From a bacterium (GTDB lineage Bacteria; Joyebacterota; Joyebacteria; Joyebacterales; Joyebacteraceae), in contig JALGZK010000012.1 in assembly GCA_025774935.1 (NCBI GenBank), positions 1 to 64,000 of the forward strand: DNA of 64,000 nucleotides, given 5' to 3'. The position numbers and the translations under genes were made by a program. Positions 1-64,000 of this stretch are shown in pieces. Positions within the stretch are counted from its first letter, which is position 1; the number at the start of each line of letters is the position of its first letter. Under the pieces are notes generated by a model, which worked only from the letters and a program-made list of their open reading frames with translations, did not search any database and was not told where the DNA came from.

Positions 1-1
1 A

Positions 2-565
2 CTCGCGTACTTCGGCGCCGACGGGCTCACCGACCCGGAGCACGTGATGCCGCAGGTCGCGACGCTCTTCCTGCCGGCGGGGATCGCTGGCATCGTCATC
101 TCCGCCGCAATCGCCGCGATGATGTCGACTGCCGACTCGCAGCTCCTCGTCGCGACGTCGGCCCTCTCGGAGGACATCTACCATCAGCTCATCAACAAGG
201 AAGCTCCTCAGAAGCGGCTCGTCGCGATCAGCAGGATCGGAACCGTTCTGATAGGGGTGATCGCGTTCGTCCTCGCGATGAACGCAGAGGAGCAGGTCTA
301 CTGGTTCGTTCTCTACGCCTGGGCGGGGCTCGGAGCCGCGTTCGGACCGGGCATCGTGCTGTCGCTCTGGTGGAAACGGACGACCAAGTGGGGCATCTTC
401 GCCGGCATGCTCGTGGGCTCAGCGACCGCCGTCGTCTGGTACCACGTGGACGCGCTCAAGGGGTTCGTCTACGAGCTCGTCCCAGCATTCGTCTTCGCGC
501 TCGTCGCGGTCGTCGTCGTGAGCCTTCTCACGGAGCCTCCGCGCGAGATCCCGATCGAGGGCTGA
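2..565 (+). CDS. Sodium/solute symporter (SSS/PutP type), 3' part only
   Basis: The window opens inside this gene, so only the last 187 residues are present. The reading frame is open from base 2. The sequence STADSQLLVATSALSEDIY is the TM8-region signature of the sodium:solute symporter family, best known from the Na+/proline symporter PutP. After it come three or four hydrophobic helices and a short polar tail ending EIPIEG. It is an inner-membrane protein that imports a small organic solute with Na+. Proline is plausible because a P5C dehydrogenase lies at 3485-5041, but the substrate cannot be read from this fragment. Family certain, substrate inferred. Confidence 0.9.
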   Translation, partial: LAYFGADGLTDPEHVMPQVATLFLPAGIAGIVISAAIAAMMSTADSQLLVATSALSEDIYHQLINKEAPQKRLVAISRIGTVLIGVIAFVLAMNAEEQVYWFVLYAWAGLGAAFGPGIVLSLWWKRTTKWGIFAGMLVGSATAVVWYHVDALKGFVYELVPAFVFALVAVVVVSLLTEPPREIPIEG

Positions 566-632
566 CGGGACCGGGCCGCGGACGGCGTGGCAGACCGAGG
601 AACTGCAACAGGGAGAGTGTACTCGATGCGAG

Positions 633-1700
633 GTGATCGCCGACGTCGATCCAGCCAAGGCCGAAGAGGCGGCGGGAGTCGCGCACTGCGAGAAGACGGT
701 GGCGCGGAAGCTCGATGTCACGGACCGTGACGCCGTGCTCGCGGCCATGAGGGAAGCGGACGCGGTGCTCGGGGCGGTGAGCTACACGGTCAACCTCGAC
801 CTCGCGAAGCTCGCGATCGAGGCCGGCACCCACTTCAACGACATGGGCGGCAACAACACCGTGGTCGCCGCGGAGCTCGAGCTGAACGAGGCGGCGAAGG
901 CGGCGGGGGTCTCGATCATCCCCGACACGGGACTCGCGCCAGGAATGGTCAGTCCGCTCGCCATGCACGGCGTCAGGAAGATGGACGAGCCCGAGAGCGT
1001 TCGGATCAGGGTCGGCGGGCTCGCCCAGAACCCGACCGGCCAGCTCAAGTACATGCTCGTGTTCTCGGTTCAGGGACTCATCAACGAGTACGTCGAACCG
1101 TGCATCGCCATCAGGAACGGGCGCGTAGTCGACGACATCGAGCCCCTGATCGACGTCGAGGAACTCGAGTTCCCTCCCCCGTTAGGAACGCTCGAGGCGT
1201 TCAACACGTCCGGCGGGACCTCGACGCTCCCGATGACTCTCCTCGGCAAGGTGCGGGAGCTCGACTACAAGACGATCCGCTACCCGGGGCACGCGGCCGC
1301 GATGCGTTCGATCTTCGAGCTCGGGCTCATGAACGACGAACCCATCGACGCCCGCGGGACCGAGGTCTCCCCGCGCGACGTGCTCGAAACGCTGATCGAC
1401 CGGAACGTTCCGCACGGCGGCGACGACATCGTCCTCGTGAGGGTCGCGGTCGACGGCATGAAGGACGGGAAGCCGGCGCAGGCAGTGTATCAGATGATCG
1501 ACTACGCCGACGAGAAGTCGGGGCTCACAGCCATGATGCGCGGGACGGCCTTCCCGTCTTCGATCATCTGCCTCATGATGGCGCGGGGCGAGACGCCGCA
1601 CGGCGCGATCCCGCAGGAGCTCGCCGTCGACGGCGACCGGTTCATCGAGGAGATCGTCGCGCGCGGGATGCCGCTCGAGGTGAGGTTCGAGACGGGTTAG
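633..1700 (+). CDS. Saccharopine dehydrogenase-family protein lacking its N-terminal Rossmann motif
   Basis: The 355 residues match the saccharopine/lysine-6-dehydrogenase family and align along their length with the intact paralogue at 62473-63603: DVDP against DIHP, GLAPGM against GVAPGM, and a shared RYPGHA block. The readable frame begins about 25 residues too late. The first beta strand and the GxGxxG nucleotide loop, VLGCGIEG in the paralogue, are missing. A GTG at 633 is the first usable start. An ATG at 626 with a Shine-Dalgarno-like AGGGAG (610-615) looks like the original start but is out of frame with what follows. The product is therefore probably unable to bind NAD(P) normally, or the sequence has lost about 70 bases here. 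Family sure, functional state doubtful. Confidence 0.75.
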   Translation: MIADVDPAKAEEAAGVAHCEKTVARKLDVTDRDAVLAAMREADAVLGAVSYTVNLDLAKLAIEAGTHFNDMGGNNTVVAAELELNEAAKAAGVSIIPDTGLAPGMVSPLAMHGVRKMDEPESVRIRVGGLAQNPTGQLKYMLVFSVQGLINEYVEPCIAIRNGRVVDDIEPLIDVEELEFPPPLGTLEAFNTSGGTSTLPMTLLGKVRELDYKTIRYPGHAAAMRSIFELGLMNDEPIDARGTEVSPRDVLETLIDRNVPHGGDDIVLVRVAVDGMKDGKPAQAVYQMIDYADEKSGLTAMMRGTAFPSSIICLMMARGETPHGAIPQELAVDGDRFIEEIVARGMPLEVRFETG

Positions 1701-1737
1701 ATCGGAGGCCGACGAGGCCTCGCGGACGCGGGCACGG

Positions 1738-1760
1738 GGGGCGGCGATTGACGCCGCCCC
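1738..1760. terminator. GC hairpin between two genes
   Basis: Perfect 8-bp stem GGGGCGGC/GCCGCCCC with a 7-base loop, followed by TCTCT. It lies 37 bases after the stop at 1700. Its right arm overlaps the -35 box of the next promoter. Confidence 0.55.
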
Positions 1761-1776
1761 TCTCTGGTGATAGGCT
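1748..1776 (+). promoter_or_regulatory. Sigma70-type promoter for the GWxTD gene
   Basis: TTGACG (1748-1753), 17-bp spacer, TAGGCT (1771-1776), about 40 bases before the GTG start at 1822. Confidence 0.5.
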
Positions 1777-1821
1777 GGTGTCAGACGGTCTGAAGCCCCC
1801 CGCGCATTCGGGAGACCTCAC

Positions 1822-3402
1822 GTGCGACGGCCGCCAGCCCGCGGGCTTCTCATCTGCGTCCTCCTCAATGTCGTTCTGCTCGCGACGGGAATCCCAGCCC
1901 CGGCGTCCCGCGTCGGCGCCAAGACGACGGGGAAGCAGGCCGCCCTCCCACCGCTCGAACACCTGATGGCGAAGGACGGATTCCAGGACGCTCTCTCGCG
2001 CGCGTTCGCGACGATCCTCGCGGAAGGCGAGGACGAGTTCTACCTCGCGCTCAGCGACTCCGGGCGCGCCCGCTACCGCCGTCGCTTCTGGCGGCAGAAC
2101 GACCCGACGGCGGCGACCGAGAGGAACGAGTTCCTCGAGGAGTACGTCACCCGACTCCGGTACGCAGTCGCCTACTTCTGCCCGGACGGCGGGTTCGGCT
2201 GGGACGACCGCGGCGACGCCGTGCTCCGCTTCGGATTCCCGGGGTCGAGGGCCGAGATCACCGGGGACTTCAGCGTCCAGTGGGGCGCCCGCGGCCTCAT
2301 CCCGAACGCCGAGGTGTGGACCTACTACGACATGCGCATGACGCTCCAGTTCATCGATCCCGAGCTCAACGGGAGTTTCATCTACGGCGAGGACATCAAG
2401 TACCGCACGGCGGGGCCCGGCCCGAAGAGGGCGAAGTTCATAAGCCTGGGCGACAAGATCGAGATCCCGATGATTCCCCGGAACATCGAGGCCGAGCACA
2501 TGTCGTACCGGGGACAGAAGTACGTGGAGAAGGGCGAGAAGGCGAAGATGGAGGTGCCGGTGACCTACGGTTACGCTCCGCCGGCCGAGCCGATCACGCT
2601 CTTCTACGAGGTGGTGACGGCCAAGGGACAGAGCGGGGCCTCGGACCTGGCGGTCAACTACCAGCTGCCAATGAACTCGCTCCTGTTCTGTTCCGACGGC
2701 GAGACCGCCGCCGCCACGCTCAGGAAGACCATCCGGGTGATGACCCACGATTACGACGTGCTGACGTCCGACACGCGGACGATGACGGTCTCGGCGGACA
2801 ACCGGGAGATGACCGAGGGAGTCACGCTCCTCACCGACGAGTGGCGTCTCGATGCCGATCCGGGCGAGTACATCGTCGGGTTCTGCGTGGAGGACACGGT
2901 GACGGGGCGGCAGGGCTTCGGAAGGAGCCGCATCGTCGTGCCGGACTACACGCTGCCTCGGCTTCTCCTGAGCGACGTCCAGATCGCGTCGAGCGTCGGT
3001 GAAGGTACCCGCTTCCGAAGGCTGGGGGGCACCGTCGTCCCGCAGCCCGTTCGCGCCTTCGACAGCGAGGACGACCTCATGATCTACTTCGAGGTCTACA
3101 ACCTGTCTGACTGGGAAGACGGGAGGTCGCGGTTCACAGTGACGGCAGAGATCACGATGCGGGAGAAGGACAAGAACGAAGGCTGGTTCTCGCGGATCGT
3201 CTCAGCGTTCTCGGACGAGAAGAGGACGGCCGTCTCCTCGAGCATCATCGCGTACGGCGACACGCCCGACACCGCCTACTGGACGGCTCTCTCTCTCGAG
3301 AACCTCGAGCAGGGGAACTACGAGCTCACGATCACGCTGTGGGATCACGTGACCGACGCGACGGTCGAGGGGACCGCGACCTTCACGGTCGTGAGGAGAT
3401 GA
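1822..3402 (+). CDS. Secreted GWxTD-domain protein
   Basis: 526 residues with a GTG start at 1822 and GGAG at 1811. An N-terminal signal peptide (hydrophobic run about residues 8-24) leads to the GWxTD domain. That domain is marked by FWRQNDPTAATERNEFLEEY and then FGWDDRGDAVLRFGFPG near residues 130-150, where the family has GWxTDRGxVYIxxGPPD. The Trp-x-Asp core is retained, with Asp for Thr. The remaining 350 residues are predicted beta-rich domains without a family I recognise. GWxTD proteins are secreted proteins of FCB and Acidobacteria lineages with no established function. It stands alone with its own promoter and a terminator at 3431-3460. Confidence 0.85.
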   Translation: MRRPPARGLLICVLLNVVLLATGIPAPASRVGAKTTGKQAALPPLEHLMAKDGFQDALSRAFATILAEGEDEFYLALSDSGRARYRRRFWRQNDPTAATERNEFLEEYVTRLRYAVAYFCPDGGFGWDDRGDAVLRFGFPGSRAEITGDFSVQWGARGLIPNAEVWTYYDMRMTLQFIDPELNGSFIYGEDIKYRTAGPGPKRAKFISLGDKIEIPMIPRNIEAEHMSYRGQKYVEKGEKAKMEVPVTYGYAPPAEPITLFYEVVTAKGQSGASDLAVNYQLPMNSLLFCSDGETAAATLRKTIRVMTHDYDVLTSDTRTMTVSADNREMTEGVTLLTDEWRLDADPGEYIVGFCVEDTVTGRQGFGRSRIVVPDYTLPRLLLSDVQIASSVGEGTRFRRLGGTVVPQPVRAFDSEDDLMIYFEVYNLSDWEDGRSRFTVTAEITMREKDKNEGWFSRIVSAFSDEKRTAVSSSIIAYGDTPDTAYWTALSLENLEQGNYELTITLWDHVTDATVEGTATFTVVRR

Positions 3403-3430
3403 TCCCGCGAACTCAGAACACACGACGAGA

Positions 3431-3460
3431 GAACGGGGAGGGCGCCTGCCCTCCCCGTTC
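3431..3460. terminator. Bidirectional terminator between convergent genes
   Basis: Perfect 13-bp stem GAACGGGGAGGGC/GCCCTCCCCGTTC with a GCCT loop, lying between the stops at 3402 (plus) and 3485 (minus). There is no long T run. Confidence 0.75.
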
Positions 3461-3484
3461 GGTTCATCGCACCGCCTTCGGGCG

Positions 3485-5041
3485 TCAGACCTTCTCCGAC
3501 ACCGACTTCCCCTGCAGGAAGAGCGCGAGGTAGTCGCGGCTCCCTGCCTTCGAGTCGGTACCGGACATGTTGAACCCACCGAACGGATGGACGTCGACGA
3601 GCGCGCCCGTGCACTTCCTGTTCAGGTAGAGGTTCCCGACGTGGAACTCCCGCCTGGCCCTGTCCAGCTTCCCGGCGTTCCTCGAGTAGACGGCGCCGGT
3701 CAGGCCGAACTCGGTGTCGTTCGCGATCCTGAGGGCGTCGTCGTAGTCCTGGGCCTTGATGACGGCGCAGACCGGTCCGAAGATCTCCTCCTGCCCGATC
3801 GTGTCGCGCGACCTGACGTCGGCGATGATCGTCGGCTCGACGAAGAACCCGTTGCCGGCGTCCGTCGCGGCTTGGCCGCCGTGCAAGAGCCGGCCGCCCT
3901 CCTTCTGCCCGATCTCGATGTACTTCATGATCGAGTCCATCGCCTTCTGGTTGATGACCGGCCCGAGGTAGTTGGCGAACTCCCTGACCGGGCCGATCGT
4001 GATCCTCGAGGTCTCGGCGACGAGCTTCTCGAGGAATTCGTCGTAGACGGCGGCGTCCACGATCGCGCGCGAACAGGCTGAGCACTTCTGGCCCTGGAAC
4101 CCGAACGACGCGGCGGCCACGCCCTTCGCGGCGGCGTCGAGGTCGGCCTCCGAATCAACGATGATCGCGTCCTTCCCGCCCATCTCTGCGACCACACGCT
4201 TTATCCAGATCTGCCCGGGCGAGGTCTTCGCGGCTCCCTCGACGATGCCGAGTCCGACGGGCTTCGAGCCGGTGAACGAGATGAACCGCGTGAGCGGGTG
4301 CGTGACCAGCGTGTCGCCAACGACCCCGCCGCTCCCGGGGAAGAAGTTCAGGACCCCGGGCGGCAGCTTCACCTCTTCCATGATCTCGACGAACTTGTGT
4401 CCGATGAGCGGCGAGTCGCTCGAGGGTTTGAGCACGACGGTGTTCCCTGTGACGATCGCGGCCGACGTCATGCCGACCAGGATCGCGAGCGGGAAGTTCC
4501 AGGGCGGAATGACCACGCCCACGCCGAGCGGGATGTAGAAGTAGGAGTTCTGCTCGCCGGCGAGCGGCGTCAGGGGCTGCGGCTCGGCGTACCGGAGCAT
4601 CTCACGCGCATAGAACTCGAGGAAGTCGATCGCCTCGCAGACGTCGGCATCGGCCTCGATCCAGTTCTTCCCTTCCTCGAGGACCATCGTCGCGCCGAGC
4701 TCGAGCCTCCTCCGCTTCATCACCTCGGCCGCCCGGAAGAGGTAGTCGGCGCGGTCGTCGGGAGGGACGCGGCTCCACTGCTCGAAGGCGGTCGCGGCCG
4801 CCTCGATCGCCTTCTTTCCAAGCTCCGCGGTGCCCTTCTGGAATACGGCGAGGACCTGGTCCTTGTCGGACGGGTTGATCGCCTTGAGGAGCCCGTCGCC
4901 CTTCACCCGCTCCCCGCCGATGAGGAGGTCGTACTCCTTCCCCGCCTCGGCCTCGACCTTCGCGATCGCTTCGGCCATCTGCTTCCTGAGTCCCTCGTCC
5001 TTGAAATCGTAGACTTCGCAGTTCCTGAACGCCGGCTTCAT
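3485..5041 (-). CDS. rocA: 1-pyrroline-5-carboxylate dehydrogenase
   Basis: 518 residues of the aldehyde dehydrogenase superfamily, RocA/PruA branch. It oxidises glutamate-5-semialdehyde (P5C) to glutamate with NAD+, the second step of proline breakdown. Visible motifs are PPWNFPLAILVG and GNTVVLKPSSDSP (NAD site), FTGSKPVG, the general-base motif EMGGKDAIIVD and the catalytic Cys in FQGQKCSACSRAIV. The C-terminal HPFGGFNMSGTDSKAG is typical. The frame is open further upstream, but the ATG at 5041 has a proper GGAGGAG and matches RocA length (about 515). No proline dehydrogenase is in the window. The symporter at 2-565 may supply proline. High certainty. Confidence 0.95.
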   Translation of the reverse strand: MKPAFRNCEVYDFKDEGLRKQMAEAIAKVEAEAGKEYDLLIGGERVKGDGLLKAINPSDKDQVLAVFQKGTAELGKKAIEAAATAFEQWSRVPPDDRADYLFRAAEVMKRRRLELGATMVLEEGKNWIEADADVCEAIDFLEFYAREMLRYAEPQPLTPLAGEQNSYFYIPLGVGVVIPPWNFPLAILVGMTSAAIVTGNTVVLKPSSDSPLIGHKFVEIMEEVKLPPGVLNFFPGSGGVVGDTLVTHPLTRFISFTGSKPVGLGIVEGAAKTSPGQIWIKRVVAEMGGKDAIIVDSEADLDAAAKGVAAASFGFQGQKCSACSRAIVDAAVYDEFLEKLVAETSRITIGPVREFANYLGPVINQKAMDSIMKYIEIGQKEGGRLLHGGQAATDAGNGFFVEPTIIADVRSRDTIGQEEIFGPVCAVIKAQDYDDALRIANDTEFGLTGAVYSRNAGKLDRARREFHVGNLYLNRKCTGALVDVHPFGGFNMSGTDSKAGSRDYLALFLQGKSVSEKV

Positions 5042-5255
5042 GGGCGGTGCTCCTCCGTGTGGGGGTAGTGCGGCTTGCGGGTCTGTCGGAAAGGGACGAT
5101 GATACAGCACCCGACCGGGGGGATTCAAGGGCCAGGCGGCGGGCGCTCAGCAGCTCGCGGGGTGCCCCCGCGAGTGCCTCAGGGGCTTTTCGCTGGCGCG
5201 CCCGGCCGGCCGGTCGTAGAATACCCCCGATGCGTCGATGGCGGAGGAGGTGACC

Positions 5256-5828
5256 ATGAGATTGTCGTTCTGCGTCGTGACGGCCCTGGCGCTCCTGGTC
5301 CTCGTCCTCGCGGCCGGCCCCGGAGTGGCTCAGGAGGAGGCCATGGACTGGAAGGGCAAGGTCGGCGCCGAGCGATTCGGCCCGATGGCATGGCTCGAGG
5401 GCGAATGGCAGGGGTACGGCGAGTTCCCCGACCGGACCAACTACGCCCGGATCGTGTACTCCTACGACCTCGCGGGGATCTACCTCGTCGAGCGCACGGT
5501 CGCGCTGTTCCCGCCGCCTGAGCCCACCACAGACTACGAGATCCACCAGGACTTCACCGTCTACTACAGGAACTCCACCACGGGCGGTTTCACTGCGAAG
5601 AGCTTCTTCATCGAAGCCTACGTGGTGTCGTCGACCGTCGAGGTGCTCGAGGATGGAAGCGTCATCGTGGTCGAGTCCACCGATGTCGAGAACGGCCCTC
5701 CGGGCATGAGGAGCCGCACCACGATCTCCCGGGAGGGCGACGACGCCTTCGCGTTGACCTTCGAGATCGCCATGCCGGGGAAGGACTACTCGCTCTACGA
5801 AGAGATGACCATGCGCCGCGTGAGGTAG
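5256..5828 (+). CDS. Small secreted protein of unknown function, possibly calycin-like
   Basis: 190 residues from the ATG at 5256, which is preceded by GGAGGAGG. An in-frame ATG at 5238 lacks a ribosome site. Residues 1-24 form a signal peptide ending in an Ala-rich region before QEEAMDW. The mature part is almost all predicted beta strands, with a starting LEGEWQGYGEF motif reminiscent of the first strand of lipocalin/nitrobindin-type barrels (LxGxWxGxG). I cannot assign it to a named family. A TAGAAT at 5217-5222 may be its -10 box, but no good -35 is visible. It runs 32 bases ahead of the RmlB-like gene and may be cotranscribed with it. Confidence 0.75.
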   Translation: MRLSFCVVTALALLVLVLAAGPGVAQEEAMDWKGKVGAERFGPMAWLEGEWQGYGEFPDRTNYARIVYSYDLAGIYLVERTVALFPPPEPTTDYEIHQDFTVYYRNSTTGGFTAKSFFIEAYVVSSTVEVLEDGSVIVVESTDVENGPPGMRSRTTISREGDDAFALTFEIAMPGKDYSLYEEMTMRRVR

Positions 5829-5860
5829 CGCGGCACGGGTTCCACGAAGCGGAGGGTCAA

Positions 5861-6883
5861 GTGAAGCTCCTGGTCACGGGCGGCGCCGGCTTCATCGGCA
5901 GTAACTTCATCCGCATGTACCTCGAGAGACACGCGGACTGCGAGATCGTGAATCTCGACAAACTCACCTACGCGGGGAACCTCGAGAACCTGCGATCGGT
6001 CGAGGACGACCCACGCTACCGCTTCGTTCGGGGCGACATCTGCGACCGGAAGTCCGTCGACGACGTGATGCCGGGGATAGACACCGTCGTGAACTTCGCG
6101 GCGGAGACGCACGTCGACCGCTCGATCGGAGATCCGGAGGGGTTTCTCAAGACCGACATCTTCGGCGTGCACGTCCTGCTCGAGTCCGCGCGCGCGAACG
6201 CCGTCGGGAGGTTCGTGCAGATCTCGACCGACGAGGTCTACGGGCCCGCGATGGGAGAACCCCTACGCGAGGACGCTCCGCTGAACCCGCGGAACCCCTA
6301 CGCGGCAAGCAAGGCCGGCGGCGAGTACCTGGCGCGTTCGTACTTTCTCACGTACGACTTCCCGGTGATCGTGACGCGCGGCGCGAACAGCGTCGGACCC
6401 AACCAGTTCCCCGAGAAGGTCATCCCGCTCTTCACCACGAACGCTATCGAGGACAAACCCCTCCCCCTGTACGGGAGCGGCGAGCAGGAGCGGGACTACA
6501 TGCACGTCCTCGACCACTGCACGGGCCTCGACGTCATCATCGAGAAGGGCGAGCCGGGCGAGATCTACAACGTCGGCGCCGGCAACCACATGAAGAACAT
6601 CGAGATGGCGAAGCTCATCCTGAAGGAGCTCCGGAAGCCGGAGGAGCTCATCGTCCACGTGCAGGACCGCGAGGGCCACGACTTCCGGTACGCCATGGAC
6701 TCCACGAAGCTCGAGGGCCTCGGGTGGAAGCCGCTGTACAACACGCGGGACGCGATCCTCGACGCGGTCAGGTGGTACGTCGGGAACCCCGGGTGGTGGA
6801 AGCCACTCAAGTCTGGTGAGTACAGGGAGTACTACGAGAAGATGTACCGTCAGCGGCTGGACGAGGCAGGCGCGTCCGGCTAG
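5861..6883 (+). CDS. rfbB: dTDP-glucose 4,6-dehydratase-type NAD-sugar epimerase/dehydratase
   Basis: 340 residues of the extended SDR family. GGAGFIGS (residues 7-14) binds NAD. STDEVYG carries the Thr-Asp-Glu catalytic set of RmlB, YAASK gives the Tyr/Lys pair, and NQFPEKVIPLF and REQERDYMHV-like blocks follow the RmlB pattern. It should convert dTDP-glucose to the 4-keto-6-deoxy sugar for surface glycan synthesis. One departure is GANSVGPNQ where RmlB usually has CSNNYGPYQ, so a related NDP-hexose substrate is possible. The start is a GTG at 5861 with GGAGGG four bases ahead. No rmlA, rmlC or rmlD neighbours are present. Confidence 0.88.
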   Translation: MKLLVTGGAGFIGSNFIRMYLERHADCEIVNLDKLTYAGNLENLRSVEDDPRYRFVRGDICDRKSVDDVMPGIDTVVNFAAETHVDRSIGDPEGFLKTDIFGVHVLLESARANAVGRFVQISTDEVYGPAMGEPLREDAPLNPRNPYAASKAGGEYLARSYFLTYDFPVIVTRGANSVGPNQFPEKVIPLFTTNAIEDKPLPLYGSGEQERDYMHVLDHCTGLDVIIEKGEPGEIYNVGAGNHMKNIEMAKLILKELRKPEELIVHVQDREGHDFRYAMDSTKLEGLGWKPLYNTRDAILDAVRWYVGNPGWWKPLKSGEYREYYEKMYRQRLDEAGASG

Positions 6884-6901
6884 CGGGAGTCGGCGGGCAC
6901 C

Positions 6902-7291
6902 CTAGCCCTTGCCGAAGTGAGCGCTCCCGATGAGTATGGCAACGGCGAAGACCACGACCACGAAGAGGAAGATCACGAACGCGGCCTGGTTGAACCACCA
7001 GACCGTGAACGGGAAGATGAGCAGGTAGGCTCCGAGAGCGCCCACCAGAGAGCCGATGAACCTCCCCGCCTTCTCCGGCTGCGCCACTCCGTACTCCTTG
7101 TACCCGGACACGAGCCCGAGGTACCTCCCCCGCCAGAAGACCGTCGCTATGATGATGAGGAGGATCCCGATCGGGATCGTGATGTACCCCGAGGTCACGG
7201 CGACATTCGCCGAGGGGAACGGCGTCTCTTCCGTCGGGAACGCGGGCACTCCCGAGATGGCGGACGCTAGCGAGTTCAGGATGGCCGTCAT
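6902..7291 (-). CDS. Small integral membrane protein, unknown
   Basis: 129 residues with three strong membrane segments: about 38-52 (ITIPIGILLIIIATVFW), 80-98 and 103-122. A short cytosolic-looking linker between the first and second, GRYLGLVSGYKEYGVAQPEKAGRF, has a GY-K pattern loosely like DUF3784 membrane proteins, but I do not claim membership. It ends 19 bases from the convergent RmlB-like gene, and its own promoter is at 7346-7374, back to back with the glnA promoter. Confidence 0.75.
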   Translation of the reverse strand: MTAILNSLASAISGVPAFPTEETPFPSANVAVTSGYITIPIGILLIIIATVFWRGRYLGLVSGYKEYGVAQPEKAGRFIGSLVGALGAYLLIFPFTVWWFNQAAFVIFLFVVVVFAVAILIGSAHFGKG

Positions 7292-7345
7292 CGGCGTTGG
7301 GCTCCTCGGTGTCGGTCGCGTGCGGGGCGCTGGACCTCGAGTGGC

Positions 7346-7374
7346 ATTCTAGCCCGGGTCGGCTCGCGAGGCAA
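7346..7374 (-). promoter_or_regulatory. Promoter for the 129-residue membrane protein
   Basis: Read on the minus strand: TTGCCT (7374-7369), 17-bp spacer, TAGAAT (7351-7346). It has the same form as the glnA and mdh promoters. Confidence 0.55.
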
Positions 7375-7460
7375 GCCGGACGGCAAGGCGCGGAAGTGAC
7401 GGCCGTTCGGCTACGGCCGACGCACGCCGGCGGCGGGGCGCCCGACCGGCCGGAAACCCC

Positions 7461-7489
7461 TTGCGCGCCGACCCGCTCGGTCCTAGAAT
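7461..7489 (+). promoter_or_regulatory. Promoter for glutamine synthetase
   Basis: TTGCGC (7461-7466), 17-bp spacer, TAGAAT (7484-7489), about 105 bases before the glnA ATG. The 302-base interval 7292-7593 holds the two divergent promoters and no gene. I saw no clear GlnR-type or other operator. Confidence 0.6.
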
Positions 7490-7593
7490 GCGCCAACTCC
7501 ACCTCCCTGCGGGGCCGGCCCGCGGGGACGATCCGAGACAGATCCACAGGCGAAGAGCCCACGCAGGCACGCGTCCTGAAGGGAGCGGCTCAT

Positions 7594-8910
7594 ATGAACA
7601 GGGACGAGATTCTGGCGAAGGTGGACGAGAGGCACATCCGGTTCATCCGGCTGCTCTTCTGTGACATCGTTGGGTTCCCGAAGTGCGTGACGATCACGAG
7701 CGACGAGCTCGAGGACGCGCTCGACAACGGGAAGGGGTTCGACGGTTCGTCCATCGAGGGGTTCACGAGAATCCACGAGAGCGACATGATCGCGATGCCC
7801 GACACCTCGACGTTCAAGATCATGCCGTGGAACGAGGGCGGTGAGGAGGCGCTCCTGTTCTGCGACGTTCTCCTCCCAGACGGCACGCCGTACGACGGCG
7901 ACCCGCGATACGCGCTTCGACGCGTTCTCGCCCGCGTCGCCGAGCGCGGGTGGACATTCAACGTCGGCCCGGAAATCGAGTACTTCTACTTCACGGACCC
8001 CGAGGATCCGAAGCCGCTCGATCACGCCGGCTACTTCGATCTCACGCCGCCCGATTTCGGGGAGGAACTTCGGAAGAAGACGATCATCGCGCTCGATTCG
8101 CTCGAGATCCCCGTGGAGTACTCGCACCACGAGGTGGCGCCGAGCCAGCACGAGGTCGACCTGAAGTACGGGGAGGCCCTCACGATGGCCGACCACGCGA
8201 TGCTCTGCAAGCTCGTCGTCAAGGAGGTCGCCCGGAAGGAAGGCGCGTACGCGACGTTCATGCCGAAGCCGCTCTACGGCGAGAACGGCAGCGGCATGCA
8301 CACGCACCAGTCGCTCTTCGAGAACGGAAGCAACATCTTCTTCGACGCTGCGGACGACAAGCACCTCTCGAAGATCGCGAGATCGTACGTCGAGGGGCTC
8401 CTGAGACACGCGCGAGAGATCACGCTCGTGCTCAATCAGTGGGTCAACTCGTACAAGCGGCTCGTCCCGGGCTACGAGGCACCCGTCTACGTCTCGTGGG
8501 CGCGCCGGAACCGCTCGACGCTCGTCAGGGTCCCGCAGTACCGCCCCGGCAACGAGCTCTCGACCAGGATCGAGATGCGGAGTCCCGATCCGGCATGCAA
8601 CCCGTACCTCGCGTACGCCGTCATGCTCGCGGCGGGACTCAAGGGCGTCGAGGAGGGGCTCGAGCTCCGCGAGGCACACGAGGAGAACATCTACGCCATG
8701 ACGGCGCACGAGCGGGAGGAACGGGGTATCGACATGCTCCCGGGCAGCCTCTCCGAGGCGATCCTGATCGCGCAGGAGAGTACGCTCCTCCGCAACACGC
8801 TCGGCGAGGAGACCTTCGACAAGCTCATCAGGAACAAGACGGCGGTGTGGGACGGATACCGGAGCGTCGTCACGCCGTACGAGATGGAGCGGGACCTGCC
8901 AGTCCTCTGA
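7594..8910 (+). CDS. glnA: Glutamine synthetase, type I
   Basis: 438 residues. It makes glutamine from glutamate, ammonia and ATP. All five GS regions are visible: GFDGSSIEGFTRIHESDM, GPEIEYFYF (metal Glu), HHEVAPSQHEVDL, the ATP region PLYGENGSGMHTHQSL, and the glutamate/ATP region PGYEAPVYVSWARRNRS followed by RIEMRSPDPACNPYLAYA. Length and the VTPYEMERDLPVL end match the GSI-alpha subtype (about 440 residues), which lacks the Tyr adenylylation motif of the longer enterobacterial enzyme, so control by GlnE is not expected. The frame is open further upstream, but the ATG at 7594 has AAGGGAG and the family N-terminus. A hairpin at 8934-8962 follows. Confidence 0.97.
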   Translation: MNRDEILAKVDERHIRFIRLLFCDIVGFPKCVTITSDELEDALDNGKGFDGSSIEGFTRIHESDMIAMPDTSTFKIMPWNEGGEEALLFCDVLLPDGTPYDGDPRYALRRVLARVAERGWTFNVGPEIEYFYFTDPEDPKPLDHAGYFDLTPPDFGEELRKKTIIALDSLEIPVEYSHHEVAPSQHEVDLKYGEALTMADHAMLCKLVVKEVARKEGAYATFMPKPLYGENGSGMHTHQSLFENGSNIFFDAADDKHLSKIARSYVEGLLRHAREITLVLNQWVNSYKRLVPGYEAPVYVSWARRNRSTLVRVPQYRPGNELSTRIEMRSPDPACNPYLAYAVMLAAGLKGVEEGLELREAHEENIYAMTAHEREERGIDMLPGSLSEAILIAQESTLLRNTLGEETFDKLIRNKTAVWDGYRSVVTPYEMERDLPVL

Positions 8911-8933
8911 CGAATCCAGTTAGAGGTTCGTGA

Positions 8934-8962
8934 CGGCCCGGGGCCCTTTCGGCTCCGGGCCG
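8934..8962. terminator. Terminator hairpin after glnA
   Basis: Stem CGGCCCGG/CCGGGCCG with an inner GCC/GGC extension and a CTTTC loop, 24 bases after the glnA stop. Confidence 0.6.
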
Positions 8963-9048
8963 CTTCACGTTCCGGGAGGACCCCCGCCCCGGATGTGCTA
9001 TCATCGCGGGACGAACGAGACGCGATGACTTCTGCGAAGGGAGCTGGA

Positions 9049-9840
9049 ATGGACCTCGGTCTCGAAGGGAAGGTAGCGCTCGTCACTGCGTCCTCTGAGG
9101 GTATCGGCAAGGCGTGCGCGCTCGAGCTCGCGAGGTGCGGCGCGGGCGTGGTGATCTGCGCCCGCCGCGAGGACGTGCTCGACAGGGCGCGGGAGGAGAT
9201 GGCGGAGGAGACCGGACGCCAGATCGCCGCGATCTCCGCGGATCTCACGTCGGCCGCGGACATCGACGCGGTCGTCGAGCGCACCGTTGCCGAGTTCGGG
9301 CGGATCGACGTTCTCGTCACGAACGCAGGCGGACCGCCTTCCGGCGGGTTCATGGACTTCGACGACGACGCGTGGATGCGAGCGGTCGATCTCAACCTCA
9401 TGAGCGTCGTACGCCTGAACCGGGCGGTCGCGCCTCTCATGCGCGACGGCGGCGGCGGGAGCATCGTGAACCTCACCTCCATCTCGGTGAAGGAGCCGCT
9501 CAAAGGACTCGTTCTCTCGAACGCGATCCGGGCCGGTGTCGTCGGCCTCTCGAAGACGCTGGCGAACGAGCTCGGGCCGGACGGCATCCGCGTGAACGTG
9601 GTCTGTCCGGGGTTCACGGCGACTGAGCGCATGACCGAGCTCTTCGAGGCGCGGGCGGAGCGCGAGGGGAAGACCTACGACGAGATCGCCGGCGGGATCT
9701 TCGCGAGCGTGCCCCTCGGCAAGTTCGCCGAGCCGGCCGACATCGCGAGAATGGTCGCCTATTTGTCGTCGGACGCCGCGCAGTACGTGACCGGCGTGAC
9801 GGTCCAGGTGGACGGCGGGTTCGTGAAGGGACTCCTCTAG
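9049..9840 (+). CDS. Short-chain dehydrogenase/reductase with an altered active site
   Basis: 263 residues, classical SDR length. The start is the ATG at 9049, chosen because AAGGGAG sits just ahead of it; in-frame starts at 8995 and 9025 are poorer. The cofactor loop TASSEGIGKA (Gly-rich), NAGG and the Ser of NLTSIS are present. Where the family has YxxxK ahead of the helix, this protein reads SNAIR, so Tyr becomes Ser and Lys becomes Arg. From memory, a minor FabG-like SDR group shares this S-N-x-x-R pattern. A normal ketoreductase reaction is therefore doubtful and the substrate is unknown. The Ig-like lipoprotein gene follows 16 bases on, probably in the same transcript. Confidence 0.88.
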   Translation: MDLGLEGKVALVTASSEGIGKACALELARCGAGVVICARREDVLDRAREEMAEETGRQIAAISADLTSAADIDAVVERTVAEFGRIDVLVTNAGGPPSGGFMDFDDDAWMRAVDLNLMSVVRLNRAVAPLMRDGGGGSIVNLTSISVKEPLKGLVLSNAIRAGVVGLSKTLANELGPDGIRVNVVCPGFTATERMTELFEARAEREGKTYDEIAGGIFASVPLGKFAEPADIARMVAYLSSDAAQYVTGVTVQVDGGFVKGLL

Positions 9841-9856
9841 CGGAGGGATGCCAGTA

Positions 9857-10642
9857 GTGAAGCGCGGTGCCGCTCGGTTGATGGTCCTGTTGGCGGTGGG
9901 CGCGCTCGCTTCGTGCGGGTCCGACCCGACCGGCTCGGGCGAGCCGGACACCGCGCCGCCGTTCGTTAGCGAGTGGGCCCCCGCCGACGAGGAGGAAGGG
10001 GTCGGCCTCGTCAGACGCATTGAGGTCACGTTCTCCGAGCCCATGGACGCGTCGACGATCGACGCGTCCACGATCGTGGTGCGCGGACGAGCCCCCATTC
10101 CCCACATCGACTACGACGACGCGACACGCACGGCGAGGGTGGTTCCGGACACGCTGTTCGCGCCGCTGGCGTGGCACGACATCGTCGTCACCGACGGGGT
10201 CACCGACGTCTCGGGCAACCCGCTCGCGGCGCCCGACACGAGCTCCTTCCGGACCGGTCCTCTCGACTCCGCCCACCTCGTGGACCATCTCGAGCCGAAC
10301 GGGACGACCCTCGGAGCGCGCGACGTCGTGACCGACCGCGTCTACCACGCGCTCACGATCTGCGACGATGACCGAGATGTGTTCCGATTCGCGCTCGATG
10401 AGAGCTCAACCGTTGAGGCTCGGACGTCGGTCCGACACGCGGACGGCGTTGACTGGCGGATCCGTTTCGTCGGGGACGACGGTGTGCCGTACGCCGAGTT
10501 GGGGTGGACCGCAACCACCGGCGAGACGAGGAGCCACACGCGCACGCTCGGCCCCGGCCTGCACTACGTCGACATCGTGAGCAACGACGAGCCGTTCTAC
10601 GTGCTCTACGATCTCACGATCGCGACGACCGATTCCCTCTGA
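9857..10642 (+). CDS. Lipoprotein with a bacterial Ig-like (Big_5/SbsA type) domain
   Basis: 261 residues. The signal peptide ends in lipobox LASC, so the mature protein is lipid-anchored at Cys. About residues 30-125 form an Ig-like domain: a PPFVSEWAPADEEEGV start, VTFSEPMDASTIDASTIVV strands and a terminal SSFRTG, all typical of Big_5/SbsA Ig-like repeats. The C-terminal 130 residues (HLEPNGTTLGARD onward) resemble pre-peptidase C-terminal-like beta domains (a DVFRF strand, then GLHYVDIVS). The GTG at 9857 is preferred over the ATG at 9848, because the GGAGG lies directly against the ATG but about ten bases from the GTG. No catalytic motif was seen. Confidence 0.82.
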   Translation: MKRGAARLMVLLAVGALASCGSDPTGSGEPDTAPPFVSEWAPADEEEGVGLVRRIEVTFSEPMDASTIDASTIVVRGRAPIPHIDYDDATRTARVVPDTLFAPLAWHDIVVTDGVTDVSGNPLAAPDTSSFRTGPLDSAHLVDHLEPNGTTLGARDVVTDRVYHALTICDDDRDVFRFALDESSTVEARTSVRHADGVDWRIRFVGDDGVPYAELGWTATTGETRSHTRTLGPGLHYVDIVSNDEPFYVLYDLTIATTDSL

Positions 10643-10671
10643 GAAGACACTGGGCTTCGTGGTGTGCTTCG

Positions 10672-10694
10672 GGGAGCTGTTCGGTTCGGCTCCC
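10672..10694. terminator. Hairpin between convergent genes
   Basis: GGGAGC/GCTCCC stem with an 11-base loop, lying between the stops at 10642 (plus) and 10727 (minus). It is modest in strength. Confidence 0.4.
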
Positions 10695-10726
10695 GCGCGG
10701 CGTCTGCGGTAGCGCCCGCTGGGCCG

Positions 10727-11038
10727 TCACTCGACGGCGCCCGACCCCGCGAGCGGTTCTTCGACTAGCTTCCGGAGGCACATCGCGAGAGCCTGTCCAC
10801 AGGCCAGGTCGCGTCCGCACGCCGCCTCCGAGAGGGCGTCCACGTCTATCGAGCCGAGGGTGCGGCCACGCACGAGCGCGACGATCGTCGCCGGGTGCCC
10901 GCTGCAACCTTGCCTGTCACCGATCTCCCTGACATCGAGGTCGCCCACGACGACACCCTCGGGCCCGTCCTCGAGGGTGAAGATCCACTCCTGCTTGCAG
11001 GTCTCGTCCGGCTCGAACGTGAACGTCCTCGCGACCAA
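10727..11038 (-). CDS. TSCPD-domain protein
   Basis: 103 residues from a TTG start at 11038, preceded by GGGAG seven bases upstream and 25 bases after the stop of the 2TM gene. The frame is open to 11185, but the upstream residues overlap the 2TM gene and look random. The C-terminal half carries the TSCPD pattern: GCSGHPATIVALVRGR, then the Cys pairs in ACGRDLACGQALAMCL. TSCPD domains occur alone and at the end of adenosylcobalamin-dependent ribonucleotide reductases, where they probably bind a metal or nucleic acid. As a stand-alone protein its role is unknown. Confidence 0.75.
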   Translation of the reverse strand: MVARTFTFEPDETCKQEWIFTLEDGPEGVVVGDLDVREIGDRQGCSGHPATIVALVRGRTLGSIDVDALSEAACGRDLACGQALAMCLRKLVEEPLAGSGAVE

Positions 11039-11063
11039 GGTGCGGCTCCCGTCAGTTGTTCGA

Positions 11064-11354
11064 TCAGCCGATCGGCCCGCCGGGCTTGTCCTTGTCCATG
11101 AGCTCCTTGATCTTGCGCTCTTCCCACCGGGAGCCCCAGAACTTGCTGCTGCCGAAGACCGTGGCGGCGTGGATGGCAACACCAATTCCCCAGCCTAAGA
11201 GCGGCCAGTAGAACCAGAGGTGGCCGGGTGATGTCAGGAGGTTGATCACAACGAGGAACGCGTTGACCGCAAGGTAGACGATGAGGTGCTGATAGAAGTC
11301 CTTGAGCTCCGTCACCCTCTTCTTGGCCTGCTCGTACCTGGCCTGCTCGTCCAT
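11064..11354 (-). CDS. 2TM-domain membrane protein
   Basis: 96 residues. The N-terminal amphipathic stretch YEQAKKRVTELKDFYQHLIVY leads into two membrane helices (about 25-41 and 48-65), then WGSRWEERKIKELM. This is the 2TM domain, often attached to or found near LytTR regulators. No DNA-binding part is present here. The start ATG at 11354 has GGGAGG. It is followed closely by the TSCPD gene on the same strand. Function unknown. Confidence 0.85.
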   Translation of the reverse strand: MDEQARYEQAKKRVTELKDFYQHLIVYLAVNAFLVVINLLTSPGHLWFYWPLLGWGIGVAIHAATVFGSSKFWGSRWEERKIKELMDKDKPGGPIG

Positions 11355-11388
11355 GCCCTCCCCCTCTCCACTAGCTCCGACCAGACCG

Positions 11389-11811
11389 TCAGTCGTCGTC
11401 TTCCACCACCTCGACCCGCACCGTGGTTATCCCCTCCTCGATGAAGTCAAGCCTGCGCGCCGCGGCGTACGACAGATCGATGATGCGACCCGTGACGAAG
11501 GGACCGCGGTCGTTGATCCGCACGACGACGTCCCTCTCGTTCGAGAGGTTCGTCACGAGGACGCGCGTCCCGAAGGGGAGTTCGCGGTGGGCCGCCGTCA
11601 GCGCGTTCTCGTCGTACACCTCGCCGCTCGCCGTCGTCCTGCCATGGAACTCGTGAGCGTAGTACGACGCGACGCCCCTCACATCGTCCCCCGCCGTCCC
11701 GCCATGCGAGGAGGAGTCCCCGGACGTCGTGGCGAGGCTCGTGCAGCTCGCCAGGGCAAGGACCGCGATCCCCCACAGGAGACCACGGACGGGTCTGTCG
11801 GAAGAGCTCAC
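11389..11811 (-). CDS. rlpA: RlpA-family septal-ring lipoprotein
   Basis: 140 residues. A signal peptide with lipobox LASC (residue 23 is the lipidated Cys) is followed by a double-psi beta-barrel. ASYYAHEFHGRTTASGEVYD and the later RINDRGPFVTGRIIDLSYAAARRL are the RlpA signature and contain the catalytic-type Asp of the lytic transglycosylase fold. RlpA proteins cut or bind denuded peptidoglycan at the division septum. There is no SPOR domain, so septal targeting through peptidoglycan is not evident. GTG start at 11811. Same strand as panB upstream, 30 bases away. Confidence 0.9.
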   Translation of the reverse strand: MSSSDRPVRGLLWGIAVLALASCTSLATTSGDSSSHGGTAGDDVRGVASYYAHEFHGRTTASGEVYDENALTAAHRELPFGTRVLVTNLSNERDVVVRINDRGPFVTGRIIDLSYAAARRLDFIEEGITTVRVEVVEDDD

Positions 11812-11841
11812 TCGACTGCCCTTTCGTTCGGCCGCGCGCGC

Positions 11842-12702
11842 CTAATCCCCGGCGTCGATCCCGAGCTTGTCGAGCTCCTCCGGCGACATCGTGTAGCAGT
11901 GCTCAGGCTGCGGGAAGTCGCGGGACTTCACGTCCTCGATGTACTGGGAGAACGCGCCGTGGAGGATCTCCGTGAGATCGCAGTACTTGCGGACGAACTT
12001 CGGCCGGAACGCCGCGAAGTAGCCGATCATGTCGTGGACGATGACGAGCTGGCCGTCCGCATCGGGGCCGCCGCCCAGGCTCATGACGATGCAGTCGACC
12101 GCCTCGTGGATGAGCGTCATCGTCTCGGGAGGCACGCACTCGACGAGCATGCCCCAGACGCCGGCGTCCTCGAGGGCTTTCGCGTCGTCCACGAGCTTCT
12201 TCGCCGCGTCCGCCGTCTTCCCCTGGACTCGGTATCCGCCGAGCGCAGGCGCCGACTGCGGCGTCAGGCCGATGTGGCCCATCACCGGCAGCCCCGCCTT
12301 CACCATGGCCGCGACCGTGTCCGCCACCCTCGCGCCACCCTCGAGCTTGATGGCATCGCACCCGATCGCCATGAACTTGCCGGCGTTCTCGATCGCCTTC
12401 TCGTGGGACATCTCGTAGGTCATGTACGGCATGTCGCCCACGACGAACATGTACTGCCGTCCCCGCAACACGGCCTCGGTCAGCATGAGCTGAGCCTCGA
12501 GCGTCTGCGGCATCGTCGTCGGGTGGCCGAGTACGGTCATCGCACCGGAATCTCCGACGAGGACCATGTCGATGCCGGCGGCGTCCATGATCTGCGCCAT
12601 CGGGTAGTCGTAGCAGGTGAGCCACGTGATGGGCTCCTTCTGGCGCTTCATCCTCCGGAGCGTGCCGAGAGTCACCTTCTTGCGTTTCTTCTCTTCGGGC
12701 AT
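11842..12702 (-). CDS. panB: 3-methyl-2-oxobutanoate hydroxymethyltransferase
   Basis: 286 residues. It adds a hydroxymethyl group from 5,10-methylene-THF to alpha-ketoisovalerate to make ketopantoate, the first step of pantothenate/CoA synthesis. Visible motifs are LTCYDYPMAQIMDAAGIDMVLVGDS, with the Mg-binding Asp of VGDS, GDMPYMTY, AIKLEGG with its Lys, and MGHIGLTPQS. It is some 20 residues longer than the E. coli enzyme at the two ends. The ATG at 12702 has AAGGAGG. The other pantothenate genes (panC, panD) are not in the window. Probably cotranscribed with the U32-like gene. Confidence 0.96.
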   Translation of the reverse strand: MPEEKKRKKVTLGTLRRMKRQKEPITWLTCYDYPMAQIMDAAGIDMVLVGDSGAMTVLGHPTTMPQTLEAQLMLTEAVLRGRQYMFVVGDMPYMTYEMSHEKAIENAGKFMAIGCDAIKLEGGARVADTVAAMVKAGLPVMGHIGLTPQSAPALGGYRVQGKTADAAKKLVDDAKALEDAGVWGMLVECVPPETMTLIHEAVDCIVMSLGGGPDADGQLVIVHDMIGYFAAFRPKFVRKYCDLTEILHGAFSQYIEDVKSRDFPQPEHCYTMSPEELDKLGIDAGD

Positions 12703-12756
12703 GGCCCCTCCTTGTCTGGCTCGGGTCTGACGCTGAGCGCGTGCTCCTGCGACGCG

Positions 12757-13707
12757 CTACGGCTTCGGGATCGCGAGGCCCTCGGCGCCGACGTCGGAGA
12801 CCTTCGCTTCCGGGAAGTTCTCCTGGATGATCTCGTGGATGATCTGCGCGTACTTGACCTTCTCCCGGGCCCAACCGGCGAGGAGGTCAGGACTCACCCA
12901 CGGCTTGTAGAGTGCGGCGCCCGTGGCGGCACACGCCGGACCGGGCTCGATCTTGAAGTAGACCGGCGCGAGCGTCCGAGCGATCTCAGGTGCGTCGTAG
13001 AACCTCGTGAACCCGCCGAACGACTCCGTAAGCAGGATGTGCATATCGAGCGGGATGTCGACGACCTGACGGATCGTCGCGTACTGCTCGACGGTGAGAT
13101 CAGCGACCGGATTGAACGTGCCCGCGCCGAGGTTCTCGAGCACCTTGCCTCCGGCGGGGTTGCCGTGCCCGGCGTAGACCGACACCTTGAAGACGACGTC
13201 CTGAGGGATGTCCCCCGCCTTCTTCATCTCGTTGAGGAGCCAGAGTTCACCCTCGTCGATCACGAGGAACCCCCGGAATCCGATGTCGATGAGCGTGAGG
13301 ATCTCGTCGATGACGTGCGACAGCTGATCAGAGCCCCGGAACCGGAGCCCGGAGAGAGCGCCCTCCGGCGTCGCGATCTGGCGGCCGGTGTACCAGGGAG
13401 TCCTCGGGCCGGGCGTCGCGATGACCTCGACCTTCGCGTCGGCGGCCATCTGCACGAAGTCGCGGAGCTCCTGCTTCGTGAAGAACGTCGCGCCCATGAC
13501 GAGCGAGATCAGCCTGTGGAGCGGGACCTTCCGCTTCTCCATCTCGTCGATCGTCGCCTCGAGAACGTTCGGTCGCTCGATGCCGGAGATCTCCATCCGG
13601 TACCAGGCGCCGTCCGGGAAGCGTTTCTTGCTCGTCGGGAGGTCGTTGGCGTCCCTGCCCGGGATCCCGTGCTTCTCCATGAGCTTCCGTGCGTCGGCGA
13701 GCTTCAT
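12757..13707 (-). CDS. U32-peptidase-like TIM-barrel protein (tentative)
   Basis: 316 residues, soluble, no signal peptide, ATG at 13707 with AAGGAG. The opening LPTSKKRFPDGAWYRMEI and the alternating strand/helix pattern with FLVIDEGELWLLNEMKKAG fit a TIM barrel. I associate this sequence type with proteins annotated as U32-family peptidases, but I do not see the full U32 signature, so the name is tentative. A conserved-looking Cys lies in GPACAATGAALYKPW. It shares a promoter with panB and heads that unit, which hints at a small-molecule rather than a proteolytic role. Confidence 0.6.
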   Translation of the reverse strand: MKLADARKLMEKHGIPGRDANDLPTSKKRFPDGAWYRMEISGIERPNVLEATIDEMEKRKVPLHRLISLVMGATFFTKQELRDFVQMAADAKVEVIATPGPRTPWYTGRQIATPEGALSGLRFRGSDQLSHVIDEILTLIDIGFRGFLVIDEGELWLLNEMKKAGDIPQDVVFKVSVYAGHGNPAGGKVLENLGAGTFNPVADLTVEQYATIRQVVDIPLDMHILLTESFGGFTRFYDAPEIARTLAPVYFKIEPGPACAATGAALYKPWVSPDLLAGWAREKVKYAQIIHEIIQENFPEAKVSDVGAEGLAIPKP

Positions 13708-13812
13708 CAGGTGGCTCCTTTCCGGTGGGAGACCCCGTCGCGGACTCGCGATCGCGGCCTCGCCCAGAGTGGGTTCGCTGGACTGGATTCCAGAGCTTTC
13801 GGGCAGACTAGG

Positions 13813-13841
13813 AGTTTATCAGAGGCGCAGGGGGGCTTCAA
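13813..13841 (-). promoter_or_regulatory. Promoter for the U32-like/panB unit
   Basis: Minus strand TTGAAG (13841-13836), 17-bp spacer, TAAACT (13818-13813), about 100 bases before the ATG at 13707. Confidence 0.5.
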
Positions 13842-13900
13842 CGCGTTTCGGGGAACAGAGATACGACTCCCACGTAGCCGTACGCGAGGCGAGCTCCTCC

Positions 13901-13929
13901 TTGACGTACTCATCAAACGGCAGTAGCCT
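13901..13929 (+). promoter_or_regulatory. Promoter for the sorting-domain-only protein
   Basis: TTGACG (13901-13906), 17-bp spacer, TAGCCT (13924-13929). The 316-base interval 13708-14023 holds this and the divergent promoter and no gene. Confidence 0.5.
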
Positions 13930-14023
13930 CTAAGCATCCCACACGCAGCCTAGGAAGAGAGCCCCGCCGAGAGGGCGAGCGCCCGTGTGCGACGGGGACA
14001 CGGCCTCACGCATGGAGGCAAGA

Positions 14024-14419
14024 GTGAAAGCGACGGGATTCGCGCTGCTCGCAGTGTGCCTGCTCGTCCCGGTGTGCTCCGAAGCGTTCCAGTACCAGGT
14101 GAAACTGGACGGGACCGGCATCGAGGATGATCCCGTCGCGCGGCTCGTGCTCCGCGACAACTACCCGAACCCGTTCAACCCGAAGACGAACATCGCGTTC
14201 GAACTGCCCCGACCGGCACGCGTCACGCTTCGCGTCTACGACATAGCGGGCCGACTCGTGCGCACGATCCTCGACGACGTCCAGACCGAGGCCGGTTCTC
14301 ACGCTGAGGTCTGGGACGGGAGGAGCGACCGCGGCGACAGGCTCGCCTCGGGCGTCTACCTCTCCAGGCTCGAGGTGGACGGCGAGGCGCTGTCGAGAAC
14401 GATGGTCCTTCTGAAGTAG
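14024..14419 (+). CDS. Mini-protein: signal peptide plus FlgD-like/type-A sorting domain only
   Basis: 131 residues from a GTG at 14024 with GGAGG (14014-14018) five bases ahead. Residues 1-22 are a signal peptide (ALLAVCLLVPVCSEAF). About 20 linker residues follow, then directly the domain that normally ends large secreted proteins: NYPNPFNPKTNIAFELP, VYDIAGRLVRTI, WDGRSDRGDRLASGVYLSRL and the terminal MVLLK. There is no cargo domain. The same domain ends the proteins at 26580, 28185, 52767 and 57652. It may be a remnant, a decoy for the secretion/anchoring system, or a small structural protein. Confidence 0.82.
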   Translation: MKATGFALLAVCLLVPVCSEAFQYQVKLDGTGIEDDPVARLVLRDNYPNPFNPKTNIAFELPRPARVTLRVYDIAGRLVRTILDDVQTEAGSHAEVWDGRSDRGDRLASGVYLSRLEVDGEALSRTMVLLK

Positions 14420-14468
14420 GAGCCGCGCGTGTAGCGCGCCACGGAGTAGCACGCCACAGACACGAAGA

Positions 14469-14493
14469 CAGCCCGCCCATCTTGGGCGGGCTG
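14469..14493. terminator. Terminator between convergent genes
   Basis: Stem of 10 bp around AGCCCGCCC/GGGCGGGCT with a 5-base loop ATCTT, between the stops at 14419 and 14524. Confidence 0.65.
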
Positions 14494-14523
14494 CCTCGTG
14501 ATTGCTGTGAGCCGGCGAGACCT

Positions 14524-14910
14524 CTACCAGAACCAGATCGGGATCATCTGGAACGGATGCCGGATCGCGAGGTTCGGCAGCTTCGACGACGTCGACAGTG
14601 TCGGCTCGGCCTGCGACGGCGACCTCAAGAAGCGGATGAACTGGAACGGATGCTCGATCGAGTGCGTCGGCATCCGCCTGATCGACTGAGCGACCTGGTA
14701 GCTCGGCATTGCCGTCGTGGGTGTCCGCCACATCGGCTCAATCTGACCAGGCTGGTGCACTGCCTGCGTGGGCAGTCTCCGCGTCCCAGCCCCCATCTGG
14801 TCAGGGTGAGGAATGGCGAGTGTCGGTAGCTTGGCTGCGGCTGCGCTGAACCATAGGGCCATCACGATGGTCACCAGGATGGCCGTCCGAAGGGTCCTGT
14901 TCAGTCCCAC
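14524..14910 (-). CDS. Secreted short-repeat protein, unknown
   Basis: 128 residues, GTG start at 14910 with AAGGGAGG six bases ahead. Residues 1-26 form a signal peptide (ILVTIVMALWFSAAAA). The whole mature part is built from about six imperfect units of 14-18 residues, each starting after Arg or Lys: LPTLAIPHPDQM, LPTQAVHQPGQI, TPTTAMPSYQV, MPTHSIEHPFQF, a degenerate SPSQAEP unit and LPNLAIRHPFQM. The consensus is x-P-T-x-A-I-x-H-P-x-Q-M. I know no family with this repeat. The Pro/His/Gln-rich, Cys-free composition suggests an extended surface or metal-binding segment, but that is a guess. Confidence 0.7.
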   Translation of the reverse strand: MGLNRTLRTAILVTIVMALWFSAAAAKLPTLAIPHPDQMGAGTRRLPTQAVHQPGQIEPMWRTPTTAMPSYQVAQSIRRMPTHSIEHPFQFIRFLRSPSQAEPTLSTSSKLPNLAIRHPFQMIPIWFW

Positions 14911-15308
14911 GCCGAGCCTCCCTTCTCGGGTGCGGCCTCGGGCGAGTGGGTGTCCTTCGTGCCCGGGCCTCGGTATCGGTATTCTGCTTGCGGGGCGCCC
15001 TTCATATGCTCTGACACTCGTTCCCCCGGAATGGATGAATGCGAAAGCGTCTTCTTGACGCCCGGAATCGCATGTGCGGGACGTCCCCGACTCCCCAGCC
15101 GACGGACGGTGCAGGCTTCCGAGCGACCGGGAGGGTCCCCCCGCTGTCGGCTTTACACGGCCCCTCCTACCCTATAGAATGAGGATTCGCCGTAACGCAA
15201 GCTACAGGGTCGAACATGGGTCCGAGCGCCGCTCCCGCGGGTCGAACGCCTGCGCCGATCGGGCGATGTACCGGACCGTCAGGGACAGCCGTCCGTCAGG
15301 AGCAGCCA
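14911..15308. other. 398-base interval, no gene seen
   Basis: Apart from the ribosome site of the repeat protein at its left end and the iorA promoter and leader at its right end (15152-15308), I see nothing: no plausible coding frame, no RNA signature. Confidence 0.6.
15152..15180 (+). promoter_or_regulatory. Promoter for iorAB-nth
   Basis: TTTACA (15152-15157), 17-bp spacer, TAGAAT (15175-15180), 129 bases before the iorA ATG. Confidence 0.55.
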
Positions 15309-17063
15309 ATGCGAGTTCTGCTTTCAGGCAACGAGGCCGTCGCCCGCGGGTGCTACGAGCACGGGGTCAAGGTCGCGACTGCCTACCCGGGGACCCCGAG
15401 CACCGAGATCCTCGAGAACGTCGTCAAGTACAAGGACGACGTCTACTGCCAATGGTCGCCGAACGAGAAGGTGGCGTTCGAGGTCGCGATGGGTGCCTCG
15501 TTCGGCGGTGTGAGAACGATCACAGCGATGAAGCACGTCGGTCTGAACGTGGCGGCGGACCCGCTCATGACGTCGACGTCGGTCGGGGGCGACGGCGGAT
15601 TCGTCATAGTCACGGCGGACGACCCCGGCATGCACTCCTCCCAGAACGAGCAGGACAATCGCTACTACGCGAAGTTCGCCAAGATCCCTCTCGTCGAGCC
15701 CGCCGATTCGCAGGAAGTGAAGGACTACCTGGGCGCGGCGTTCGAGATCTCCGAGCGGTTCGGGACGCCCGTCCTCTTCCGTCTCACGACGCGCATCTCG
15801 CACGCGAAGACCCCGGTCGAGCTGGGAGAGCGCACCGAGGTCGCCCGCAAGGAGTACGTGAAGGACACCTCCAGACGCGTCGTGATCCCCGCGCACGCCC
15901 GGAGGCTCCACGTCGCGGTCGAGAAGCGGCTCGAGGAGATCCGGCGGTTCGCGGAGGACTCTCCCCTGAACCGCATCGAGGAGGGGGATCCTGCGGTCGG
16001 CGTCATCTCGAGCGGCATCGCTTACGAGTACGCGCGCGACGCGTTCCCGACGGCCACGTTCCTCAAGCTCGGGCTCTCGTTCCCGTTCCCCATCGATCTC
16101 GCCCGCGAGTTTTGCTCGCGTTTCGAGACCGTCTACATCGTCGAGGAGAACGAGCCGTTCATCGAGGAGCACCTCAGGATCGCCGGCATCACGAACGTCA
16201 TCGGCAAGGAGAAGATCCCGGTCTGCGGAGAGCTGAATCAGGGCATCGTCCGCGACAGCGTCGCGAAGAACCCGGCGCCTTCGGACAGGGCGCAGGTCCC
16301 GCCGCGACCGCCGGTCCTCTGCCCCGGCTGCCCGCACAGGAGCACGTTCTTCACACTGAACCGGATGAACATCGGGTCGACCTCCGACATCGGGTGCTAC
16401 ACCCTGGGCGTCATGCCCCCGCTCGAGGGGCTCGACACGTGCATCTGCATGGGTGCGTCGATCGGAAACGCCCTCGGGTTCGAGAAGGCCATCGGCAAGG
16501 AGTTCGCGAAGAAGATGGTCGCCGTGATCGGTGACTCGACGTTCGTGCACTCCGGCATGACGGGGCTCGCGGACGTCGCCTACAACAAAGGCGCGACGAC
16601 GGTCATCATCCTCGACAACTCGATCACGGCGATGACCGGACACCAGGAGCATCCCGGGACCGGCGTCACGCTCATGGGCGAACCTACGATCAAGCTCGAC
16701 TACATCGCGCTCGCGAAGAGCATGGGCATCGAGGACGCGCGCAAGGTCGACGCGTACGACCTGGAGGCGGTCAAGGCCGCCATCGGGGAGACGACCGAGA
16801 ACCCCGAGGCCTCGCTCCTGGTGGTCGAGGGGCCGTGTGTGCTCATGGACCGGAAGTCGTGGGGGCCGGCGCTGGAGGTCAACGCGGAGGACTGCACCGC
16901 GTGCGGGATGTGCCTCCGGCTCGGGTGTCCCGCGATCAGCAAGGACGACGAAGGCAAGGCGGCGATCAACCCGCTCTTCTGCGTCGGCGAGCTCTGCTCG
17001 ATGTGCGCGCAGGTCTGCCCCGTGAAGTGCATCTCCGTCCCGGTGGAAGCCGCGGCCTCGTAG
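15309..17063 (+). CDS. iorA: Indolepyruvate:ferredoxin oxidoreductase, alpha subunit
   Basis: 584 residues. With IorB it decarboxylates aryl pyruvates from Trp, Tyr and Phe transamination to aryl-acetyl-CoA, passing electrons to ferredoxin. The N-terminal pyruvate-binding domain opens LLSGNEAVARGCYEHGV and TAYPGTPSTEI. The C-terminal TPP domain contains CPGCPHR and GDSTFVHSGMTGL with DNSITAMTGHQEHPG (thiamine-Mg binding). The last 55 residues carry two ferredoxin-type clusters, CTACGMCLRLGCP and CSMCAQVCPVKC. The first has an irregular spacing before CP, as is usual in IorA. The start ATG at 15309 has AGGAG at 15297. The partner follows 37 bases on. Confidence 0.97.
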   Translation: MRVLLSGNEAVARGCYEHGVKVATAYPGTPSTEILENVVKYKDDVYCQWSPNEKVAFEVAMGASFGGVRTITAMKHVGLNVAADPLMTSTSVGGDGGFVIVTADDPGMHSSQNEQDNRYYAKFAKIPLVEPADSQEVKDYLGAAFEISERFGTPVLFRLTTRISHAKTPVELGERTEVARKEYVKDTSRRVVIPAHARRLHVAVEKRLEEIRRFAEDSPLNRIEEGDPAVGVISSGIAYEYARDAFPTATFLKLGLSFPFPIDLAREFCSRFETVYIVEENEPFIEEHLRIAGITNVIGKEKIPVCGELNQGIVRDSVAKNPAPSDRAQVPPRPPVLCPGCPHRSTFFTLNRMNIGSTSDIGCYTLGVMPPLEGLDTCICMGASIGNALGFEKAIGKEFAKKMVAVIGDSTFVHSGMTGLADVAYNKGATTVIILDNSITAMTGHQEHPGTGVTLMGEPTIKLDYIALAKSMGIEDARKVDAYDLEAVKAAIGETTENPEASLLVVEGPCVLMDRKSWGPALEVNAEDCTACGMCLRLGCPAISKDDEGKAAINPLFCVGELCSMCAQVCPVKCISVPVEAAAS

Positions 17064-17100
17064 GCCGACGAGAGAACGACAGGAGAAGGGAACCGCGATC

Positions 17101-17673
17101 ATGGACAAGGTCACGAACGTCTTCATATCGGGCGTCGGCGGGCAGGGCATCCTCCTCGCGAGCGAGGTCCTCTCGGAGGTCGCTCTGGCCCGCGGACTCG
17201 ACGTCAAGAAGAGCGAGGTGCACGGGATGGCGCAGCGGGGCGGGTCGGTGGTGAGCCACGTGCGGTTCGGGGAGAAGGTTTACTCGCCCGTCATCGCCGA
17301 GCGGGAGGCGGACCTCCTCGTCTCGTTCGAGAAGATGGAGGGGCTCCGCTGGATCCACTTCCTGGCGCCGGGCGGCACGGTCATCGTGAACTCGCAGGAG
17401 ATCGTCCCGAGCGGCATGGAGGCGTACCCGGACGGGATGGACGAGGGGATCCGCGAGAGGCAGCCGGACGCGCTCCTCCTCGACGCGCTCGGCCTCGCGA
17501 GAGAGGCGGGAAACGCCCGGTCGGTCAATGTCGTGATGCTCGGTGCGTTCTCGAACTACCTCGAGTTCTCCGAGGACGAGTGGACGAAGGCGATCGAGGC
17601 CCGCGTCCCACCGAAGACGATCGACGTGAACCTGAAGGCGTTCCGGCTCGGCCGCGAGGCGGGCAGGCGCTAG
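17101..17673 (+). CDS. iorB: Indolepyruvate:ferredoxin oxidoreductase, beta subunit
   Basis: 190 residues, the usual IorB length. It is the gamma-domain subunit of the 2-oxoacid oxidoreductase family: FISGVGGQGILLASEVL at the start, then KSEVHGMAQRGGSVVSHVRFG, the conserved CoA-facing segment. It forms the heterodimer with IorA. The start ATG is at 17101 with AGGAGAAGGGA ahead. The nth gene starts 7 bases after its stop, so the three genes read as one transcript. Confidence 0.97.
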   Translation: MDKVTNVFISGVGGQGILLASEVLSEVALARGLDVKKSEVHGMAQRGGSVVSHVRFGEKVYSPVIAEREADLLVSFEKMEGLRWIHFLAPGGTVIVNSQEIVPSGMEAYPDGMDEGIRERQPDALLLDALGLAREAGNARSVNVVMLGAFSNYLEFSEDEWTKAIEARVPPKTIDVNLKAFRLGREAGRR

Positions 17674-17679
17674 GACGGA

Positions 17680-18453
17680 ATGGCGAGAACCAATACGAGG
17701 AAGCGGCTGCCGGCGAAGAGCCCGGTCGGCGAGCCCCACGGCGACGCCCGGAAGCGCGCGCTGCGCGTCTTCCGCGCGCTCACGAGAGCCTACCCAGAGG
17801 CGCACGTCCCTCTGAACTACCGAAACGCGCTCGAGCTCCTCATCGCGACGATCCTCTCGGCGCAGTGCACCGACGCGCGCGTGAACGAGGTCACCGCGCC
17901 TCTCTTCAAGAAGTACCGTAGGGCCTCCGACTGGAAGAAGATCCCCGTCCCGAAGCTCGAGGAGATGGTCCACCCGACGGGGTTCTTCCGGAACAAGGCC
18001 CGCGCGATCCACGAGGCGACGGAAGACATCGACGAGCGGTTCGGCGGGAGCGTCCCGGGGACGATGGAGGAGCTCCTCTCGCTACGAGGAATCGGGCGGA
18101 AGTCGGCGAGCGTGCTCCTCGCGACGATCTACGACACCCCCGCGATCGTGGTCGACACGCACTTCAGCAGGATCTCGAGAAGGCTGGGATTCACCGCGGA
18201 GTTCGATCCCACGAAGATCGAGTTCGACCTGGCTGAGATCGTACCGAGGAAGCACTGGTCGGACTTCTCCCTCATGCTCAACTGGCACGGGAGGGTGACC
18301 TGCTACGCCAGGAAGCCCGACTGCGACGTCTGCGCGGCCCGGAAGAACTGCCCCGCGTTCGAGTCGCGCGGCGAGATCACGTGGAAGGTGAAGGTCCCCG
18401 CCGCGAAGAGGCGCCCGCAGAAGAAGACCGGCGCGAAGCGGAAGGCGGGCTGA
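17680..18453 (+). CDS. nth: Endonuclease III (DNA glycosylase/AP lyase)
   Basis: 257 residues. It removes oxidised pyrimidines and nicks at the abasic site. The helix-hairpin-helix LRGIGRKSASVLL contains the catalytic Lys, VVDTHFSRISRRLGF contains the catalytic Asp, and the [4Fe-4S] loop CYARKPDCDVCAARKNC has the exact C-x6-C-x2-C-x5-C spacing. The N-terminal 20 residues and the Lys/Arg-rich last 20 residues are extensions beyond the E. coli protein (211 residues). It is the last gene of the iorAB transcript and is closed by the hairpin at 18480-18514. Confidence 0.97.
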   Translation: MARTNTRKRLPAKSPVGEPHGDARKRALRVFRALTRAYPEAHVPLNYRNALELLIATILSAQCTDARVNEVTAPLFKKYRRASDWKKIPVPKLEEMVHPTGFFRNKARAIHEATEDIDERFGGSVPGTMEELLSLRGIGRKSASVLLATIYDTPAIVVDTHFSRISRRLGFTAEFDPTKIEFDLAEIVPRKHWSDFSLMLNWHGRVTCYARKPDCDVCAARKNCPAFESRGEITWKVKVPAAKRRPQKKTGAKRKAG

Positions 18454-18479
18454 CCTCCCGGCCCGGGTACCGCACGACA

Positions 18480-18514
18480 GAGGGCCCCCGACGGATGTCC
18501 CGCCGGGGGCCCTC
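18480..18514. terminator. Terminator between nth and the ferredoxin gene
   Basis: 11-bp stem GAGGGCCCCCG/CGGGGGCCCTC with a 13-base loop that may pair further inside (CGG/CCG). It lies between convergent stops. Confidence 0.7.
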
Positions 18515-18535
18515 GTGCGCTCTCTGGACCATCCT

Positions 18536-18721
18536 CTACTCGAGGATGATCGCTTCCGTCGGACAGCCCTCTGCCGCCTCCCTGACGCAGTCCTCTTCCC
18601 CATCAGGGACATCGTCCACGAGAGACACGGCGACGTCGTCGTTCATCTCGAAGACGGCGGGACAGGAATCAGGACAGAGCGCGCAGCCGATGCACTTGTC
18701 CGCGTCGACGCTCACCTTCAT
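18536..18721 (-). CDS. Small ferredoxin
   Basis: 61 residues. CIGCALCPDSCP near the N-terminus and CVREAAEGCPTEAI near the C-terminus provide the ligands of a single [4Fe-4S] cluster in a Thermotoga/Desulfovibrio-type ferredoxin. Additional Cys residues in the first motif could allow a [3Fe-4S]/[4Fe-4S] exchange. The acidic body fits an electron carrier. It faces the iorAB-nth unit tail to tail and is the natural electron acceptor for indolepyruvate oxidoreductase, but that pairing is inferred from position only. The ATG at 18721 has GGAGGAGG. Confidence 0.93.
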   Translation of the reverse strand: MKVSVDADKCIGCALCPDSCPAVFEMNDDVAVSLVDDVPDGEEDCVREAAEGCPTEAIILE

Positions 18722-18831
18722 CGTTGCCTCCTCCGGCCCGGCGGGGTTCGCACGAGTAACGCGCCCACATTGGGATGCGGGTCGGCGGCCCGCGATTCAG
18801 GCGGACGGCGGGAACCTGCGCCCCTCCGCCC

Positions 18832-18860
18832 TTGCACGAAATCGGGCGCTGGCCTATCAT
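18832..18860 (+). promoter_or_regulatory. Promoter for the ferritin-like gene
   Basis: TTGCAC (18832-18837), 17-bp spacer, TATCAT (18855-18860), 63 bases before the ATG at 18923. Confidence 0.55.
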
Positions 18861-18922
18861 TGTGGGGCCGGGCGATGACACCGACGCCCGGCGAACGGAC
18901 ACTCCGGAGGAAGGGAGGCAGC

Positions 18923-19444
18923 ATGGCGGGGCAGTCCACTGACCTCGAGAAGGTCGCGCTGGCCTTGAAGACCGAGCAGGACGGGAACAGCTTCTACACG
19001 CAGGCCAAGAAGCAGGTGAGTCACAAGCTGGCGCAGGCAGCCTTCGAGCTCCTCGCCAAGGAGGAGCTCCGGCACGTGGCGCTGATCCGGGCCCTCGGCG
19101 AGACGCTCGAGGGGGGCGGCGGTGTCGTCGAGCCGAACTCTCCAACGCGGAAGTCGCTCGAGGCCGACCTCAAGACGATCTACGGAGAGGCGACCGAGGA
19201 AGGGACGGGCGAGCTCGAGCCGGGCGCGGCGTACGAGACCGCGATTGAGCTCGAGAAGAAGATCTCCGCGCTCTACTTCGAGTACTCGAACGCCTGCGAG
19301 AGCGACGAGGCGAAGAGGCTCTTCGACGCGCTCTACCGCGAAGAGCAGGACCACCTGAGCCTGATAGAGGACATGCACGCGTACCTCACGAAGCCCGACG
19401 AGTGGTTCATCGACCGCGACGGCGTGATGCTCGACGGGGGCTGA
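18923..19444 (+). CDS. Rubrerythrin/ferritin-like diiron protein
   Basis: 173 residues, ATG at 18923 with AAGGGAGG; the frame is open further upstream without a ribosome site. A four-helix diiron domain is visible. Helix 1 has EQDGNSFY, helix 2 KEELRHVALI (ExxH), helix 3 ETAIELEKKISALYFEYS and helix 4 EEQDHLSLIEDMH (ExxH). There is no C-terminal rubredoxin domain, so it belongs to the short, rubredoxin-less rubrerythrin-like group. A role in peroxide detoxification or iron handling is expected of the family. The nearby ferredoxin could be a donor, which is an inference. Confidence 0.88.
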   Translation: MAGQSTDLEKVALALKTEQDGNSFYTQAKKQVSHKLAQAAFELLAKEELRHVALIRALGETLEGGGGVVEPNSPTRKSLEADLKTIYGEATEEGTGELEPGAAYETAIELEKKISALYFEYSNACESDEAKRLFDALYREEQDHLSLIEDMHAYLTKPDEWFIDRDGVMLDGG

Positions 19445-19507
19445 AGGGCCGCGCGGGATCGAGAGGAAGAGACATGATCGCGGGCGGCCCCTGACGGCGC
19501 CCGAAAC

Positions 19508-19536
19508 GACCGCGGGCTCGCACGAGGCCCGCGGTC
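19508..19536. terminator. Terminator before addB
   Basis: GACCGCGGGC/GCCCGCGGTC, 10-bp perfect stem, 9-base loop, 22 bases before the addB start and after the ferritin-like gene. Confidence 0.65.
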
Positions 19537-19557
19537 ATCGCTAGAGGACCACGAACG

Positions 19558-22500
19558 ATGGCGGACCCGGTCTCGCGGCCCGAGCTCGCGAAGACCATTC
19601 TCACGGGCGACTTCCGCTCCGGCCTCGAGAGCACGCTACTCGAGCACCTCGATGCGTGCGCCTCCGAGAACCCGCTCGCGGAACGCCCCGTCGTCGTCCC
19701 CACGAACCTCCTCAAGCTCCGTCTCTCACGCGAGCTCGCCAGGCGCACCGGCGGGCACGCGGGCATCCGCTTCATGACCCTCAAGGACCTCGCCGTCTGG
19801 GCGGCGGAACCCGCCTCGCTCGACGGGCGGGCGATGCTCCCCGACCTCGCGGATGAGATGATCCTCAGGAGGCTCATCGACGGGGGCATCGCCAGGAAAG
19901 GCTACTTCGACCGGATCGCCGAGCGTCCGGGGCTCGCGAGGGCGCTCCTGCGCGCGATTCGCACGCTCAAGGAGGCGTCGTACGACCCGGAGTCGTTCGC
20001 GAAGACGGCTGCCGCGGCGGGATTCCCGCGGGGCGGTCGCGGGAACAAGCTCGCAGAGGTCGCGCGCATCTGGCAGGCCTACGAGGACGAGCTCCGTGAC
20101 GGGGACTGGCTGGACGACGCAGACCTCATGCGAGCTGCCGCGGAGTCGCTCGGGTCCGTGCCCGTTCCGCCGCCTCGCCTCGTGCTCTACGGATTCTACG
20201 ACCTCAACGCGCTCCAGAAGCGGCTCGTCGCCGCGTACTCGGACGCCGGCGGAGCGCGGGTCTTCTTCCCCTACCTCGAGATCGACAGCTTCCGCTACGC
20301 GAGAAGGACACTCGACTGGTTCGAGGGCGCCGGCTTCGAGCGGGAGCCGCCGCCCGGTGGCCCCCCGGCCGACACCCGGGACGTGCCGCTCCCTCCGAGG
20401 ACGGTCATCATCTCCGCACCGGGCGAGGTCCGTGAGACCCGCGAGGTCGTCCGCCGTCTCGGCGCGATTCTGGAGGGCGAAGGCGTGGGCGGCGCGGGGG
20501 GCTCGTCCGACCTCGACGGACTTGGATTCCAGGACGTTGCGGTCATCACGCGCACGGCGGAGACCTACTCGGACCTCTTCGCGGAAGAGCTCAAGCTCCT
20601 CGACGCGGTGCCGTACGTTCACGCTCCCCCTCCCATCTCGAACACGCGGGAGGGCAGGGCGCTCATCGCGCTCGCGCGCGTGGTCGAGTCGGACTTCGGG
20701 CGCGAGGAGGTGCTCGAGTTCCTGAACCTCGCTGACCTCGACGCGTGTGTCATCGGGACCGGCGGGGTGGATGTTCCAGGCAGCGACTGGAGCAAGGCGT
20801 CGCTCCTCGCGGCGATCACGTCTGGCGTGGCACAGTGGGAGGAGAAGCTCGGACGGCTCGCGGCCAGGATCGCGGACGCGGAACCCGAGAGCGATTTCGC
20901 CGGAAGGCACGGACACCTCGGGGAGCCGATCGCCGCGCTCCGGAACGCGGTCGCGATGATCGCGGCCCGGCTCGGCGACGTCCCCGGTCGCGACGGGGTC
21001 GACTCGCACGTCGACCGCCTCGCGAGCCTCTACGAGGAGATCACGGTGGACGGCCCGGGGCGTGCGGCCGTGCTGGACGCGCTCGGCGGACTCCGTTCTC
21101 TCGCGGGCCCCGCCGGCGAGATCACGTTCGTGCGCTTCTCGGAGCTCCTCCGGAACCGGCTTGGGAGCCCGATCCCGCGCGAGCGGAAGTTCGGAGAGGG
21201 CGGCCCCACCGTGCTGAACGTGATGGCGGCGCGCGGGCTTCCGTTCAAGGTCGTGGTCGTGCCGGGCCTGGTCGAGAAGCTCTTCCCGATCGCCCCGCGT
21301 CAGGACCCCATCCTGCTCGACCGCGAGCGCTCCCTCCTGAATGAGCGACGCGGGAACGACCCCCTCGGTTCCCTCCCCGACCGGACCGCCCGGATCGACG
21401 AGGAGAGGCTCCTCTTCCGGCTCGCCGTCTCGTCCGCGACCGACGTCCTGGTCCTCAGCTTCCCGAGGCTCGACCCCGCGAACGCGCGTCCGCGGCTCGC
21501 CTCGACGTTCGTGCTCCGAACGCTCGAGGCCGTGACCGGCGCCCCCTGTGACTACGAGACCCTCGAGACGAGCGAGCACGTGGACCGCGTTCCCCTGTCC
21601 CGGAGGTTCCCGGGGAGCCGCTCCCAGGCGCTCACGAGGCACGAGTTCGACGGGTGCTCGATCCTGTCGGCGCTCTCGAGCGGGGACGTGTCCGAGATCG
21701 CGTACCTCGTCACGGACCGAGAAGCCCTCCCCCGACGGCTCCTCATGGAGAGGACGCGCTGGTCGATCCCGGCGTTCACGGTCTTCGACGGCGCAGTGAA
21801 GTCGGAGGCGGCACGGAGAGCGGTGGCCGACCTCTCGGGCTTCGAGGCGGGCGGGCGGCGCGACGGCCGCCCGGTCTCCGCGACCGCTCTCGAGGAGTAC
21901 GCGCTCTGCCCGTTCCGGTTCTTCATGCATCGAGTTCTCGGAATCGAGCCCATCGAGGAGCCGGAGGAGGCCCTCGAGCTCTCGCCGAAGGACCGCGGCA
22001 GTCTCTACCACGAGGTGCTCGAGCGGTTCATGCGCGCGGTCAAAGCCGAGGGAGGTCTCCCTCTCTCCGAGGGGCACCGGGCGAGACTCTTCGAACTCGC
22101 CGAGAGGATCGCTCGGTCCGGAAGGTGGTCGATCTCCGCGTACAGCGGCGCGGTCGACCTGGCCATCCGGACGATGCGGTCGGACCTGGGGCTCTGGTTC
22201 GGCCGCGAGCTCGCGGAGGGCGACGAGTTCGTTCCTTCGTACTTCGAGGCGCGGTTCGGGGGCGGGCTCCGCCCGAGCGACGATCCGGACCTGTCGACGG
22301 AGGACGGGATCCCCTTCGAGGCCGGAGGCGTCTCGCTCCGGTTCGGCGGGAAGATCGACCGGATCGACGTCTCCCCGGACGGGCGGAAGGCCCGGGTCCT
22401 CGACTACAAGACGGGGAAGGCGCCGGCGGGCTCGGCCCGGACGACCGTCCTCGACAAGGGCCGCCGCCTCCAGCTCCCCATCTACCTCCTGGCCTCGAGG

Positions 22501-22830
22501 CGCATGCTCGCAGGCGTGCACGACGGAGCGGAGGTCGAGTCGGCGGAGTACCGCTACGTGCGCGAGAGGAGCGCGGGCAAGTCGACGCTCGCGTTTACCG
22601 CCGCCCTCCTAGACGAGCGTGAGGACGACCTGGCCAGGGCCGTGGGGCTCATCCTCGAGGGCGTCTCGAAGGGCATGTTCTTCCAGTTCCCCGAGGATGA
22701 CTTCTGCGAGAACTGCGACTACAAGGACGCGTGCCCGTCGACGTCGACGGCGCTCGCGGCCATGAAGGTCCACGACCGGGACGCCGAGTTCTACACCGGT
22801 GACCCGGAAGGGCTTGTGGGAATCGAATGA
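19558..22830 (+). CDS. addB: AddB-like helicase/nuclease subunit
   Basis: 1090 residues. It is the RecC/AddB-type partner in an AddAB double-strand-break processing complex that resects ends for RecA. The N-terminal helicase-like part has no Walker A motif. Its PTNLLKLRLSRELARR replaces the nucleotide loop, so this subunit is probably not an ATPase. The C-terminal PD-(D/E)XK nuclease is clear: KIDRIDVSPDGRKARVLDYKTGK with Asp and the D-Y-K motif. Four Cys (one in ALCPFRFF near residue 783, three in FCENCDYKDACP near 1049) form the AddB iron-sulfur staple. The stop overlaps the addA start (ATGA, 22827-22830), so translation is coupled. Confidence 0.92.
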   Translation: MADPVSRPELAKTILTGDFRSGLESTLLEHLDACASENPLAERPVVVPTNLLKLRLSRELARRTGGHAGIRFMTLKDLAVWAAEPASLDGRAMLPDLADEMILRRLIDGGIARKGYFDRIAERPGLARALLRAIRTLKEASYDPESFAKTAAAAGFPRGGRGNKLAEVARIWQAYEDELRDGDWLDDADLMRAAAESLGSVPVPPPRLVLYGFYDLNALQKRLVAAYSDAGGARVFFPYLEIDSFRYARRTLDWFEGAGFEREPPPGGPPADTRDVPLPPRTVIISAPGEVRETREVVRRLGAILEGEGVGGAGGSSDLDGLGFQDVAVITRTAETYSDLFAEELKLLDAVPYVHAPPPISNTREGRALIALARVVESDFGREEVLEFLNLADLDACVIGTGGVDVPGSDWSKASLLAAITSGVAQWEEKLGRLAARIADAEPESDFAGRHGHLGEPIAALRNAVAMIAARLGDVPGRDGVDSHVDRLASLYEEITVDGPGRAAVLDALGGLRSLAGPAGEITFVRFSELLRNRLGSPIPRERKFGEGGPTVLNVMAARGLPFKVVVVPGLVEKLFPIAPRQDPILLDRERSLLNERRGNDPLGSLPDRTARIDEERLLFRLAVSSATDVLVLSFPRLDPANARPRLASTFVLRTLEAVTGAPCDYETLETSEHVDRVPLSRRFPGSRSQALTRHEFDGCSILSALSSGDVSEIAYLVTDREALPRRLLMERTRWSIPAFTVFDGAVKSEAARRAVADLSGFEAGGRRDGRPVSATALEEYALCPFRFFMHRVLGIEPIEEPEEALELSPKDRGSLYHEVLERFMRAVKAEGGLPLSEGHRARLFELAERIARSGRWSISAYSGAVDLAIRTMRSDLGLWFGRELAEGDEFVPSYFEARFGGGLRPSDDPDLSTEDGIPFEAGGVSLRFGGKIDRIDVSPDGRKARVLDYKTGKAPAGSARTTVLDKGRRLQLPIYLLASRRMLAGVHDGAEVESAEYRYVRERSAGKSTLAFTAALLDEREDDLARAVGLILEGVSKGMFFQFPEDDFCENCDYKDACPSTSTALAAMKVHDRDAEFYTGDPEGLVGIE

Positions 22831-25800
22831 CCGATGCGACGACACAGGACGCCGCACACCGCGCGCTCGCGGAAGGAAGGAACCGCGGGCTCGAGGATAC
22901 CTACCTCGTAGAGGCGGGCGCGGGAACCGGCAAGACGAGCGTCCTCATCACGAGGCTCCTCTCCCTCGTCAGCGAGGGGACCGAGCTGTCGAGGATCGTC
23001 GCGATCACGTTCACCGAGAAGGCCGCGGGCGAGCTCCGCGCGCGCCTGAGAGGCGCACTCGAGGCGGAACTCCGGAGCGGGCGCGCCGGTCCCGACGGAG
23101 CGCTTCTCGAGAAGGCACTCCATGAGATCGACCGGGCGCACATCGGGACCATCCACGGGTTCTGCTCGGACATCCTGCGCGAACGTCCGGTCGAGGCGGG
23201 AGTCGACCCGGACTTCGCGATGGCAGACGAACTCCGGCAGGTCTTCCTCTTCGAGGAGGTCTGGGAGACCTGGATCCGGAGCGAGTTCGCGCAAGGCCTC
23301 CCCCCGGCCGTCGCCGAGGCGCACGCGCTCGGGTACGGGCTCAGGCGCATCCGGGAGCTCGCGAGCCGCCTCGTCTCGTTCCGTGACCTGCTCGACCTCG
23401 TCCCTGGACCGGTCGACGCCGGTGGCGCCGAGGCCTACATCGCGGAGCTTCAGCGTGAGGCGGAGGAGTTTGTCGAACTCGCGCGCACCGAGTGCTCGGA
23501 CCCCGGGGACTCCGCGGTCGGCCTGATCCTCGCGTTCGCCGAGCAGGCAAGGGCCATCGAGCACGTCGCCCCGGAGTCGCGTGTGGCGTTCGCCCTGCGG
23601 GACGTGAAGCCGGCGCCCCCGTCGAACCGCGGCAGGAAGGCCAACTGGTCTGATGGGATCCTCGAGGACGTGAGGGCCAGGGCCGCTGCGCTCAAGGAAC
23701 GGCGCGACGAGGTGGCAGCCGACCTCGCCCACAACGCGGCGGTAGAGCTCCTGACCTGGCTCCGCGGCTACGTCGACGCCTACGAGGAGACGAAGTTGCG
23801 GCTGGGCCTCCTCGACTTCGAGGACCTCCTCATCAAGGCACGAGATGTAGTCAGGGACAACTTCGAGGTCCGGGACCACTTCAAGAGGGCATTCGCTCGG
23901 ATCCTGGTCGACGAGTTCCAGGACACCGACCCGCTCCAGTGCGAGATCGCCTTCTTCCTCGCGGAGAAGGAAGGTGGGAGGGCGCGCGACTGGAAGGAGG
24001 TCGAGCTCGAGCCGGGGAAGCTCTTCCTCGTGGGCGACCCGAAGCAGTCGATCTATCGGTTCCGTCGGGCGGACATCGAGATATACGAGGAGGCGAAGCG
24101 TCACGTCGGGGGCGAGGCGCTCCTCGAACTCATCGAGAACTTCAGGACCCGTCCGCCGATCATCGACGAGGTGAACGCGGTCTTCGAGAGCAGGATGGTC
24201 CCGCCCGAGAGCGGGAGGCGGTACCAGCCCGACTACGCGCCCCTCGTCCCGCACCGGAAGGCGGACGGGCAGGGCCCGGGCGTCGTCATCCTGACGCCTG
24301 GCGGCCCGCTCGAGAAGGGCACCGGAACGGACGTCGTTCGGGAGGCCGAGGCGGCTTCGGTGGCAGCGTTCATCGCGAAGGTCCGGGACGAGCGGTCGCT
24401 CCGCGTGTACGACAGGGCCCTCGAGGACTGGCGTCCCGTCGAGCTGAAGGACGTAGCGATCCTCTTCCACTCGATGACGGGCCTGGACGTCTACGAGCAG
24501 GCGCTCAGAGACTTCGGCCTGGAGTACAGGATCGCCGGCGGGAAGAAGTTCTACACGCGGCGCGAGGTCAAGGAGCTCGCCACCGTCCTTGCCGCCGTCG
24601 AGGACCCGCACGACGAGGCCGCCGTCGTGGGGGCGCTCCGGAGCCCGTTCTTCGGAGCCTCCGACGAGGACATCCTCCTCCACCGGTGGCGGACGGGATC
24701 GATGAACTACCTGACCGACCCCGCCGCCGAGGGTGACTCCGCGACGATCGCCGACTCGCTCGAGCTCCTCCGGCTGCTCCACGCCTACAGGAACGGCGCC
24801 GGACCGGCGCGTCTCCTCACGACCCTCTTCGAAGAGACGAAGGCCCTCGAGCTCTTCCTCATGAAGCCGTCCGGTGAGCAGCGGCACGCCAACCTGCTCA
24901 AAGTCGTCGAGCTCGCCGAGGCTCTCGAGAAGTCCCAGGCGCTCTCGTTCGGCGGCTTCGTGCGCTGGCTCCGGGACGTGTCGCAGCTGACGCCGGAGGA
25001 GGCGGAGTCTCCCCTCTCGGAGGAGGGAGACGATTTCATCCGCGTGCTCACGATCCACAAGGCGAAGGGGCTCGAGTTCCCGGTGACCGTGCTAGCCGAC
25101 GTCGGACGACTCAGGAAGCGGCTCGACAGGATCATCGTCGACAGGGCGGCAGGACGACTCGAGTTCGGGGTGAGCAAGTCCGGTACGGGACTCGCGACCC
25201 GCGGCTACCGCGACATGATCGAGTTCGAGGAGGCCAGGCGCGACGCGGAGTCCCTCAGGCTCCTGTACGTCGGCATGACCCGCGCACGGGACACTGTCGT
25301 AGTCCCGTGGTTCCTCGCGGAGGGTGGGAGATCGGGGCCGTGGTTCCTCGAACAGCTCGAACCGCTCCTCGAACGCGCGGGCGAGCCGGTCGTCGCGTTC
25401 GGCGACAAGGCAGACTGGGGCGGGAACACCGTCGCGTTCGACACGCGCGGGCTCGACATCACAAGGAAGCGGCAGCGGCCGATCCGCCTGAAGACCGAGG
25501 AGGCGGAGACGATCGACGCGTCCACGACCGAGGCGGCGCGGGAACTCGCCGAGTGGTATGAACGACGAGCTGCTCGCCGGGACACGTACGATCATCCCGA
25601 GGACATTCGTTCGCCGTCCCGACTCGACCGGGACCGCCCCGAGCCCGCGGAGTTCGCGGCGAAGCCCCCCACGCCCGCGACCGCTGACGAGAGCATCGAC
25701 GGCCGCGAGCTCGGGACGCTCGTCCACGACGTCATGGAAAGGATCGACCTCAGTGCTCCCGGCAACATCGCGGACGTCGCTCGCGCTCTGGCCCGCCCGC

Positions 25801-26243
25801 GGGGCATGGGCGACGCGACCGTTCGGGTGGCGTCCGAGCTCATCGTCTCCGCTCTCTCCACGCCGGTCATCGGGCGCGCGCGGGCGGCCGCGCGATCCTG
25901 GAGGGAACTTCCGTTCTGCCTCGAGTCGGACGGGGTGATCCTCGAGGGGAAGATCGACCTCGTGTTCGAGGAGGAGGATGGACTGGTCGTCGTCGATTAC
26001 AAGACGGACGAGATCGGGGCGGGCAGCGCCGCAGACCTCGCGGCCCGCTACGACGTCCAGGCACGCTCCTACGGACTCGCGCTCGCGGCGGTCACCGGCC
26101 GCTGCGTGAAGGAGGTCGTCCTCGTCTTCATGCGGGAGCCGACCGAGGAGAGGATCGACGTCGCCGACGCCTGCGCCTCTCCAGACGAAGCGCGCCACGC
26201 GATCGCGGAGCTCCTCTCACGTATGCAGGCCGCCCCCGAGTAG
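22827..26243 (+). CDS. addA: AddA helicase/nuclease subunit
   Basis: 1138 residues. It is the UvrD-like SF1 helicase plus nuclease that drives DNA-end resection with AddB. Motif I VEAGAGTGKTSVL (about residues 28-40), Ia ITFTEKAAGEL, II DEFQDTDPLQ, III VGDPKQSIYRFRRADI, IV-V LTIHKAKGLEFPV and VI LLYVGMTRARD are complete. The C-terminal nuclease has ELGTLVHDVME, EGKIDLVFEEEDGLVVVDYKTDEI and a Gln-rich QARSYGLAL motif. Length is close to Bacillus AddA (1232). Both subunits therefore carry nucleases, as in true AddAB rather than RecBCD. Chi specificity cannot be judged. Closed by the hairpin at 26264-26287. Confidence 0.96.
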   Translation: MTDATTQDAAHRALAEGRNRGLEDTYLVEAGAGTGKTSVLITRLLSLVSEGTELSRIVAITFTEKAAGELRARLRGALEAELRSGRAGPDGALLEKALHEIDRAHIGTIHGFCSDILRERPVEAGVDPDFAMADELRQVFLFEEVWETWIRSEFAQGLPPAVAEAHALGYGLRRIRELASRLVSFRDLLDLVPGPVDAGGAEAYIAELQREAEEFVELARTECSDPGDSAVGLILAFAEQARAIEHVAPESRVAFALRDVKPAPPSNRGRKANWSDGILEDVRARAAALKERRDEVAADLAHNAAVELLTWLRGYVDAYEETKLRLGLLDFEDLLIKARDVVRDNFEVRDHFKRAFARILVDEFQDTDPLQCEIAFFLAEKEGGRARDWKEVELEPGKLFLVGDPKQSIYRFRRADIEIYEEAKRHVGGEALLELIENFRTRPPIIDEVNAVFESRMVPPESGRRYQPDYAPLVPHRKADGQGPGVVILTPGGPLEKGTGTDVVREAEAASVAAFIAKVRDERSLRVYDRALEDWRPVELKDVAILFHSMTGLDVYEQALRDFGLEYRIAGGKKFYTRREVKELATVLAAVEDPHDEAAVVGALRSPFFGASDEDILLHRWRTGSMNYLTDPAAEGDSATIADSLELLRLLHAYRNGAGPARLLTTLFEETKALELFLMKPSGEQRHANLLKVVELAEALEKSQALSFGGFVRWLRDVSQLTPEEAESPLSEEGDDFIRVLTIHKAKGLEFPVTVLADVGRLRKRLDRIIVDRAAGRLEFGVSKSGTGLATRGYRDMIEFEEARRDAESLRLLYVGMTRARDTVVVPWFLAEGGRSGPWFLEQLEPLLERAGEPVVAFGDKADWGGNTVAFDTRGLDITRKRQRPIRLKTEEAETIDASTTEAARELAEWYERRAARRDTYDHPEDIRSPSRLDRDRPEPAEFAAKPPTPATADESIDGRELGTLVHDVMERIDLSAPGNIADVARALARPRGMGDATVRVASELIVSALSTPVIGRARAAARSWRELPFCLESDGVILEGKIDLVFEEEDGLVVVDYKTDEIGAGSAADLAARYDVQARSYGLALAAVTGRCVKEVVLVFMREPTEERIDVADACASPDEARHAIAELLSRMQAAPE

Positions 26244-26263
26244 GGTCCCGCCCGGACGCAGAA

Positions 26264-26287
26264 CGCCCCCGGATCTCTCCGGGGGCG
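26264..26287. terminator. Terminator shared by addA (+) and the candidate RNA (-)
   Basis: Perfect 10-bp stem CGCCCCCGGA/TCCGGGGGCG with a TCTC loop, 20 bases after the addA stop. On the minus strand it is followed by TTCTGCG. Confidence 0.75.
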
Positions 26288-26407
26288 CCCGCAGCACCAA
26301 GCTCTTTGCTTCTCCCGCCAGCCGCTGTCGATCCTGAGAGGCGTGCCACCGTTGGCGTGGCGTCCGTCCGCAAGGGGGGCGTTCGGAGAACCTCTACTCT
26401 TTTCGAC
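26264..26407 (-). ncRNA. Candidate small non-coding RNA gene, about 140 nt
   Basis: A near-perfect sigma70 promoter (26414-26443, minus) fires into a stretch with no minus-strand reading frame. The run ends in the strong hairpin at 26264-26287, so promoter, transcript and terminator make a self-contained unit. Inside, several helices can pair. GTCGA at the predicted 5' end pairs with TCGAC about 78 bases on. AGAGG then pairs with CCTCT inside it, and GCCAC pairs with GTGGC as a local hairpin. In the second half CAGC pairs with GCTG enclosing AAGC/GCTT. I compared it by eye with SRP, 6S, tmRNA, RNase P and riboswitch cores and found no convincing match. No downstream gene exists on this strand, so a trans-acting RNA is more likely than a riboswitch. 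Confidence 0.55.
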
Positions 26408-26413
26408 GAACAC

Positions 26414-26443
26414 ATTATACCACAGGCTCTGAGTCTTAGTCAA
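26414..26443 (-). promoter_or_regulatory. Near-consensus sigma70 promoter for the candidate RNA
   Basis: Minus strand TTGACT (26443-26438), 18-bp spacer, TATAAT (26419-26414). It is one of only two full TATAAT boxes I found at promoters in this GC-rich window, and it has the better -35. Predicted start near 26407. Confidence 0.8.
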
Positions 26444-26482
26444 GCGCCTTCCGGGAACTCCCCCTCGTTCCCCGGAAAGAGA

Positions 26483-26508
26483 GGCCCCCGCCGTCGCCGG
26501 CGGGGGCC
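26483..26508. terminator. Terminator of the LVIVD/C25/M14 operon
   Basis: Perfect 11-bp stem GGCCCCCGCCG/CGGCGGGGGCC with a TCGC loop, 72 bases past the M14 stop (minus strand) and just upstream of the RNA promoter. Confidence 0.75.
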
Positions 26509-26579
26509 CCGTAACCACCTATCAAATGCCAGGTTGCACCTACTCCAGGAGGATCATCCTCCGCACGACGTGATGCCCG

Positions 26580-28160
26580 CTACCGCACGTACACGAGCTT
26601 GGCCCGATCGAAGCCGGCGTCGGTCGCGAGCCGCGCGAAGTAGACGCCGGACGAGACGAGCTCGCCCCTCTCGTCCGCGCCGTTCCACGTAACAGCCCCC
26701 TCACCGTGCTCCGAGACTGATGCCGGGAGCCTCCTGATGAGCCTCCCCCCCGCTGAGAAGATCTCGATCTCGGCAGGACGGGCGGCGGGCGCCGCGAAGG
26801 TCACGGTCGTGCTCCCCCGAAAGGGGTTGGGGGTCGCCCCGAGGATCTTCGTCCCTGCGGGCTCCTCGTCGGACACGCCGGTGCCCCAGGGCGTCAGGGA
26901 CGCGTCGATCACGGTGAGCCCCGCCGAGTCGACCACGACGCTATCGAACGTCTGGCTGAAGTACCCGAGAGCGATGAACTCGACGGTGTAGGTCCCGGGC
27001 GTCAGCATCCTCCAGTAACGGCCGTAGACCGGGTCGGTCATCCGCGGGTAGATCTGTTCGGACCAGTTCTCGTGCACCTTCACCTCGGCGACGAGCGGCG
27101 CGCGCGTCTCGCTGTCGGTGACGTGCCCGGTGATGCCCGGGCCCTCCACGCGGTCGAGAAGGTAGTACGCGCCCGTGGTCTGCCGCTGGCAGATGTCGTC
27201 GACCCTCGACGCCTCCGGGTGGCTCTCCTGGCTCAGGATCTCGTTCGTGAGCCCGATCGTGCCTACGACGCCGTACTGCCAGTTCCTGGCCTTCCCCGCC
27301 GTCGCGTATCCGTACAGGGTGGTGAACGGGATGTCGTCCTCCCGGAGCGTCCGGTTCGCGAGCTGGGTCGCGACGTCGAAGATCACCAGGTGATCCGGTG
27401 AGAAGCTGTAGCCCGCCCAGTACCACGGGTAGTAGATGTAGTACCCGACCGAGCTTCGCGGGGTGTGGTAGTTCAGCGAGAAGACCGGCTGGTGCTCGAG
27501 ACAGAAGTCCCGGATGATCTGGGTCTCGTTCTCGGAGAACCCGTAAGGACCCCGGTAATACTCGTTCTCAGGGTTCGCGCTCCCCCCCTGGTCCCAGTTG
27601 AAGTCGTAGTTGTTGTTGAGGTCGACCCCATCGTAGTCGAGGTCGAACACGCCGTTGTTGTTGTTGTCGCGTTTGTTCTTCCGCCAGATGTCCGAGATGC
27701 CGTCGGTGACGACCTCGTGGCCTTCCGGGTCAAGGAGCGGGATGACCCAGATCTCGTTCGCGTCGATCCACGCGGTGACCGAGTCGACGACGCCGTATCC
27801 GCTCGTCAGCTCGTCGATCATCCACATGCATATCTCGAGCCCCATGACCTCCTCGGCGTGGTGGACACCGTTGTAGAGAATCACGGGCTCGTCCTCGTTC
27901 ACCCCGGGGTTGTCCGAGATCTTGAGTGACCAGATCGGATACCCGAGCTCGGTCGAGTACCCGATCGTGTCGAGTACCGTGATCGCCGGGTAGGCCGAGG
28001 CGGTCGCGAGGAGCTCCGAGCGCACCTCGTTGATCGTGTGGAAGCGCTCGTCGAGCGCCGTCGCCTGAGTCGCCAGCGCGGCCGCGAGGAGACACGCCAG
28101 GATCACCCCGCCGTGCCGCCGTACGCCGAACCGATCTCTTCTGCCCTCTGCTCTCGTCAT
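26580..28160 (-). CDS. Secreted M14 zinc carboxypeptidase with sorting domain
   Basis: 526 residues. Signal peptide (about 16-36), then an M14 domain. The zinc ligands are His and Glu of HHAEE (near residue 99) and His of LNYHTP (near 230). A candidate catalytic Glu lies in TNEILSQE (near 304). The usual DLNRN substrate-binding motif reads DLNNN, so its Arg is lost. Residues about 345-430 are a carboxypeptidase-regulatory-like beta domain (GITGHVTDSETRAPL). The last 90 are the FlgD-like sorting domain (ATPNPFRGSTTVTF, WNGADERGELVSSGVYFARL, ending LVYVR). It is the last gene of the minus-strand operon from 33014 and is probably an extracellular carboxypeptidase. Confidence 0.92.
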   Translation of the reverse strand: MTRAEGRRDRFGVRRHGGVILACLLAAALATQATALDERFHTINEVRSELLATASAYPAITVLDTIGYSTELGYPIWSLKISDNPGVNEDEPVILYNGVHHAEEVMGLEICMWMIDELTSGYGVVDSVTAWIDANEIWVIPLLDPEGHEVVTDGISDIWRKNKRDNNNNGVFDLDYDGVDLNNNYDFNWDQGGSANPENEYYRGPYGFSENETQIIRDFCLEHQPVFSLNYHTPRSSVGYYIYYPWYWAGYSFSPDHLVIFDVATQLANRTLREDDIPFTTLYGYATAGKARNWQYGVVGTIGLTNEILSQESHPEASRVDDICQRQTTGAYYLLDRVEGPGITGHVTDSETRAPLVAEVKVHENWSEQIYPRMTDPVYGRYWRMLTPGTYTVEFIALGYFSQTFDSVVVDSAGLTVIDASLTPWGTGVSDEEPAGTKILGATPNPFRGSTTVTFAAPAARPAEIEIFSAGGRLIRRLPASVSEHGEGAVTWNGADERGELVSSGVYFARLATDAGFDRAKLVYVR

Positions 28161-28184
28161 GTCAGTCTCCAGCCCCTGGTGTCG

Positions 28185-31100
28185 CTACTTGAGAAGGATC
28201 ATCTTCCTCGCGTGGTCCTCGCCGAGCGCCGAGAGGCGGCTGAAGTAGACGCCGCTCGCGACCTTCTCGCCCGAGGAGTTCGTGCCGTCCCACGTCACGT
28301 TGTGGAAGCCCGGCCCGACCTCGCCGTCGACGAGTGTCGTCACGACCCTTCCGGTGATGTCGTAGATCGACAGCTCCGCCCTGCCGCCCATCGGCATGCC
28401 GAACGCGATCGTCGTCACCGGGTTGAACGGGTTCGGGCGGTTCTGCTTGAGGACGATCCCGAACGGAACCTCGCCCTCGGGAATGTCGGACGAGGGATAC
28501 CCGTCGGGCGGATCCGTCGTGAACTTGACCGCCCGTCCCGCGGCGAGCTCCGCCGCCTCGACCGGATAGAGGCCGCTGAACGCGTAGAGCACGCCGTCGG
28601 TCTGGGTCGGGTTCTCGATGCCGACAGTGGAGTAGTTGTGCGTCTCGTTGATCTGGAAGCTGTCGCAGTCGCAGATCTCGTAGTACTGGAAGAGAATCTC
28701 GCCGTCGCCGGTCGTCGTCGGGTAGACGTTCTGGTCGTAGAGGACCATCTCGAACGTCTGGAGCGTCGTGTCGGTGCTGTCGTACTGCGCCACGACGCGG
28801 CTCCACTCGACGACGTACCGCCCGTCCCCGAGGTCCTCCGTCAGGACCTTGCCGCCCGTCCCAGGGTTCAGGTCGTCCCAGAACGGAGCGATCATCGCGT
28901 CCGGACCGAGACCGCACGGGATCGTCGTGTTCCTCGGCTGGTGCTCCCAGTAGGGCGCGCCTCCGAGCCCGACGTTCCCGTTCGAGCAGATGGCGATCGT
29001 GTTGAAGTCCTGTCCGTAGTACCTGAACGTGAACGGGAGCGCGACGTCGACGACCGACTCGTAGACGAGCCCGAGGTCTGTGCCCGAGCCGCCGTAGGAC
29101 GGGTCGATCTCGATCCACGAGTACGCGGGCGCCTCCGGGTAGTCCGTGTCGGTGTCGTCGTAGGCGTAGTAGCCGTACGCGTCCGGGTCGAGCGGAGACG
29201 TCGAAGCCGGCGTGCCGACCTCGAGGTCGAAGAGCACGGACTGCGAGAGCCCGCCGTCGCCCGCGAGGTTCAGAATCATCGTGAAGTCGTGCCCGACCGC
29301 GACGTCTGAGGCTGCCGCGACGGAGAACGTGTTGCCGGAGTTCGACTGCATTCCGGCTGCCGGGACCGTGCCCCAGCCGCCCTGATCGTCGCTGATCGTG
29401 AGACCGGCGCCGGGCCCCATGAGCGTTCCGGTGACGGACGTCGCGTCGAGCGCCCCGCCGTTCGTGAGCGCGACCTCGAGGGTCGCGGACTCGCCCGGAT
29501 CCAGCACGCCATCGCCGCCATCGTCGACGACGAACGTGAAGTACGAGAGGAGCGGCGCGCCGACGACGAACCTGAGCTGACTCAGGTACACGTCGTTCCC
29601 ACCGTCGTTCGCGTACAGGTTGTGGATGATCTCCGTGCCGTCGGGCGCCCCGAGCGGGATGTCGACCACGAACGGCCCGTCGCCCGAGTCGGTGAGACCC
29701 GCCGGGATGTCGCCGTACGAGACGAGCTGCCCGGTGGTCGGATGGTCCAGGCGGCACTCCACGCCGGTCGCGGGGAGCACGCCGTAGTTCTTGAGCTCGA
29801 CGGTGACCTCGATGGTCTCGCCGGGGTTGGGAACGCCGTCGCCATTCCCGCTGCTGCCGCCCGAGTTGTCGTCGTCGAAGATGTGGCTGTACCAGCCGAG
29901 GAAGACGTCGTCGGCAACGACGTTGAACGTCCCGACGTACGGCTTGTAGTTGTCGGCGAGGACCGTGACCGAGACCTCACCGGGCGTCATCGCGTTGATC
30001 GGGACCTGGATGGTCTGTCCCCCCTCGAGCCTTCTCACCTCGTACGACTCGCCTTCCTTCAAGACGACCACCTCCGCACCCGGAACGACGCCGCCCCGGG
30101 CTGCGTCCTCGACGCCCACGGTGATGACGTTCTTCCCGAGCGGGACGGTCGCATCGTGGCTGACGGTGAAGCCGCCCGGCGCCTTCGTCCGCAGACGGAG
30201 CCCGGGCTCGCCGACGACGCTGTAGATGTCGAAGTAGTACCGCACCCCGAACTGCTCCTCGGGTTCGGCGTAGAGCGGGAAGTTCCTGAGGATCTCGAGC
30301 TTCCCCCGAACGTGCGCCTGACCGACGGTGGTCAGTCCTTCCTTGAAGATCCCGTCGTAGATCCCGATGTCCATCGCGTTGTTCCACTTCGTGTGCGTTG
30401 TGACGTCGCTCGCGGCGATGATGGCCGGACCGCCTCTCAGCTCGCCGGGCGAGCCGGAGCGGATCCACGCCTCGCAGAAGGCCGGGTCGAATCCCCAGCT
30501 GTCGAAGTCACCGGTTCCACACACGACGCTCGTCATGACCGGGAGCATCTTCCCGTTCGAGAGAGCGTTGATGTTGTCGACGTAGAACTCCGGGTAGTGC
30601 CATCCCTGCGCAGCCGCCCAGCCCCGGTAGTTCACGAAGCCGACTCCCGCGTTGATCGCGGCGTCGATGGGCACCGGGCTCGTGACCGGCGGGTAGTAGA
30701 TCGTGTCGACCTGCGCGTAGCCGTAGTCGAGCATCATCTCCCGGACCCGGAGCGTCGTCTGGCGCGGCGACGTCACGTGGGTCCCGCCGGTGTTCCCTGC
30801 GACCATGAGGGCCTTCTCGTACCACTCGTCGTTCCCCGCATCGCAGTCGCGCTCGTACGAGAGGACCTTGAGCGAGGCGACGATCGCCTCGGTCACGGTG
30901 TCGATCGAGAACCGGCCAATGAGGACGTCCGGAAGGTAGTCGTCGCCCTCGAGTTCCTCGTAGCGATGGTCGCCCACGCAGGGCGTTCCGATCTCGTTGT
31001 TCACATGCCACGAGGGGAAGAAACCCCACGCCCCCCACGTGTCACCGACGAGGAGGACGTAGTCGGGCGCGGGATCGTTGGTCTCGTAGTAGGCCTGGAT

Positions 31101-31949
31101 GTAGTCCTTGATCTCCTGGTTCGACGGGTTCGCTCCGATCATGGAGAGCGGAACGACCTCCGTCTGGTATCCGCTCTGGTCCCTCCATTCGGTGAGATCG
31201 ATCAGTCCCGGGAGGAACGAGTCGTGGGCGATGATGAGATAGGTACCGCGCTGAACTGCGGTCCGCGGCAGCTGCTCGTAGTTCAGGACGATGCTCTCGT
31301 AGAGGGGCTCGAAGGCCTCGGAGCGGTAGGGACGGACGACGGCCTTCTCGTTCACGCCCTCCTCGTCCGTGTAGTTGAGCCTGACCTGGACCCGGTCGAA
31401 CGCGACGAGCATGCCCGTCACGGGGTTCACGCGCACCGGGTAGACCCGCACCTGAACGAGCCGGAGGTCACGCATGATGGCGGGCTCGCCCATCTCCGCA
31501 ATTGCGTTCGGGAAGAACGCGTCGCTTCCGTAGACGCGGGAGTCCCGGACGGCCTCCGCTGGCTCCCTGCCCTGCACGGCGAACGGCGCGGCCGCGGCCA
31601 CGTCGTAGCCGGTGAGAATGCGCTCGCTCGCGGAGACGATCTCGAGCTCCACACCACCGCGGTCGGGGATCGCGACGAAGTATGAGAGCACCGGAAGATC
31701 CGGCTGCCCCTCTGTCTGCATCTTCGCGGCCCCGGGAATCGTGATGTCGGCGACGCCTCCCGTCCGCTCGACGTACATGCCCGGGACATCGATCTCGATC
31801 AGCGTGCTCCGCGCGTCGGTCGACGCGACTCGGGCGACCGCTTCGGTCGACCCTGGGGTCTCGACGAACGGGACCCAGTCGCGCGCGCCGGCGAGCGACG
31901 ACAGAGCGACGAGTACGATAACTGCGGAGACTGCAGCCCACTTCTTCAA
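28185..31949 (-). CDS. Giant C25 (gingipain)-like secreted protein with sorting domain, catalytic His replaced
   Basis: 1254 residues from a TTG at 31949 with GGAGGAG five bases ahead. A signal peptide and gingipain-propeptide-like region (to about 230) lead to the caspase-fold C25 domain (about 235-600: TYLIIAHDSFLPGL, DYVLLVGDTWG). The nucleophile Cys stands in VVCGTGDF (near 475). Exactly 33 residues before it, where gingipains have the GHG histidine, the sequence is YRGWA, so Trp replaces His. Several Ig/CARDB-like beta domains follow (DDNSGGSSGNGDGVPNPGE, then DGGDGVLDPGESATL). The last 85 residues are the FlgD-like domain (RPNPFNPVTTIAF, ending MILLK). It may be a binding or scaffold protein rather than a protease. 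Confidence 0.88.
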   Translation of the reverse strand: MKKWAAVSAVIVLVALSSLAGARDWVPFVETPGSTEAVARVASTDARSTLIEIDVPGMYVERTGGVADITIPGAAKMQTEGQPDLPVLSYFVAIPDRGGVELEIVSASERILTGYDVAAAAPFAVQGREPAEAVRDSRVYGSDAFFPNAIAEMGEPAIMRDLRLVQVRVYPVRVNPVTGMLVAFDRVQVRLNYTDEEGVNEKAVVRPYRSEAFEPLYESIVLNYEQLPRTAVQRGTYLIIAHDSFLPGLIDLTEWRDQSGYQTEVVPLSMIGANPSNQEIKDYIQAYYETNDPAPDYVLLVGDTWGAWGFFPSWHVNNEIGTPCVGDHRYEELEGDDYLPDVLIGRFSIDTVTEAIVASLKVLSYERDCDAGNDEWYEKALMVAGNTGGTHVTSPRQTTLRVREMMLDYGYAQVDTIYYPPVTSPVPIDAAINAGVGFVNYRGWAAAQGWHYPEFYVDNINALSNGKMLPVMTSVVCGTGDFDSWGFDPAFCEAWIRSGSPGELRGGPAIIAASDVTTHTKWNNAMDIGIYDGIFKEGLTTVGQAHVRGKLEILRNFPLYAEPEEQFGVRYYFDIYSVVGEPGLRLRTKAPGGFTVSHDATVPLGKNVITVGVEDAARGGVVPGAEVVVLKEGESYEVRRLEGGQTIQVPINAMTPGEVSVTVLADNYKPYVGTFNVVADDVFLGWYSHIFDDDNSGGSSGNGDGVPNPGETIEVTVELKNYGVLPATGVECRLDHPTTGQLVSYGDIPAGLTDSGDGPFVVDIPLGAPDGTEIIHNLYANDGGNDVYLSQLRFVVGAPLLSYFTFVVDDGGDGVLDPGESATLEVALTNGGALDATSVTGTLMGPGAGLTISDDQGGWGTVPAAGMQSNSGNTFSVAAASDVAVGHDFTMILNLAGDGGLSQSVLFDLEVGTPASTSPLDPDAYGYYAYDDTDTDYPEAPAYSWIEIDPSYGGSGTDLGLVYESVVDVALPFTFRYYGQDFNTIAICSNGNVGLGGAPYWEHQPRNTTIPCGLGPDAMIAPFWDDLNPGTGGKVLTEDLGDGRYVVEWSRVVAQYDSTDTTLQTFEMVLYDQNVYPTTTGDGEILFQYYEICDCDSFQINETHNYSTVGIENPTQTDGVLYAFSGLYPVEAAELAAGRAVKFTTDPPDGYPSSDIPEGEVPFGIVLKQNRPNPFNPVTTIAFGMPMGGRAELSIYDITGRVVTTLVDGEVGPGFHNVTWDGTNSSGEKVASGVYFSRLSALGEDHARKMILLK

Positions 31950-32009
31950 GATGCTCCTCCTCTCGCGGTCTCCCCGTGCCCTCGGGCAACGTGAACACCT
32001 TCCGAGAAC

Positions 32010-33014
32010 CTACTCCTCCTCCAGGATCACGACTCCCCAGTCTCTATCTGCAACATAGACGTATTCGTCTGTGACAAGCACGTTGCTCGCGTACGGCGTC
32101 CCGAAGTACCCCCACTCGAAGGGCTCGGTCGGCTCTGTGACGTCGAAGACCCTGAGTCCTCCCGTGTGGTCTGCGACGTAGACCATGCCGTCGTGGTAGT
32201 CGATCCCGTCCGACAGCTCCGGCGTCGCGGCCGACGCCACGACCGAGGGCGCGAGCGGGTCCGAGACATCGATGACCTGGAGCCCCGCGCGCCAGTCCGC
32301 GACGTACGCGTAGTCGCCCGACACCACCACGTCCCTCGCCTCGCCTGGCGTATCGACCGTACCGAGCGCCACCGGGTCCTGTGAGAGATCGCCCACGTCG
32401 TAGATCGCGAGGCCGATCTGCTCCATCGCGAGGAACACGAGGTCGCCCTGCTTGTCGATCCCCCGCGCGCTCCCGACCGGGTGCTCGTGGTAGAGCTCGT
32501 TCCCGAACCAGAGGTTGAAGCCCGAGAAGAACTCGAACTCTGCCACCCGGAAGCCGCTCTCCCCGTCGGCGAGGTAGATGTGGTAGAGCTCGCCCGGAGT
32601 CACCAGCTCGGTGACGACGTCGCGGGCCCTCGTGCTCTGGAGCGTCGCGATGTTGTCCGGGTTCGACGGGTCCGTGATGTCGAAGATCCTGAGTCCGCGC
32701 GTGCCGTCGGTGACGAAGGCGAACGAGTCCGCCGGCTCGTACGAGCACGCTTCCGCCTTGAAGGACGTGATCCCCATCCCCAGGTAGTCAGGCGCGGCCG
32801 GGTCCGTCATGTCGAGAATCACCATCCCGCCCTGGCTCGCCGCCACGATCCCGACGCCGCCGGCGATGTAGACGTCCTCGGCATAGCCGGTGATGCTGTA
32901 CGTGTCCACGAGCCGGAACCCCTTGGCGGCATCGCTGCTGCCCCCCTCGACAGGGTTGCCTTGCCGCGCACACCCCGAGAACAACAGCAGAACCGCAATG
33001 AGCCCAAGGGCCAC
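32010..33014 (-). CDS. LVIVD-repeat beta-propeller lipoprotein
   Basis: 334 residues from a GTG at 33014. The frame extends to a TTG at 33080, but that lies on the -35 box of a strong promoter (33052-33080), so translation must begin later. The lipobox LFSGC anchors it by lipid. The body is a series of LVIVD-type blades: GGMVILDMTDPAAPDYLG, GLRIFDITDPSNPD, GLAIYDVGDLSQDP, GLQVIDVSDPLAPS and GLRVFDVTEPTEPF, each preceded by a YVAD-like strand. Such propellers bind partners at the cell surface. It heads an operon with the C25-like and M14 genes, so it may help present or tether those proteins. Confidence 0.85.
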   Translation of the reverse strand: MALGLIAVLLLFSGCARQGNPVEGGSSDAAKGFRLVDTYSITGYAEDVYIAGGVGIVAASQGGMVILDMTDPAAPDYLGMGITSFKAEACSYEPADSFAFVTDGTRGLRIFDITDPSNPDNIATLQSTRARDVVTELVTPGELYHIYLADGESGFRVAEFEFFSGFNLWFGNELYHEHPVGSARGIDKQGDLVFLAMEQIGLAIYDVGDLSQDPVALGTVDTPGEARDVVVSGDYAYVADWRAGLQVIDVSDPLAPSVVASAATPELSDGIDYHDGMVYVADHTGGLRVFDVTEPTEPFEWGYFGTPYASNVLVTDEYVYVADRDWGVVILEEE

Positions 33015-33051
33015 CGCGATCCTGCTGGTCTCCCGGCATCGCTTAGTACAT

Positions 33052-33080
33052 ATTATATCACGTTTTATGCGCTCAATCAA
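33052..33080 (-). promoter_or_regulatory. Promoter of the LVIVD/C25/M14 operon
   Basis: Minus strand TTGATT (33080-33075), 17-bp spacer, TATAAT (33057-33052). Its -35 box overlaps the stop region of the preceding barrel gene. Confidence 0.75.
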
Positions 33081-34599
33081 GGATTCGCACCCCCTTCAGG
33101 ACCGCCTTCACGCCCACCCTCCAGGCGCCGTAGTCCTTCAATTCGCCGATGTCTTCGATCACGGGCGAGTCGACCCACCTGCTCCGGTGCTCCACGAAAC
33201 CCTCGAGAGCGGCCCCGTCCCCCAGACCCAGGGAGCCCCTGGCGGAGAGAGTCAGGACCGTGTCCTCGCGGCCAGCGTGGAACGGGTCGTCCGCTCCGTG
33301 CTTCTCGGTCAGGTAGAACCGCCTCACGAGCCGCCCTCGGAGGGTGACGGCCGCCGGTTTGCCCCACCAGCGCCCGGCCCCCCAGCGGACCCGTGCCATG
33401 TACTCGTTCTGATCGTACGTCGTGTCGCTGTCGTCCGAGGTCGCACGGGTCTCGCCGGGCTCGTCGTAGCCCCTTGCGACAGAGCGGCGAATCGCGTATC
33501 CGACGTCCACCCGGACGCGCGAATTCGGCCTCATGATGGCCCGAATCCCGTACGTGCTTGCCTTCGAGTCGTATTCTATGAAGTCCCAGTCGTAGAGGTA
33601 GGCTTCGTACTTGAAGGACCCCACGAGGTCGACCGGAAGCGACCGGTCGCTCCCCATGGTCACCCGGAAGCCGTGCTTCGTGAAGTCGCACGAGCGGTAC
33701 TCACTCGTGTCCACGTCCCACAGGTGCCGGATGTGGTAGGACGGGATCGCGCTGTACTCCGCGGTGAGGTAGGCCGTCCCGTAGTGCTCCTCGGTGAACT
33801 TCAGGCTGAGCCTCGAGAAGCTCTTCTGTCCGTTCACCACGTTGAGTTTCCAGTCGATGCCGCCGCCGATGCTCGTCGCCCTCGTGTCTCTGACCTCGCG
33901 AACCCAGGTCATCGCGAGCGCGGGCTCGAGTCGAAGGTCGTCCAGCGACTCGAACTGGTAGCGGTCCACGCGCTCGCCGCCAAGGTACGCGTCCATGTCG
34001 GCGTCCGAGTAGAAGAACACGTTCGAGAAGTAGCTCATGCCGAACGCGCCCTCCCAGTGGTTCCGCCAGGGCAGGATGTCGGGAGGTCTCTCGATGAGGT
34101 TCAGGTCGAGCGTCCCGTCGACCGGCCGCACGAGCCTGAGCCCGACGGTGTGGGCACCTTCTTCCACGTCGACGACGATGTACTCGGACCTGCCGGCTTC
34201 CCAGTCGGGCTCCTCGGGATACGTGGCGCTCCCCGGCCGTGCGTGGATGACGTGGTGCCAGAGCGGCTCGCCGTCGAGCGAGACCTCCACGTCAACGTCG
34301 ATCGGCCCGCCGTCGTCGACGAACCGCCACCGCGCAATCGCCTCGAACGTCACCGGGCCCTCGACCCGGACGGTGAGCGGCTGCTCCGCCGTGAGCGGGA
34401 CGTAAGAGTAGACCTTCCCGCCGATCTCGATCGGGACGGGGAAGACCGGTTCCTCGGGAACGAGCTTGGCGGCGTTGACGGCGGCAGGGAGAGTCGCGAG
34501 CGCGATCAGACAGAGCGCCGCGACGGCGGCCGCTCTCGGGTGGGGTCGCGCACTGAATCGTGAGCCGCGCGCCAGCGGTGCTCGTGCGTCACGGCTCAT
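33073..34599 (-). CDS. Outer-membrane beta-barrel protein of the pgs operon, with an N-terminal shared beta domain
   Basis: 508 residues. Signal peptide (about 22-43). Residues about 50-165 form the same domain that occurs twice in the next gene upstream: YSYVPLTAEQPLTVRVEGPV, then YIVVDVEEGAHTVGLRLVRP. From about 175 to the end the sequence alternates short amphipathic strands and charged turns in the way of a barrel (for example YGIRAIMRPNSRVRVDVGYAI). It does not end in the usual Phe, so barrel assignment rests on pattern only. It is the last of five overlapping genes starting with pgsB. The likely job is export or anchoring of the polymer at the outer membrane, which is an inference from operon position. 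Confidence 0.78.
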   Translation of the reverse strand: MSRDARAPLARGSRFSARPHPRAAAVAALCLIALATLPAAVNAAKLVPEEPVFPVPIEIGGKVYSYVPLTAEQPLTVRVEGPVTFEAIARWRFVDDGGPIDVDVEVSLDGEPLWHHVIHARPGSATYPEEPDWEAGRSEYIVVDVEEGAHTVGLRLVRPVDGTLDLNLIERPPDILPWRNHWEGAFGMSYFSNVFFYSDADMDAYLGGERVDRYQFESLDDLRLEPALAMTWVREVRDTRATSIGGGIDWKLNVVNGQKSFSRLSLKFTEEHYGTAYLTAEYSAIPSYHIRHLWDVDTSEYRSCDFTKHGFRVTMGSDRSLPVDLVGSFKYEAYLYDWDFIEYDSKASTYGIRAIMRPNSRVRVDVGYAIRRSVARGYDEPGETRATSDDSDTTYDQNEYMARVRWGAGRWWGKPAAVTLRGRLVRRFYLTEKHGADDPFHAGREDTVLTLSARGSLGLGDGAALEGFVEHRSRWVDSPVIEDIGELKDYGAWRVGVKAVLKGVRILD

Positions 34600-35488
34600 T
34601 CAGAAGGTCCCCGCGCGGGACGTAGAACTTGACGGCCAGCTCGGGCGACACGGCGTCGGCCAGCCGGAACTCGTAGGTGTGCTTCCCGGGTTCTACGTCG
34701 AGCATGAAGTAACGGAGCGCGCCGGGGATGAGGTCCTGCCGGTCGCGGAACACGACCGTCTCCGACGGGACGCCCTTCAGTTTGTAGAGGATCTCCGCCT
34801 CACCCACTTCCCGGACCCCGACGACGTAGGTCTGCGCGCCGAACATCATCTGATTGAAGACGAGCCTCGTGTTCACCTTGACCGTCGTCGGCCCGATGAC
34901 CTCGAACACAACCGGCTTCTGCGCGGTCGCGACGTAGTAGGTCAGCTCCTTGTCGCGGTGGAGGAAGGTCTCGACCGAGGCGTACGAGAGCGGGGCGAGC
35001 GAAGCCCTGGATGGAGTCGATGCCGCGCTCTCGAAGACCTTGGCGTCGACGACGGCGTCGCCCATCGCGCGCAGTTCGTACCCGTGCTGGCCGGTGGGAA
35101 CGTCGATGTAGACCCTGCGGATGACGCCTGGATGGTGGTCCTCAGAGCGGACGTAGACCGCCTGGGTCGAGGGCTTCGTCGTGAACTGCTCGTGGACGCC
35201 GCGGGTCCCGTCGCGCAGGACCGAGATCGCGTAGTCCGCCGCGTCCACGCCGGTCGGGAGCCGGAGGCGCGTCAGCACCTTGACGCGCGTCGGGCCCTCG
35301 ATGGAAAACACCAGCGGGTTCCCGGCGTCGAAGCGGTAGTACGTGATCTTCTTCGAGTCGATCTCGATCCTCGCCTTCGACGCGTAGCGCGCAGGTTCGA
35401 GGACCTTCCAGTCAGCCGCGAGCGAGGTCCCCGCGACGAGGACCGTCACGGCTGCAAGTGCCGAAAGCGCTGCGCGCGCGCGTCTCAT
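34589..35488 (-). CDS. Periplasmic protein with a duplicated domain, pgs operon
   Basis: 299 residues, ATG at 35488 with GGAGG. Signal peptide (1-24), then two copies of one domain of about 115-120 residues. Copy 1 starts ITYYRFDAGNPLVFSIEGPT and ends PTGQHGYELRAMGDAVVDAKVF. Copy 2 starts TYYVATAQKPVVFEVIGPTT and ends EPGKHTYEFRLADAVSPELAVKFY. A third copy opens the barrel protein downstream. The pattern is aromatic-rich beta sandwich-like, with a conserved [EI]GPT-x-V-K-V-x-T-R core. I recognise no named family. It overlaps the barrel gene by 11 bases and the pgsW-like gene by 4, so the five genes are one transcript. Role in the polymer system inferred. Confidence 0.8.
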   Translation of the reverse strand: MRRARAALSALAAVTVLVAGTSLAADWKVLEPARYASKARIEIDSKKITYYRFDAGNPLVFSIEGPTRVKVLTRLRLPTGVDAADYAISVLRDGTRGVHEQFTTKPSTQAVYVRSEDHHPGVIRRVYIDVPTGQHGYELRAMGDAVVDAKVFESAASTPSRASLAPLSYASVETFLHRDKELTYYVATAQKPVVFEVIGPTTVKVNTRLVFNQMMFGAQTYVVGVREVGEAEILYKLKGVPSETVVFRDRQDLIPGALRYFMLDVEPGKHTYEFRLADAVSPELAVKFYVPRGDLLNEP

Positions 35489-36603
35489 GACGTCGGCCTC
35501 CGGAAGAGGTAGTGTTTGATGTCGATCCGGACGACCACGAAGATCAGGAACCCGTAGAGCACAGCGAGGATGCCCGCCAGCGGGACGTTGTAGCGGTCCC
35601 GGTAGAAGATGAGCCCCTCCCCCGGTTCCGGAACGGGTGCCGCCTCGACAGAGAGATCATCGAGGCCGTAGCGCTCGAGGAACTTCTCCGGACCCGGCAC
35701 GTGGATGACCGGCACGCCGTCTTCGGCCATCATCACGAGCGGGCCCTTGCGCGGGAAGTTCTTCTCCCCGAGGCTCCTGGAGAGCCCCGCCCCGACGAGC
35801 CTTCCCACCTGCGTGCTCCCGATCGAGCCGAGACCACCTCCGATGTTGACGTAGACACGGTAGTCTCCGCCCTCCTCCCGGGCGACCGCCCGGTAGACCT
35901 CCATCCTCCGCGAGATGCTCTCGTCGAGCGTCGGTTCGTCGATGGCCATCACGCCGTTCCGCTCGACCGCCTCGTCGACGAGCCGACGCCCCTCCGGACT
36001 CAGGCCCCTCCCCCGGTCGTCACCGCCCCCACGGGTCGCGGCGACGGATCCCCGGGAGATGAGTCCCTCGTTCTTGAGTATGGACTCCATGTCGAGCCAC
36101 GTCAGGTCCTCGACCGTCGCACCGTACATCGAGGAGCCGACGGACGTGATCGCGACGGGCGTCGCGCCGACGGTCTCGGCCGCGATCATCATCGCGGCGT
36201 TCATGACGGGGAACGCGCCGGTCATGCCGATCGCGACGAGGTCTCCGTCGCGGACGCCGGCCCTCCGGAGGAGCTCGACGAACACGGCTGCCAGGTTCGG
36301 GTTCAGCGCACGGAGCTTCGAATCGTGGGAGCCGCGGCTCGTGGTGATGAGTGTGGACTCGGGGCCGATCATGCCCGTCTCGTTCGGGTCGTTGACGACG
36401 TCGATCGGATCGCCGACACCGAGCCTCACCGCCCTGATCGCGTCCATAGCTGCGCGCGTGGCGACCGCCGCCTCCAGCTTCTGGCTCAGGTATCTCTGCG
36501 CGACGGGGGACTTCGAGCTCTCGGCGACCGCGAGGAGCGCGAGCCCGATCACCGCGAGACCCACGAGGCGTGAGACGTGGACCCTACCAGGACGGTATTT
36601 CAA
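35485..36603 (-). CDS. Poly-gamma-glutamate system protein
   Basis: 372 residues from a TTG at 36603 with GGGAGGAG. One N-terminal membrane segment (about 12-26) and one C-terminal segment (about 345-362) frame a soluble domain. That domain has ESTLITTSRGSHDSKLRALNPNLAA, then GMTGAFPVMNAAMMIAAETVGATPVAITSVGSS. This fits the family that accompanies pgsB and pgsC in many bacteria in place of Bacillus PgsA/CapA (the poly-gamma-glutamate system protein family, named from memory). Topology suggests a periplasmic domain held to the inner membrane at both ends. It overlaps pgsC by 20 bases. Confidence 0.82.
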   Translation of the reverse strand: MKYRPGRVHVSRLVGLAVIGLALLAVAESSKSPVAQRYLSQKLEAAVATRAAMDAIRAVRLGVGDPIDVVNDPNETGMIGPESTLITTSRGSHDSKLRALNPNLAAVFVELLRRAGVRDGDLVAIGMTGAFPVMNAAMMIAAETVGATPVAITSVGSSMYGATVEDLTWLDMESILKNEGLISRGSVAATRGGGDDRGRGLSPEGRRLVDEAVERNGVMAIDEPTLDESISRRMEVYRAVAREEGGDYRVYVNIGGGLGSIGSTQVGRLVGAGLSRSLGEKNFPRKGPLVMMAEDGVPVIHVPGPEKFLERYGLDDLSVEAAPVPEPGEGLIFYRDRYNVPLAGILAVLYGFLIFVVVRIDIKHYLFRRPTS

Positions 36604-37045
36604 TCGGCACTCCTCCCACGGCGACGATGAGAACGAGGCGGACGAGCACGGCCGCCATGAGCATCGAGACGAGCGTCGCCAGCGCGCCCTGCCTCTCCAT
36701 CCAGTACGCCATGAGGCCGGGGATGATGTAGCCGATGGCCTCGAAGCTCCAGATCTCGGGGACCTCGGGCCGCCCGAAGATGAGCCGCGTCAGGTGACCG
36801 ATGAGGAACCCCACCAGTATGACCATGACGAGATGCCGCCGGCCGTAGAGCAACATGAACCGCCCCATGAGCCTGACGATCAGAAACGTCACGATCGCGG
36901 CCGCCACCGTGCCGACCACCCGCACCGGTTCCGCGAGGGCAAGCGCGATGTAGCCCGGAACGACCATGCCTCCTGCGGCGAGGCCGAATGCCTCCGAGAA
37001 GATGAGGCTCATGATGAGCCCGAGCCCGATCGCTATCGGTATCAC
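36584..37045 (-). CDS. pgsC: Poly-gamma-glutamate synthesis membrane protein PgsC/CapC
   Basis: 153 residues (Bacillus PgsC has 149) with four to five membrane helices. SLIFSEAFGLAAGGMVVPGYIALALA, RFMLLYGRRH and the later IGYIIPGLMAYWMERQG are the PgsC landmarks and correspond to SLIFTERTG..GLVVPGYLAL, RFMILYGRR and GVIVPGLIANTIQRQG of the Bacillus protein. It forms the membrane synthase with PgsB. The start is a GTG at 37045 that overlaps the pgsB stop (GTGA), with GAGGAG upstream. Confidence 0.95.
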   Translation of the reverse strand: MIPIAIGLGLIMSLIFSEAFGLAAGGMVVPGYIALALAEPVRVVGTVAAAIVTFLIVRLMGRFMLLYGRRHLVMVILVGFLIGHLTRLIFGRPEVPEIWSFEAIGYIIPGLMAYWMERQGALATLVSMLMAAVLVRLVLIVAVGGVPIEIPSW

Positions 37046-38211
37046 CCGTTCGTGCTCCTCTCGCGGAAGAGCGAGACGAGCCTCGCGCCCATCCCGCCGA
37101 TGTTGCCCACGCCGACGACGATCGACCGCTCATCGGTGAGCTCTACGATCTTGTCGAAGATCTCCTCGGGCTCCCTACCGCCCATGTCGACGATCTTCTC
37201 GGACGAAAGACCGCGGTGGAGAGCGGTGCTCCTCACCGGGTGAGTCAGGTCACCCGCGAGGATGAAGTGGTCGGCGTCGAGGTCTTCGGCGATGATCTCC
37301 CCGAACTGAAACGCCCTGTCGGGCCTGTCTGCTCGCATGCTCACGATCGCGATCACCGTGCTCCCGGGGTCCTGAATCGGATCGAGCGTGCGCCAGATCG
37401 TCAGCGTCGACTCCCGGTCGTTCGCGGCGAATGCGTTCACGAAGTCGATCTCCTTCCCCTCGAACAGCACGTTCTGGATCGTGAGGGCGCCGGGATCGGG
37501 AGTCGCCGCGCGCATGCCCGGAAACGCCACGTCCCTCGGCACCCCGAGGTGCTCGCAGACGGCGAGCGCGAGCGCCACGTTGTCCTTGTGCTCGACGTAA
37601 CCGAATCCCGTCACGATGTTCGCGGGCCACTCCTCGGCGTTCACCTTGTAGAGGTCGACGCCCTGCTCCGCCGCGGTCGCCTCGATCGGCCCGACCCGCT
37701 CGAGCTCGCTCGTGAAGACCGCACCGCTGGCGGGGACCGTTCCAGAGAGAGCGATCGCCACGTCGTCGACCGTCGGCCCCATCACGTCGAGGTGGTCTGG
37801 GCGCACGTTCGTGATGACGCCGACCGTGGAGCGTACGAGCCAGCTCTCGGAGAGCCTCTGGAGATCGGGGCGGAGCGCCATGCACTCGACGACGAGCGCG
37901 TGAGCGCCCTCGCGCCTCGCCCGGGCGACGATCCCGATCTGCTCCCGGATGTTCGCCGGGCCAGGTCTCGAGATCGGCTCCTCGGAGCCGTCCGGGCGGA
38001 TGTAGCGGGACGCCGACCCGGTCGTCTTCGCGACGGTTCGGACGCCGCCCGCACGGAGGCCGGCGGCGATGAGCCGGGTCACCGAGGACTTGCCGCGGGT
38101 GCCGTTGACGTGTACGCGGATGGGGACTGCGGCGAGGTTCCGGCGGTGGAACCGGCGTTCGAGGACGCCGTACGCGAAGAACGCGGCGGCTATGACGAGG
38201 ACGAGAACCAT
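37042..38211 (-). CDS. pgsB: Poly-gamma-glutamate synthase PgsB/CapB
   Basis: 389 residues (Bacillus 393). It is a Mur-ligase-like ATP-dependent amide ligase that polymerises glutamate through the gamma-carboxyl. An N-terminal membrane helix (VLVLVIAAAFFAYGV) is followed by the P-loop HVNGTRGKSSVTRLIAAGL, a long central domain with NVRPDHLDVMGPT and FVNAFAANDRESTLTIW, and the terminal GVGNIGGMGARLV. All are in the same order as in Bacillus PgsB. The ATG at 38211 gives the family length. The frame also opens at 38262. It heads the five-gene operon under the promoter at 38329-38357. Confidence 0.95.
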   Translation of the reverse strand: MVLVLVIAAAFFAYGVLERRFHRRNLAAVPIRVHVNGTRGKSSVTRLIAAGLRAGGVRTVAKTTGSASRYIRPDGSEEPISRPGPANIREQIGIVARARREGAHALVVECMALRPDLQRLSESWLVRSTVGVITNVRPDHLDVMGPTVDDVAIALSGTVPASGAVFTSELERVGPIEATAAEQGVDLYKVNAEEWPANIVTGFGYVEHKDNVALALAVCEHLGVPRDVAFPGMRAATPDPGALTIQNVLFEGKEIDFVNAFAANDRESTLTIWRTLDPIQDPGSTVIAIVSMRADRPDRAFQFGEIIAEDLDADHFILAGDLTHPVRSTALHRGLSSEKIVDMGGREPEEIFDKIVELTDERSIVVGVGNIGGMGARLVSLFRERSTNG

Positions 38212-38328
38212 CGGGCGTGATCCCCTGCCTGGTCCACTAAAGAATAAGCCGACCTCCGCCATCCCTGTCGCGCGGCCCTGGCCCTCCCGACTGGGGCGCG
38301 CGCGAAGTGAGACGAAGCCGGCGGAAGT

Positions 38329-38357
38329 ATCCTACAGGATGGCGCCCTTGGTGTCAA
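38329..38357 (-). promoter_or_regulatory. Promoter of the pgs operon
   Basis: Minus strand TTGACA (38357-38352, full consensus), 17-bp spacer, TAGGAT (38334-38329). Predicted start near 38322, about 110 bases before the pgsB ATG. GGACGGCC occurs twice as a direct repeat in 38358-38435, just upstream. Confidence 0.7.
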
Positions 38358-38445
38358 GGACGGCCTTCCCGGGGCCCGGGGCCCGGTTCCGCCCGCCGGA
38401 CCGCCCCCGCGGAGGGACGGACCGACGGACGGCCTCCAGGAACAG

Positions 38446-39873
38446 CTATTCCAGCTCGATGACGTTGACCTCGCCGAAGTTCGAGAGCGGCTGGTCGAAC
38501 TGGTCTTCCTGCCCGACCACGAGGATCGTCAGGCCATCGGGGTGGAGGTACTCGCGCGCCGCGGCCGCGAGGTCCTCGACCGTGAGCTCCGAGATCCTCT
38601 CGAAGTCCCTCTCCGCGGAGTCGAGCGGCCTCCCCTCCCATCTGAGGGTCACGAGGCGGTTGACCACGGTCCTGTTCGACTCGTAGTCGAACACCTGCCT
38701 GTTCAGGTAGGCGTCCTTTGCTCCCTCGAACTCCTCCTCGGTCGGACCGTCGTCGCGCATCATCTCGATCTGCTCGAGGATGAGAGCGATCGCCCGGGCC
38801 GTCGCCTCGGACTTCGTCTGCGAGGACGCCGTGAAGAGCCCGTAGGTCCACGCGTCGTCGCCGTATCGCGAGTACGCCGCGTACGCGAGGCCCTCGTCCG
38901 TCCGGACCTTCTGGGTGATGCGGGACGTGAAGCTCCCGCCCCCGAGCACGAAGTTCATCAGGCGGACGGCCATGCGGTTCTCGTCGCGCCGGTTCATGCC
39001 AAGGTGACCGATCATGATGACGCCCTGATTGGTCTCCTTCTCGACGTAGTTCACCGACGGCTCGAACGCGAGCTCCATCTCGGGCTCTGGCTCGATCGTG
39101 ACGGTCGCCGGCTGCCAGCCCGTGAGCGATTTGTCGAGCGCGGCAACGATCTCGTCCTTCGTCACGTCGCCCGTGACGCCGATGATTGCGTTGTTCGGAT
39201 GAAAGAACCGGCTGTGGTACTCGACGATGTCGTCCCGCGTGATCGCGCTGACGCTCTCCTCGGTGGCCTCCCACGCCATGGGGTGGTCGCCGTAGACGAC
39301 CTTCGCGTACTCACGACGGGCGATGCGTCGCGGGTCGTCGTTCTCCCTGCGGATGTTCTCGAGCATCGTCTCCCTGCGGAGCTCGATCTTGTCCTCCGGG
39401 AAGGCCGGGTTCGCGAGGAGATCGTTCAGGATCGTGAGACAGAGCCCGAGGTCCTTCTTCAGGCAGTTCACCGAGATCGTCGCCTTCCTGTAGCCCCCGC
39501 CGAACTCCACCGAGGCGGCGACGAACTCCAGCTCCTCGTTGATCCTGTCGGCGGGCCACTCCTCCGTCCCGCCGTTCCGGATGGCCCACGCGGCGAGTTC
39601 GTTCAGCCCGATGAGCTCCTGGGGCGCGCGGTCCGTGCTCACGATCATGTAGATGTTCACCACCGGGACCTCGTGGTCCTCGAGGAAGAACCCGGTGAGC
39701 CCGTTCTCGAACTCGATCTCCTCGTACTCCGGGGTCTTGAGCTTGATGTCGGGGTACTTGAGCTCGCTCGGGTGCTTCACCTTCTTCGCCTGCGCCTCAC
39801 CCGTGAGACAGGGCGCCGCAAGGAACGCGGCGGCCGCGACCAGGACGAGGACGAGCGTTGCGGTTCTCTTCAT
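38446..39873 (-). CDS. M16-family protein without zinc motif (partner subunit)
   Basis: 475 residues, ATG at 39873 with AAGGAG. A signal peptide precedes two M16 half-domains. At the site of the inverted zinc motif HxxEH (usual context GLAHLLEHMLFKGT) it reads GLNELAAWAIRNGGT (near residue 91), so all ligands are lost. The second domain keeps the MNFVLGGGSFTSRITQKVRTDEGLAYAAYS segment, the Arg/Tyr substrate-holding motif of M16 C-terminal domains. This matches the non-catalytic subunit of a two-chain M16 enzyme of the mitochondrial processing peptidase/PqqFG kind. The active partner is 34 bases upstream. Confidence 0.9.
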   Translation of the reverse strand: MKRTATLVLVLVAAAAFLAAPCLTGEAQAKKVKHPSELKYPDIKLKTPEYEEIEFENGLTGFFLEDHEVPVVNIYMIVSTDRAPQELIGLNELAAWAIRNGGTEEWPADRINEELEFVAASVEFGGGYRKATISVNCLKKDLGLCLTILNDLLANPAFPEDKIELRRETMLENIRRENDDPRRIARREYAKVVYGDHPMAWEATEESVSAITRDDIVEYHSRFFHPNNAIIGVTGDVTKDEIVAALDKSLTGWQPATVTIEPEPEMELAFEPSVNYVEKETNQGVIMIGHLGMNRRDENRMAVRLMNFVLGGGSFTSRITQKVRTDEGLAYAAYSRYGDDAWTYGLFTASSQTKSEATARAIALILEQIEMMRDDGPTEEEFEGAKDAYLNRQVFDYESNRTVVNRLVTLRWEGRPLDSAERDFERISELTVEDLAAAAREYLHPDGLTILVVGQEDQFDQPLSNFGEVNVIELE

Positions 39874-39907
39874 CGTGTGCTCCTTGGGTATCCGTTTCGG
39901 AGGAGCT

Positions 39908-41815
39908 CTACTCCTCGTCCGTCGTCTCCTCGCCCATGGGCTCCTCGCCCTCGGGCTCCTCGCCGCCCTGCTCCGCCTTCATCCGCTCCCAGAGCTCCCT
40001 GGCGAACTCCTCGCGGCCGGCCTCGTCGAGCGACTGGAACTTCATCATGAGCATGCCCTGCTCCTCTTCGGGGAGCGTCCGGGCCCACATCATCAGCTCT
40101 CCGAAGTCGACCTCGTCGCCGGCTCCCTCGCCGTCCTCCGATGCCGTCTCGACGAGCCACCCGACGGTGCGGTTCTCCTCGGTGAAGTACTCCTCGGCGA
40201 CCCTCATGATGTCCTCGGGGGTCACCTCGCGGCTCCGCTCCATGTCGGTCAGAATCGCCCGCCAGTCTCCACGGATACCGGCGTACATCCCGACGGTGAA
40301 CGCGAGTCCGATGTTCGACCCGAGGGAACGCACCAGCTGCGCCTCCTCCTGGTTCCACGTGCGCTCGAGCTCGCGCATCTCGACCGGCTCCGTCTTGAGG
40401 CGCTCGACCTCGGCGAGGATCGCCAGCTCGACCTCCTCGAGCGTGTGCGGGTCCTTCGGGTCCGCCTCGATGATGAACATCGGGTCGAGGCGGCTTCCGG
40501 GCCCGACCCACACGCCAGGCGCGGTCCTCGTGAGGCCCTGCTCCTCGTAGATCGACTTGTAGAAGCGGCTGGTGCGTCCGCCCGCCAGGACCGACGAGAG
40601 GAGGTCGATCGCGTAGCCGTCGGGGTGCGGCGGGTTGACGACGTGATAGCCTATGTAGAGCGACGGCTTCGCGTCCTGTTTGACGACGACCCGGCGCTCG
40701 CCCTGCTGCTTCGGTTCCGTGGTCGTGAGCTCGGGAAGGGGCGGCCCGGAGTCGAGCCTCCCGAAGTACTTCTTCGCGAGCTTCTCGACCTCGTCGATGT
40801 CCACGTCCCCGACGAAGATCCCGAGGGCGTTGTTGGGTCCGTAGTAGGTGTCGAAGTAGCTCTGGAGGTCGGCGCGCGTCATCATGGTGAGGTCCGACAT
40901 CCAGCCCAGAACGGGCACGCCGTAGGGGCTCGCGCTGTACGCCGTCGCCATGAACGACTCGTAGAGGACGTCGTCCGGGTCGTTCTCGCTCATTCGGCGC
41001 TCTTCCCTCACGACGTCGCGCTCCGTGTAGAACTCCCGGAAGACCGCGTTCTCGAGGCGGTCGGACTCCATCAGGAAGAAGAGCTCGATCCGGTTCGACG
41101 GAAGGTAGGAGAAGTAGAATGTCCCGTCGTTGGACGTGCCCGCGTTTAGCATCCGGGAGCCGTTGTTCATGTAGGTCTCCCAGAGCTCGTTCGAGATCAC
41201 GAGCTCGCGGTGCTCTTCCATCGTGTCGTAGAGTTCCATCTCGGTACGCTTGAGCGTGAGGTAGAGCTCGAAGTAGTCGGTCTCGTCCTCCTCGAGAAGC
41301 CCGCCGATCGAGAGCATCTCCTCGGTCGGTCCCGCCTCCTCGAGCATCTCGATCGTGAGCTCGAGCTCGAGAGCCCTGTCGGTCCCGATCGCGTCGCGGT
41401 CCTCGTCGCTCATCGACGCCGTCAGCTCGGTCACGTGCTCGTCGAAGTAGCTGAGCCGCCAGGGCGCGATCTCGATCATGAGGTCGCGCGCGGCGACCGC
41501 GAGCTCGTCCTCGCGCTCGAGGTACGGGAGCTCCTTCTCGTAGTCCTTCGTGCCGACGGTCTCGGTGCCCTTGAAGAGCATGTGCTCGAGGAGGTGCGAG
41601 AGACCTGTGATCCCGTTCGACTCGTAGATCGCGCCGACCTTGAAGGCCACCGCGCAGAAGACGACGGGCGCCTCGTGACGCTCGACGACGAGGAACTTCA
41701 TCCCGTTGTCGAGCTCGAACTCCTGCACCTTGTCCTCGAGGGTCTGAGCCCGAGGGGCGGGCGCAGAGAGGAGGATGGCGACAAGACACAGACAGACGAC
41801 GGAAAACCGCCTCAT
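39908..41815 (-). CDS. M16-family zinc metallopeptidase, active subunit
   Basis: 635 residues, ATG at 41815 with AAGGAG; the frame runs further upstream without a ribosome site. Signal peptide (1-20). The inverted zinc motif HLLEH is intact in GLSHLLEHMLFKGT (near residue 72). An acidic insertion of about 120 residues follows. Then come the family landmarks NAGTSNDGTFYFSYLP and ERDVVREERRMSENDP. The C-terminal half has LAGGRTSRFYKSIYEEQGL. The last 45 residues are very acidic (EEPEGEEPMGEETTDEE). It is a periplasmic or outer-surface oligopeptidase, paired with the non-catalytic M16 chain that follows. Promoter at 41896-41925. Confidence 0.94.
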   Translation of the reverse strand: MRRFSVVCLCLVAILLSAPAPRAQTLEDKVQEFELDNGMKFLVVERHEAPVVFCAVAFKVGAIYESNGITGLSHLLEHMLFKGTETVGTKDYEKELPYLEREDELAVAARDLMIEIAPWRLSYFDEHVTELTASMSDEDRDAIGTDRALELELTIEMLEEAGPTEEMLSIGGLLEEDETDYFELYLTLKRTEMELYDTMEEHRELVISNELWETYMNNGSRMLNAGTSNDGTFYFSYLPSNRIELFFLMESDRLENAVFREFYTERDVVREERRMSENDPDDVLYESFMATAYSASPYGVPVLGWMSDLTMMTRADLQSYFDTYYGPNNALGIFVGDVDIDEVEKLAKKYFGRLDSGPPLPELTTTEPKQQGERRVVVKQDAKPSLYIGYHVVNPPHPDGYAIDLLSSVLAGGRTSRFYKSIYEEQGLTRTAPGVWVGPGSRLDPMFIIEADPKDPHTLEEVELAILAEVERLKTEPVEMRELERTWNQEEAQLVRSLGSNIGLAFTVGMYAGIRGDWRAILTDMERSREVTPEDIMRVAEEYFTEENRTVGWLVETASEDGEGAGDEVDFGELMMWARTLPEEEQGMLMMKFQSLDEAGREEFARELWERMKAEQGGEEPEGEEPMGEETTDEE

Positions 41816-41895
41816 GGGCGTCTCCTTCCGCTGCTGGTTCACTACCGTTTGTGTTCTCGGTATCCGGCGTACGTTCCGGCGATACACGACCTACG

Positions 41896-41925
41896 AGCGT
41901 AACCCCTGAGCGGAGCCTCAGTCAA
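41896..41925 (-). promoter_or_regulatory. Promoter of the M16 pair
   Basis: Minus strand TTGACT (41925-41920), 18-bp spacer, TACGCT (41901-41896). Confidence 0.5.
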
Positions 41926-41965
41926 GGAAGAGGAGCACCCGGGCTGGGAGCGTCCCCGGGGCCGC

Positions 41966-41994
41966 TTGACAGGCCCGAGCGGGGGTCATAGCAT
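41966..41994 (+). promoter_or_regulatory. Promoter of the lipoprotein/FAH unit
   Basis: TTGACA (41966-41971), 17-bp spacer, TAGCAT (41989-41994), 45 bases before the ATG at 42040. It is divergent from the M16 promoter. Confidence 0.65.
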
Positions 41995-42039
41995 CGGGCT
42001 CGAGTCAATCCCACGAGTGATGGCAACAGGGAGGATTCG

Positions 42040-42492
42040 ATGAAGCGGACGAAAGGTGCTGCGACGGTCGTGGCGACGCTCGCGGCTGCGTGCGTGCTCT
42101 CTTGCCTGGCCTTGACGGTCGGGTGCGACTCGAGTCCCACGGACACCGACGACAACGGCGCCGACCACGGGATCGTCGGCGTCTGGCACCGCGAAGACGA
42201 CGGGGCGCTCTTCGACTTCGCGGAGAACGACAGTATCTACCTCATTGGAGAGGCGGGGCGGGACACCTGCATCTGGGCCCGCGGCACGTACGTCGTCGAC
42301 GGGGACAGCATCGCGCTCGACACATCCGACGGCGCCTGCACGGGAACGTGGGAGGTGACGGGGGAGCACGACACCCTGACCCTCTTCCTCGTGGAACCGT
42401 GCGAGACCATCGTCCTCGACCGCGTGAGCGGTCCGGACCACACAGAGGTCCCGGGATGTGATCGCCCCGGGACGAAGGGAGCCGGAGAGTGA
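42040..42492 (+). CDS. Small lipoprotein, unknown
   Basis: 150 residues, ATG with GGGAGG. The signal peptide ends in a lipobox-like LTVGC, then a Asp/Ser/Thr-rich linker and a compact beta-rich domain (GIVGVWHREDDGALFDFAENDSIY, then GTWEVTGEHDTLTLFL). The strand pattern resembles lipocalin-like single-domain proteins of the form GxWxxxxxxxxxxF. Several Cys (TCIW, GACTG, EPCET, VPGCD) could form disulfides. Its stop overlaps the FAH-family start by 4 bases (GTGA), so the two are translationally coupled, an odd pairing of an envelope lipoprotein with a cytosolic enzyme. Confidence 0.8.
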   Translation: MKRTKGAATVVATLAAACVLSCLALTVGCDSSPTDTDDNGADHGIVGVWHREDDGALFDFAENDSIYLIGEAGRDTCIWARGTYVVDGDSIALDTSDGACTGTWEVTGEHDTLTLFLVEPCETIVLDRVSGPDHTEVPGCDRPGTKGAGE

Positions 42493-43145
42493 GCTACGTA
42501 GTCTTCGCGGACACAGCCGAGAAGCTCCCGGTCGGGAAGATCGTCGCCGCCGGGCAGAACTACGCCGACCACACGAAGGAGATGGGCGCCCCGAAACCGA
42601 GGGAGCCCGTGCTCTTCATGAAGCCCTCGACGGCCATCCTCCACGAGGGGAACCCAATCGTCTATCCTCCGGTCACGGAGCTCCTGCACCACGAGGTCGA
42701 GCTCGGTCTCGTGATCGGGGACCCGTGCAAGGACGTCAGCGCCTCGGACGCCGATCGCTACATCTTCGCGTACCTCCTCGCGCTCGACCTGACGCTCCGC
42801 GACCTCCAGAGCGCGGCGAAGGAGAAGGGACGCCCGTGGGCGACGGCGAAGGGGTTCGACGGATCCTGTCCGATCTCGCGGGCGACGCGGCTGGAGGACC
42901 CCGCCGTCCTCACCGAGCTCGAACTCGGTCTCAAGGTGAACGGCGAGCAGCGCCAGCTGGGAAACACGCGCGACATGGTCTGGAGCTGTCAGGAGCTCGT
43001 CGCGTTCGCGTCGAAGTTCTTCACGCTCGAACGGGGCGACATCGTGCTCACCGGCACGCCGGCCGGGGTGGGCCCGCTCGTGAGGGGCGACAAGATCGAG
43101 GCGTGGCTCGGCTCGACCGTCGCGTTCTGGTTCGACGTGGTGTGA
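42489..43145 (+). CDS. Fumarylacetoacetate hydrolase-family protein
   Basis: 218 residues, the short FAH form. AGQNYADHTKEMGAP, FMKPSTAI, HHEVELGLVIG (metal Glu residues), LRDLQSAAKEKGRPWATAKGFDGSCP and LTGTPAGVG are the family blocks in order. Members hydrolyse or decarboxylate beta-keto acids such as acylpyruvates or oxaloacetate. Given the malate and citrate genes nearby, oxaloacetate decarboxylase or acylpyruvase activity is a fair guess, but the sequence does not settle it. GTG start at 42489. Confidence 0.92.
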   Translation: MSYVVFADTAEKLPVGKIVAAGQNYADHTKEMGAPKPREPVLFMKPSTAILHEGNPIVYPPVTELLHHEVELGLVIGDPCKDVSASDADRYIFAYLLALDLTLRDLQSAAKEKGRPWATAKGFDGSCPISRATRLEDPAVLTELELGLKVNGEQRQLGNTRDMVWSCQELVAFASKFFTLERGDIVLTGTPAGVGPLVRGDKIEAWLGSTVAFWFDVV

Positions 43146-43226
43146 CGGCCGAGACGGCGTCGCCTCGAGCCGGACCTCCGGAGACGGGAGGCACCGGCCG
43201 GGTCGCGGACGCCCGGTGGCAAACAG

Positions 43227-43267
43227 AAGGCGGCAGCTCGCCGCTCGCGCGGAAGAGCCGCCGCCTT
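43227..43267. terminator. Hairpin between convergent genes
   Basis: AAGGCGGC/GCCGCCTT arms with a 25-base centre that can pair further, followed by T. It lies between the stops at 43145 and 43284. Confidence 0.5.
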
Positions 43268-43283
43268 TCGCATGCAGGATGGC

Positions 43284-43553
43284 CTAGACCTGGATGAACT
43301 TCTCCTCGCCCCAGACCGAGAGCCTCTTGATGTCGTAGAAGGGGATGTACTGCTCGACGTGTTCCTGATGGTCCCCCTTCTTCGCGTCGAAGCCGACCAG
43401 CACGAAGTCATCGCCGACGTGATTGACCTCGACCTCGTACGTCTCGAGACCCAGCTGCTCCCTGAGCGCGGTCTTCTGGTAGCTCTCGGGGTTGATGATC
43501 GTCGCCTTCTGCCCCACCCACGACTCCAGAACCGCCTTGAAAGACTCGGACAT
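43284..43553 (-). CDS. Small conserved-looking protein, unknown
   Basis: 89 residues, ATG at 43553 with GAGGAGG. No signal peptide or membrane segment. It has the look of an Sm-like or small beta-barrel fold: VLESWVGQKATIIN at the start, EVEVNHVGDDFVLVGFD in the middle and YIPFYDIKRLSVW at the end, which is the rhythm of proteins that sense or anchor. I cannot name a family. It lies 33 bases downstream of the isocitrate dehydrogenase on the same strand and is probably cotranscribed. Confidence 0.75.
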   Translation of the reverse strand: MSESFKAVLESWVGQKATIINPESYQKTALREQLGLETYEVEVNHVGDDFVLVGFDAKKGDHQEHVEQYIPFYDIKRLSVWGEEKFIQV

Positions 43554-43586
43554 GGTCGCCTCCTCGCGTGACCTGCCCCAGGCGAG

Positions 43587-44807
43587 CTACGCGGGAGCTC
43601 CCGCGCGCGCCTTCTCCTGATACTCGAGCCAGCGTTCCTCGAGCGTCGGGTCCTTCACGGTCTCCAGAAGATAGTCGCAGTACTCGCGGCCCGTGGCGCC
43701 GGTGTCGCGGCCGGTCATCACGAGCTTCTTCTCGTACTGCCCGCAGACGTCGAGCGCCATCTCGAGCTTCTTGCCGCGCTCGGTGAAGCCGAGGTGGCTC
43801 ATCATCATCGCGCCGGCGCGGATCATGCTCGCCGGGTCGGCGTACTGCGCTCGGCCTTCCTTGACCATGCGCGGTGCCGAACCGTGAATCGCCTCGAACA
43901 TGGCGTACTGCTTGCCGATGTTGGCGCTCCCCGCCGTCCCGACGCCGCCCTGGAACTCCGCCGCCTCGTCGGTGAGAATGTCGCCGTAGAGGTTCGGAAG
44001 CACGAAGACCTTGAACGACGTGCGGCGCTTCGGGTCGACGAGCTTCGCCGTCATGATGTCGATGTACCAGTCGTCGCACTCGATGCCGGGGTACTCCTTG
44101 GCAATCTTCTGGCCGATCTTGAGGAACTTCCCGTCGGTCGTCTTCACGACGTTCGCCTTCGTCACGATCGTGACGTAGTCGATGCCGTTCTTCTTCGCGT
44201 GCTCGAAGGCAAGGCGGATGATCCGCTCGGCGCCTTGGGACGTGATGACCTTGAAGTCGACCGCGAGATCCTCGGTCACGTCGTAGCCGTACGGCCCGAG
44301 CGCGTACATGCCCTCGGTGTTCTCGCGGAAGAAGACCCAGTCGATGCCCTCCCTCGGGACCCTCACGGGCCTCACGTTCGCGAAGAGGTCGAGCTCCTTC
44401 CTCATCGCGACGTTGGCGCTCTCGATGTTCGGCCACGGATCGCCCTTCCGGGGTGTCGTGGTCGGGCCCTTGAGGGTGACGTGGTAGGTCTTGATCTCCT
44501 CGAGGACGTCGTCCGGGATGGGTTTCCCGTGCTCGGCACGGTTCTCGATCGTGAGTCCCTCGATGACGCCGAGCTCGACCTTCCCCGACTTCACCTCGTC
44601 CTCGAGCATGTGCTCGACGACCCGCTGGGCTTCGGCGGCGATGTACGGCCCGATGCCGTCCCCGCCGATGATCCCTACCCGGATCGGCTTGAGCGCGTCG
44701 TAGTCTATCCAGTCCTCGCCCGCCTTCATGCGCTCGATCCGCTCGAGCTGAGCCTCCATCAGTTCGCCGAAGTGGTCCTTCGCCTTCTCGATGCGTCCCT
44801 TGTCCAT
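43587..44807 (-). CDS. icd: Isocitrate dehydrogenase family (NAD(P)+)
   Basis: 406 residues of the isocitrate/isopropylmalate dehydrogenase family. GGDGIGPYIAAEA, the substrate-phosphate segment LKGPTTTP..NIESANVAMRKELDLFANVRPVR, FRENTEGMYALG, the Lys-containing VTKANVVK and LPNLYGDILTDEAAEFQGGVG are complete. The Ser/Asn-x-Arg set (SANVAMR) fits isocitrate. The coenzyme loop reads HGSAPRMVKEGRAQYADP, longer and different from both the usual NADP (HGTAPKYA) and NAD (HGSAPDIAG) forms, so I leave the cofactor open. The gene is back to back with citrate synthase, both with strong promoters. Confidence 0.93.
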   Translation of the reverse strand: MDKGRIEKAKDHFGELMEAQLERIERMKAGEDWIDYDALKPIRVGIIGGDGIGPYIAAEAQRVVEHMLEDEVKSGKVELGVIEGLTIENRAEHGKPIPDDVLEEIKTYHVTLKGPTTTPRKGDPWPNIESANVAMRKELDLFANVRPVRVPREGIDWVFFRENTEGMYALGPYGYDVTEDLAVDFKVITSQGAERIIRLAFEHAKKNGIDYVTIVTKANVVKTTDGKFLKIGQKIAKEYPGIECDDWYIDIMTAKLVDPKRRTSFKVFVLPNLYGDILTDEAAEFQGGVGTAGSANIGKQYAMFEAIHGSAPRMVKEGRAQYADPASMIRAGAMMMSHLGFTERGKKLEMALDVCGQYEKKLVMTGRDTGATGREYCDYLLETVKDPTLEERWLEYQEKARAGAPA

Positions 44808-44868
44808 TCAGTCCTCCGCTCAGCGATGATGCCGCCTGCGTTCAGTGCGATTGATCCAGAGTCCTGCG

Positions 44869-44898
44869 AGTATAGCTCGCCGGCTGAGTCACTGTCAA
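44869..44898 (-). promoter_or_regulatory. Promoter of the isocitrate dehydrogenase gene
   Basis: Minus strand TTGACA (44898-44893), 18-bp spacer, TATACT (44874-44869), 62 bases before the ATG. Confidence 0.75.
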
Positions 44899-44918
44899 GA
44901 ACACGTGGGAACTACGTC

Positions 44919-44947
44919 TTGACTTCGGCAGGCAGGCAAGAGATAAT
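44919..44947 (+). promoter_or_regulatory. Promoter of the citrate synthase gene
   Basis: TTGACT (44919-44924), 17-bp spacer, GATAAT (44942-44947). Only about 20 bases separate its -35 from that of the divergent icd promoter, leaving room for a shared regulator. Confidence 0.75.
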
Positions 44948-45018
44948 CAGGGTCGCGCTTGACACGGATGGAGTGACGGAGTCGGTGAGTTACACCCATT
45001 AGAAAGGAGTTCCGTACG

Positions 45019-46308
45019 ATGGGTAAGCTCAAGGACAAGCTGGCCGGTCAGATTCCCGGTCTGCGGCAGGACGCCCGCGCGCTCGTGAAAGAGCACGGGG
45101 CGAAGGTGATCTCGGAGGTGACGGTCGCCCAGGCGTTCGGCGGGATGAGAGGCGTCAAGGCAATGATCTGCGACACCTCGCTCGTCGAGCCGGACAAGGG
45201 CCTCATCATCAGGGGAAGGCCGATCGGCGACCTGACGGACAAGCTCCCGGAGGAGATCTTCTGGCTTCTCCTCACGGGCGACCTCCCCAGCGGCGACGAG
45301 CTCAAGGATCTCCAGGGCGAGTTCCGCGCGCAGCAGGAAGTCCCGGAGTACGTCTTCAACGTGCTCGAGGCGATGGCGGAGGACTCACATCCGATGGCGA
45401 TGTTCGACACGGCCATCCTCGCGATGGAGCGTGAGTCGATCTTCCGGAAGCGCTACACCGAGGGCATGAAGCGCGAGGATTACTGGGAAGCGGCGCTCGA
45501 CGACTCGATCGGCCTCCTGGCGAAGCTCCCGGGCGTCGCCGCGGCGGTCTATCGCCTCCGCTTCAAGAAGGGCGACAGAATCGCTCCGGACGCGAACCTC
45601 GACTGGGGCGCGAACTTCGCCGTCATGCTCGGCATCGACGACCCGACGGGCGAGTTCAAGAACCTGATGCGTCTCTACCTCACGCTCCACTCGGATCACG
45701 AGGGCGGGAACGTCAGTGCGAACACGTGCCACACCGTTGGCTCTGCGCTCTCCGATCCGTACTACGCGGTCTCGGCCGGTCTGAACGGTCTCGCCGGTCC
45801 GCTCCATGGCCTGGCGAACCAGGAGTGCCTGAGGTTCGTCCTCGCGCTCAAGGACAAGTACCAGGGCGCGCCGACCGAGGAGCAGCTCAGGGACTTCGCG
45901 TGGGAGACGCTGAACAGCGGACAGGTGATCCCGGGCTACGGCCACGCCGTGCTCCGCGTCACCGACCCGCGCTTCACTGCGTTCCACGCGTTCGGCAAGC
46001 GGGTCTGTCCGGACGACGAGGTCTATCAGATCGTCGACAGGCTCTTCACCGTGATCCCCGACGTGCTCAAGGAGCACGGGAAGGCGAAGAACCCGTATCC
46101 GAACGTCGACGCGGGCTCCGGCGCTCTCCTCTACCACTTCGGGATGCGCGAGTTCGACTACTACACCGTTCTTTTCGGCGTCTCGCGTGCGCTCGGCATG
46201 CTGTCGCAGCTCATCGTGAACCGTGCGATGGGAGCCGCGATCACGAGGCCGAAGTCGGTGCAGACCAGTTGGGTCAAGGAGCAGGTGGGAGCCAAGGTCT
46301 CGGCGTAG
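45019..46308 (+). CDS. gltA: Citrate synthase, mitochondrial-like type
   Basis: 429 residues. It condenses acetyl-CoA and oxaloacetate. The catalytic set is visible: His of GPLHGLANQE, His of PGYGHAVLR and Asp of PNVDAGSG. LHSDHEGGNVSANTCHTVGSALSDPYYA and NGLAGPLHGLANQE follow the eukaryotic mitochondrial (and some bacterial) citrate synthase rather than the hexameric NADH-inhibited GltA of enterobacteria. The N-terminal GLRQDARALVKEHG helix is also of that type. A dimeric, NADH-insensitive enzyme is expected. ATG at 45019 with AAAGGAG. Confidence 0.96.
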   Translation: MGKLKDKLAGQIPGLRQDARALVKEHGAKVISEVTVAQAFGGMRGVKAMICDTSLVEPDKGLIIRGRPIGDLTDKLPEEIFWLLLTGDLPSGDELKDLQGEFRAQQEVPEYVFNVLEAMAEDSHPMAMFDTAILAMERESIFRKRYTEGMKREDYWEAALDDSIGLLAKLPGVAAAVYRLRFKKGDRIAPDANLDWGANFAVMLGIDDPTGEFKNLMRLYLTLHSDHEGGNVSANTCHTVGSALSDPYYAVSAGLNGLAGPLHGLANQECLRFVLALKDKYQGAPTEEQLRDFAWETLNSGQVIPGYGHAVLRVTDPRFTAFHAFGKRVCPDDEVYQIVDRLFTVIPDVLKEHGKAKNPYPNVDAGSGALLYHFGMREFDYYTVLFGVSRALGMLSQLIVNRAMGAAITRPKSVQTSWVKEQVGAKVSA

Positions 46309-46346
46309 GACCGCCGGAACCGGGGCCCATCGCTCCAGCACGAAGA

Positions 46347-46377
46347 ACGCCCGGGATCCCAAGTGGGTCCCGGGCGT
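46347..46377. terminator. Terminator between convergent gltA and the ammonia-lyase gene
   Basis: ACGCCCGGGATCCC/GGGTCCCGGGCGT, 13 paired bases with one bulged A and an AAGT loop. Confidence 0.65.
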
Positions 46378-46458
46378 CTCTCTGTCTCGAATCGGTCCTG
46401 CGAACGGTCGAACGGACCCGCGGCGCGGGCGGCCCCGGCCCGCCGGCCGCCGGACCCG

Positions 46459-48021
46459 CTAGTTCTTCTTCCTGCCCTTGGCCGTCCGGAAGACGTGGCG
46501 GAGCTTGATCTCTCCGACCTCCTTCTCGACCTCGTCGAGGATCTTCCAGCCCCAGATGCTCGCGGCGATCGCCTGGATGTCGGGGTAGAGCACGCGGTCC
46601 TTCACGAGCTTCTTCGCGACCTTCCGGACCTCGCGGTGCGCGACCGACGTTCCCTTCCCGGGCGCGCAGTCGAGGAAGTCGAAGGCCTGCGCGGCGCACA
46701 TCATCTCGATGGCGAGAACGTGCACGACGTTCTTCATGATCTCTTTGAGCTTCCTGGCCGCGATGGGCCCCATGCAGACGTGGTCCTCCTGGTCGGCCGC
46801 CATGCTGAAGTTGTCTACGGTCGCCGGGTGCGCGAGGAGCTTGTTCTCCGAACAGAGCGCGGACGCGGTGTAGTGCGCCACCATGTAGCCGGAGTTCAGT
46901 CCTTCGCCCTTCACGAGAAAGGCCGGAAGACCGACGTTCAGGTTCGGGTTCAGGAGCCTATTCGTGTGACGCTCCGAGAGCCCGCCGAGCTCGCTCATCG
47001 CGATGCCGAGGAAGTCGAGCGCCATGGCGACGGGCTGGCCGTGGAAGTTGCCGCACGAGAGACGCTCTCCGTCGTCGGCGAAGAAGAGCGGGTTGTCCGC
47101 CACCGAGTTCATCTCGATCTCGACCTGCTCGCGGACGTAGTGGAGCGCGTCGACGGACGGACCGTAGACCTGGGCGATGCAGCGCATGCTGTAGGCGTCC
47201 TGCACCTTGCCGCAACCGCCCGCGATGAGGGCGCTTCCCTTGAGGAGCTTCCTCATGTTCGCGGCGACAGCGTTCTGCCCGTTGTACGGCCGGACGCGGT
47301 GGCTCCTCCGATCGAACGCGCGGATTGGCGTCCGGAGCGCGTCGGCCGACATCGCGCTAGCGATGATCGCGGTCTTGAGGATCCGCTCCGCATCGTAGAG
47401 CCGGAGGGCGCCGCAACCGGTGAACATCTGCGAGCCGTTGATGAGCCCCAATCCCTCCTTGAAGCTCAGCTCGACGGGCTTGATCCCGGCCTTCTCCATC
47501 GCCTTCTTGCCGCGCATGAGCTTGCCGCCGTAGAAGGCGCGTCCCTCCCCCATCACGACCTCGGCCATCTGCGAGAGCGGCGAGAGGTCTCCGCTCGTGC
47601 CGACCGAGCCCTTCTCGTTGATCGCGGGAACGACGTTCTTGTTGATCATCCTGACGAGCGTCTCGAGCGTCGAGAGGCGGACGGCGGAGTACCCGTTCGA
47701 GAGAACGTTGGCCCGGAGGAGCATCCCCGCCCTCACCTCGTCCTCCTCGAAGAAGTCGCCGACCCCCGCCGAGTGGCTGTAGACGATCCGCTTCTGGAGC
47801 TCGGCGCCCTGCTCTGGCGAGACCCTCACGCGCGCCAGCTCCCCGATCCCCGTCGTCACCCCGTAGATGAGCTCGCCCTTGTCGACGAGATCCTGCACCA
47901 CCTTGCGGCACCGCTTGACGGCCACCTTCGCCTTCGGCGCGACCTCGACCTTCGCGTGGCCCCTCGCCACCGCGTGAACCTGCTCGACGGTCAGGCTCGA
48001 GCCGTCCAGGACCACCTTCAT
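46459..48021 (-). CDS. hutH: Histidine ammonia-lyase-family MIO enzyme
   Basis: 520 residues, ATG at 48021 with AAGGGAG. Aromatic amino-acid ammonia-lyase fold. The segment that makes the MIO electrophile reads GSVGTSGDLSPLSQM (near residues 137-150): Thr-Ser-Gly instead of the usual Ala-Ser-Gly. Other landmarks are YGVTTGIGELA (catalytic Tyr), QDAYSMRCIAQVYG, NSVADNPLF and AADQEDHV. The Glu in QEDHV is the residue that favours histidine lyases over phenylalanine ones. Histidine to urocanate is the best guess. An aminomutase is possible because a Thr-Ser-Gly triad is known in the Pantoea phenylalanine aminomutase. No hutU, hutI or hutG is nearby. Confidence 0.9.
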   Translation of the reverse strand: MKVVLDGSSLTVEQVHAVARGHAKVEVAPKAKVAVKRCRKVVQDLVDKGELIYGVTTGIGELARVRVSPEQGAELQKRIVYSHSAGVGDFFEEDEVRAGMLLRANVLSNGYSAVRLSTLETLVRMINKNVVPAINEKGSVGTSGDLSPLSQMAEVVMGEGRAFYGGKLMRGKKAMEKAGIKPVELSFKEGLGLINGSQMFTGCGALRLYDAERILKTAIIASAMSADALRTPIRAFDRRSHRVRPYNGQNAVAANMRKLLKGSALIAGGCGKVQDAYSMRCIAQVYGPSVDALHYVREQVEIEMNSVADNPLFFADDGERLSCGNFHGQPVAMALDFLGIAMSELGGLSERHTNRLLNPNLNVGLPAFLVKGEGLNSGYMVAHYTASALCSENKLLAHPATVDNFSMAADQEDHVCMGPIAARKLKEIMKNVVHVLAIEMMCAAQAFDFLDCAPGKGTSVAHREVRKVAKKLVKDRVLYPDIQAIAASIWGWKILDEVEKEVGEIKLRHVFRTAKGRKKN

Positions 48022-48080
48022 CTTCGTCTCCCTTTCGAGTGTCATACGGGCAGGGCCCGATTCACGAGGACAGACTTCGC

Positions 48081-48109
48081 AATGTAGCAGACGCGATGGG
48101 GACAGTCAA
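48081..48109 (-). promoter_or_regulatory. Promoter of the ammonia-lyase gene
   Basis: Minus strand TTGACT (48109-48104), 17-bp spacer, TACATT (48086-48081). Confidence 0.65.
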
Positions 48110-48165
48110 TCGGCCTTCCGGGGCGCCCGGGAGCCTGCGTGAGAGGCGGCCTCCCGGCTTTTCCT

Positions 48166-48195
48166 TTGCGCGCGCTTGGAGGCCGGTGCTACGCT
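48166..48195 (+). promoter_or_regulatory. Promoter of the LarA-family gene
   Basis: TTGCGC (48166-48171), 18-bp spacer, TACGCT (48190-48195), 35 bases before the GTG at 48231. Confidence 0.5.
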
Positions 48196-48230
48196 CGACG
48201 CAGGCGAGCGAACGGACGCGGGAGGTGGAA

Positions 48231-49475
48231 GTGCACCTGAAGGTCCCTTACGGAAGCGGCCACGTCGAGGTCGAGGTGCCCGACGGCAACTTCGCGGGGG
48301 CGATCTACCCGAACGAGGTCGAGCCCGCGGACGAGACGGAGGCGCTCGCGCAAGCGCTCTCGAACCCGTCCGGTGGTCCCGCGTTCGACGAGTTCATCTC
48401 GGACGCCGACGAGGTCCTCTTCGTGGTGAACGACGCCACCCGCTCGACGCCCACCGCGCGGATCCTCGAGCACGTCTTCCCCGCCCTCGACGGCACCCGC
48501 GGCCGGTGCATCGTCGCGACCGGCACGCACCGCCCGCCGACGCATGACGAGTACAGGGCCATATTCGGGAAGCTCCACGACCAGTGCCGCGACAGCATCG
48601 GCGCGCACGACGCGAAGAAGGCCGACGAGATGGTCTACGTCGGGACGACCGCGCGGGGCACCGAGGTCCGCCTGAACCGCCGCGTCGTCGACGCGAAGAA
48701 GATCGTCACGGTGGGTTCCGTGCAGCCGCACTACTTCGCGGGCTACACGGGGGGACGGAAGGCGTTCCTCCCAGGCGTCGCAGCGTACGAGACCATCGAG
48801 GAGAACCACCGCCACGCGATGTCCCCGGGCGCGGCCGCACTGGCGCTCGAAGGGAATCCCGTGCACGAGGACATGACCGAGGCGCTCCGGTTCCTCACGG
48901 CCGACCGCGACGTCTTCGCCATCCTCGCCGTACTCGACGGGCGCCGCAGGATGCACGCCGCCACCGCCGGCGACATCGAGCAGGCATTCCTCGAGGCGTC
49001 GGAGATCTCGTCCGAGATCTCGGCCGTGCGTCTCGATAGCAAGGCCGACATCGTCGTCGCAGTCGCTCCCTATCCACCGGTAGCCGACCTGTATCAGTCA
49101 CAGCACGCCCTCGAGAACGGTAAGCTCGCGCTCGCTGACGACGGGATCATCATCCTCGTCACGGAGTGCCGGCAGGGGATCGGGAACCCGGCGTTCGTGG
49201 AGCTCGCGAGCTCGGTCTCCACGCCGGAGGAGGCGCTCGAGAAGATCGACGCGGGATACCGGCTCGGTTACCATAAGATCGCCCGCATGGTGGAGACGGC
49301 GAGGTGGGCGGAGATGTGGGCCGTGACCGATCTCGACCCGACCGTCGTCGAGAGCGTGTTCATGCACCCCTGTCCCTCGGTGCAGGCGGCGCTCGACGAG
49401 GCGCTCCGGCTCAAGCCGGACGCGAAGGTGCTCTTCCTCATGGCCGCGAACGTGACCGTCCCCCGACTTGACTAA
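48231..49475 (+). CDS. Nickel-pincer lactate racemase (LarA) family protein
   Basis: 414 residues from a GTG at 48231 with GGGAGG; the frame is open to 48039, but that part overlaps the opposite gene and its promoter. The LarA active-site pieces are all present: ATGTHRPPT (His), VQPHYFAGYTGGRKAFLPG (His, and the Lys that carries the nickel-pincer nucleotide) and ENHRHAM (His). The family interconverts lactate or other 2-hydroxy acids by hydride transfer. Many members act on substrates other than lactate. The cofactor-making larB, larC and larE are not in the window, so activity depends on genes elsewhere. Next gene: malate dehydrogenase, another 2-hydroxy-acid enzyme. Confidence 0.92.
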   Translation: MHLKVPYGSGHVEVEVPDGNFAGAIYPNEVEPADETEALAQALSNPSGGPAFDEFISDADEVLFVVNDATRSTPTARILEHVFPALDGTRGRCIVATGTHRPPTHDEYRAIFGKLHDQCRDSIGAHDAKKADEMVYVGTTARGTEVRLNRRVVDAKKIVTVGSVQPHYFAGYTGGRKAFLPGVAAYETIEENHRHAMSPGAAALALEGNPVHEDMTEALRFLTADRDVFAILAVLDGRRRMHAATAGDIEQAFLEASEISSEISAVRLDSKADIVVAVAPYPPVADLYQSQHALENGKLALADDGIIILVTECRQGIGNPAFVELASSVSTPEEALEKIDAGYRLGYHKIARMVETARWAEMWAVTDLDPTVVESVFMHPCPSVQAALDEALRLKPDAKVLFLMAANVTVPRLD

Positions 49476-49559
49476 CCCTCAGCCCCTCGATCGACGGCCA
49501 TCGCGCGCTCGGACGACCGCGGTCGCACCACGTTCCGAACCACACACCGGGAAAACCGG

Positions 49560-49589
49560 TTGCCTCGGACGTCCCCAGCCTGCTAGAAT
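49560..49589 (+). promoter_or_regulatory. Promoter of mdh
   Basis: TTGCCT (49560-49565), 18-bp spacer, TAGAAT (49584-49589), 68 bases before the ATG at 49658. Confidence 0.55.
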
Positions 49590-49657
49590 GACTGTCCGTT
49601 GTCTTTGCCCGAGATGTCAGTCAAGTGGTTGTGAACCCTCACCATGGAGGTTTCTCG

Positions 49658-50662
49658 ATGAAGGCTCCGCTGCGCGTGGCAGTAACGGGTGCTGCCGGCA
49701 ACATCGGCTACGCCCTTCTCTTCCGGCTCGCGGCCGGCGACGCGTTCGGCCCCGACCAGCCGATCGTTCTACAGATGCTCGAGATCACCCCGGCCATGAA
49801 GGCCCTCGAGGGCGTCGCGATGGAGCTCGGGGACTGTGCGTTCCCGCTCCTACACGACATGGTCCTCACGGACGACCCGAACGTCGCCTTCGAAGGGACG
49901 AACTGGGCGCTCCTGGTCGGCGCGAAGCCCCGAAGCAAGGGGATGGAGCGGAACGACCTCATCCTCGACAACGGCCCGATCTTCGTGGACCAGGGCAAGG
50001 CCCTGAACGCGAAGGCCGCAAGCGACGTCCGCGTCATCCTGATCGGTAACCCGGCCAACACGAACTGTCTCATCACTGCGAGCAACGCGCCCGACATCCC
50101 GCGCGACCAGTTCATGGCGATGACGAGGCTGGACCACAACCGGTCGATGTCGCAGATGGCCGACAAGACCGGCGCACAGACGGCCGACATCAAGAACGTG
50201 ATCGTCTGGGGCAACCACTCGGCGACGCAGTTCCCCGACATCCGCCACGCGACGATCGGCGGAAAGCCGGCGCCCGAGGTAATCAACGATGACACGTGGT
50301 ACCGCGAAGCGTTCATCCCGCGCGTCCAGAAGCGCGGCGCCGAGATCATCGCGGCCCGCGGCCACTCGAGCGCGGCGAGCGCGGCGAGCGCCGGCATCGA
50401 TTCGGCGCACACGTGGCACTTCGGAACACAGGGCGACGAGTGGGTCAGCATGGCTGTGCCGTCCGAGATGGGCGACTACCCGGCGCCCGACGGCATCTAC
50501 TTCTCCTATCCCTGCCGCTGCAAGGACGGGAAGTACGAGGTCGTGCAGGGGCTCGACTTCGACGACTTCGGCAAGGAGAAGTTCAAGACCACGGCAGACG
50601 AGCTCGTCAAGGAGCGCGAGGTCGTGAAGCACCTCATGGGTGCGACCCAGCTCCAGGGTTAG
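49658..50662 (+). CDS. mdh: Malate dehydrogenase
   Basis: 334 residues, ATG at 49658 with GGAGG. It is the cytosolic/type-2 MDH branch. [21 protein letters not shown] binds [29 protein letters not shown] (substrate Arg), [24 protein letters not shown] (Asp, Arg) and [14 protein letters not shown] (catalytic His) follow in order. It oxidises malate to oxaloacetate for the citrate synthase 4 kb upstream. The hairpin at 50675-50700 follows directly. Confidence 0.97.
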
Positions 50663-50674
50663 AGCACTACCTTC

Positions 50675-50700
50675 GGGGGCCGGCGGAGACGCCGGCCCCC
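50675..50700. terminator. Terminator or attenuating hairpin between mdh and the hydro-lyase genes
   Basis: Perfect 10-bp stem GGGGGCCGGC/GCCGGCCCCC, 6-base loop, 13 bases after the mdh stop. No new promoter is visible before the next gene, so partial read-through is likely. Confidence 0.65.
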
Positions 50701-50735
50701 AGCTGTGTCCGGTCACGGCGGCGCCAGGAGGAAGC

Positions 50736-51992
50736 ATGGGAAAGACGATTGCCGAGAAGATCCTCGGTGAACACGCGGGCTGCGAGGTGCGTCCCGGCCA
50801 GATCCACATCGTGACGGTCGACGTGGCACTGGTGCAGGACGGGACGGGTCCGCTCGCGGTCAAGCAGCTTCAGAGCCTCGGCCTCGAGCAGGCCGCGCAC
50901 CCAGACCGCACGGTCCTCTTCCTCGACCACGCGGCGCCGAGCCCCCGCAAGGAACTCTCGAACGATCACGTCACGCTCAGGAACTTCGCCGCGAAGACCG
51001 GCGCCGTCCTGTCGGAGGTCGGCGACGGGGTCTGCCATCAGGTCATCAACGAGAGCTACGTCAACCCCGGCGACATCCTGATCGGCGCGGACTCGCACAC
51101 CTGCACCGGCGGGGCGCTCTGCGCGTTCTCGACCGGGATGGGGTCGACCGACGTCGCGATCGGGATCGCGCTAGGGAAGACGTGGATGCTGATCCCTCCG
51201 ACGGTCCGCGTCGAGGTCACGGGCGATCTCACCCCGGGCGTCTACTCGAAGGACATCATCCTCCATCTGATCGGGACGATCGGTGCCGACGGCGCGACCT
51301 ACAAGGTGCTCGAGTTCGGCGGCCCGACGATCGACGCGATGGAGCAGTCGGAGCGATTCACGCTGTCGAACATGGCGGTCGAGGCGGGCGCGAAGGCGGG
51401 GCTCATCGCCGCCGACAACGTCACGCGTGAGTACCTCGACTCCCGCGGCCGCGCTGCGAACTTCCGCGAGATCGGCCCCGACCCCGACGCCGAATACGAG
51501 AGAGTCGTCGAGATCGACGCGTCGACCCTGGCGCCGACGGTCTCGTTCCCGCACACGGTCGACAACACCCGCACGATCGACGAGGCCAAGGGCGTCAAGA
51601 TCGACCAGGTCGTGATCGGGACGTGCACGAACGGGAGGCTCCACGACCTCATGGTCGCGGCGTCGATCCTGCGAGGAAATCATCGCCACCCGGGGACGAG
51701 GCTCATCGTCATCCCCGCATCGCGCGAGGTCTATCTCGAGGCCGTCCGGGCTGGTTACATCGAGACGTTCGTCGAAGCCGGCGGGCTGATCGTCAACCCC
51801 GGCTGCGGCCCGTGCGTCGGCGTGCACGAGGGAGTGCTCGCAGACGGAGAGAAGTGCCTCTCCACCCAGAACCGGAACTTCCACGGCAGGATGGGCAACC
51901 CGAAGGGCGAGATCTACCTGAGCTCTCCCGCCACCGCGGCTGCGACCGCCGTCAAGGGCGAGCTCGCCGACCCGAGGGAGTTCCTGTCGTAA
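50736..51992 (+). CDS. LeuC/homoaconitase-type hydro-lyase, large subunit
   Basis: 418 residues, ATG at 50736 with AGGAGGA; length of the archaeal-type LeuC/HacA group. The [4Fe-4S] ligands are the Cys in IGTCTNGRLHDL and the pair in NPGCGPCVG. The substrate region is GADSHTCTGGALCAFSTGMGSTDVA. The family includes isopropylmalate, homoaconitate, 2,3-dimethylmalate and aconitate hydratases. The setting (malate dehydrogenase just upstream, citrate synthase and isocitrate dehydrogenase 5 kb away, no leuA/leuB, no long aconitase) makes a TCA-cycle aconitase role plausible. Isopropylmalate isomerase remains the default alternative. Confidence 0.9.
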   Translation: MGKTIAEKILGEHAGCEVRPGQIHIVTVDVALVQDGTGPLAVKQLQSLGLEQAAHPDRTVLFLDHAAPSPRKELSNDHVTLRNFAAKTGAVLSEVGDGVCHQVINESYVNPGDILIGADSHTCTGGALCAFSTGMGSTDVAIGIALGKTWMLIPPTVRVEVTGDLTPGVYSKDIILHLIGTIGADGATYKVLEFGGPTIDAMEQSERFTLSNMAVEAGAKAGLIAADNVTREYLDSRGRAANFREIGPDPDAEYERVVEIDASTLAPTVSFPHTVDNTRTIDEAKGVKIDQVVIGTCTNGRLHDLMVAASILRGNHRHPGTRLIVIPASREVYLEAVRAGYIETFVEAGGLIVNPGCGPCVGVHEGVLADGEKCLSTQNRNFHGRMGNPKGEIYLSSPATAAATAVKGELADPREFLS

Positions 51993-52021
51993 CCGGACGC
52001 CACTGTTCGAAGGAGCAGCCG

Positions 52022-52540
52022 ATGGTACTCAAGGGCAAGGCCTGGAAGTTCGGGGACGACATCTCGACCGACCACATCGCGCCGGGCAGGTACTTCCACC
52101 TCCGCTCGAACCTGCCGGAGCTCGCGAAGCACGTCCTCGAGGACGCGGACACCGAGTTTGCGGGCAAGGTACAGAAGGGCGACTTCGTCGTCGGGGGGAA
52201 CAACTTCGGGCTGGGTTCGAGCCGGGAGCACGCGCCGACGATCATCAAGGTCGCCGGCGTCTCGGCCGTCATGGCGAAGTCGTTCGCACGGATCTTCTTC
52301 CGGAACTCGATCAACGTCGGGCTGCCGGCGCTCATCTGCGACACCGACCAGATCGACGCCGGGGACGACCTCGAGGTCGACCTGACAGGCGGGAAGATCC
52401 AGAACAAGACCCAGGGCACGGTCATCGAGTTCACTCCCCTGCCGATCGTGATGGTCGAGATCCTCCAGGACGGGGGACTCGCCGAGCACGTGCGGAAGCA
52501 CGGGGACCTTCAGCTCAGCTGCGACCTGCCGGAGAAGTAG
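52022..52540 (+). CDS. LeuD/homoaconitase-type hydro-lyase, small subunit
   Basis: 172 residues, ATG at 52022 with AAGGAG, 29 bases after the large subunit. It is the swivelling domain 4: FGDDISTDHIAPGRYF, GGNNFGLGSSREHAP with the Ser/Arg active-site pair, and SFARIFFRNSINVGLPAL. TDHIAP is closer to the TDHISP of aconitase than to the usual LeuD DTD-x-IIP. The specificity loop after GRY contains HLRS. Archaeal homoaconitases have an Arg there (YLRT) and LeuD a hydrophobic residue, so a tricarboxylate substrate is favoured. It forms the heteromeric enzyme with the preceding gene. Confidence 0.9.
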   Translation: MVLKGKAWKFGDDISTDHIAPGRYFHLRSNLPELAKHVLEDADTEFAGKVQKGDFVVGGNNFGLGSSREHAPTIIKVAGVSAVMAKSFARIFFRNSINVGLPALICDTDQIDAGDDLEVDLTGGKIQNKTQGTVIEFTPLPIVMVEILQDGGLAEHVRKHGDLQLSCDLPEK

Positions 52541-52576
52541 ACGCGGCGAGGGACGACGCGACTCGACAGGAAGCGA

Positions 52577-52602
52577 GAACGCCCGGAGCGATCCGGGCGT
52601 TC
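52577..52602. terminator. Intrinsic terminator after the hydro-lyase genes
   Basis: Perfect 10-bp stem GAACGCCCGG/CCGGGCGTTC, 6-base loop, followed by TTCTCGTT. It is one of the few hairpins here with a T-rich tail. Confidence 0.8.
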
Positions 52603-52655
52603 TTCTCGTTCGGGGTAGACGCGCAACGACGCAGAACGTCCCGCGTCGTCATCGC

Positions 52656-52684
52656 TTGACGTGACGCTCAAGCTGTGATACGCT
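52656..52684 (+). promoter_or_regulatory. Promoter of the secreted propeller gene
   Basis: TTGACG (52656-52661), 17-bp spacer, TACGCT (52679-52684), 82 bases before the ATG at 52767. Confidence 0.55.
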
Positions 52685-52766
52685 GATTCGGTCGCGGCGT
52701 CTCGTACCGCGGCTCCCTTCCAGGCGACACTCGAACTACATGCGTCACTGAAGAGGAGGCCCTCCC

Positions 52767-54491
52767 ATGCTGCGAGGCACTTCGTTCCGGTTCGCCGTCC
52801 TCTGTGCGGCGGCCCTGTGCGCGTCCGGGCTCTCGAGCGACCTCTCCCACGCAGCCGGCGTCGCAACGGTCCCGTGCCAGGGCGACGACGGCGTGGCGTC
52901 CGTGACCGACGTGACGGACCACGAGGCGGAGGGTGAAGCCGCGTCTCCTGTCGATCCGGTTCCGGGAGGCTCCCGCGAGGCGACGATCCTCTGGCACCGG
53001 CACTTCGAGGACCCGATCTACACGTCCGTCGGAATCAGCGGGGACGCGGGGCTCTCGTTCGCCGGGACGTTTCTCAACGCGCCGAAGCACGTCGAGGCGG
53101 TCCCTCTCGTGGGCGACGGGACCCCGGACTGGACAGCGGGAGGCAACGAGTTCTACGTGGACGCCTCGCGCGGCGGTGAGGTCCTCGCCGCGATCGACTA
53201 CAACGGCGCCGACTCCACGGCTGTCATCAGCGAGTGGGCGCCGGGCTCGTACGCTCCGCTCTGGTCGTACGAGGTTCACCCCTGCAGGTCGCTCGTCTAC
53301 GGCGGCTGGGCGAGCAGGAAGCCCATCAGGGTCTCGGACGACGGCTCGACGATCGCAGTCGGCGTCACCATGCGGACGCCCGGGGGCGACATGGGCAGGC
53401 TGTACGTCTTCGACGCGGGCGACCCGACGCCCGTGGTCAAGTACGACCTCCCCTCGGGAAGCATCACGGCCATCGAGATCACCGGACACGGCGAGTACGT
53501 CGCACTCGCCAGCTGGCCGACGGTCTATGTTTACGACCGCTACGGGCTCGCCCTCCGCTGGAGCGGGCCGATCGGGGCCGGCAACGACGCGCTCGCAATC
53601 TCGGCTGACGGCAGGTACCTCGCCTGGGGATGGTCGACGCTCTACCTGCGGGAGTGGACCGGGTCGACGTACAGCCACCTGTGGTCGACGAACCAGGGCA
53701 GCGGCTACTACCTCGGACAGTGCGGCTTCTCACCGGACGGGAGCTCGTTCGCGGTGACGTGGGACAACGGGAACAGCTACCCGAACAACGTGTGGGTCGA
53801 GCTCTACGACCTGCCCTCGCTCGACTTCGTCTGGGAGTACGACTACGCGAACTCGGTGCGGCTCGGCTCCCCGGCGACCGGACCCCGCCGTGTCCCGCGT
53901 GAGCGTCAGCACGTCGATATCCCGACGCGGCTGACGTTCGCGCCCGACAGCGAACGCTTCGCGATCTCCTCGTGGGGCGGCGAGTTCCCGGAGATCCACG
54001 TCTTCGATCGTTCCGACTCCCGGCCTTTGTTCACACTCGAGACGCCCGGCTCGATGTACGACGTCGGGATCTTCACGACGCCCGCGGGCGACTCACACGT
54101 CGTGGCCTGCGGGAAGGGCGTGCACGCCGGAACGGGAGGGAGGGGCGGCGACCACTACTCGATCCTGATACCGGGAGACCCGTCGGGAGTCGAGCATCCG
54201 GATGACGTGCAGGCGACGTTCCCGGTCGTGCGGAGCTATCCGAATCCGTTCCGCGACGAGACCGCGATCTCCTACTCCCTCGCACGCTCCGGGCGTGTGC
54301 GTCTGACCGTCCACGACGTGAACGGACGCGTCGTCGCGACGCTCGTCGACGGGACAGCGAGCGCGGGAGAGCACACGGTCGAGTGGAACGGGCGGGACGG
54401 GTCGGGGATGCGAGCGGCGTCCGGGGTGTACTTCGCCCGGCTGGAGGCCGGGGGCAGGACCGGCAGCGAGAGGATCGTGCTGATCAGGTAG
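52767..54491 (+). CDS. Secreted beta-propeller protein with sorting domain
   Basis: 574 residues, ATG with GAGGAGG. Signal peptide (about 1-30), an acidic linker, then six or seven WD-like blades. Examples are IRVSDDGSTIAVGV..GRLYVFDAGD, IEITGHGEYVALASWPTVYVYDR, LAISADGRYLAWGWSTLYLREW and CGFSPDGSSFAVTWDNG. The last 90 residues are the FlgD-like sorting domain (SYPNPFRDETAISYSL, WNGRDGSGMRAASGVYFARL, ending IVLIR). It is an extracellular or surface-attached binding protein with no enzymatic motif. It stands alone between a terminator (52577-52602) and the hairpin at 54494-54514. Confidence 0.88.
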   Translation: MLRGTSFRFAVLCAAALCASGLSSDLSHAAGVATVPCQGDDGVASVTDVTDHEAEGEAASPVDPVPGGSREATILWHRHFEDPIYTSVGISGDAGLSFAGTFLNAPKHVEAVPLVGDGTPDWTAGGNEFYVDASRGGEVLAAIDYNGADSTAVISEWAPGSYAPLWSYEVHPCRSLVYGGWASRKPIRVSDDGSTIAVGVTMRTPGGDMGRLYVFDAGDPTPVVKYDLPSGSITAIEITGHGEYVALASWPTVYVYDRYGLALRWSGPIGAGNDALAISADGRYLAWGWSTLYLREWTGSTYSHLWSTNQGSGYYLGQCGFSPDGSSFAVTWDNGNSYPNNVWVELYDLPSLDFVWEYDYANSVRLGSPATGPRRVPRERQHVDIPTRLTFAPDSERFAISSWGGEFPEIHVFDRSDSRPLFTLETPGSMYDVGIFTTPAGDSHVVACGKGVHAGTGGRGGDHYSILIPGDPSGVEHPDDVQATFPVVRSYPNPFRDETAISYSLARSGRVRLTVHDVNGRVVATLVDGTASAGEHTVEWNGRDGSGMRAASGVYFARLEAGGRTGSERIVLIR

Positions 54492-54493
54492 TG

Positions 54494-54514
54494 ACGCGCC
54501 GGAGGCAGGCGCGT
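54494..54514. terminator. Hairpin between convergent genes
   Basis: ACGCGCC/GGCGCGT, 7-bp perfect stem with a 7-base loop, 3 bases after the stop at 54491. Confidence 0.5.
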
Positions 54515-54540
54515 GGGACGCCGGGATCGCGACCGAGCGG

Positions 54541-55608
54541 CTAGACGATGTCGTAGTGCTTGAAGAAGGCCCTGGCGCGCGGGTCCGCGAGGAGCGGCTC
54601 CAGGATCTGGTAGCCCAGGTGCGGGTAGCTGTTCCCCTCGAACACGGTGAACCCGGGCTCCGTGACGAGAACGTCCCACCCGACGTACGGCACGTACGCC
54701 ATCTCTCGACAGATCTCTACGAGCCTCGTCTTCACGAACTCCCAGTTCGGGACCGTGAGACCGGTGGTCCTGACACCCGTGTCGGGGTGATGGTCGAACG
54801 GCTCGACGTCCCCGACCTGCCTGCCCACGTGCAGCTTCTCGAGCACGCCGGTCGGAACGTCGATCCGACAGAATACCCCGCCCAGACCCGAGTTGTCGGC
54901 CGGCATCGATCGCTTCGTTCCGAAGCGATGCACGGCGCACACGACGAACGGCACGTGCTTCTCGTAGTCCCACATCGTGATGATCCGGATGGAGTTCGCC
55001 GAGTGCGGGAAGACCGTTCTCGCGTACTCGTGCTGTTCGACGCGCCCGGCGATCGCGGCGTCATCGAGACTCGTCAGGAACGCGCTCACTTCCGCGTCGG
55101 TACGTTCCTCGCCGTTCATGACGATCCGGTCGTCTTCGGCGTGGAGCTCGTTCACCCCAACGCCTCCCCCGCCGCAGTACGGCTTGACGATGAACCGACC
55201 GCCTTCACGGCACGCTGAGAGGACGCCCTCCGGGCTGTTCATTCGGTACCGGCTGCCGATCTGATAGAGGCGGCCGTCGCGAATGAGGCAGTAGTACTCG
55301 GGGACGTCGCAGCCGTAGCTCGCGAGGATCCTCGTGAACACGATCTTGTTGTTGAGCGCGGGAGCGAACCGACCGTTGATGCGCGGCGTCCTGATGTAGC
55401 GGGCCCAATCGGAGACGAACGTGTGCTTGTTCTCGTCGGTGACGCCGTACCTGTCGATGGTGGCGCTCGCGTACCCCCTCCGCCAGGCCCAGAGCCTCGT
55501 GCGAAGCGGCACGCGGTACACCGCGAAGCGCTCGTAGTCGAGCAGTCGAAGGAAGTTCCGGAAGTCCCGCCCTCTGGCGAGGATGCGGTCCGTCAGGTCT
55601 CTGCCCAT
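54541..55608 (-). CDS. Sugar-transfer-associated ATP-grasp protein, copy B
   Basis: 355 residues, ATG at 55608 with GGAG. It belongs to the ATP-grasp superfamily, of the type found with surface-polysaccharide genes. FIVKPYCGGGGVGVNEL supplies the ATP Lys and Gly loop. FPHSANSIRIITMWD and GWDVLVTEPGFTVFEGNSYP supply the Mg2+-binding Asp/Glu/Asn. The expected chemistry is an ATP-driven ligation of a carboxylate to an amine or hydroxyl, and the substrate is unknown. It is a close paralogue of the gene just upstream on the same strand (34 to 40 bases apart). No glycosyltransferase is nearby. Confidence 0.88.
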   Translation of the reverse strand: MGRDLTDRILARGRDFRNFLRLLDYERFAVYRVPLRTRLWAWRRGYASATIDRYGVTDENKHTFVSDWARYIRTPRINGRFAPALNNKIVFTRILASYGCDVPEYYCLIRDGRLYQIGSRYRMNSPEGVLSACREGGRFIVKPYCGGGGVGVNELHAEDDRIVMNGEERTDAEVSAFLTSLDDAAIAGRVEQHEYARTVFPHSANSIRIITMWDYEKHVPFVVCAVHRFGTKRSMPADNSGLGGVFCRIDVPTGVLEKLHVGRQVGDVEPFDHHPDTGVRTTGLTVPNWEFVKTRLVEICREMAYVPYVGWDVLVTEPGFTVFEGNSYPHLGYQILEPLLADPRARAFFKHYDIV

Positions 55609-55648
55609 CGTCACGTTCTCCGCGAGTGAGGATCTGGCCGTGCTCTCG

Positions 55649-56719
55649 CTAGACGACGCCGAACCGCTCGTAGAACGCCCGGACCCTCGGGTCGACCAGG
55701 AGAGGCTCGAAGATCTGGTAGCCCAGCGCCGGGTAGCTGTTCCCCTCGAAGACGGCGAACCCGTTCGGCGTGATCAGGACGTCCCATCCGATGTACGGTA
55801 TGTAAGCCATCCGCCGGCAGAGATCCAGAATCCCGCCCGTCACGACGTCCCAGTACGGGAGCCGGAGGCCGGCGATCCGCTCGCCGGTGTCCGGGTGCCG
55901 CTCGACCCATCTCGGCTCGCCCATCAGACGGCTCGTCAGAGCCGTGCCGAGCTCACCCGTAGCAACGTCCACGGGACAGAATAGACCACCCTTGCTTGAG
56001 TTGTCGACGGGAATCGACATGTGCGTGCCGAACCGCTGCACGACCGAGGCGATGAACGGCTCGCGCTTCTCGTAGTCCCACATCGTAAGGATGCGCATGG
56101 AGTTCGCGGAGTGAGGGAAGATCGTCCGGGCGTACTCGTGCTGCTCGAGATTCTCGGTGATGACGGCGTCCTCGAGCCCGTTGAGGAAGTCGACGACGTC
56201 GTCGTCGGCGCATCCCTGCCCGTTCCTGACGATGCAGTCGCCTTCGGTCGAGAGGATACTCACGGCCTCCCCTCCACCGCCGGTGAACGGTTTGATCACG
56301 AAGCAGGCTCCCTCCCGGCAGGCCGCCAGGACGTCCTCGGCGTTCCGCAGCCGGTAGCGGCGCCCGATCGGGGTCATGCGGCCATCCCGGATCAGGCAGT
56401 AGTAGTCCGGAACGCGGACGCCGTAGCTCGCGAGCATCCTCGAGAAGACGATCTTGTTGTTCAGCGCCGGCCCGAACCGACCGTTTATGTTCGGGGTCCT
56501 GATGAACCGGGCCCACTCGTTGACGTAGAGCGATGTCCGGTCGCCCTCCATGAGGTTGTAGCGATCGACCGAGATGCCCAGGAACCCCCGGCGCCACGCC
56601 CAGAGCCTCTTCCTCAGAGGAACCTCGGAGCCCCACTTGAGCTCGTATCGGGCGAGACGGAGGAAGCTCATGAGCCCCGCTCCGTACGTTCTGACCGTTG
56701 TTGCCACGTCTCTGGCCAT
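55649..56719 (-). CDS. Sugar-transfer-associated ATP-grasp protein, copy A
   Basis: 356 residues, ATG at 56719 with GGAG. It has the same architecture as copy B: LRKRLWAWRRG near the N-terminus, INGRFGPALNNKIVFSRMLA, FVIKPFTGGGGEAVSIL (ATP Lys and Gly loop), FPHSANSMRILTMWD and GWDVLITPNGFAVFEGNSYP. Long identical stretches across both copies show a tandem duplication. Differences cluster in the N-terminal 60 residues and in the segment after the Gly loop, as expected if the acceptor substrate diverged. It heads the two-gene unit. Confidence 0.88.
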   Translation of the reverse strand: MARDVATTVRTYGAGLMSFLRLARYELKWGSEVPLRKRLWAWRRGFLGISVDRYNLMEGDRTSLYVNEWARFIRTPNINGRFGPALNNKIVFSRMLASYGVRVPDYYCLIRDGRMTPIGRRYRLRNAEDVLAACREGACFVIKPFTGGGGEAVSILSTEGDCIVRNGQGCADDDVVDFLNGLEDAVITENLEQHEYARTIFPHSANSMRILTMWDYEKREPFIASVVQRFGTHMSIPVDNSSKGGLFCPVDVATGELGTALTSRLMGEPRWVERHPDTGERIAGLRLPYWDVVTGGILDLCRRMAYIPYIGWDVLITPNGFAVFEGNSYPALGYQIFEPLLVDPRVRAFYERFGVV

Positions 56720-56912
56720 TCTCGCTCCACGGCGTTATGCGCCGACCATGCGTCGACACCGACCCGCCGTGCGTACGTGCCAGAATCGGGCCAGAGGCGG
56801 AGACAACGCCACTCAGAACACAGGGCTTGCGTTCTGGTTTGCCTTGGGGTTTGATGTGGACGCAGGTGGAGCGAGCCGAACGGGACGAGTTACGAGACAG
56901 GGAGGAGTGAAC

Positions 56913-57410
56913 ATGAAACGCGCGACGGTGTTGTCTGTGCTTCTGGCGGCGTTCCTCGTGGGGGCTCTCGCGAGTCCCGGGCAGTGCGGTCTGGGCGTCG
57001 GCATTCACTACCTGAGGACGTTGGGCGACATCAACGACAACGAGGAGTGGAACCCGGACGCCATCGGCTTCATCGGGTCGTACCAGTTCGGACTCGGTCC
57101 CGTGACCGTCGAGGGTGACCTCGAGTGGATCCCCGACTACGGTGGAACCGGCAATTCGCTGCTCGAGCCGTCGGCCTGGGGCCTCCTCGGTGGGCTCATC
57201 TACGGCGGCGCCGGGGTCGGCATCGGCTACATCGATGGTGACTGGGTCGATGACCCCTTCTACGCGCTCCGCCTCGGGGTCAACGTGGGCCTCTTCGGGC
57301 TCGGCCTCGATGTCTTCGGCACATATCGCTTCCAGAACGCGAACGACCTCGGCGACTTCGAAGCTGACGATCTCAACTCGGCCACGTTCGGAGCGATCCT
57401 CCGGTTCTAG
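56913..57410 (+). CDS. Small outer-membrane beta-barrel protein
   Basis: 165 residues, ATG at 56913 with GGAGGAG; an earlier in-frame start has no ribosome site. Signal peptide (1-25). The rest alternates Gly- and aromatic-rich strands with short polar turns (VGIHYLRTLGD, AIGFIGSYQFGLGPVTVEGDLEWI, ALRLGVNVGLFGLGLDVFGTYRF) and ends in AILRF, the aromatic C-terminus recognised by the BAM complex. An eight-stranded barrel fits this length. Function unknown. A weak TTGCGT-17-TTTGAT element lies in the 193-base interval upstream. Confidence 0.82.
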   Translation: MKRATVLSVLLAAFLVGALASPGQCGLGVGIHYLRTLGDINDNEEWNPDAIGFIGSYQFGLGPVTVEGDLEWIPDYGGTGNSLLEPSAWGLLGGLIYGGAGVGIGYIDGDWVDDPFYALRLGVNVGLFGLGLDVFGTYRFQNANDLGDFEADDLNSATFGAILRF

Positions 57411-57590
57411 CGGAGGGCCCCGGCAGGAGGAGTGTCAGATCGTCCGGGCGCTCTTCCCACAGCGGGAGCAGCAAGAGGTCAGAGCCGGGTGCTCCTCTTG
57501 TTTGGTCGTCTGCGTAGGGAGCCCAACGGAATCCCGACCCGCCAGTGAAACTCGCCGGAGCCGCAAGGTGTCCACGGAATGATGTGCAAA

Positions 57591-57618
57591 GACCGCCGCC
57601 CCCTCGGGAGCGGCGGTC
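57591..57618. terminator. Hairpin between convergent genes
   Basis: GACCGCCGC/GCGGCGGTC, 9-bp perfect stem with a 10-base centre. It lies 34 bases from the stop of the large minus-strand gene. Nothing else is visible in 57411-57651. Confidence 0.6.
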
Positions 57619-57651
57619 TCGGCACAGATGCTAGCTCAAGCGAACAGCCAC

Positions 57652-60600
57652 CTATCTAAGAAACACCACCTTCCTCGAGCCTACCTGCTCCCCCGCCAGT
57701 GCCCGCACGAAGTAGACGCCGCTCGCCACGCGCCTGCGCGAGTCGTCGGTGCCGTCCCAAACGAACCTGTGCTCCCCGGCCGGCATCGGCTCGTCCACGA
57801 GCGTGCGCACGACGCGTCCGGAGGAGCTGTAGATGCGGACCATGACGCGCTCAGGAGCCGGCAACGCGAGCCTTATCGTCGAACCATGAGCGAACGGATT
57901 GGGGTGGCTTGGGTAGAGCCGGAAGGCCGAATGCAGATCGCCGTCATCAACACCCGTACTGGACAGGTCGATGTGGACGTCGAGCCTTGCCGTCACGGTG
58001 TAAGCGCCGCCGTTGGCCTCGAACGCGGCCCACATGGTAACCACGGTGTCGTCGATCGCATCCGAGAACGTGCAAACGAGCGGATCGCTGGTCTGGGCGG
58101 AACCACCTGCCGGCACGTCCGGCATTCCCGCGGTACTGTCACTGACAGTCACCGCGCTTTCGTCCGACGACAGCACCACAGTCGGCCACAGAGCGTCCCG
58201 CCCGCCGTCGTTCCTCACGTCCAGCACGAGCGACACAGTCTCCCCCGGCTGCACGGTGCCATCATCGTTGCCGCCCGACGAGTCATCGACTGTCGTGCCG
58301 TCAAGCACCAGCCACGGAATATCGGGCGGCCCCGGCGGAGTCGTCGTGAACAGGATCGCGATCCCGGCATCGAGCGGCAACGCCTGCTGTGCGTAGGACC
58401 CGTTGTACAGCCACTCCACTCCGACAGTCTGGTCGTGGCTTTCGATGCCGACAGTGCACTCGGTCGGATTGCTCACGGTTTCGTACTGGAAGAGGATCAT
58501 CGCGTCCCCGGTCGGGGTCGGGTGGTAGGTCTCGTTCAGGATGATGACCTGGAACGTCTGGGCTTCGTCCGTCCCCCACCGCACGACCTCGTCGAACTGG
58601 TATACCCACCTCTTGTTGGCGAAGTCGTGCCAGCGATACACGTCGCCACCGGCGGAGGGATCGAGGTCGTCCCAGAACGGGGCTATCATGGCCGGCGGCC
58701 CGTGCAGATCCGGGATGGAGGAGTTCTCCCCGTACAGGTAGTCGCAGGCCCCCATCGCGAAGAACCCGTTCGAGTTGACGGACACGGTGGTGTAATCCTG
58801 GCCGTAGTACCTGACGTTCCACATCGTGCTCTGCGTCACGATGGCGGCGTCCTCGTCCGTGATCGCCGTGATCAGCGTGCCCGGTCCCGGTGGCGCGATG
58901 TCGAACCAATCGTAGGTCGGCGCCGCGGCGTAGATCGTGTCACCTGAGTCGTAGGCGTAGTACCCGTGCTCGTCCGGACCGGTGGGACCCATGTATGTGG
59001 GGTTCGAAAGCACGATGTCGAACGTCAGCGTGTCGGCCCAAGAGTAGGTGTGCCCTTCCGCATCGAGCGCGAGTGTGAGCGTGGCCACGTGTCCGTCGGG
59101 GGCGGCAGGCGACACCGACAGGAGGAGCGCATCCTCGGCGTTGGCACAGGTCTCACCCGGCGGCGCTTCCCCGAACGGGGCGGTCGCCCACGTGACGGCG
59201 GAGAACGAATCGTCGACCGCGACCTCCCCCACCACTTCGGCCAGACCGCACGGTCCGTCGTTCAGAAGCGAGACGACGAGCGCCACCGTCTCCCCGGCTT
59301 CCGGCAGTCCGTCGCCGTCGCCTCCCGGTGGCGCGTCATCGAACGACGCGCCAGCGTACACCAGGTGCCCGGTCACGATCTCGATGGGCGGCGGGTAGCG
59401 CATGCCGCTCTCACCACTGTAGCCGACCTCGAGCGAGTACGATATGACATGCCCCGGTGGGCACGCAGGGTCAACCGAGATCGCGATATCATCGAGGGCC
59501 CATCCGACGGCGCCGGGTTCGATGTCGCCGAACTCGGCCTCGGCGTCGGTGACCGTGACGTACGGGTCATCGGTCACGAAGAGGGCCGTCACCGACTCCG
59601 CCATCACGTCGCCCGCGTTCAAGAGCCCGAGCTCGAGGAGCGTCGACTCGCCAGGGCTCAGGAGCCCATCGCCGTTCCCGCCGGACGTGTCCTCGATCAC
59701 GAGGTCGGCGAACGTGACGAACGGCCCGCTCTCGAGCACGAGGGCGCTCCCCTCGTACGGGTAGCAGTTGCGGGCGGTCACGGTCACGAGCAGCAGCCCG
59801 GGAAACGATGCCCCGATCGGGAGCGTCACGTGTCCGAGGTCGCTCGTGTAGCCCCACGAGTAGACCTCGTCTTCCATGACGCAGGAGACGAGGGCACCGG
59901 GCACGGCCGCGCCCTCGTCGAGGACGGTCACAGTGATGTCAGCCTGACCGACCTGGAGCGCCGGGTCGTGCAGGACGGTCGCGTGCTTGGGCATGCCCGT
60001 CCACATGTTGAGTTCGGGATCGCCCAGGAGCTGCCACGCGTTGTACTCGAGGGTGTCCTCGAAGGTCTGGTGGAGGCTGAGCTTCCCGGCGACGCATGCC
60101 TCGCCGAGCGTCAGCCCGTCCGGCCCGAACGCGTTCCCGAAGAACCCGTAGCTTACGGCGCTCCTCTTGAGCGCGAGTTTCTCGCTGCTGTCGAAGGCAG
60201 TACACGTCGCGAAACACGCAACGGCGCCGCGGGGCTCCTCGGGCGTCCCTCCCCGAGTCCAGTTCTCGCACATATAGCCGTCCTGGTCGTAGGTACCGGT
60301 TCCGCACGTAGGCGAGACGGCAATCCACTGCCTCCAGCCGTTCCAGATGCCCAACGGGTGATCCGCGGGTATGTTGAAAGGGAAGATCCAGTAGAACATG
60401 GCCTGCCCGCGGTAGTGCACGAACCCCTTGCCGGCGTTCCAGGACAACAAGACCGTGTCGCAGCCGATGCCGTACTTCGCGTTCAGCGTGTCCACCGGCG
60501 CGAAGCCCGCCTCCGTGAAGAGGTCGTACAGGTACCACGTGTTCTCGTAGTAGATCCAGTCGCCGTCGTCGCCGTCGTCGCGCTGGCAGAGGCTCGCGCT

Positions 60601-61776
60601 CGCCGGCCAGTTCGGGTCGTCCTCGTAGGGTGTGCGCTCGTAGAACACAGTCTTCGCGACCATCGTTGCGCACTCGGAGACGAGGTCCACGGAGAACCGT
60701 CCGACCATGACCTCCGGGTAGACGTCGTCGCCCTCGAGCGTCACGTAGTAGTTGTCGGTTGAGACCGAGTCGTGGTAGGCGGGCAGCACTTCCGTGTCCC
60801 CCACGAGGAGCAGGAACTCGGGAGGCATCTCCCACGTGTCATAGGCGGTCTGAACGTACGTCTTGATCGCCTCGGGCGTAGCGCCGATCGTCTCGAGCGT
60901 GGCGAGCGCCGTCGGGATGCCCTTGAGCTCCTTCCAGGCAAGGAGCGGCTCGAGCGCCTGGAGCATGGAGTCCGATGCGACGACGAGGTACCGCGCTCCC
61001 TCGGGACGCGGGTCGCGGTCGTCACCGTCGCCGGGTCCGGGGCCGGGCAAAGCCTTGAGGTTCCCGACCGGATACCCCTCGACCGGCACACCGTCGTAGT
61101 TGATGACTTCCGACCGGTAGAGGCGGTCGAAGGCCGGCGACGGAGGACGGTCAATCGACACTCTCTCGTTGACTCCCGGTTCCGCCGTGGCAGAGACGGC
61201 GACGGAGACAGATCGCACGAGCGCGTCGAAGGGCGGCTCGTCCAGCACCGGGTCGAACGTCACCGTGATGATCCTCAGGTCCCGCATAATCGCCGGCGCG
61301 GAAATCTCGACGCACGAGGTCAGGTCGATGTTCGCGGACCCCGGAACGGGTGTCCCGTCCGACAGCACGAGCTCGCTCGACAGGACCTCCGCTTCGATGG
61401 CTCCTCGATCGGGAACATGAACGAGGACCGAGTAGCGGCCGGGTCGTACGGAGGCCGCCTCCCAGATATGGCCACCGAGGTGAGCCCCGGCACTGCGGGC
61501 GCGGCGGTAGGAGACACTGACTCTCTCACCTGTGACTGGGTGGGCCCTGGAGCCGCCCTCCGAAGAGCCGGGCTCCCACAGGAACGTGAACTGGAGCTCG
61601 GACCCGTCCGGCCGGTCATACAGCACCTCGGCCGTCGAGCGGCAGGAGAGGGCCGGGCGAGCCGCGCCTGACGGCACCGCTCGGGCGGCTTCGTCCGCCC
61701 GTACATTGGGGATTAGCGAGGAGATCGACACGGCGACAAGGAGGGCCACAAGAAGACCCGCGGCGAAGCGCGACAT
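57652..61776 (-). CDS. Giant C25 (gingipain)-like secreted protein 2, catalytic His replaced by Gln
   Basis: 1374 residues from the ATG at 61776, which has GGGAG and starts a clean signal peptide; the frame runs on to 62034 without either. A propeptide-like region leads to the C25 domain (about 262-640: YLVVASDSMLQAL, FLLLVGDTEVLPAYH). The nucleophile Cys is in TCGTGTYD (near 492). The residue 33 positions earlier, in HYRGQA, is Gln where gingipains have His. Tandem CARDB/Ig-like domains follow (DTSGGNGDGLLSPGESTLLELGL; PPGGDGDGLPEAGETVALVV), then a nidogen-like segment and the sorting domain (HPNPFAHGSTIRLAL, ending VVFLR). A TATACT box lies near 61842. Confidence 0.88.
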   Translation of the reverse strand: MSRFAAGLLVALLVAVSISSLIPNVRADEAARAVPSGAARPALSCRSTAEVLYDRPDGSELQFTFLWEPGSSEGGSRAHPVTGERVSVSYRRARSAGAHLGGHIWEAASVRPGRYSVLVHVPDRGAIEAEVLSSELVLSDGTPVPGSANIDLTSCVEISAPAIMRDLRIITVTFDPVLDEPPFDALVRSVSVAVSATAEPGVNERVSIDRPPSPAFDRLYRSEVINYDGVPVEGYPVGNLKALPGPGPGDGDDRDPRPEGARYLVVASDSMLQALEPLLAWKELKGIPTALATLETIGATPEAIKTYVQTAYDTWEMPPEFLLLVGDTEVLPAYHDSVSTDNYYVTLEGDDVYPEVMVGRFSVDLVSECATMVAKTVFYERTPYEDDPNWPASASLCQRDDGDDGDWIYYENTWYLYDLFTEAGFAPVDTLNAKYGIGCDTVLLSWNAGKGFVHYRGQAMFYWIFPFNIPADHPLGIWNGWRQWIAVSPTCGTGTYDQDGYMCENWTRGGTPEEPRGAVACFATCTAFDSSEKLALKRSAVSYGFFGNAFGPDGLTLGEACVAGKLSLHQTFEDTLEYNAWQLLGDPELNMWTGMPKHATVLHDPALQVGQADITVTVLDEGAAVPGALVSCVMEDEVYSWGYTSDLGHVTLPIGASFPGLLLVTVTARNCYPYEGSALVLESGPFVTFADLVIEDTSGGNGDGLLSPGESTLLELGLLNAGDVMAESVTALFVTDDPYVTVTDAEAEFGDIEPGAVGWALDDIAISVDPACPPGHVISYSLEVGYSGESGMRYPPPIEIVTGHLVYAGASFDDAPPGGDGDGLPEAGETVALVVSLLNDGPCGLAEVVGEVAVDDSFSAVTWATAPFGEAPPGETCANAEDALLLSVSPAAPDGHVATLTLALDAEGHTYSWADTLTFDIVLSNPTYMGPTGPDEHGYYAYDSGDTIYAAAPTYDWFDIAPPGPGTLITAITDEDAAIVTQSTMWNVRYYGQDYTTVSVNSNGFFAMGACDYLYGENSSIPDLHGPPAMIAPFWDDLDPSAGGDVYRWHDFANKRWVYQFDEVVRWGTDEAQTFQVIILNETYHPTPTGDAMILFQYETVSNPTECTVGIESHDQTVGVEWLYNGSYAQQALPLDAGIAILFTTTPPGPPDIPWLVLDGTTVDDSSGGNDDGTVQPGETVSLVLDVRNDGGRDALWPTVVLSSDESAVTVSDSTAGMPDVPAGGSAQTSDPLVCTFSDAIDDTVVTMWAAFEANGGAYTVTARLDVHIDLSSTGVDDGDLHSAFRLYPSHPNPFAHGSTIRLALPAPERVMVRIYSSSGRVVRTLVDEPMPAGEHRFVWDGTDDSRRRVASGVYFVRALAGEQVGSRKVVFLR

Positions 61777-62472
61777 GGGAGTCTCCCAAGCTTGCACGAG
61801 GGGCGGGTCCGGCGCCGCCGTCTGCTGGCGCAACTTCAGTATACATGACACGGGCAAGAGGATGGAGGTTGAACGCCAGTCGCTAGAAGGCACCTCTGCA
61901 GAGGTCGGCAAGGCGAAGACCTGCGCGGAGGTCGGCCCTCCCCTATCCTGCTTCATTCGCTGGTGTGCGCGTCGGGGCCTGAAGGGCCTCCCCGTAGCGG
62001 ACGTATTTCGAACCCGCGGGTGGAACGACGACACCTACCTATCCGCGCTCGAAGGGCATCCGGGTGGGTCATAGGGCGACCACCTGCAATTCCGGACTCG
62101 AAGCCCGTAGCATGCTCGGCCGTCCCCACGGATCCCGGCCTCTCCCGAGACTCCTGCTGCCTCCTCCCCGCCGCGTCCGTTCCCACACCCGGAGGCCTGA
62201 CGGAAGACTCTCTGCCGCAGGCCGGGCCAGTCCCGACTCCCCCTTCAAAAGGGACTTCACACCCGCTACACTCCGAATGCAGTGAATGAGCTTATGTCGT
62301 TCCTGGCGACCTGTCACGCGCTGCCTCCCGACGAGGATGTCGCGCAGGAACTTGACCGCATCCTGAAACGGGCTCGACATGAACTCTGCCAGCCGCGGTG
62401 TGACGGACAGGATCCTGCCGGGCGCGTTCGCCTGTTTCTTCCTGTGCCCCATGAAAGAGAAGAGAGGCTGAC
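61777..62472. other. 696-base interval, no confident gene
   Basis: It holds the leader of the large minus-strand gene and the leader of the saccharopine-dehydrogenase gene. One short plus-strand frame from a GTG at 62282 (64 codons) ends in ATGA, overlapping the start of the next gene, but it has no ribosome site and ordinary third-base composition. A minus-strand frame across the same bases reads with a higher third-position GC but also lacks a start signal. I see no RNA signature. Confidence 0.5.
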
Positions 62473-63603
62473 ATGAGCAAGGTAGTGGTCCTGGGCTGCG
62501 GGATTGAGGGAAAGCACATGGCAATCGACCTGTGCAAGCCCCCCGGCTGTGATGTCATCTCGGTCGACATCCACCCCACGGCCCTGGACGATCTGGCGCG
62601 GGAGCATCCGATCCAGACCCGCGTGGCTGACCTCTCCACGCCAGAAGGTGTCACTGAAGCAGTTGAAGACGCTGAAGTGGTAATCGGCGCGGTGCCCGGT
62701 TTCATGGGGTATTCGATGCTCGAAGGGGTCATTCGTGCAGGCAAGAATGTCGTGGACATCTCTTACTTCGCCGAGGATCCGTTCGGCCTCGACGACCTCG
62801 CGAAGGAAATGGGAGTCACGGCAGTCGTAGACTGCGGCGTGGCGCCCGGTATGTCCAACATCATTCTCGGAGATCATGCCAGGAAGATGAAGGTGACCCG
62901 CTACGAGTGTTATATCGGCGGCCTACCGAAGTCGAGGGACGTGCTGTTCGAGTACAAGTCCGCGTTTCCCACCCTGGAGGTCCTGGAGGAATACGCTGGT
63001 TCCGGCAGAAGCGTCGAGAGCGGGAAGGTCGTCGCCAGGTCGATGCTCAGTGAGACCGCAACGATGGAGTTCGATAGGGTCGGGCCACTTGCGTGCCTTC
63101 CCACCGACGGACTCAGAACGCTGATCCGAACCATGGACATCCCCGACATGGCGGAGAAGACGCTGCGTTATCCCGGCCATGCCGATCAGATGCGCGCGCT
63201 CAGGGATGCGGGTTTCCTCGATGCAAACCCCATCGATGTGAACGGCGTCTCGGTACGTCCGATCGATGTGACTTCATCGCTGATCTCCCCGCACTGGAAG
63301 TTCGAACCCGGTGAGGTCGATCTGACGATAATGAGGCTAGTCATCGCAGGCGAAGAGGACGGGAGGCCGGCGACCTACACTTACGACCTGTACGACGAAT
63401 ACGATCCCGCGACCGGGACCCTGTCCATGGCCAGGACGACGGGATACACCTGTACGGCGGTCGCGCAACTGATACTGGACGGCGGCTACTCCCGGAAGGG
63501 AATCAGCCCACCGGAGTTCGTGGGTAGGGCCGACGGTTGCCGGGAACGCGTCGAGAAGTACCTGGCGGATCGGGGCGTCCGGTACCGGATGCAGCGGTCC
63601 TGA
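62473..63603 (+). CDS. Saccharopine dehydrogenase-family protein (lysine 6-dehydrogenase-like), complete
   Basis: 376 residues, ATG at 62473 with AGAGAGG. The intact Rossmann start VVVLGCGIEGKHMAIDL is followed by VISVDIHP, the acidic end of strand 2 that favours NAD+. Then come VIGAVPGFMGYSML, VVDCGVAPGMSNIILG, LRYPGHADQMRAL and a C-terminal domain. The layout fits lysine 6-dehydrogenase or a related amino-acid dehydrogenase rather than a true saccharopine enzyme. It is the full-length relative of the truncated gene at 633-1700. It probably acts in amino-acid breakdown. Confidence 0.9.
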   Translation: MSKVVVLGCGIEGKHMAIDLCKPPGCDVISVDIHPTALDDLAREHPIQTRVADLSTPEGVTEAVEDAEVVIGAVPGFMGYSMLEGVIRAGKNVVDISYFAEDPFGLDDLAKEMGVTAVVDCGVAPGMSNIILGDHARKMKVTRYECYIGGLPKSRDVLFEYKSAFPTLEVLEEYAGSGRSVESGKVVARSMLSETATMEFDRVGPLACLPTDGLRTLIRTMDIPDMAEKTLRYPGHADQMRALRDAGFLDANPIDVNGVSVRPIDVTSSLISPHWKFEPGEVDLTIMRLVIAGEEDGRPATYTYDLYDEYDPATGTLSMARTTGYTCTAVAQLILDGGYSRKGISPPEFVGRADGCRERVEKYLADRGVRYRMQRS

Positions 63604-63728
63604 TCATCTCGCTGACCTGCCCCCCGAAAACAGTCCAGACTGGCTGTCAGGATCTGGGCCGAATCCGACGGGGCAGATGAGATGGAGACTCCCTACCTGG
63701 AACGGTCCATCTCCGGGGCCAATATGCC

Positions 63729-63760
63729 CCACGGGGAGCGTCTCTCGACGCTCCCCGTGG
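63729..63760. terminator. Strong terminator hairpin
   Basis: Perfect 14-bp stem CCACGGGGAGCGTC/GACGCTCCCCGTGG with a TCTC loop, the longest in the window, 125 bases after the stop at 63603. The rest of 63604-63941 holds no gene I can support. Confidence 0.75.
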
Positions 63761-63941
63761 TCGCCCGACAGTCATCAGACGCTGGCTCACGGTGGCAGTC
63801 CGCTATTCGAACTACTGGCTGGTGAGACAACCAGAGCAGTGAGCACCGGCGCGAGGGCTGGCCGACTCTTCCTGACGTTGCCGACAACCGTGCCGGGAAG
63901 ATCACGTCACGGACAACGCGCCCCGGCGTGGCCCCTCCTCC

Positions 63942-64000
63942 CTAGTCGTCGTCCGGCTCAGCCTGCTCCGCCACGGTCCGGGATCTCCGAACGCTCGCGC
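63942..64000 (-). CDS. Possible 3' end of a gene entering from the right edge
   Basis: On the minus strand a frame open from the window edge ends at a TAG at 63942-63944 with the acidic tail VAEQAEPDDD. The strong hairpin just beyond it would fit as a terminator for converging genes. Only 18 residues are visible, so no identity can be given. Confidence 0.3.
   Translation of the reverse strand, partial: ASVRRSRTVAEQAEPDDD

Follow-up and report, generated by a model that had tools for sequence, protein, structure and literature searches.

A probable small non-coding RNA gene, lineage-specific in appearance, facing addA in a Joyebacterota genome

6S RNA typically takes the form of a long closed hairpin with a central bubble. 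Hairpins rich in C residues are found in other small RNAs: the C-rich loops of LhrC pair with Shine-Dalgarno regions, a reaction for which Hfq is not required (PMC4132741), and 6C RNA of Actinobacteria, conserved in numerous genera, carries two hairpins with a run of C (PMC4046766). We describe here a unit lying beside addA in a Joyebacterota genome, which is very probably an independent non-coding RNA gene, intergenic and on the minus strand. That this gene in addition encodes a regulator acting in trans by base pairing is a tentative reading, to which we give slightly less than an even chance. The RNA looks lineage-specific and regulatory and not like a universal housekeeping RNA; it is called lineage-specific because it is kept in one sister species and was not found in the other relatives examined.

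The window, by which we mean the whole 64-kb stretch of DNA analysed, has a GC content of 66%. The addB gene (ADDB_N and PDDEXK_1 domains) and the addA gene (UvrD helicase and PDDEXK_1 domains) lie on the plus strand and point at the RNA unit, and upstream of the unit the minus strand encodes two peptidases, a secreted M14 carboxypeptidase that carries a FlgD-type tail and one of the C25 (gingipain-like) type. A GC-rich minus-strand hairpin with a GCGA loop (26482..26509), which has an equivalent, CCGGCGACGGCCGG, in the sister species (G002), is probably, judging from its sequence, the terminator of the M14 peptidase gene; its T-rich tail is weak. The RNA unit and addA are convergent, tail to tail, and face each other in the same way in G002. 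The addA stop codon, on the opposite strand, is at position 26243. As the only gene downstream on the strand of the RNA unit is addA, in antisense orientation, a riboswitch or leader role is excluded.

The preliminary description placed a near-consensus sigma70 promoter in front of the unit, and this promoter stands well above chance. TTGACT-18-TATAAT (26443-26414, minus strand), in which TGG precedes the -10 element, matches the consensus at 11 of 12 positions, and it was the sole match in a consensus scan of 1.8 kb, where shuffled sequences lead one to expect 0.1. Only two sites with 11/12 matches were present in the 64 kb, this one and another at 44898 on the minus strand. Among the other genomes of the genus (three genus genomes scanned), the promoter was found in G002 alone. 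A 14-base block just 5' of the -35 element, GAGTTCCCGGAAGG (26447..26460, minus strand), is identical in the alignment with G002, and the DNA farther upstream has diverged between the two genomes. By its sequence the block is a possible regulator or UP-element site, and its identity amid drifted upstream DNA renders a regulated promoter at least as plausible as the constitutive one first proposed. It was also observed that, at 26446-26474 on the minus strand, GAGTTCCCGGAAGG forms an inverted repeat with TTCCGGGGAAC, located farther upstream, and that the left arm of this repeat is not retained in G002. The region 44870-44950 contains divergent strong promoter-like sites, TTGACT-17-GATAAT on the plus strand at 44919 and TTGACA-18-TATACT on the minus strand at 44898; they are flanked by genes for an isocitrate/isopropylmalate dehydrogenase and for a citrate synthase, and malate/lactate dehydrogenase, aconitase and LarA-like lactate racemase genes are found beyond this gene pair.

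Twenty genomes of the phylum were searched by blastn and with a covariance model made from two sequences. Convincing matches to the RNA unit were obtained in two of the 20, the genome itself and that of its congener G002, and by these two methods none was found in the remaining 18, where 'absent' is to be read as 'not recognisable' because a model built on two close sequences has little power for diverged orthologues. Compared with G002, the promoter is 89% and the RNA 88% identical, both without gaps. In the same comparison identity is 54% in the upstream intergenic DNA and 74.5% at the 3' end of addA, the stretch from the hairpin to the addA stop cannot be aligned, and four-fold degenerate sites are 48% identical in addA and 75% in the M14 gene. 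The RNA body is thus selectively conserved in this one relative (88%, compared with 48-75% at the four-fold sites of its neighbours). G002 has an additional FG-GAP/ASPIC gene between the M14 gene and the RNA unit, which means that the unit remained intact despite a changed upstream gene order. Since the flanks diverged and the promoter and RNA were kept, the conserved block corresponds to the transcription unit; it comprises promoter, transcript and hairpin in surroundings that diverged or were rearranged, in agreement with the initial proposal of a self-contained small RNA gene.

In G001, the third genome of the genus, the RNA, its promoter and a full addA match were all not found; this genome (97% complete) is without AddA, only UvrD-type paralogues being matched. 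In other genera addA is present, and the consensus scan revealed no such unit or promoter adjoining it. When the invariant core was searched in one genome per species (84,980 species), G002 alone was recovered (contig JALGVN010000035.1), and no match was obtained in viral contigs. Three weaker candidates were rejected: a blastn match in G070 (E 3e-4) lies just inside the apparent start of an unrelated secreted-protein gene and was taken as chance, a weak covariance match in G015 (L057, E 0.009) is no more than a similar GC-rich terminator hairpin, and another in G012 (L029) coincides in part with the end of a gene for a secreted protein. In G003, which belongs to another genus, the convergent gap past addA (L019, 1283-1400) contains a promoter-like site, TTGACA followed by TGATAGCTT, in the same direction; sequence similarity to the RNA was not evident and no Rfam match was found there, and the site may belong to a unit that is unrelated or has diverged completely.

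The perfect 10-bp hairpin reported at the end of the unit is indeed present (26264-26287, minus strand). Its arms are CGCCCCCGGA and TCCGGGGGCG, and its loop is a GNRA tetraloop, GAGA in this genome and GCGA in G002. The letters that follow it are CGUUCUGCG; because a U-tract is lacking, a consensus terminator scan misses the hairpin, which we regard as the probable terminator of the RNA unit. The hairpin is symmetric and hence able to end both transcripts, so that from its sequence it possibly serves the convergent addA gene as well. This geometry, in which the hairpin stands 20 bases beyond the addA stop and faces addA in G002 likewise, would also suit an RNA with a purely local task, whose convergent transcription or whose hairpin controls the 3' end of the addA mRNA; the joint lack of addA and of the RNA in G001 points the same way. 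We nevertheless regard local control as improbable, as most other genomes of the family have addA with neither the RNA nor a promoter-like site in the consensus scan, and as a local antisense RNA could do without any conserved, folded RNA body 5' of the overlap.

The predicted RNA is about 144 nt long, with inferred ends (26264..26407, minus strand). Its predicted start, G26407, is located 7 bases past the -10 element, where it opens the GTCGA arm of stem P1. In the predicted fold of both species, a 5' domain (26327..26407) is made of stems P1 (GUCGA/UCGAC) and P2 (AGAGGU/GCCUCU), which surround hairpins P3 and P4. The loop of P3, CCCCCUU (26372..26378), which is the most striking of the exposed elements, does not vary between the two species, and in each of them it is predicted to be more than 90% unpaired. 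A weaker and less certain stem, the P5 region (AGCG...UGCU, 26293..26326), follows. The G002 RNA, folded independently, gave a prediction nearly identical to that of our RNA, differing in the detail of P5. The long-range pairings noted earlier from the sequence, GTCGA/TCGAC, AGAGG/CCTCT and GCCAC/GTGGC, were all recovered in the minimum-energy folds of the two RNAs.

Seventeen substitutions separate the two RNAs. They affect 4 of the 90 paired and 13 of the 57 unpaired columns (Fisher p=0.001), paired and unpaired being defined by the fold predicted from our sequence alone, and when substitutions were placed at random so few fell in stems in 0.65% of trials. The stems of the common structure show two changes, G-C to G-U or the reverse: the single substitution in P1 converts a G-C to a G-U pair, with pairing kept, and P5 has a G-U pair in this genome and a G-C pair in G002. 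Both changes preserve pairing in a minus-strand RNA and would create a mismatch if the plus strand were transcribed. The alignment of relatives, in which compensatory changes were to be sought, yielded a retained interval in G002 and one-sided G-C/G-U changes in stems; double-sided compensatory changes are lacking because only two sequences were available. The folding energy of the whole RNA is modestly better than that of shuffled sequences (z -1.8), and without the terminator hairpin it is no better than that of shuffles. On the basis of these predictions, a folded structure is likely. The weak folding z-score and the narrow distribution are what one would expect of an orphan promoter followed by a bidirectional terminator with nothing functional in between, but the region between them is as conserved as the promoter (88% and 89%, respectively), against 48-75% at four-fold sites of the neighbouring genes, and we judge such an arrangement quite improbable.

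The unit had been described as devoid of a minus-strand reading frame. In fact a frame of 149 aa (26518-26069, GTG start) is open through it; frames that remain open throughout are common at such a GC content. The non-coding character was upheld on other grounds, as no Pfam match was found for this frame, and as the substitutions between our sequence and G002 are spread evenly over the three codon positions, with no codon periodicity. A short protein gene or a dual-function RNA could in principle use this frame, with AGAGG as ribosome-binding site; AGAGG, however, is buried in stem P2 of the predicted fold, and together with the even substitutions and the lack of a Pfam match this makes a coding function very improbable.

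The covariance search against Rfam proposed in the preliminary description was carried out and matched no known family: the RNA stretch gave no match at the gathering score, and with E values up to 10 only partial matches at chance level, mostly to GC-rich hairpins. The models for 6S RNA (RF00013) and SRP RNA (RF00169) did not match the unit, and in this genome SRP RNA is encoded at G000:C1:199061, away from it. RNase P RNA and tmRNA are likewise encoded elsewhere, and the sole RF00013 match in the genome is a 6S-like sequence at G000:C1:272426-272527, also away from the unit. Sub-threshold 6S matches, mostly of equal length, were observed in 12 of the 20 genomes (our genome and 11 relatives, L035-L044 included); from their sequences they resemble members of a divergent 6S family whose scores fall under the Rfam gathering score. 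With these housekeeping RNAs located elsewhere and the RNA rare in the phylum (no convincing match in 18/20 genomes), the suggestion of a housekeeping RNA is not supported. If the unit were a copy of some known housekeeping RNA that had diverged far, its strong promoter and the compact transcript of the predicted fold would be accounted for; given the Rfam results, the presence of SRP RNA, RNase P, tmRNA and 6S-like RNA elsewhere and the absence from most of the phylum, we consider this extremely unlikely. Finally, no Pfam match to Hfq and no match to CsrA (PF02599) were obtained in any of the 20 genomes, control genomes being positive for both.

The base-pairing reading can be stated as follows. 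The unit's own sigma70-type promoter would direct transcription of the RNA of about 144 nt, which would stop at the GC-rich hairpin facing addA. The RNA would act in trans, without Hfq, the exposed, invariant 5'-CCCCCUU-3' loop of P3 pairing with target mRNAs at ribosome-binding regions rich in G, AAGGGGG for example, and stems P1 and P2 together with the closing hairpin would position the loop and shield the RNA ends. In computed duplexes, CCCCCUU and AAGGGGG form 7 bp with -12.3 kcal/mol, whereas pairing with a plain AAGGAGG Shine-Dalgarno sequence is weak (-5.5 kcal/mol). We propose from the predicted fold that CCCCCUU is the antisense contact site. An alternative is that the structured RNA binds a protein, which it would sequester or for which it would serve as a scaffold in the manner of 6S RNA, with no base pairing to targets. 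The 5' domain predicted to be nearly all paired in both species, the long invariant runs beyond the loops and the failure to detect Hfq in the family are consistent with protein binding, which is nevertheless rather unlikely: CsrA, the best-known sequestered protein, was undetected in all 20 genomes, a separate 6S-like match exists at G000:C1:272426, and the long closed hairpin with a central bubble typical of 6S RNA is missing from the predicted fold. The exposure and invariance of CCCCCUU and the precedent of LhrC lead us to favour a trans-acting antisense RNA over both a protein-binding RNA and local control of addA.

The RNA is a new family, yet of an ordinary kind; lineage-specific small RNAs of this type are expected in most bacterial genera. 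It may represent an undescribed family confined to one genus of a small, uncultured phylum, in which mRNAs are controlled by a C-run loop in a host with no detectable Hfq or CsrA and a regulator acts at the block next to the -35 element, although we hold this full picture to be doubtful. Regulatory RNAs of uncultured phyla are largely unmapped, and Rfam-based annotation would miss the RNA beside addA. As its host has no detectable Hfq or CsrA, it would exemplify RNA regulation lacking the usual protein partners.

Compared with described RNAs, this one resembles 6S RNA in being a compact and stable folded RNA, as predicted, encoded by an independent gene, and differs from it in a predicted fold that has no long closed hairpin with a central bubble. 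With 6C RNA it shares the form of a short non-coding RNA that bears a C-run in a hairpin loop; unlike 6C RNA, it has a single C-run loop and a multi-branched 5' domain and is found in two species, and the 6C model gave no Rfam match to the RNA stretch even at E values up to 10. LhrC of Listeria and RsaE of Staphylococcus are trans-acting RNAs with UCCC loops (PMC4132741), whereas the loop here is CCCCCUU and the host is GC-rich and belongs to an unrelated phylum; the likeness to them entails no sequence or structural relation. It consists in a short independent transcript, here predicted, as in LhrC and RsaE, and in an exposed C-rich hairpin loop, likewise predicted, suited to G-rich translation-initiation regions (PMC4132741).
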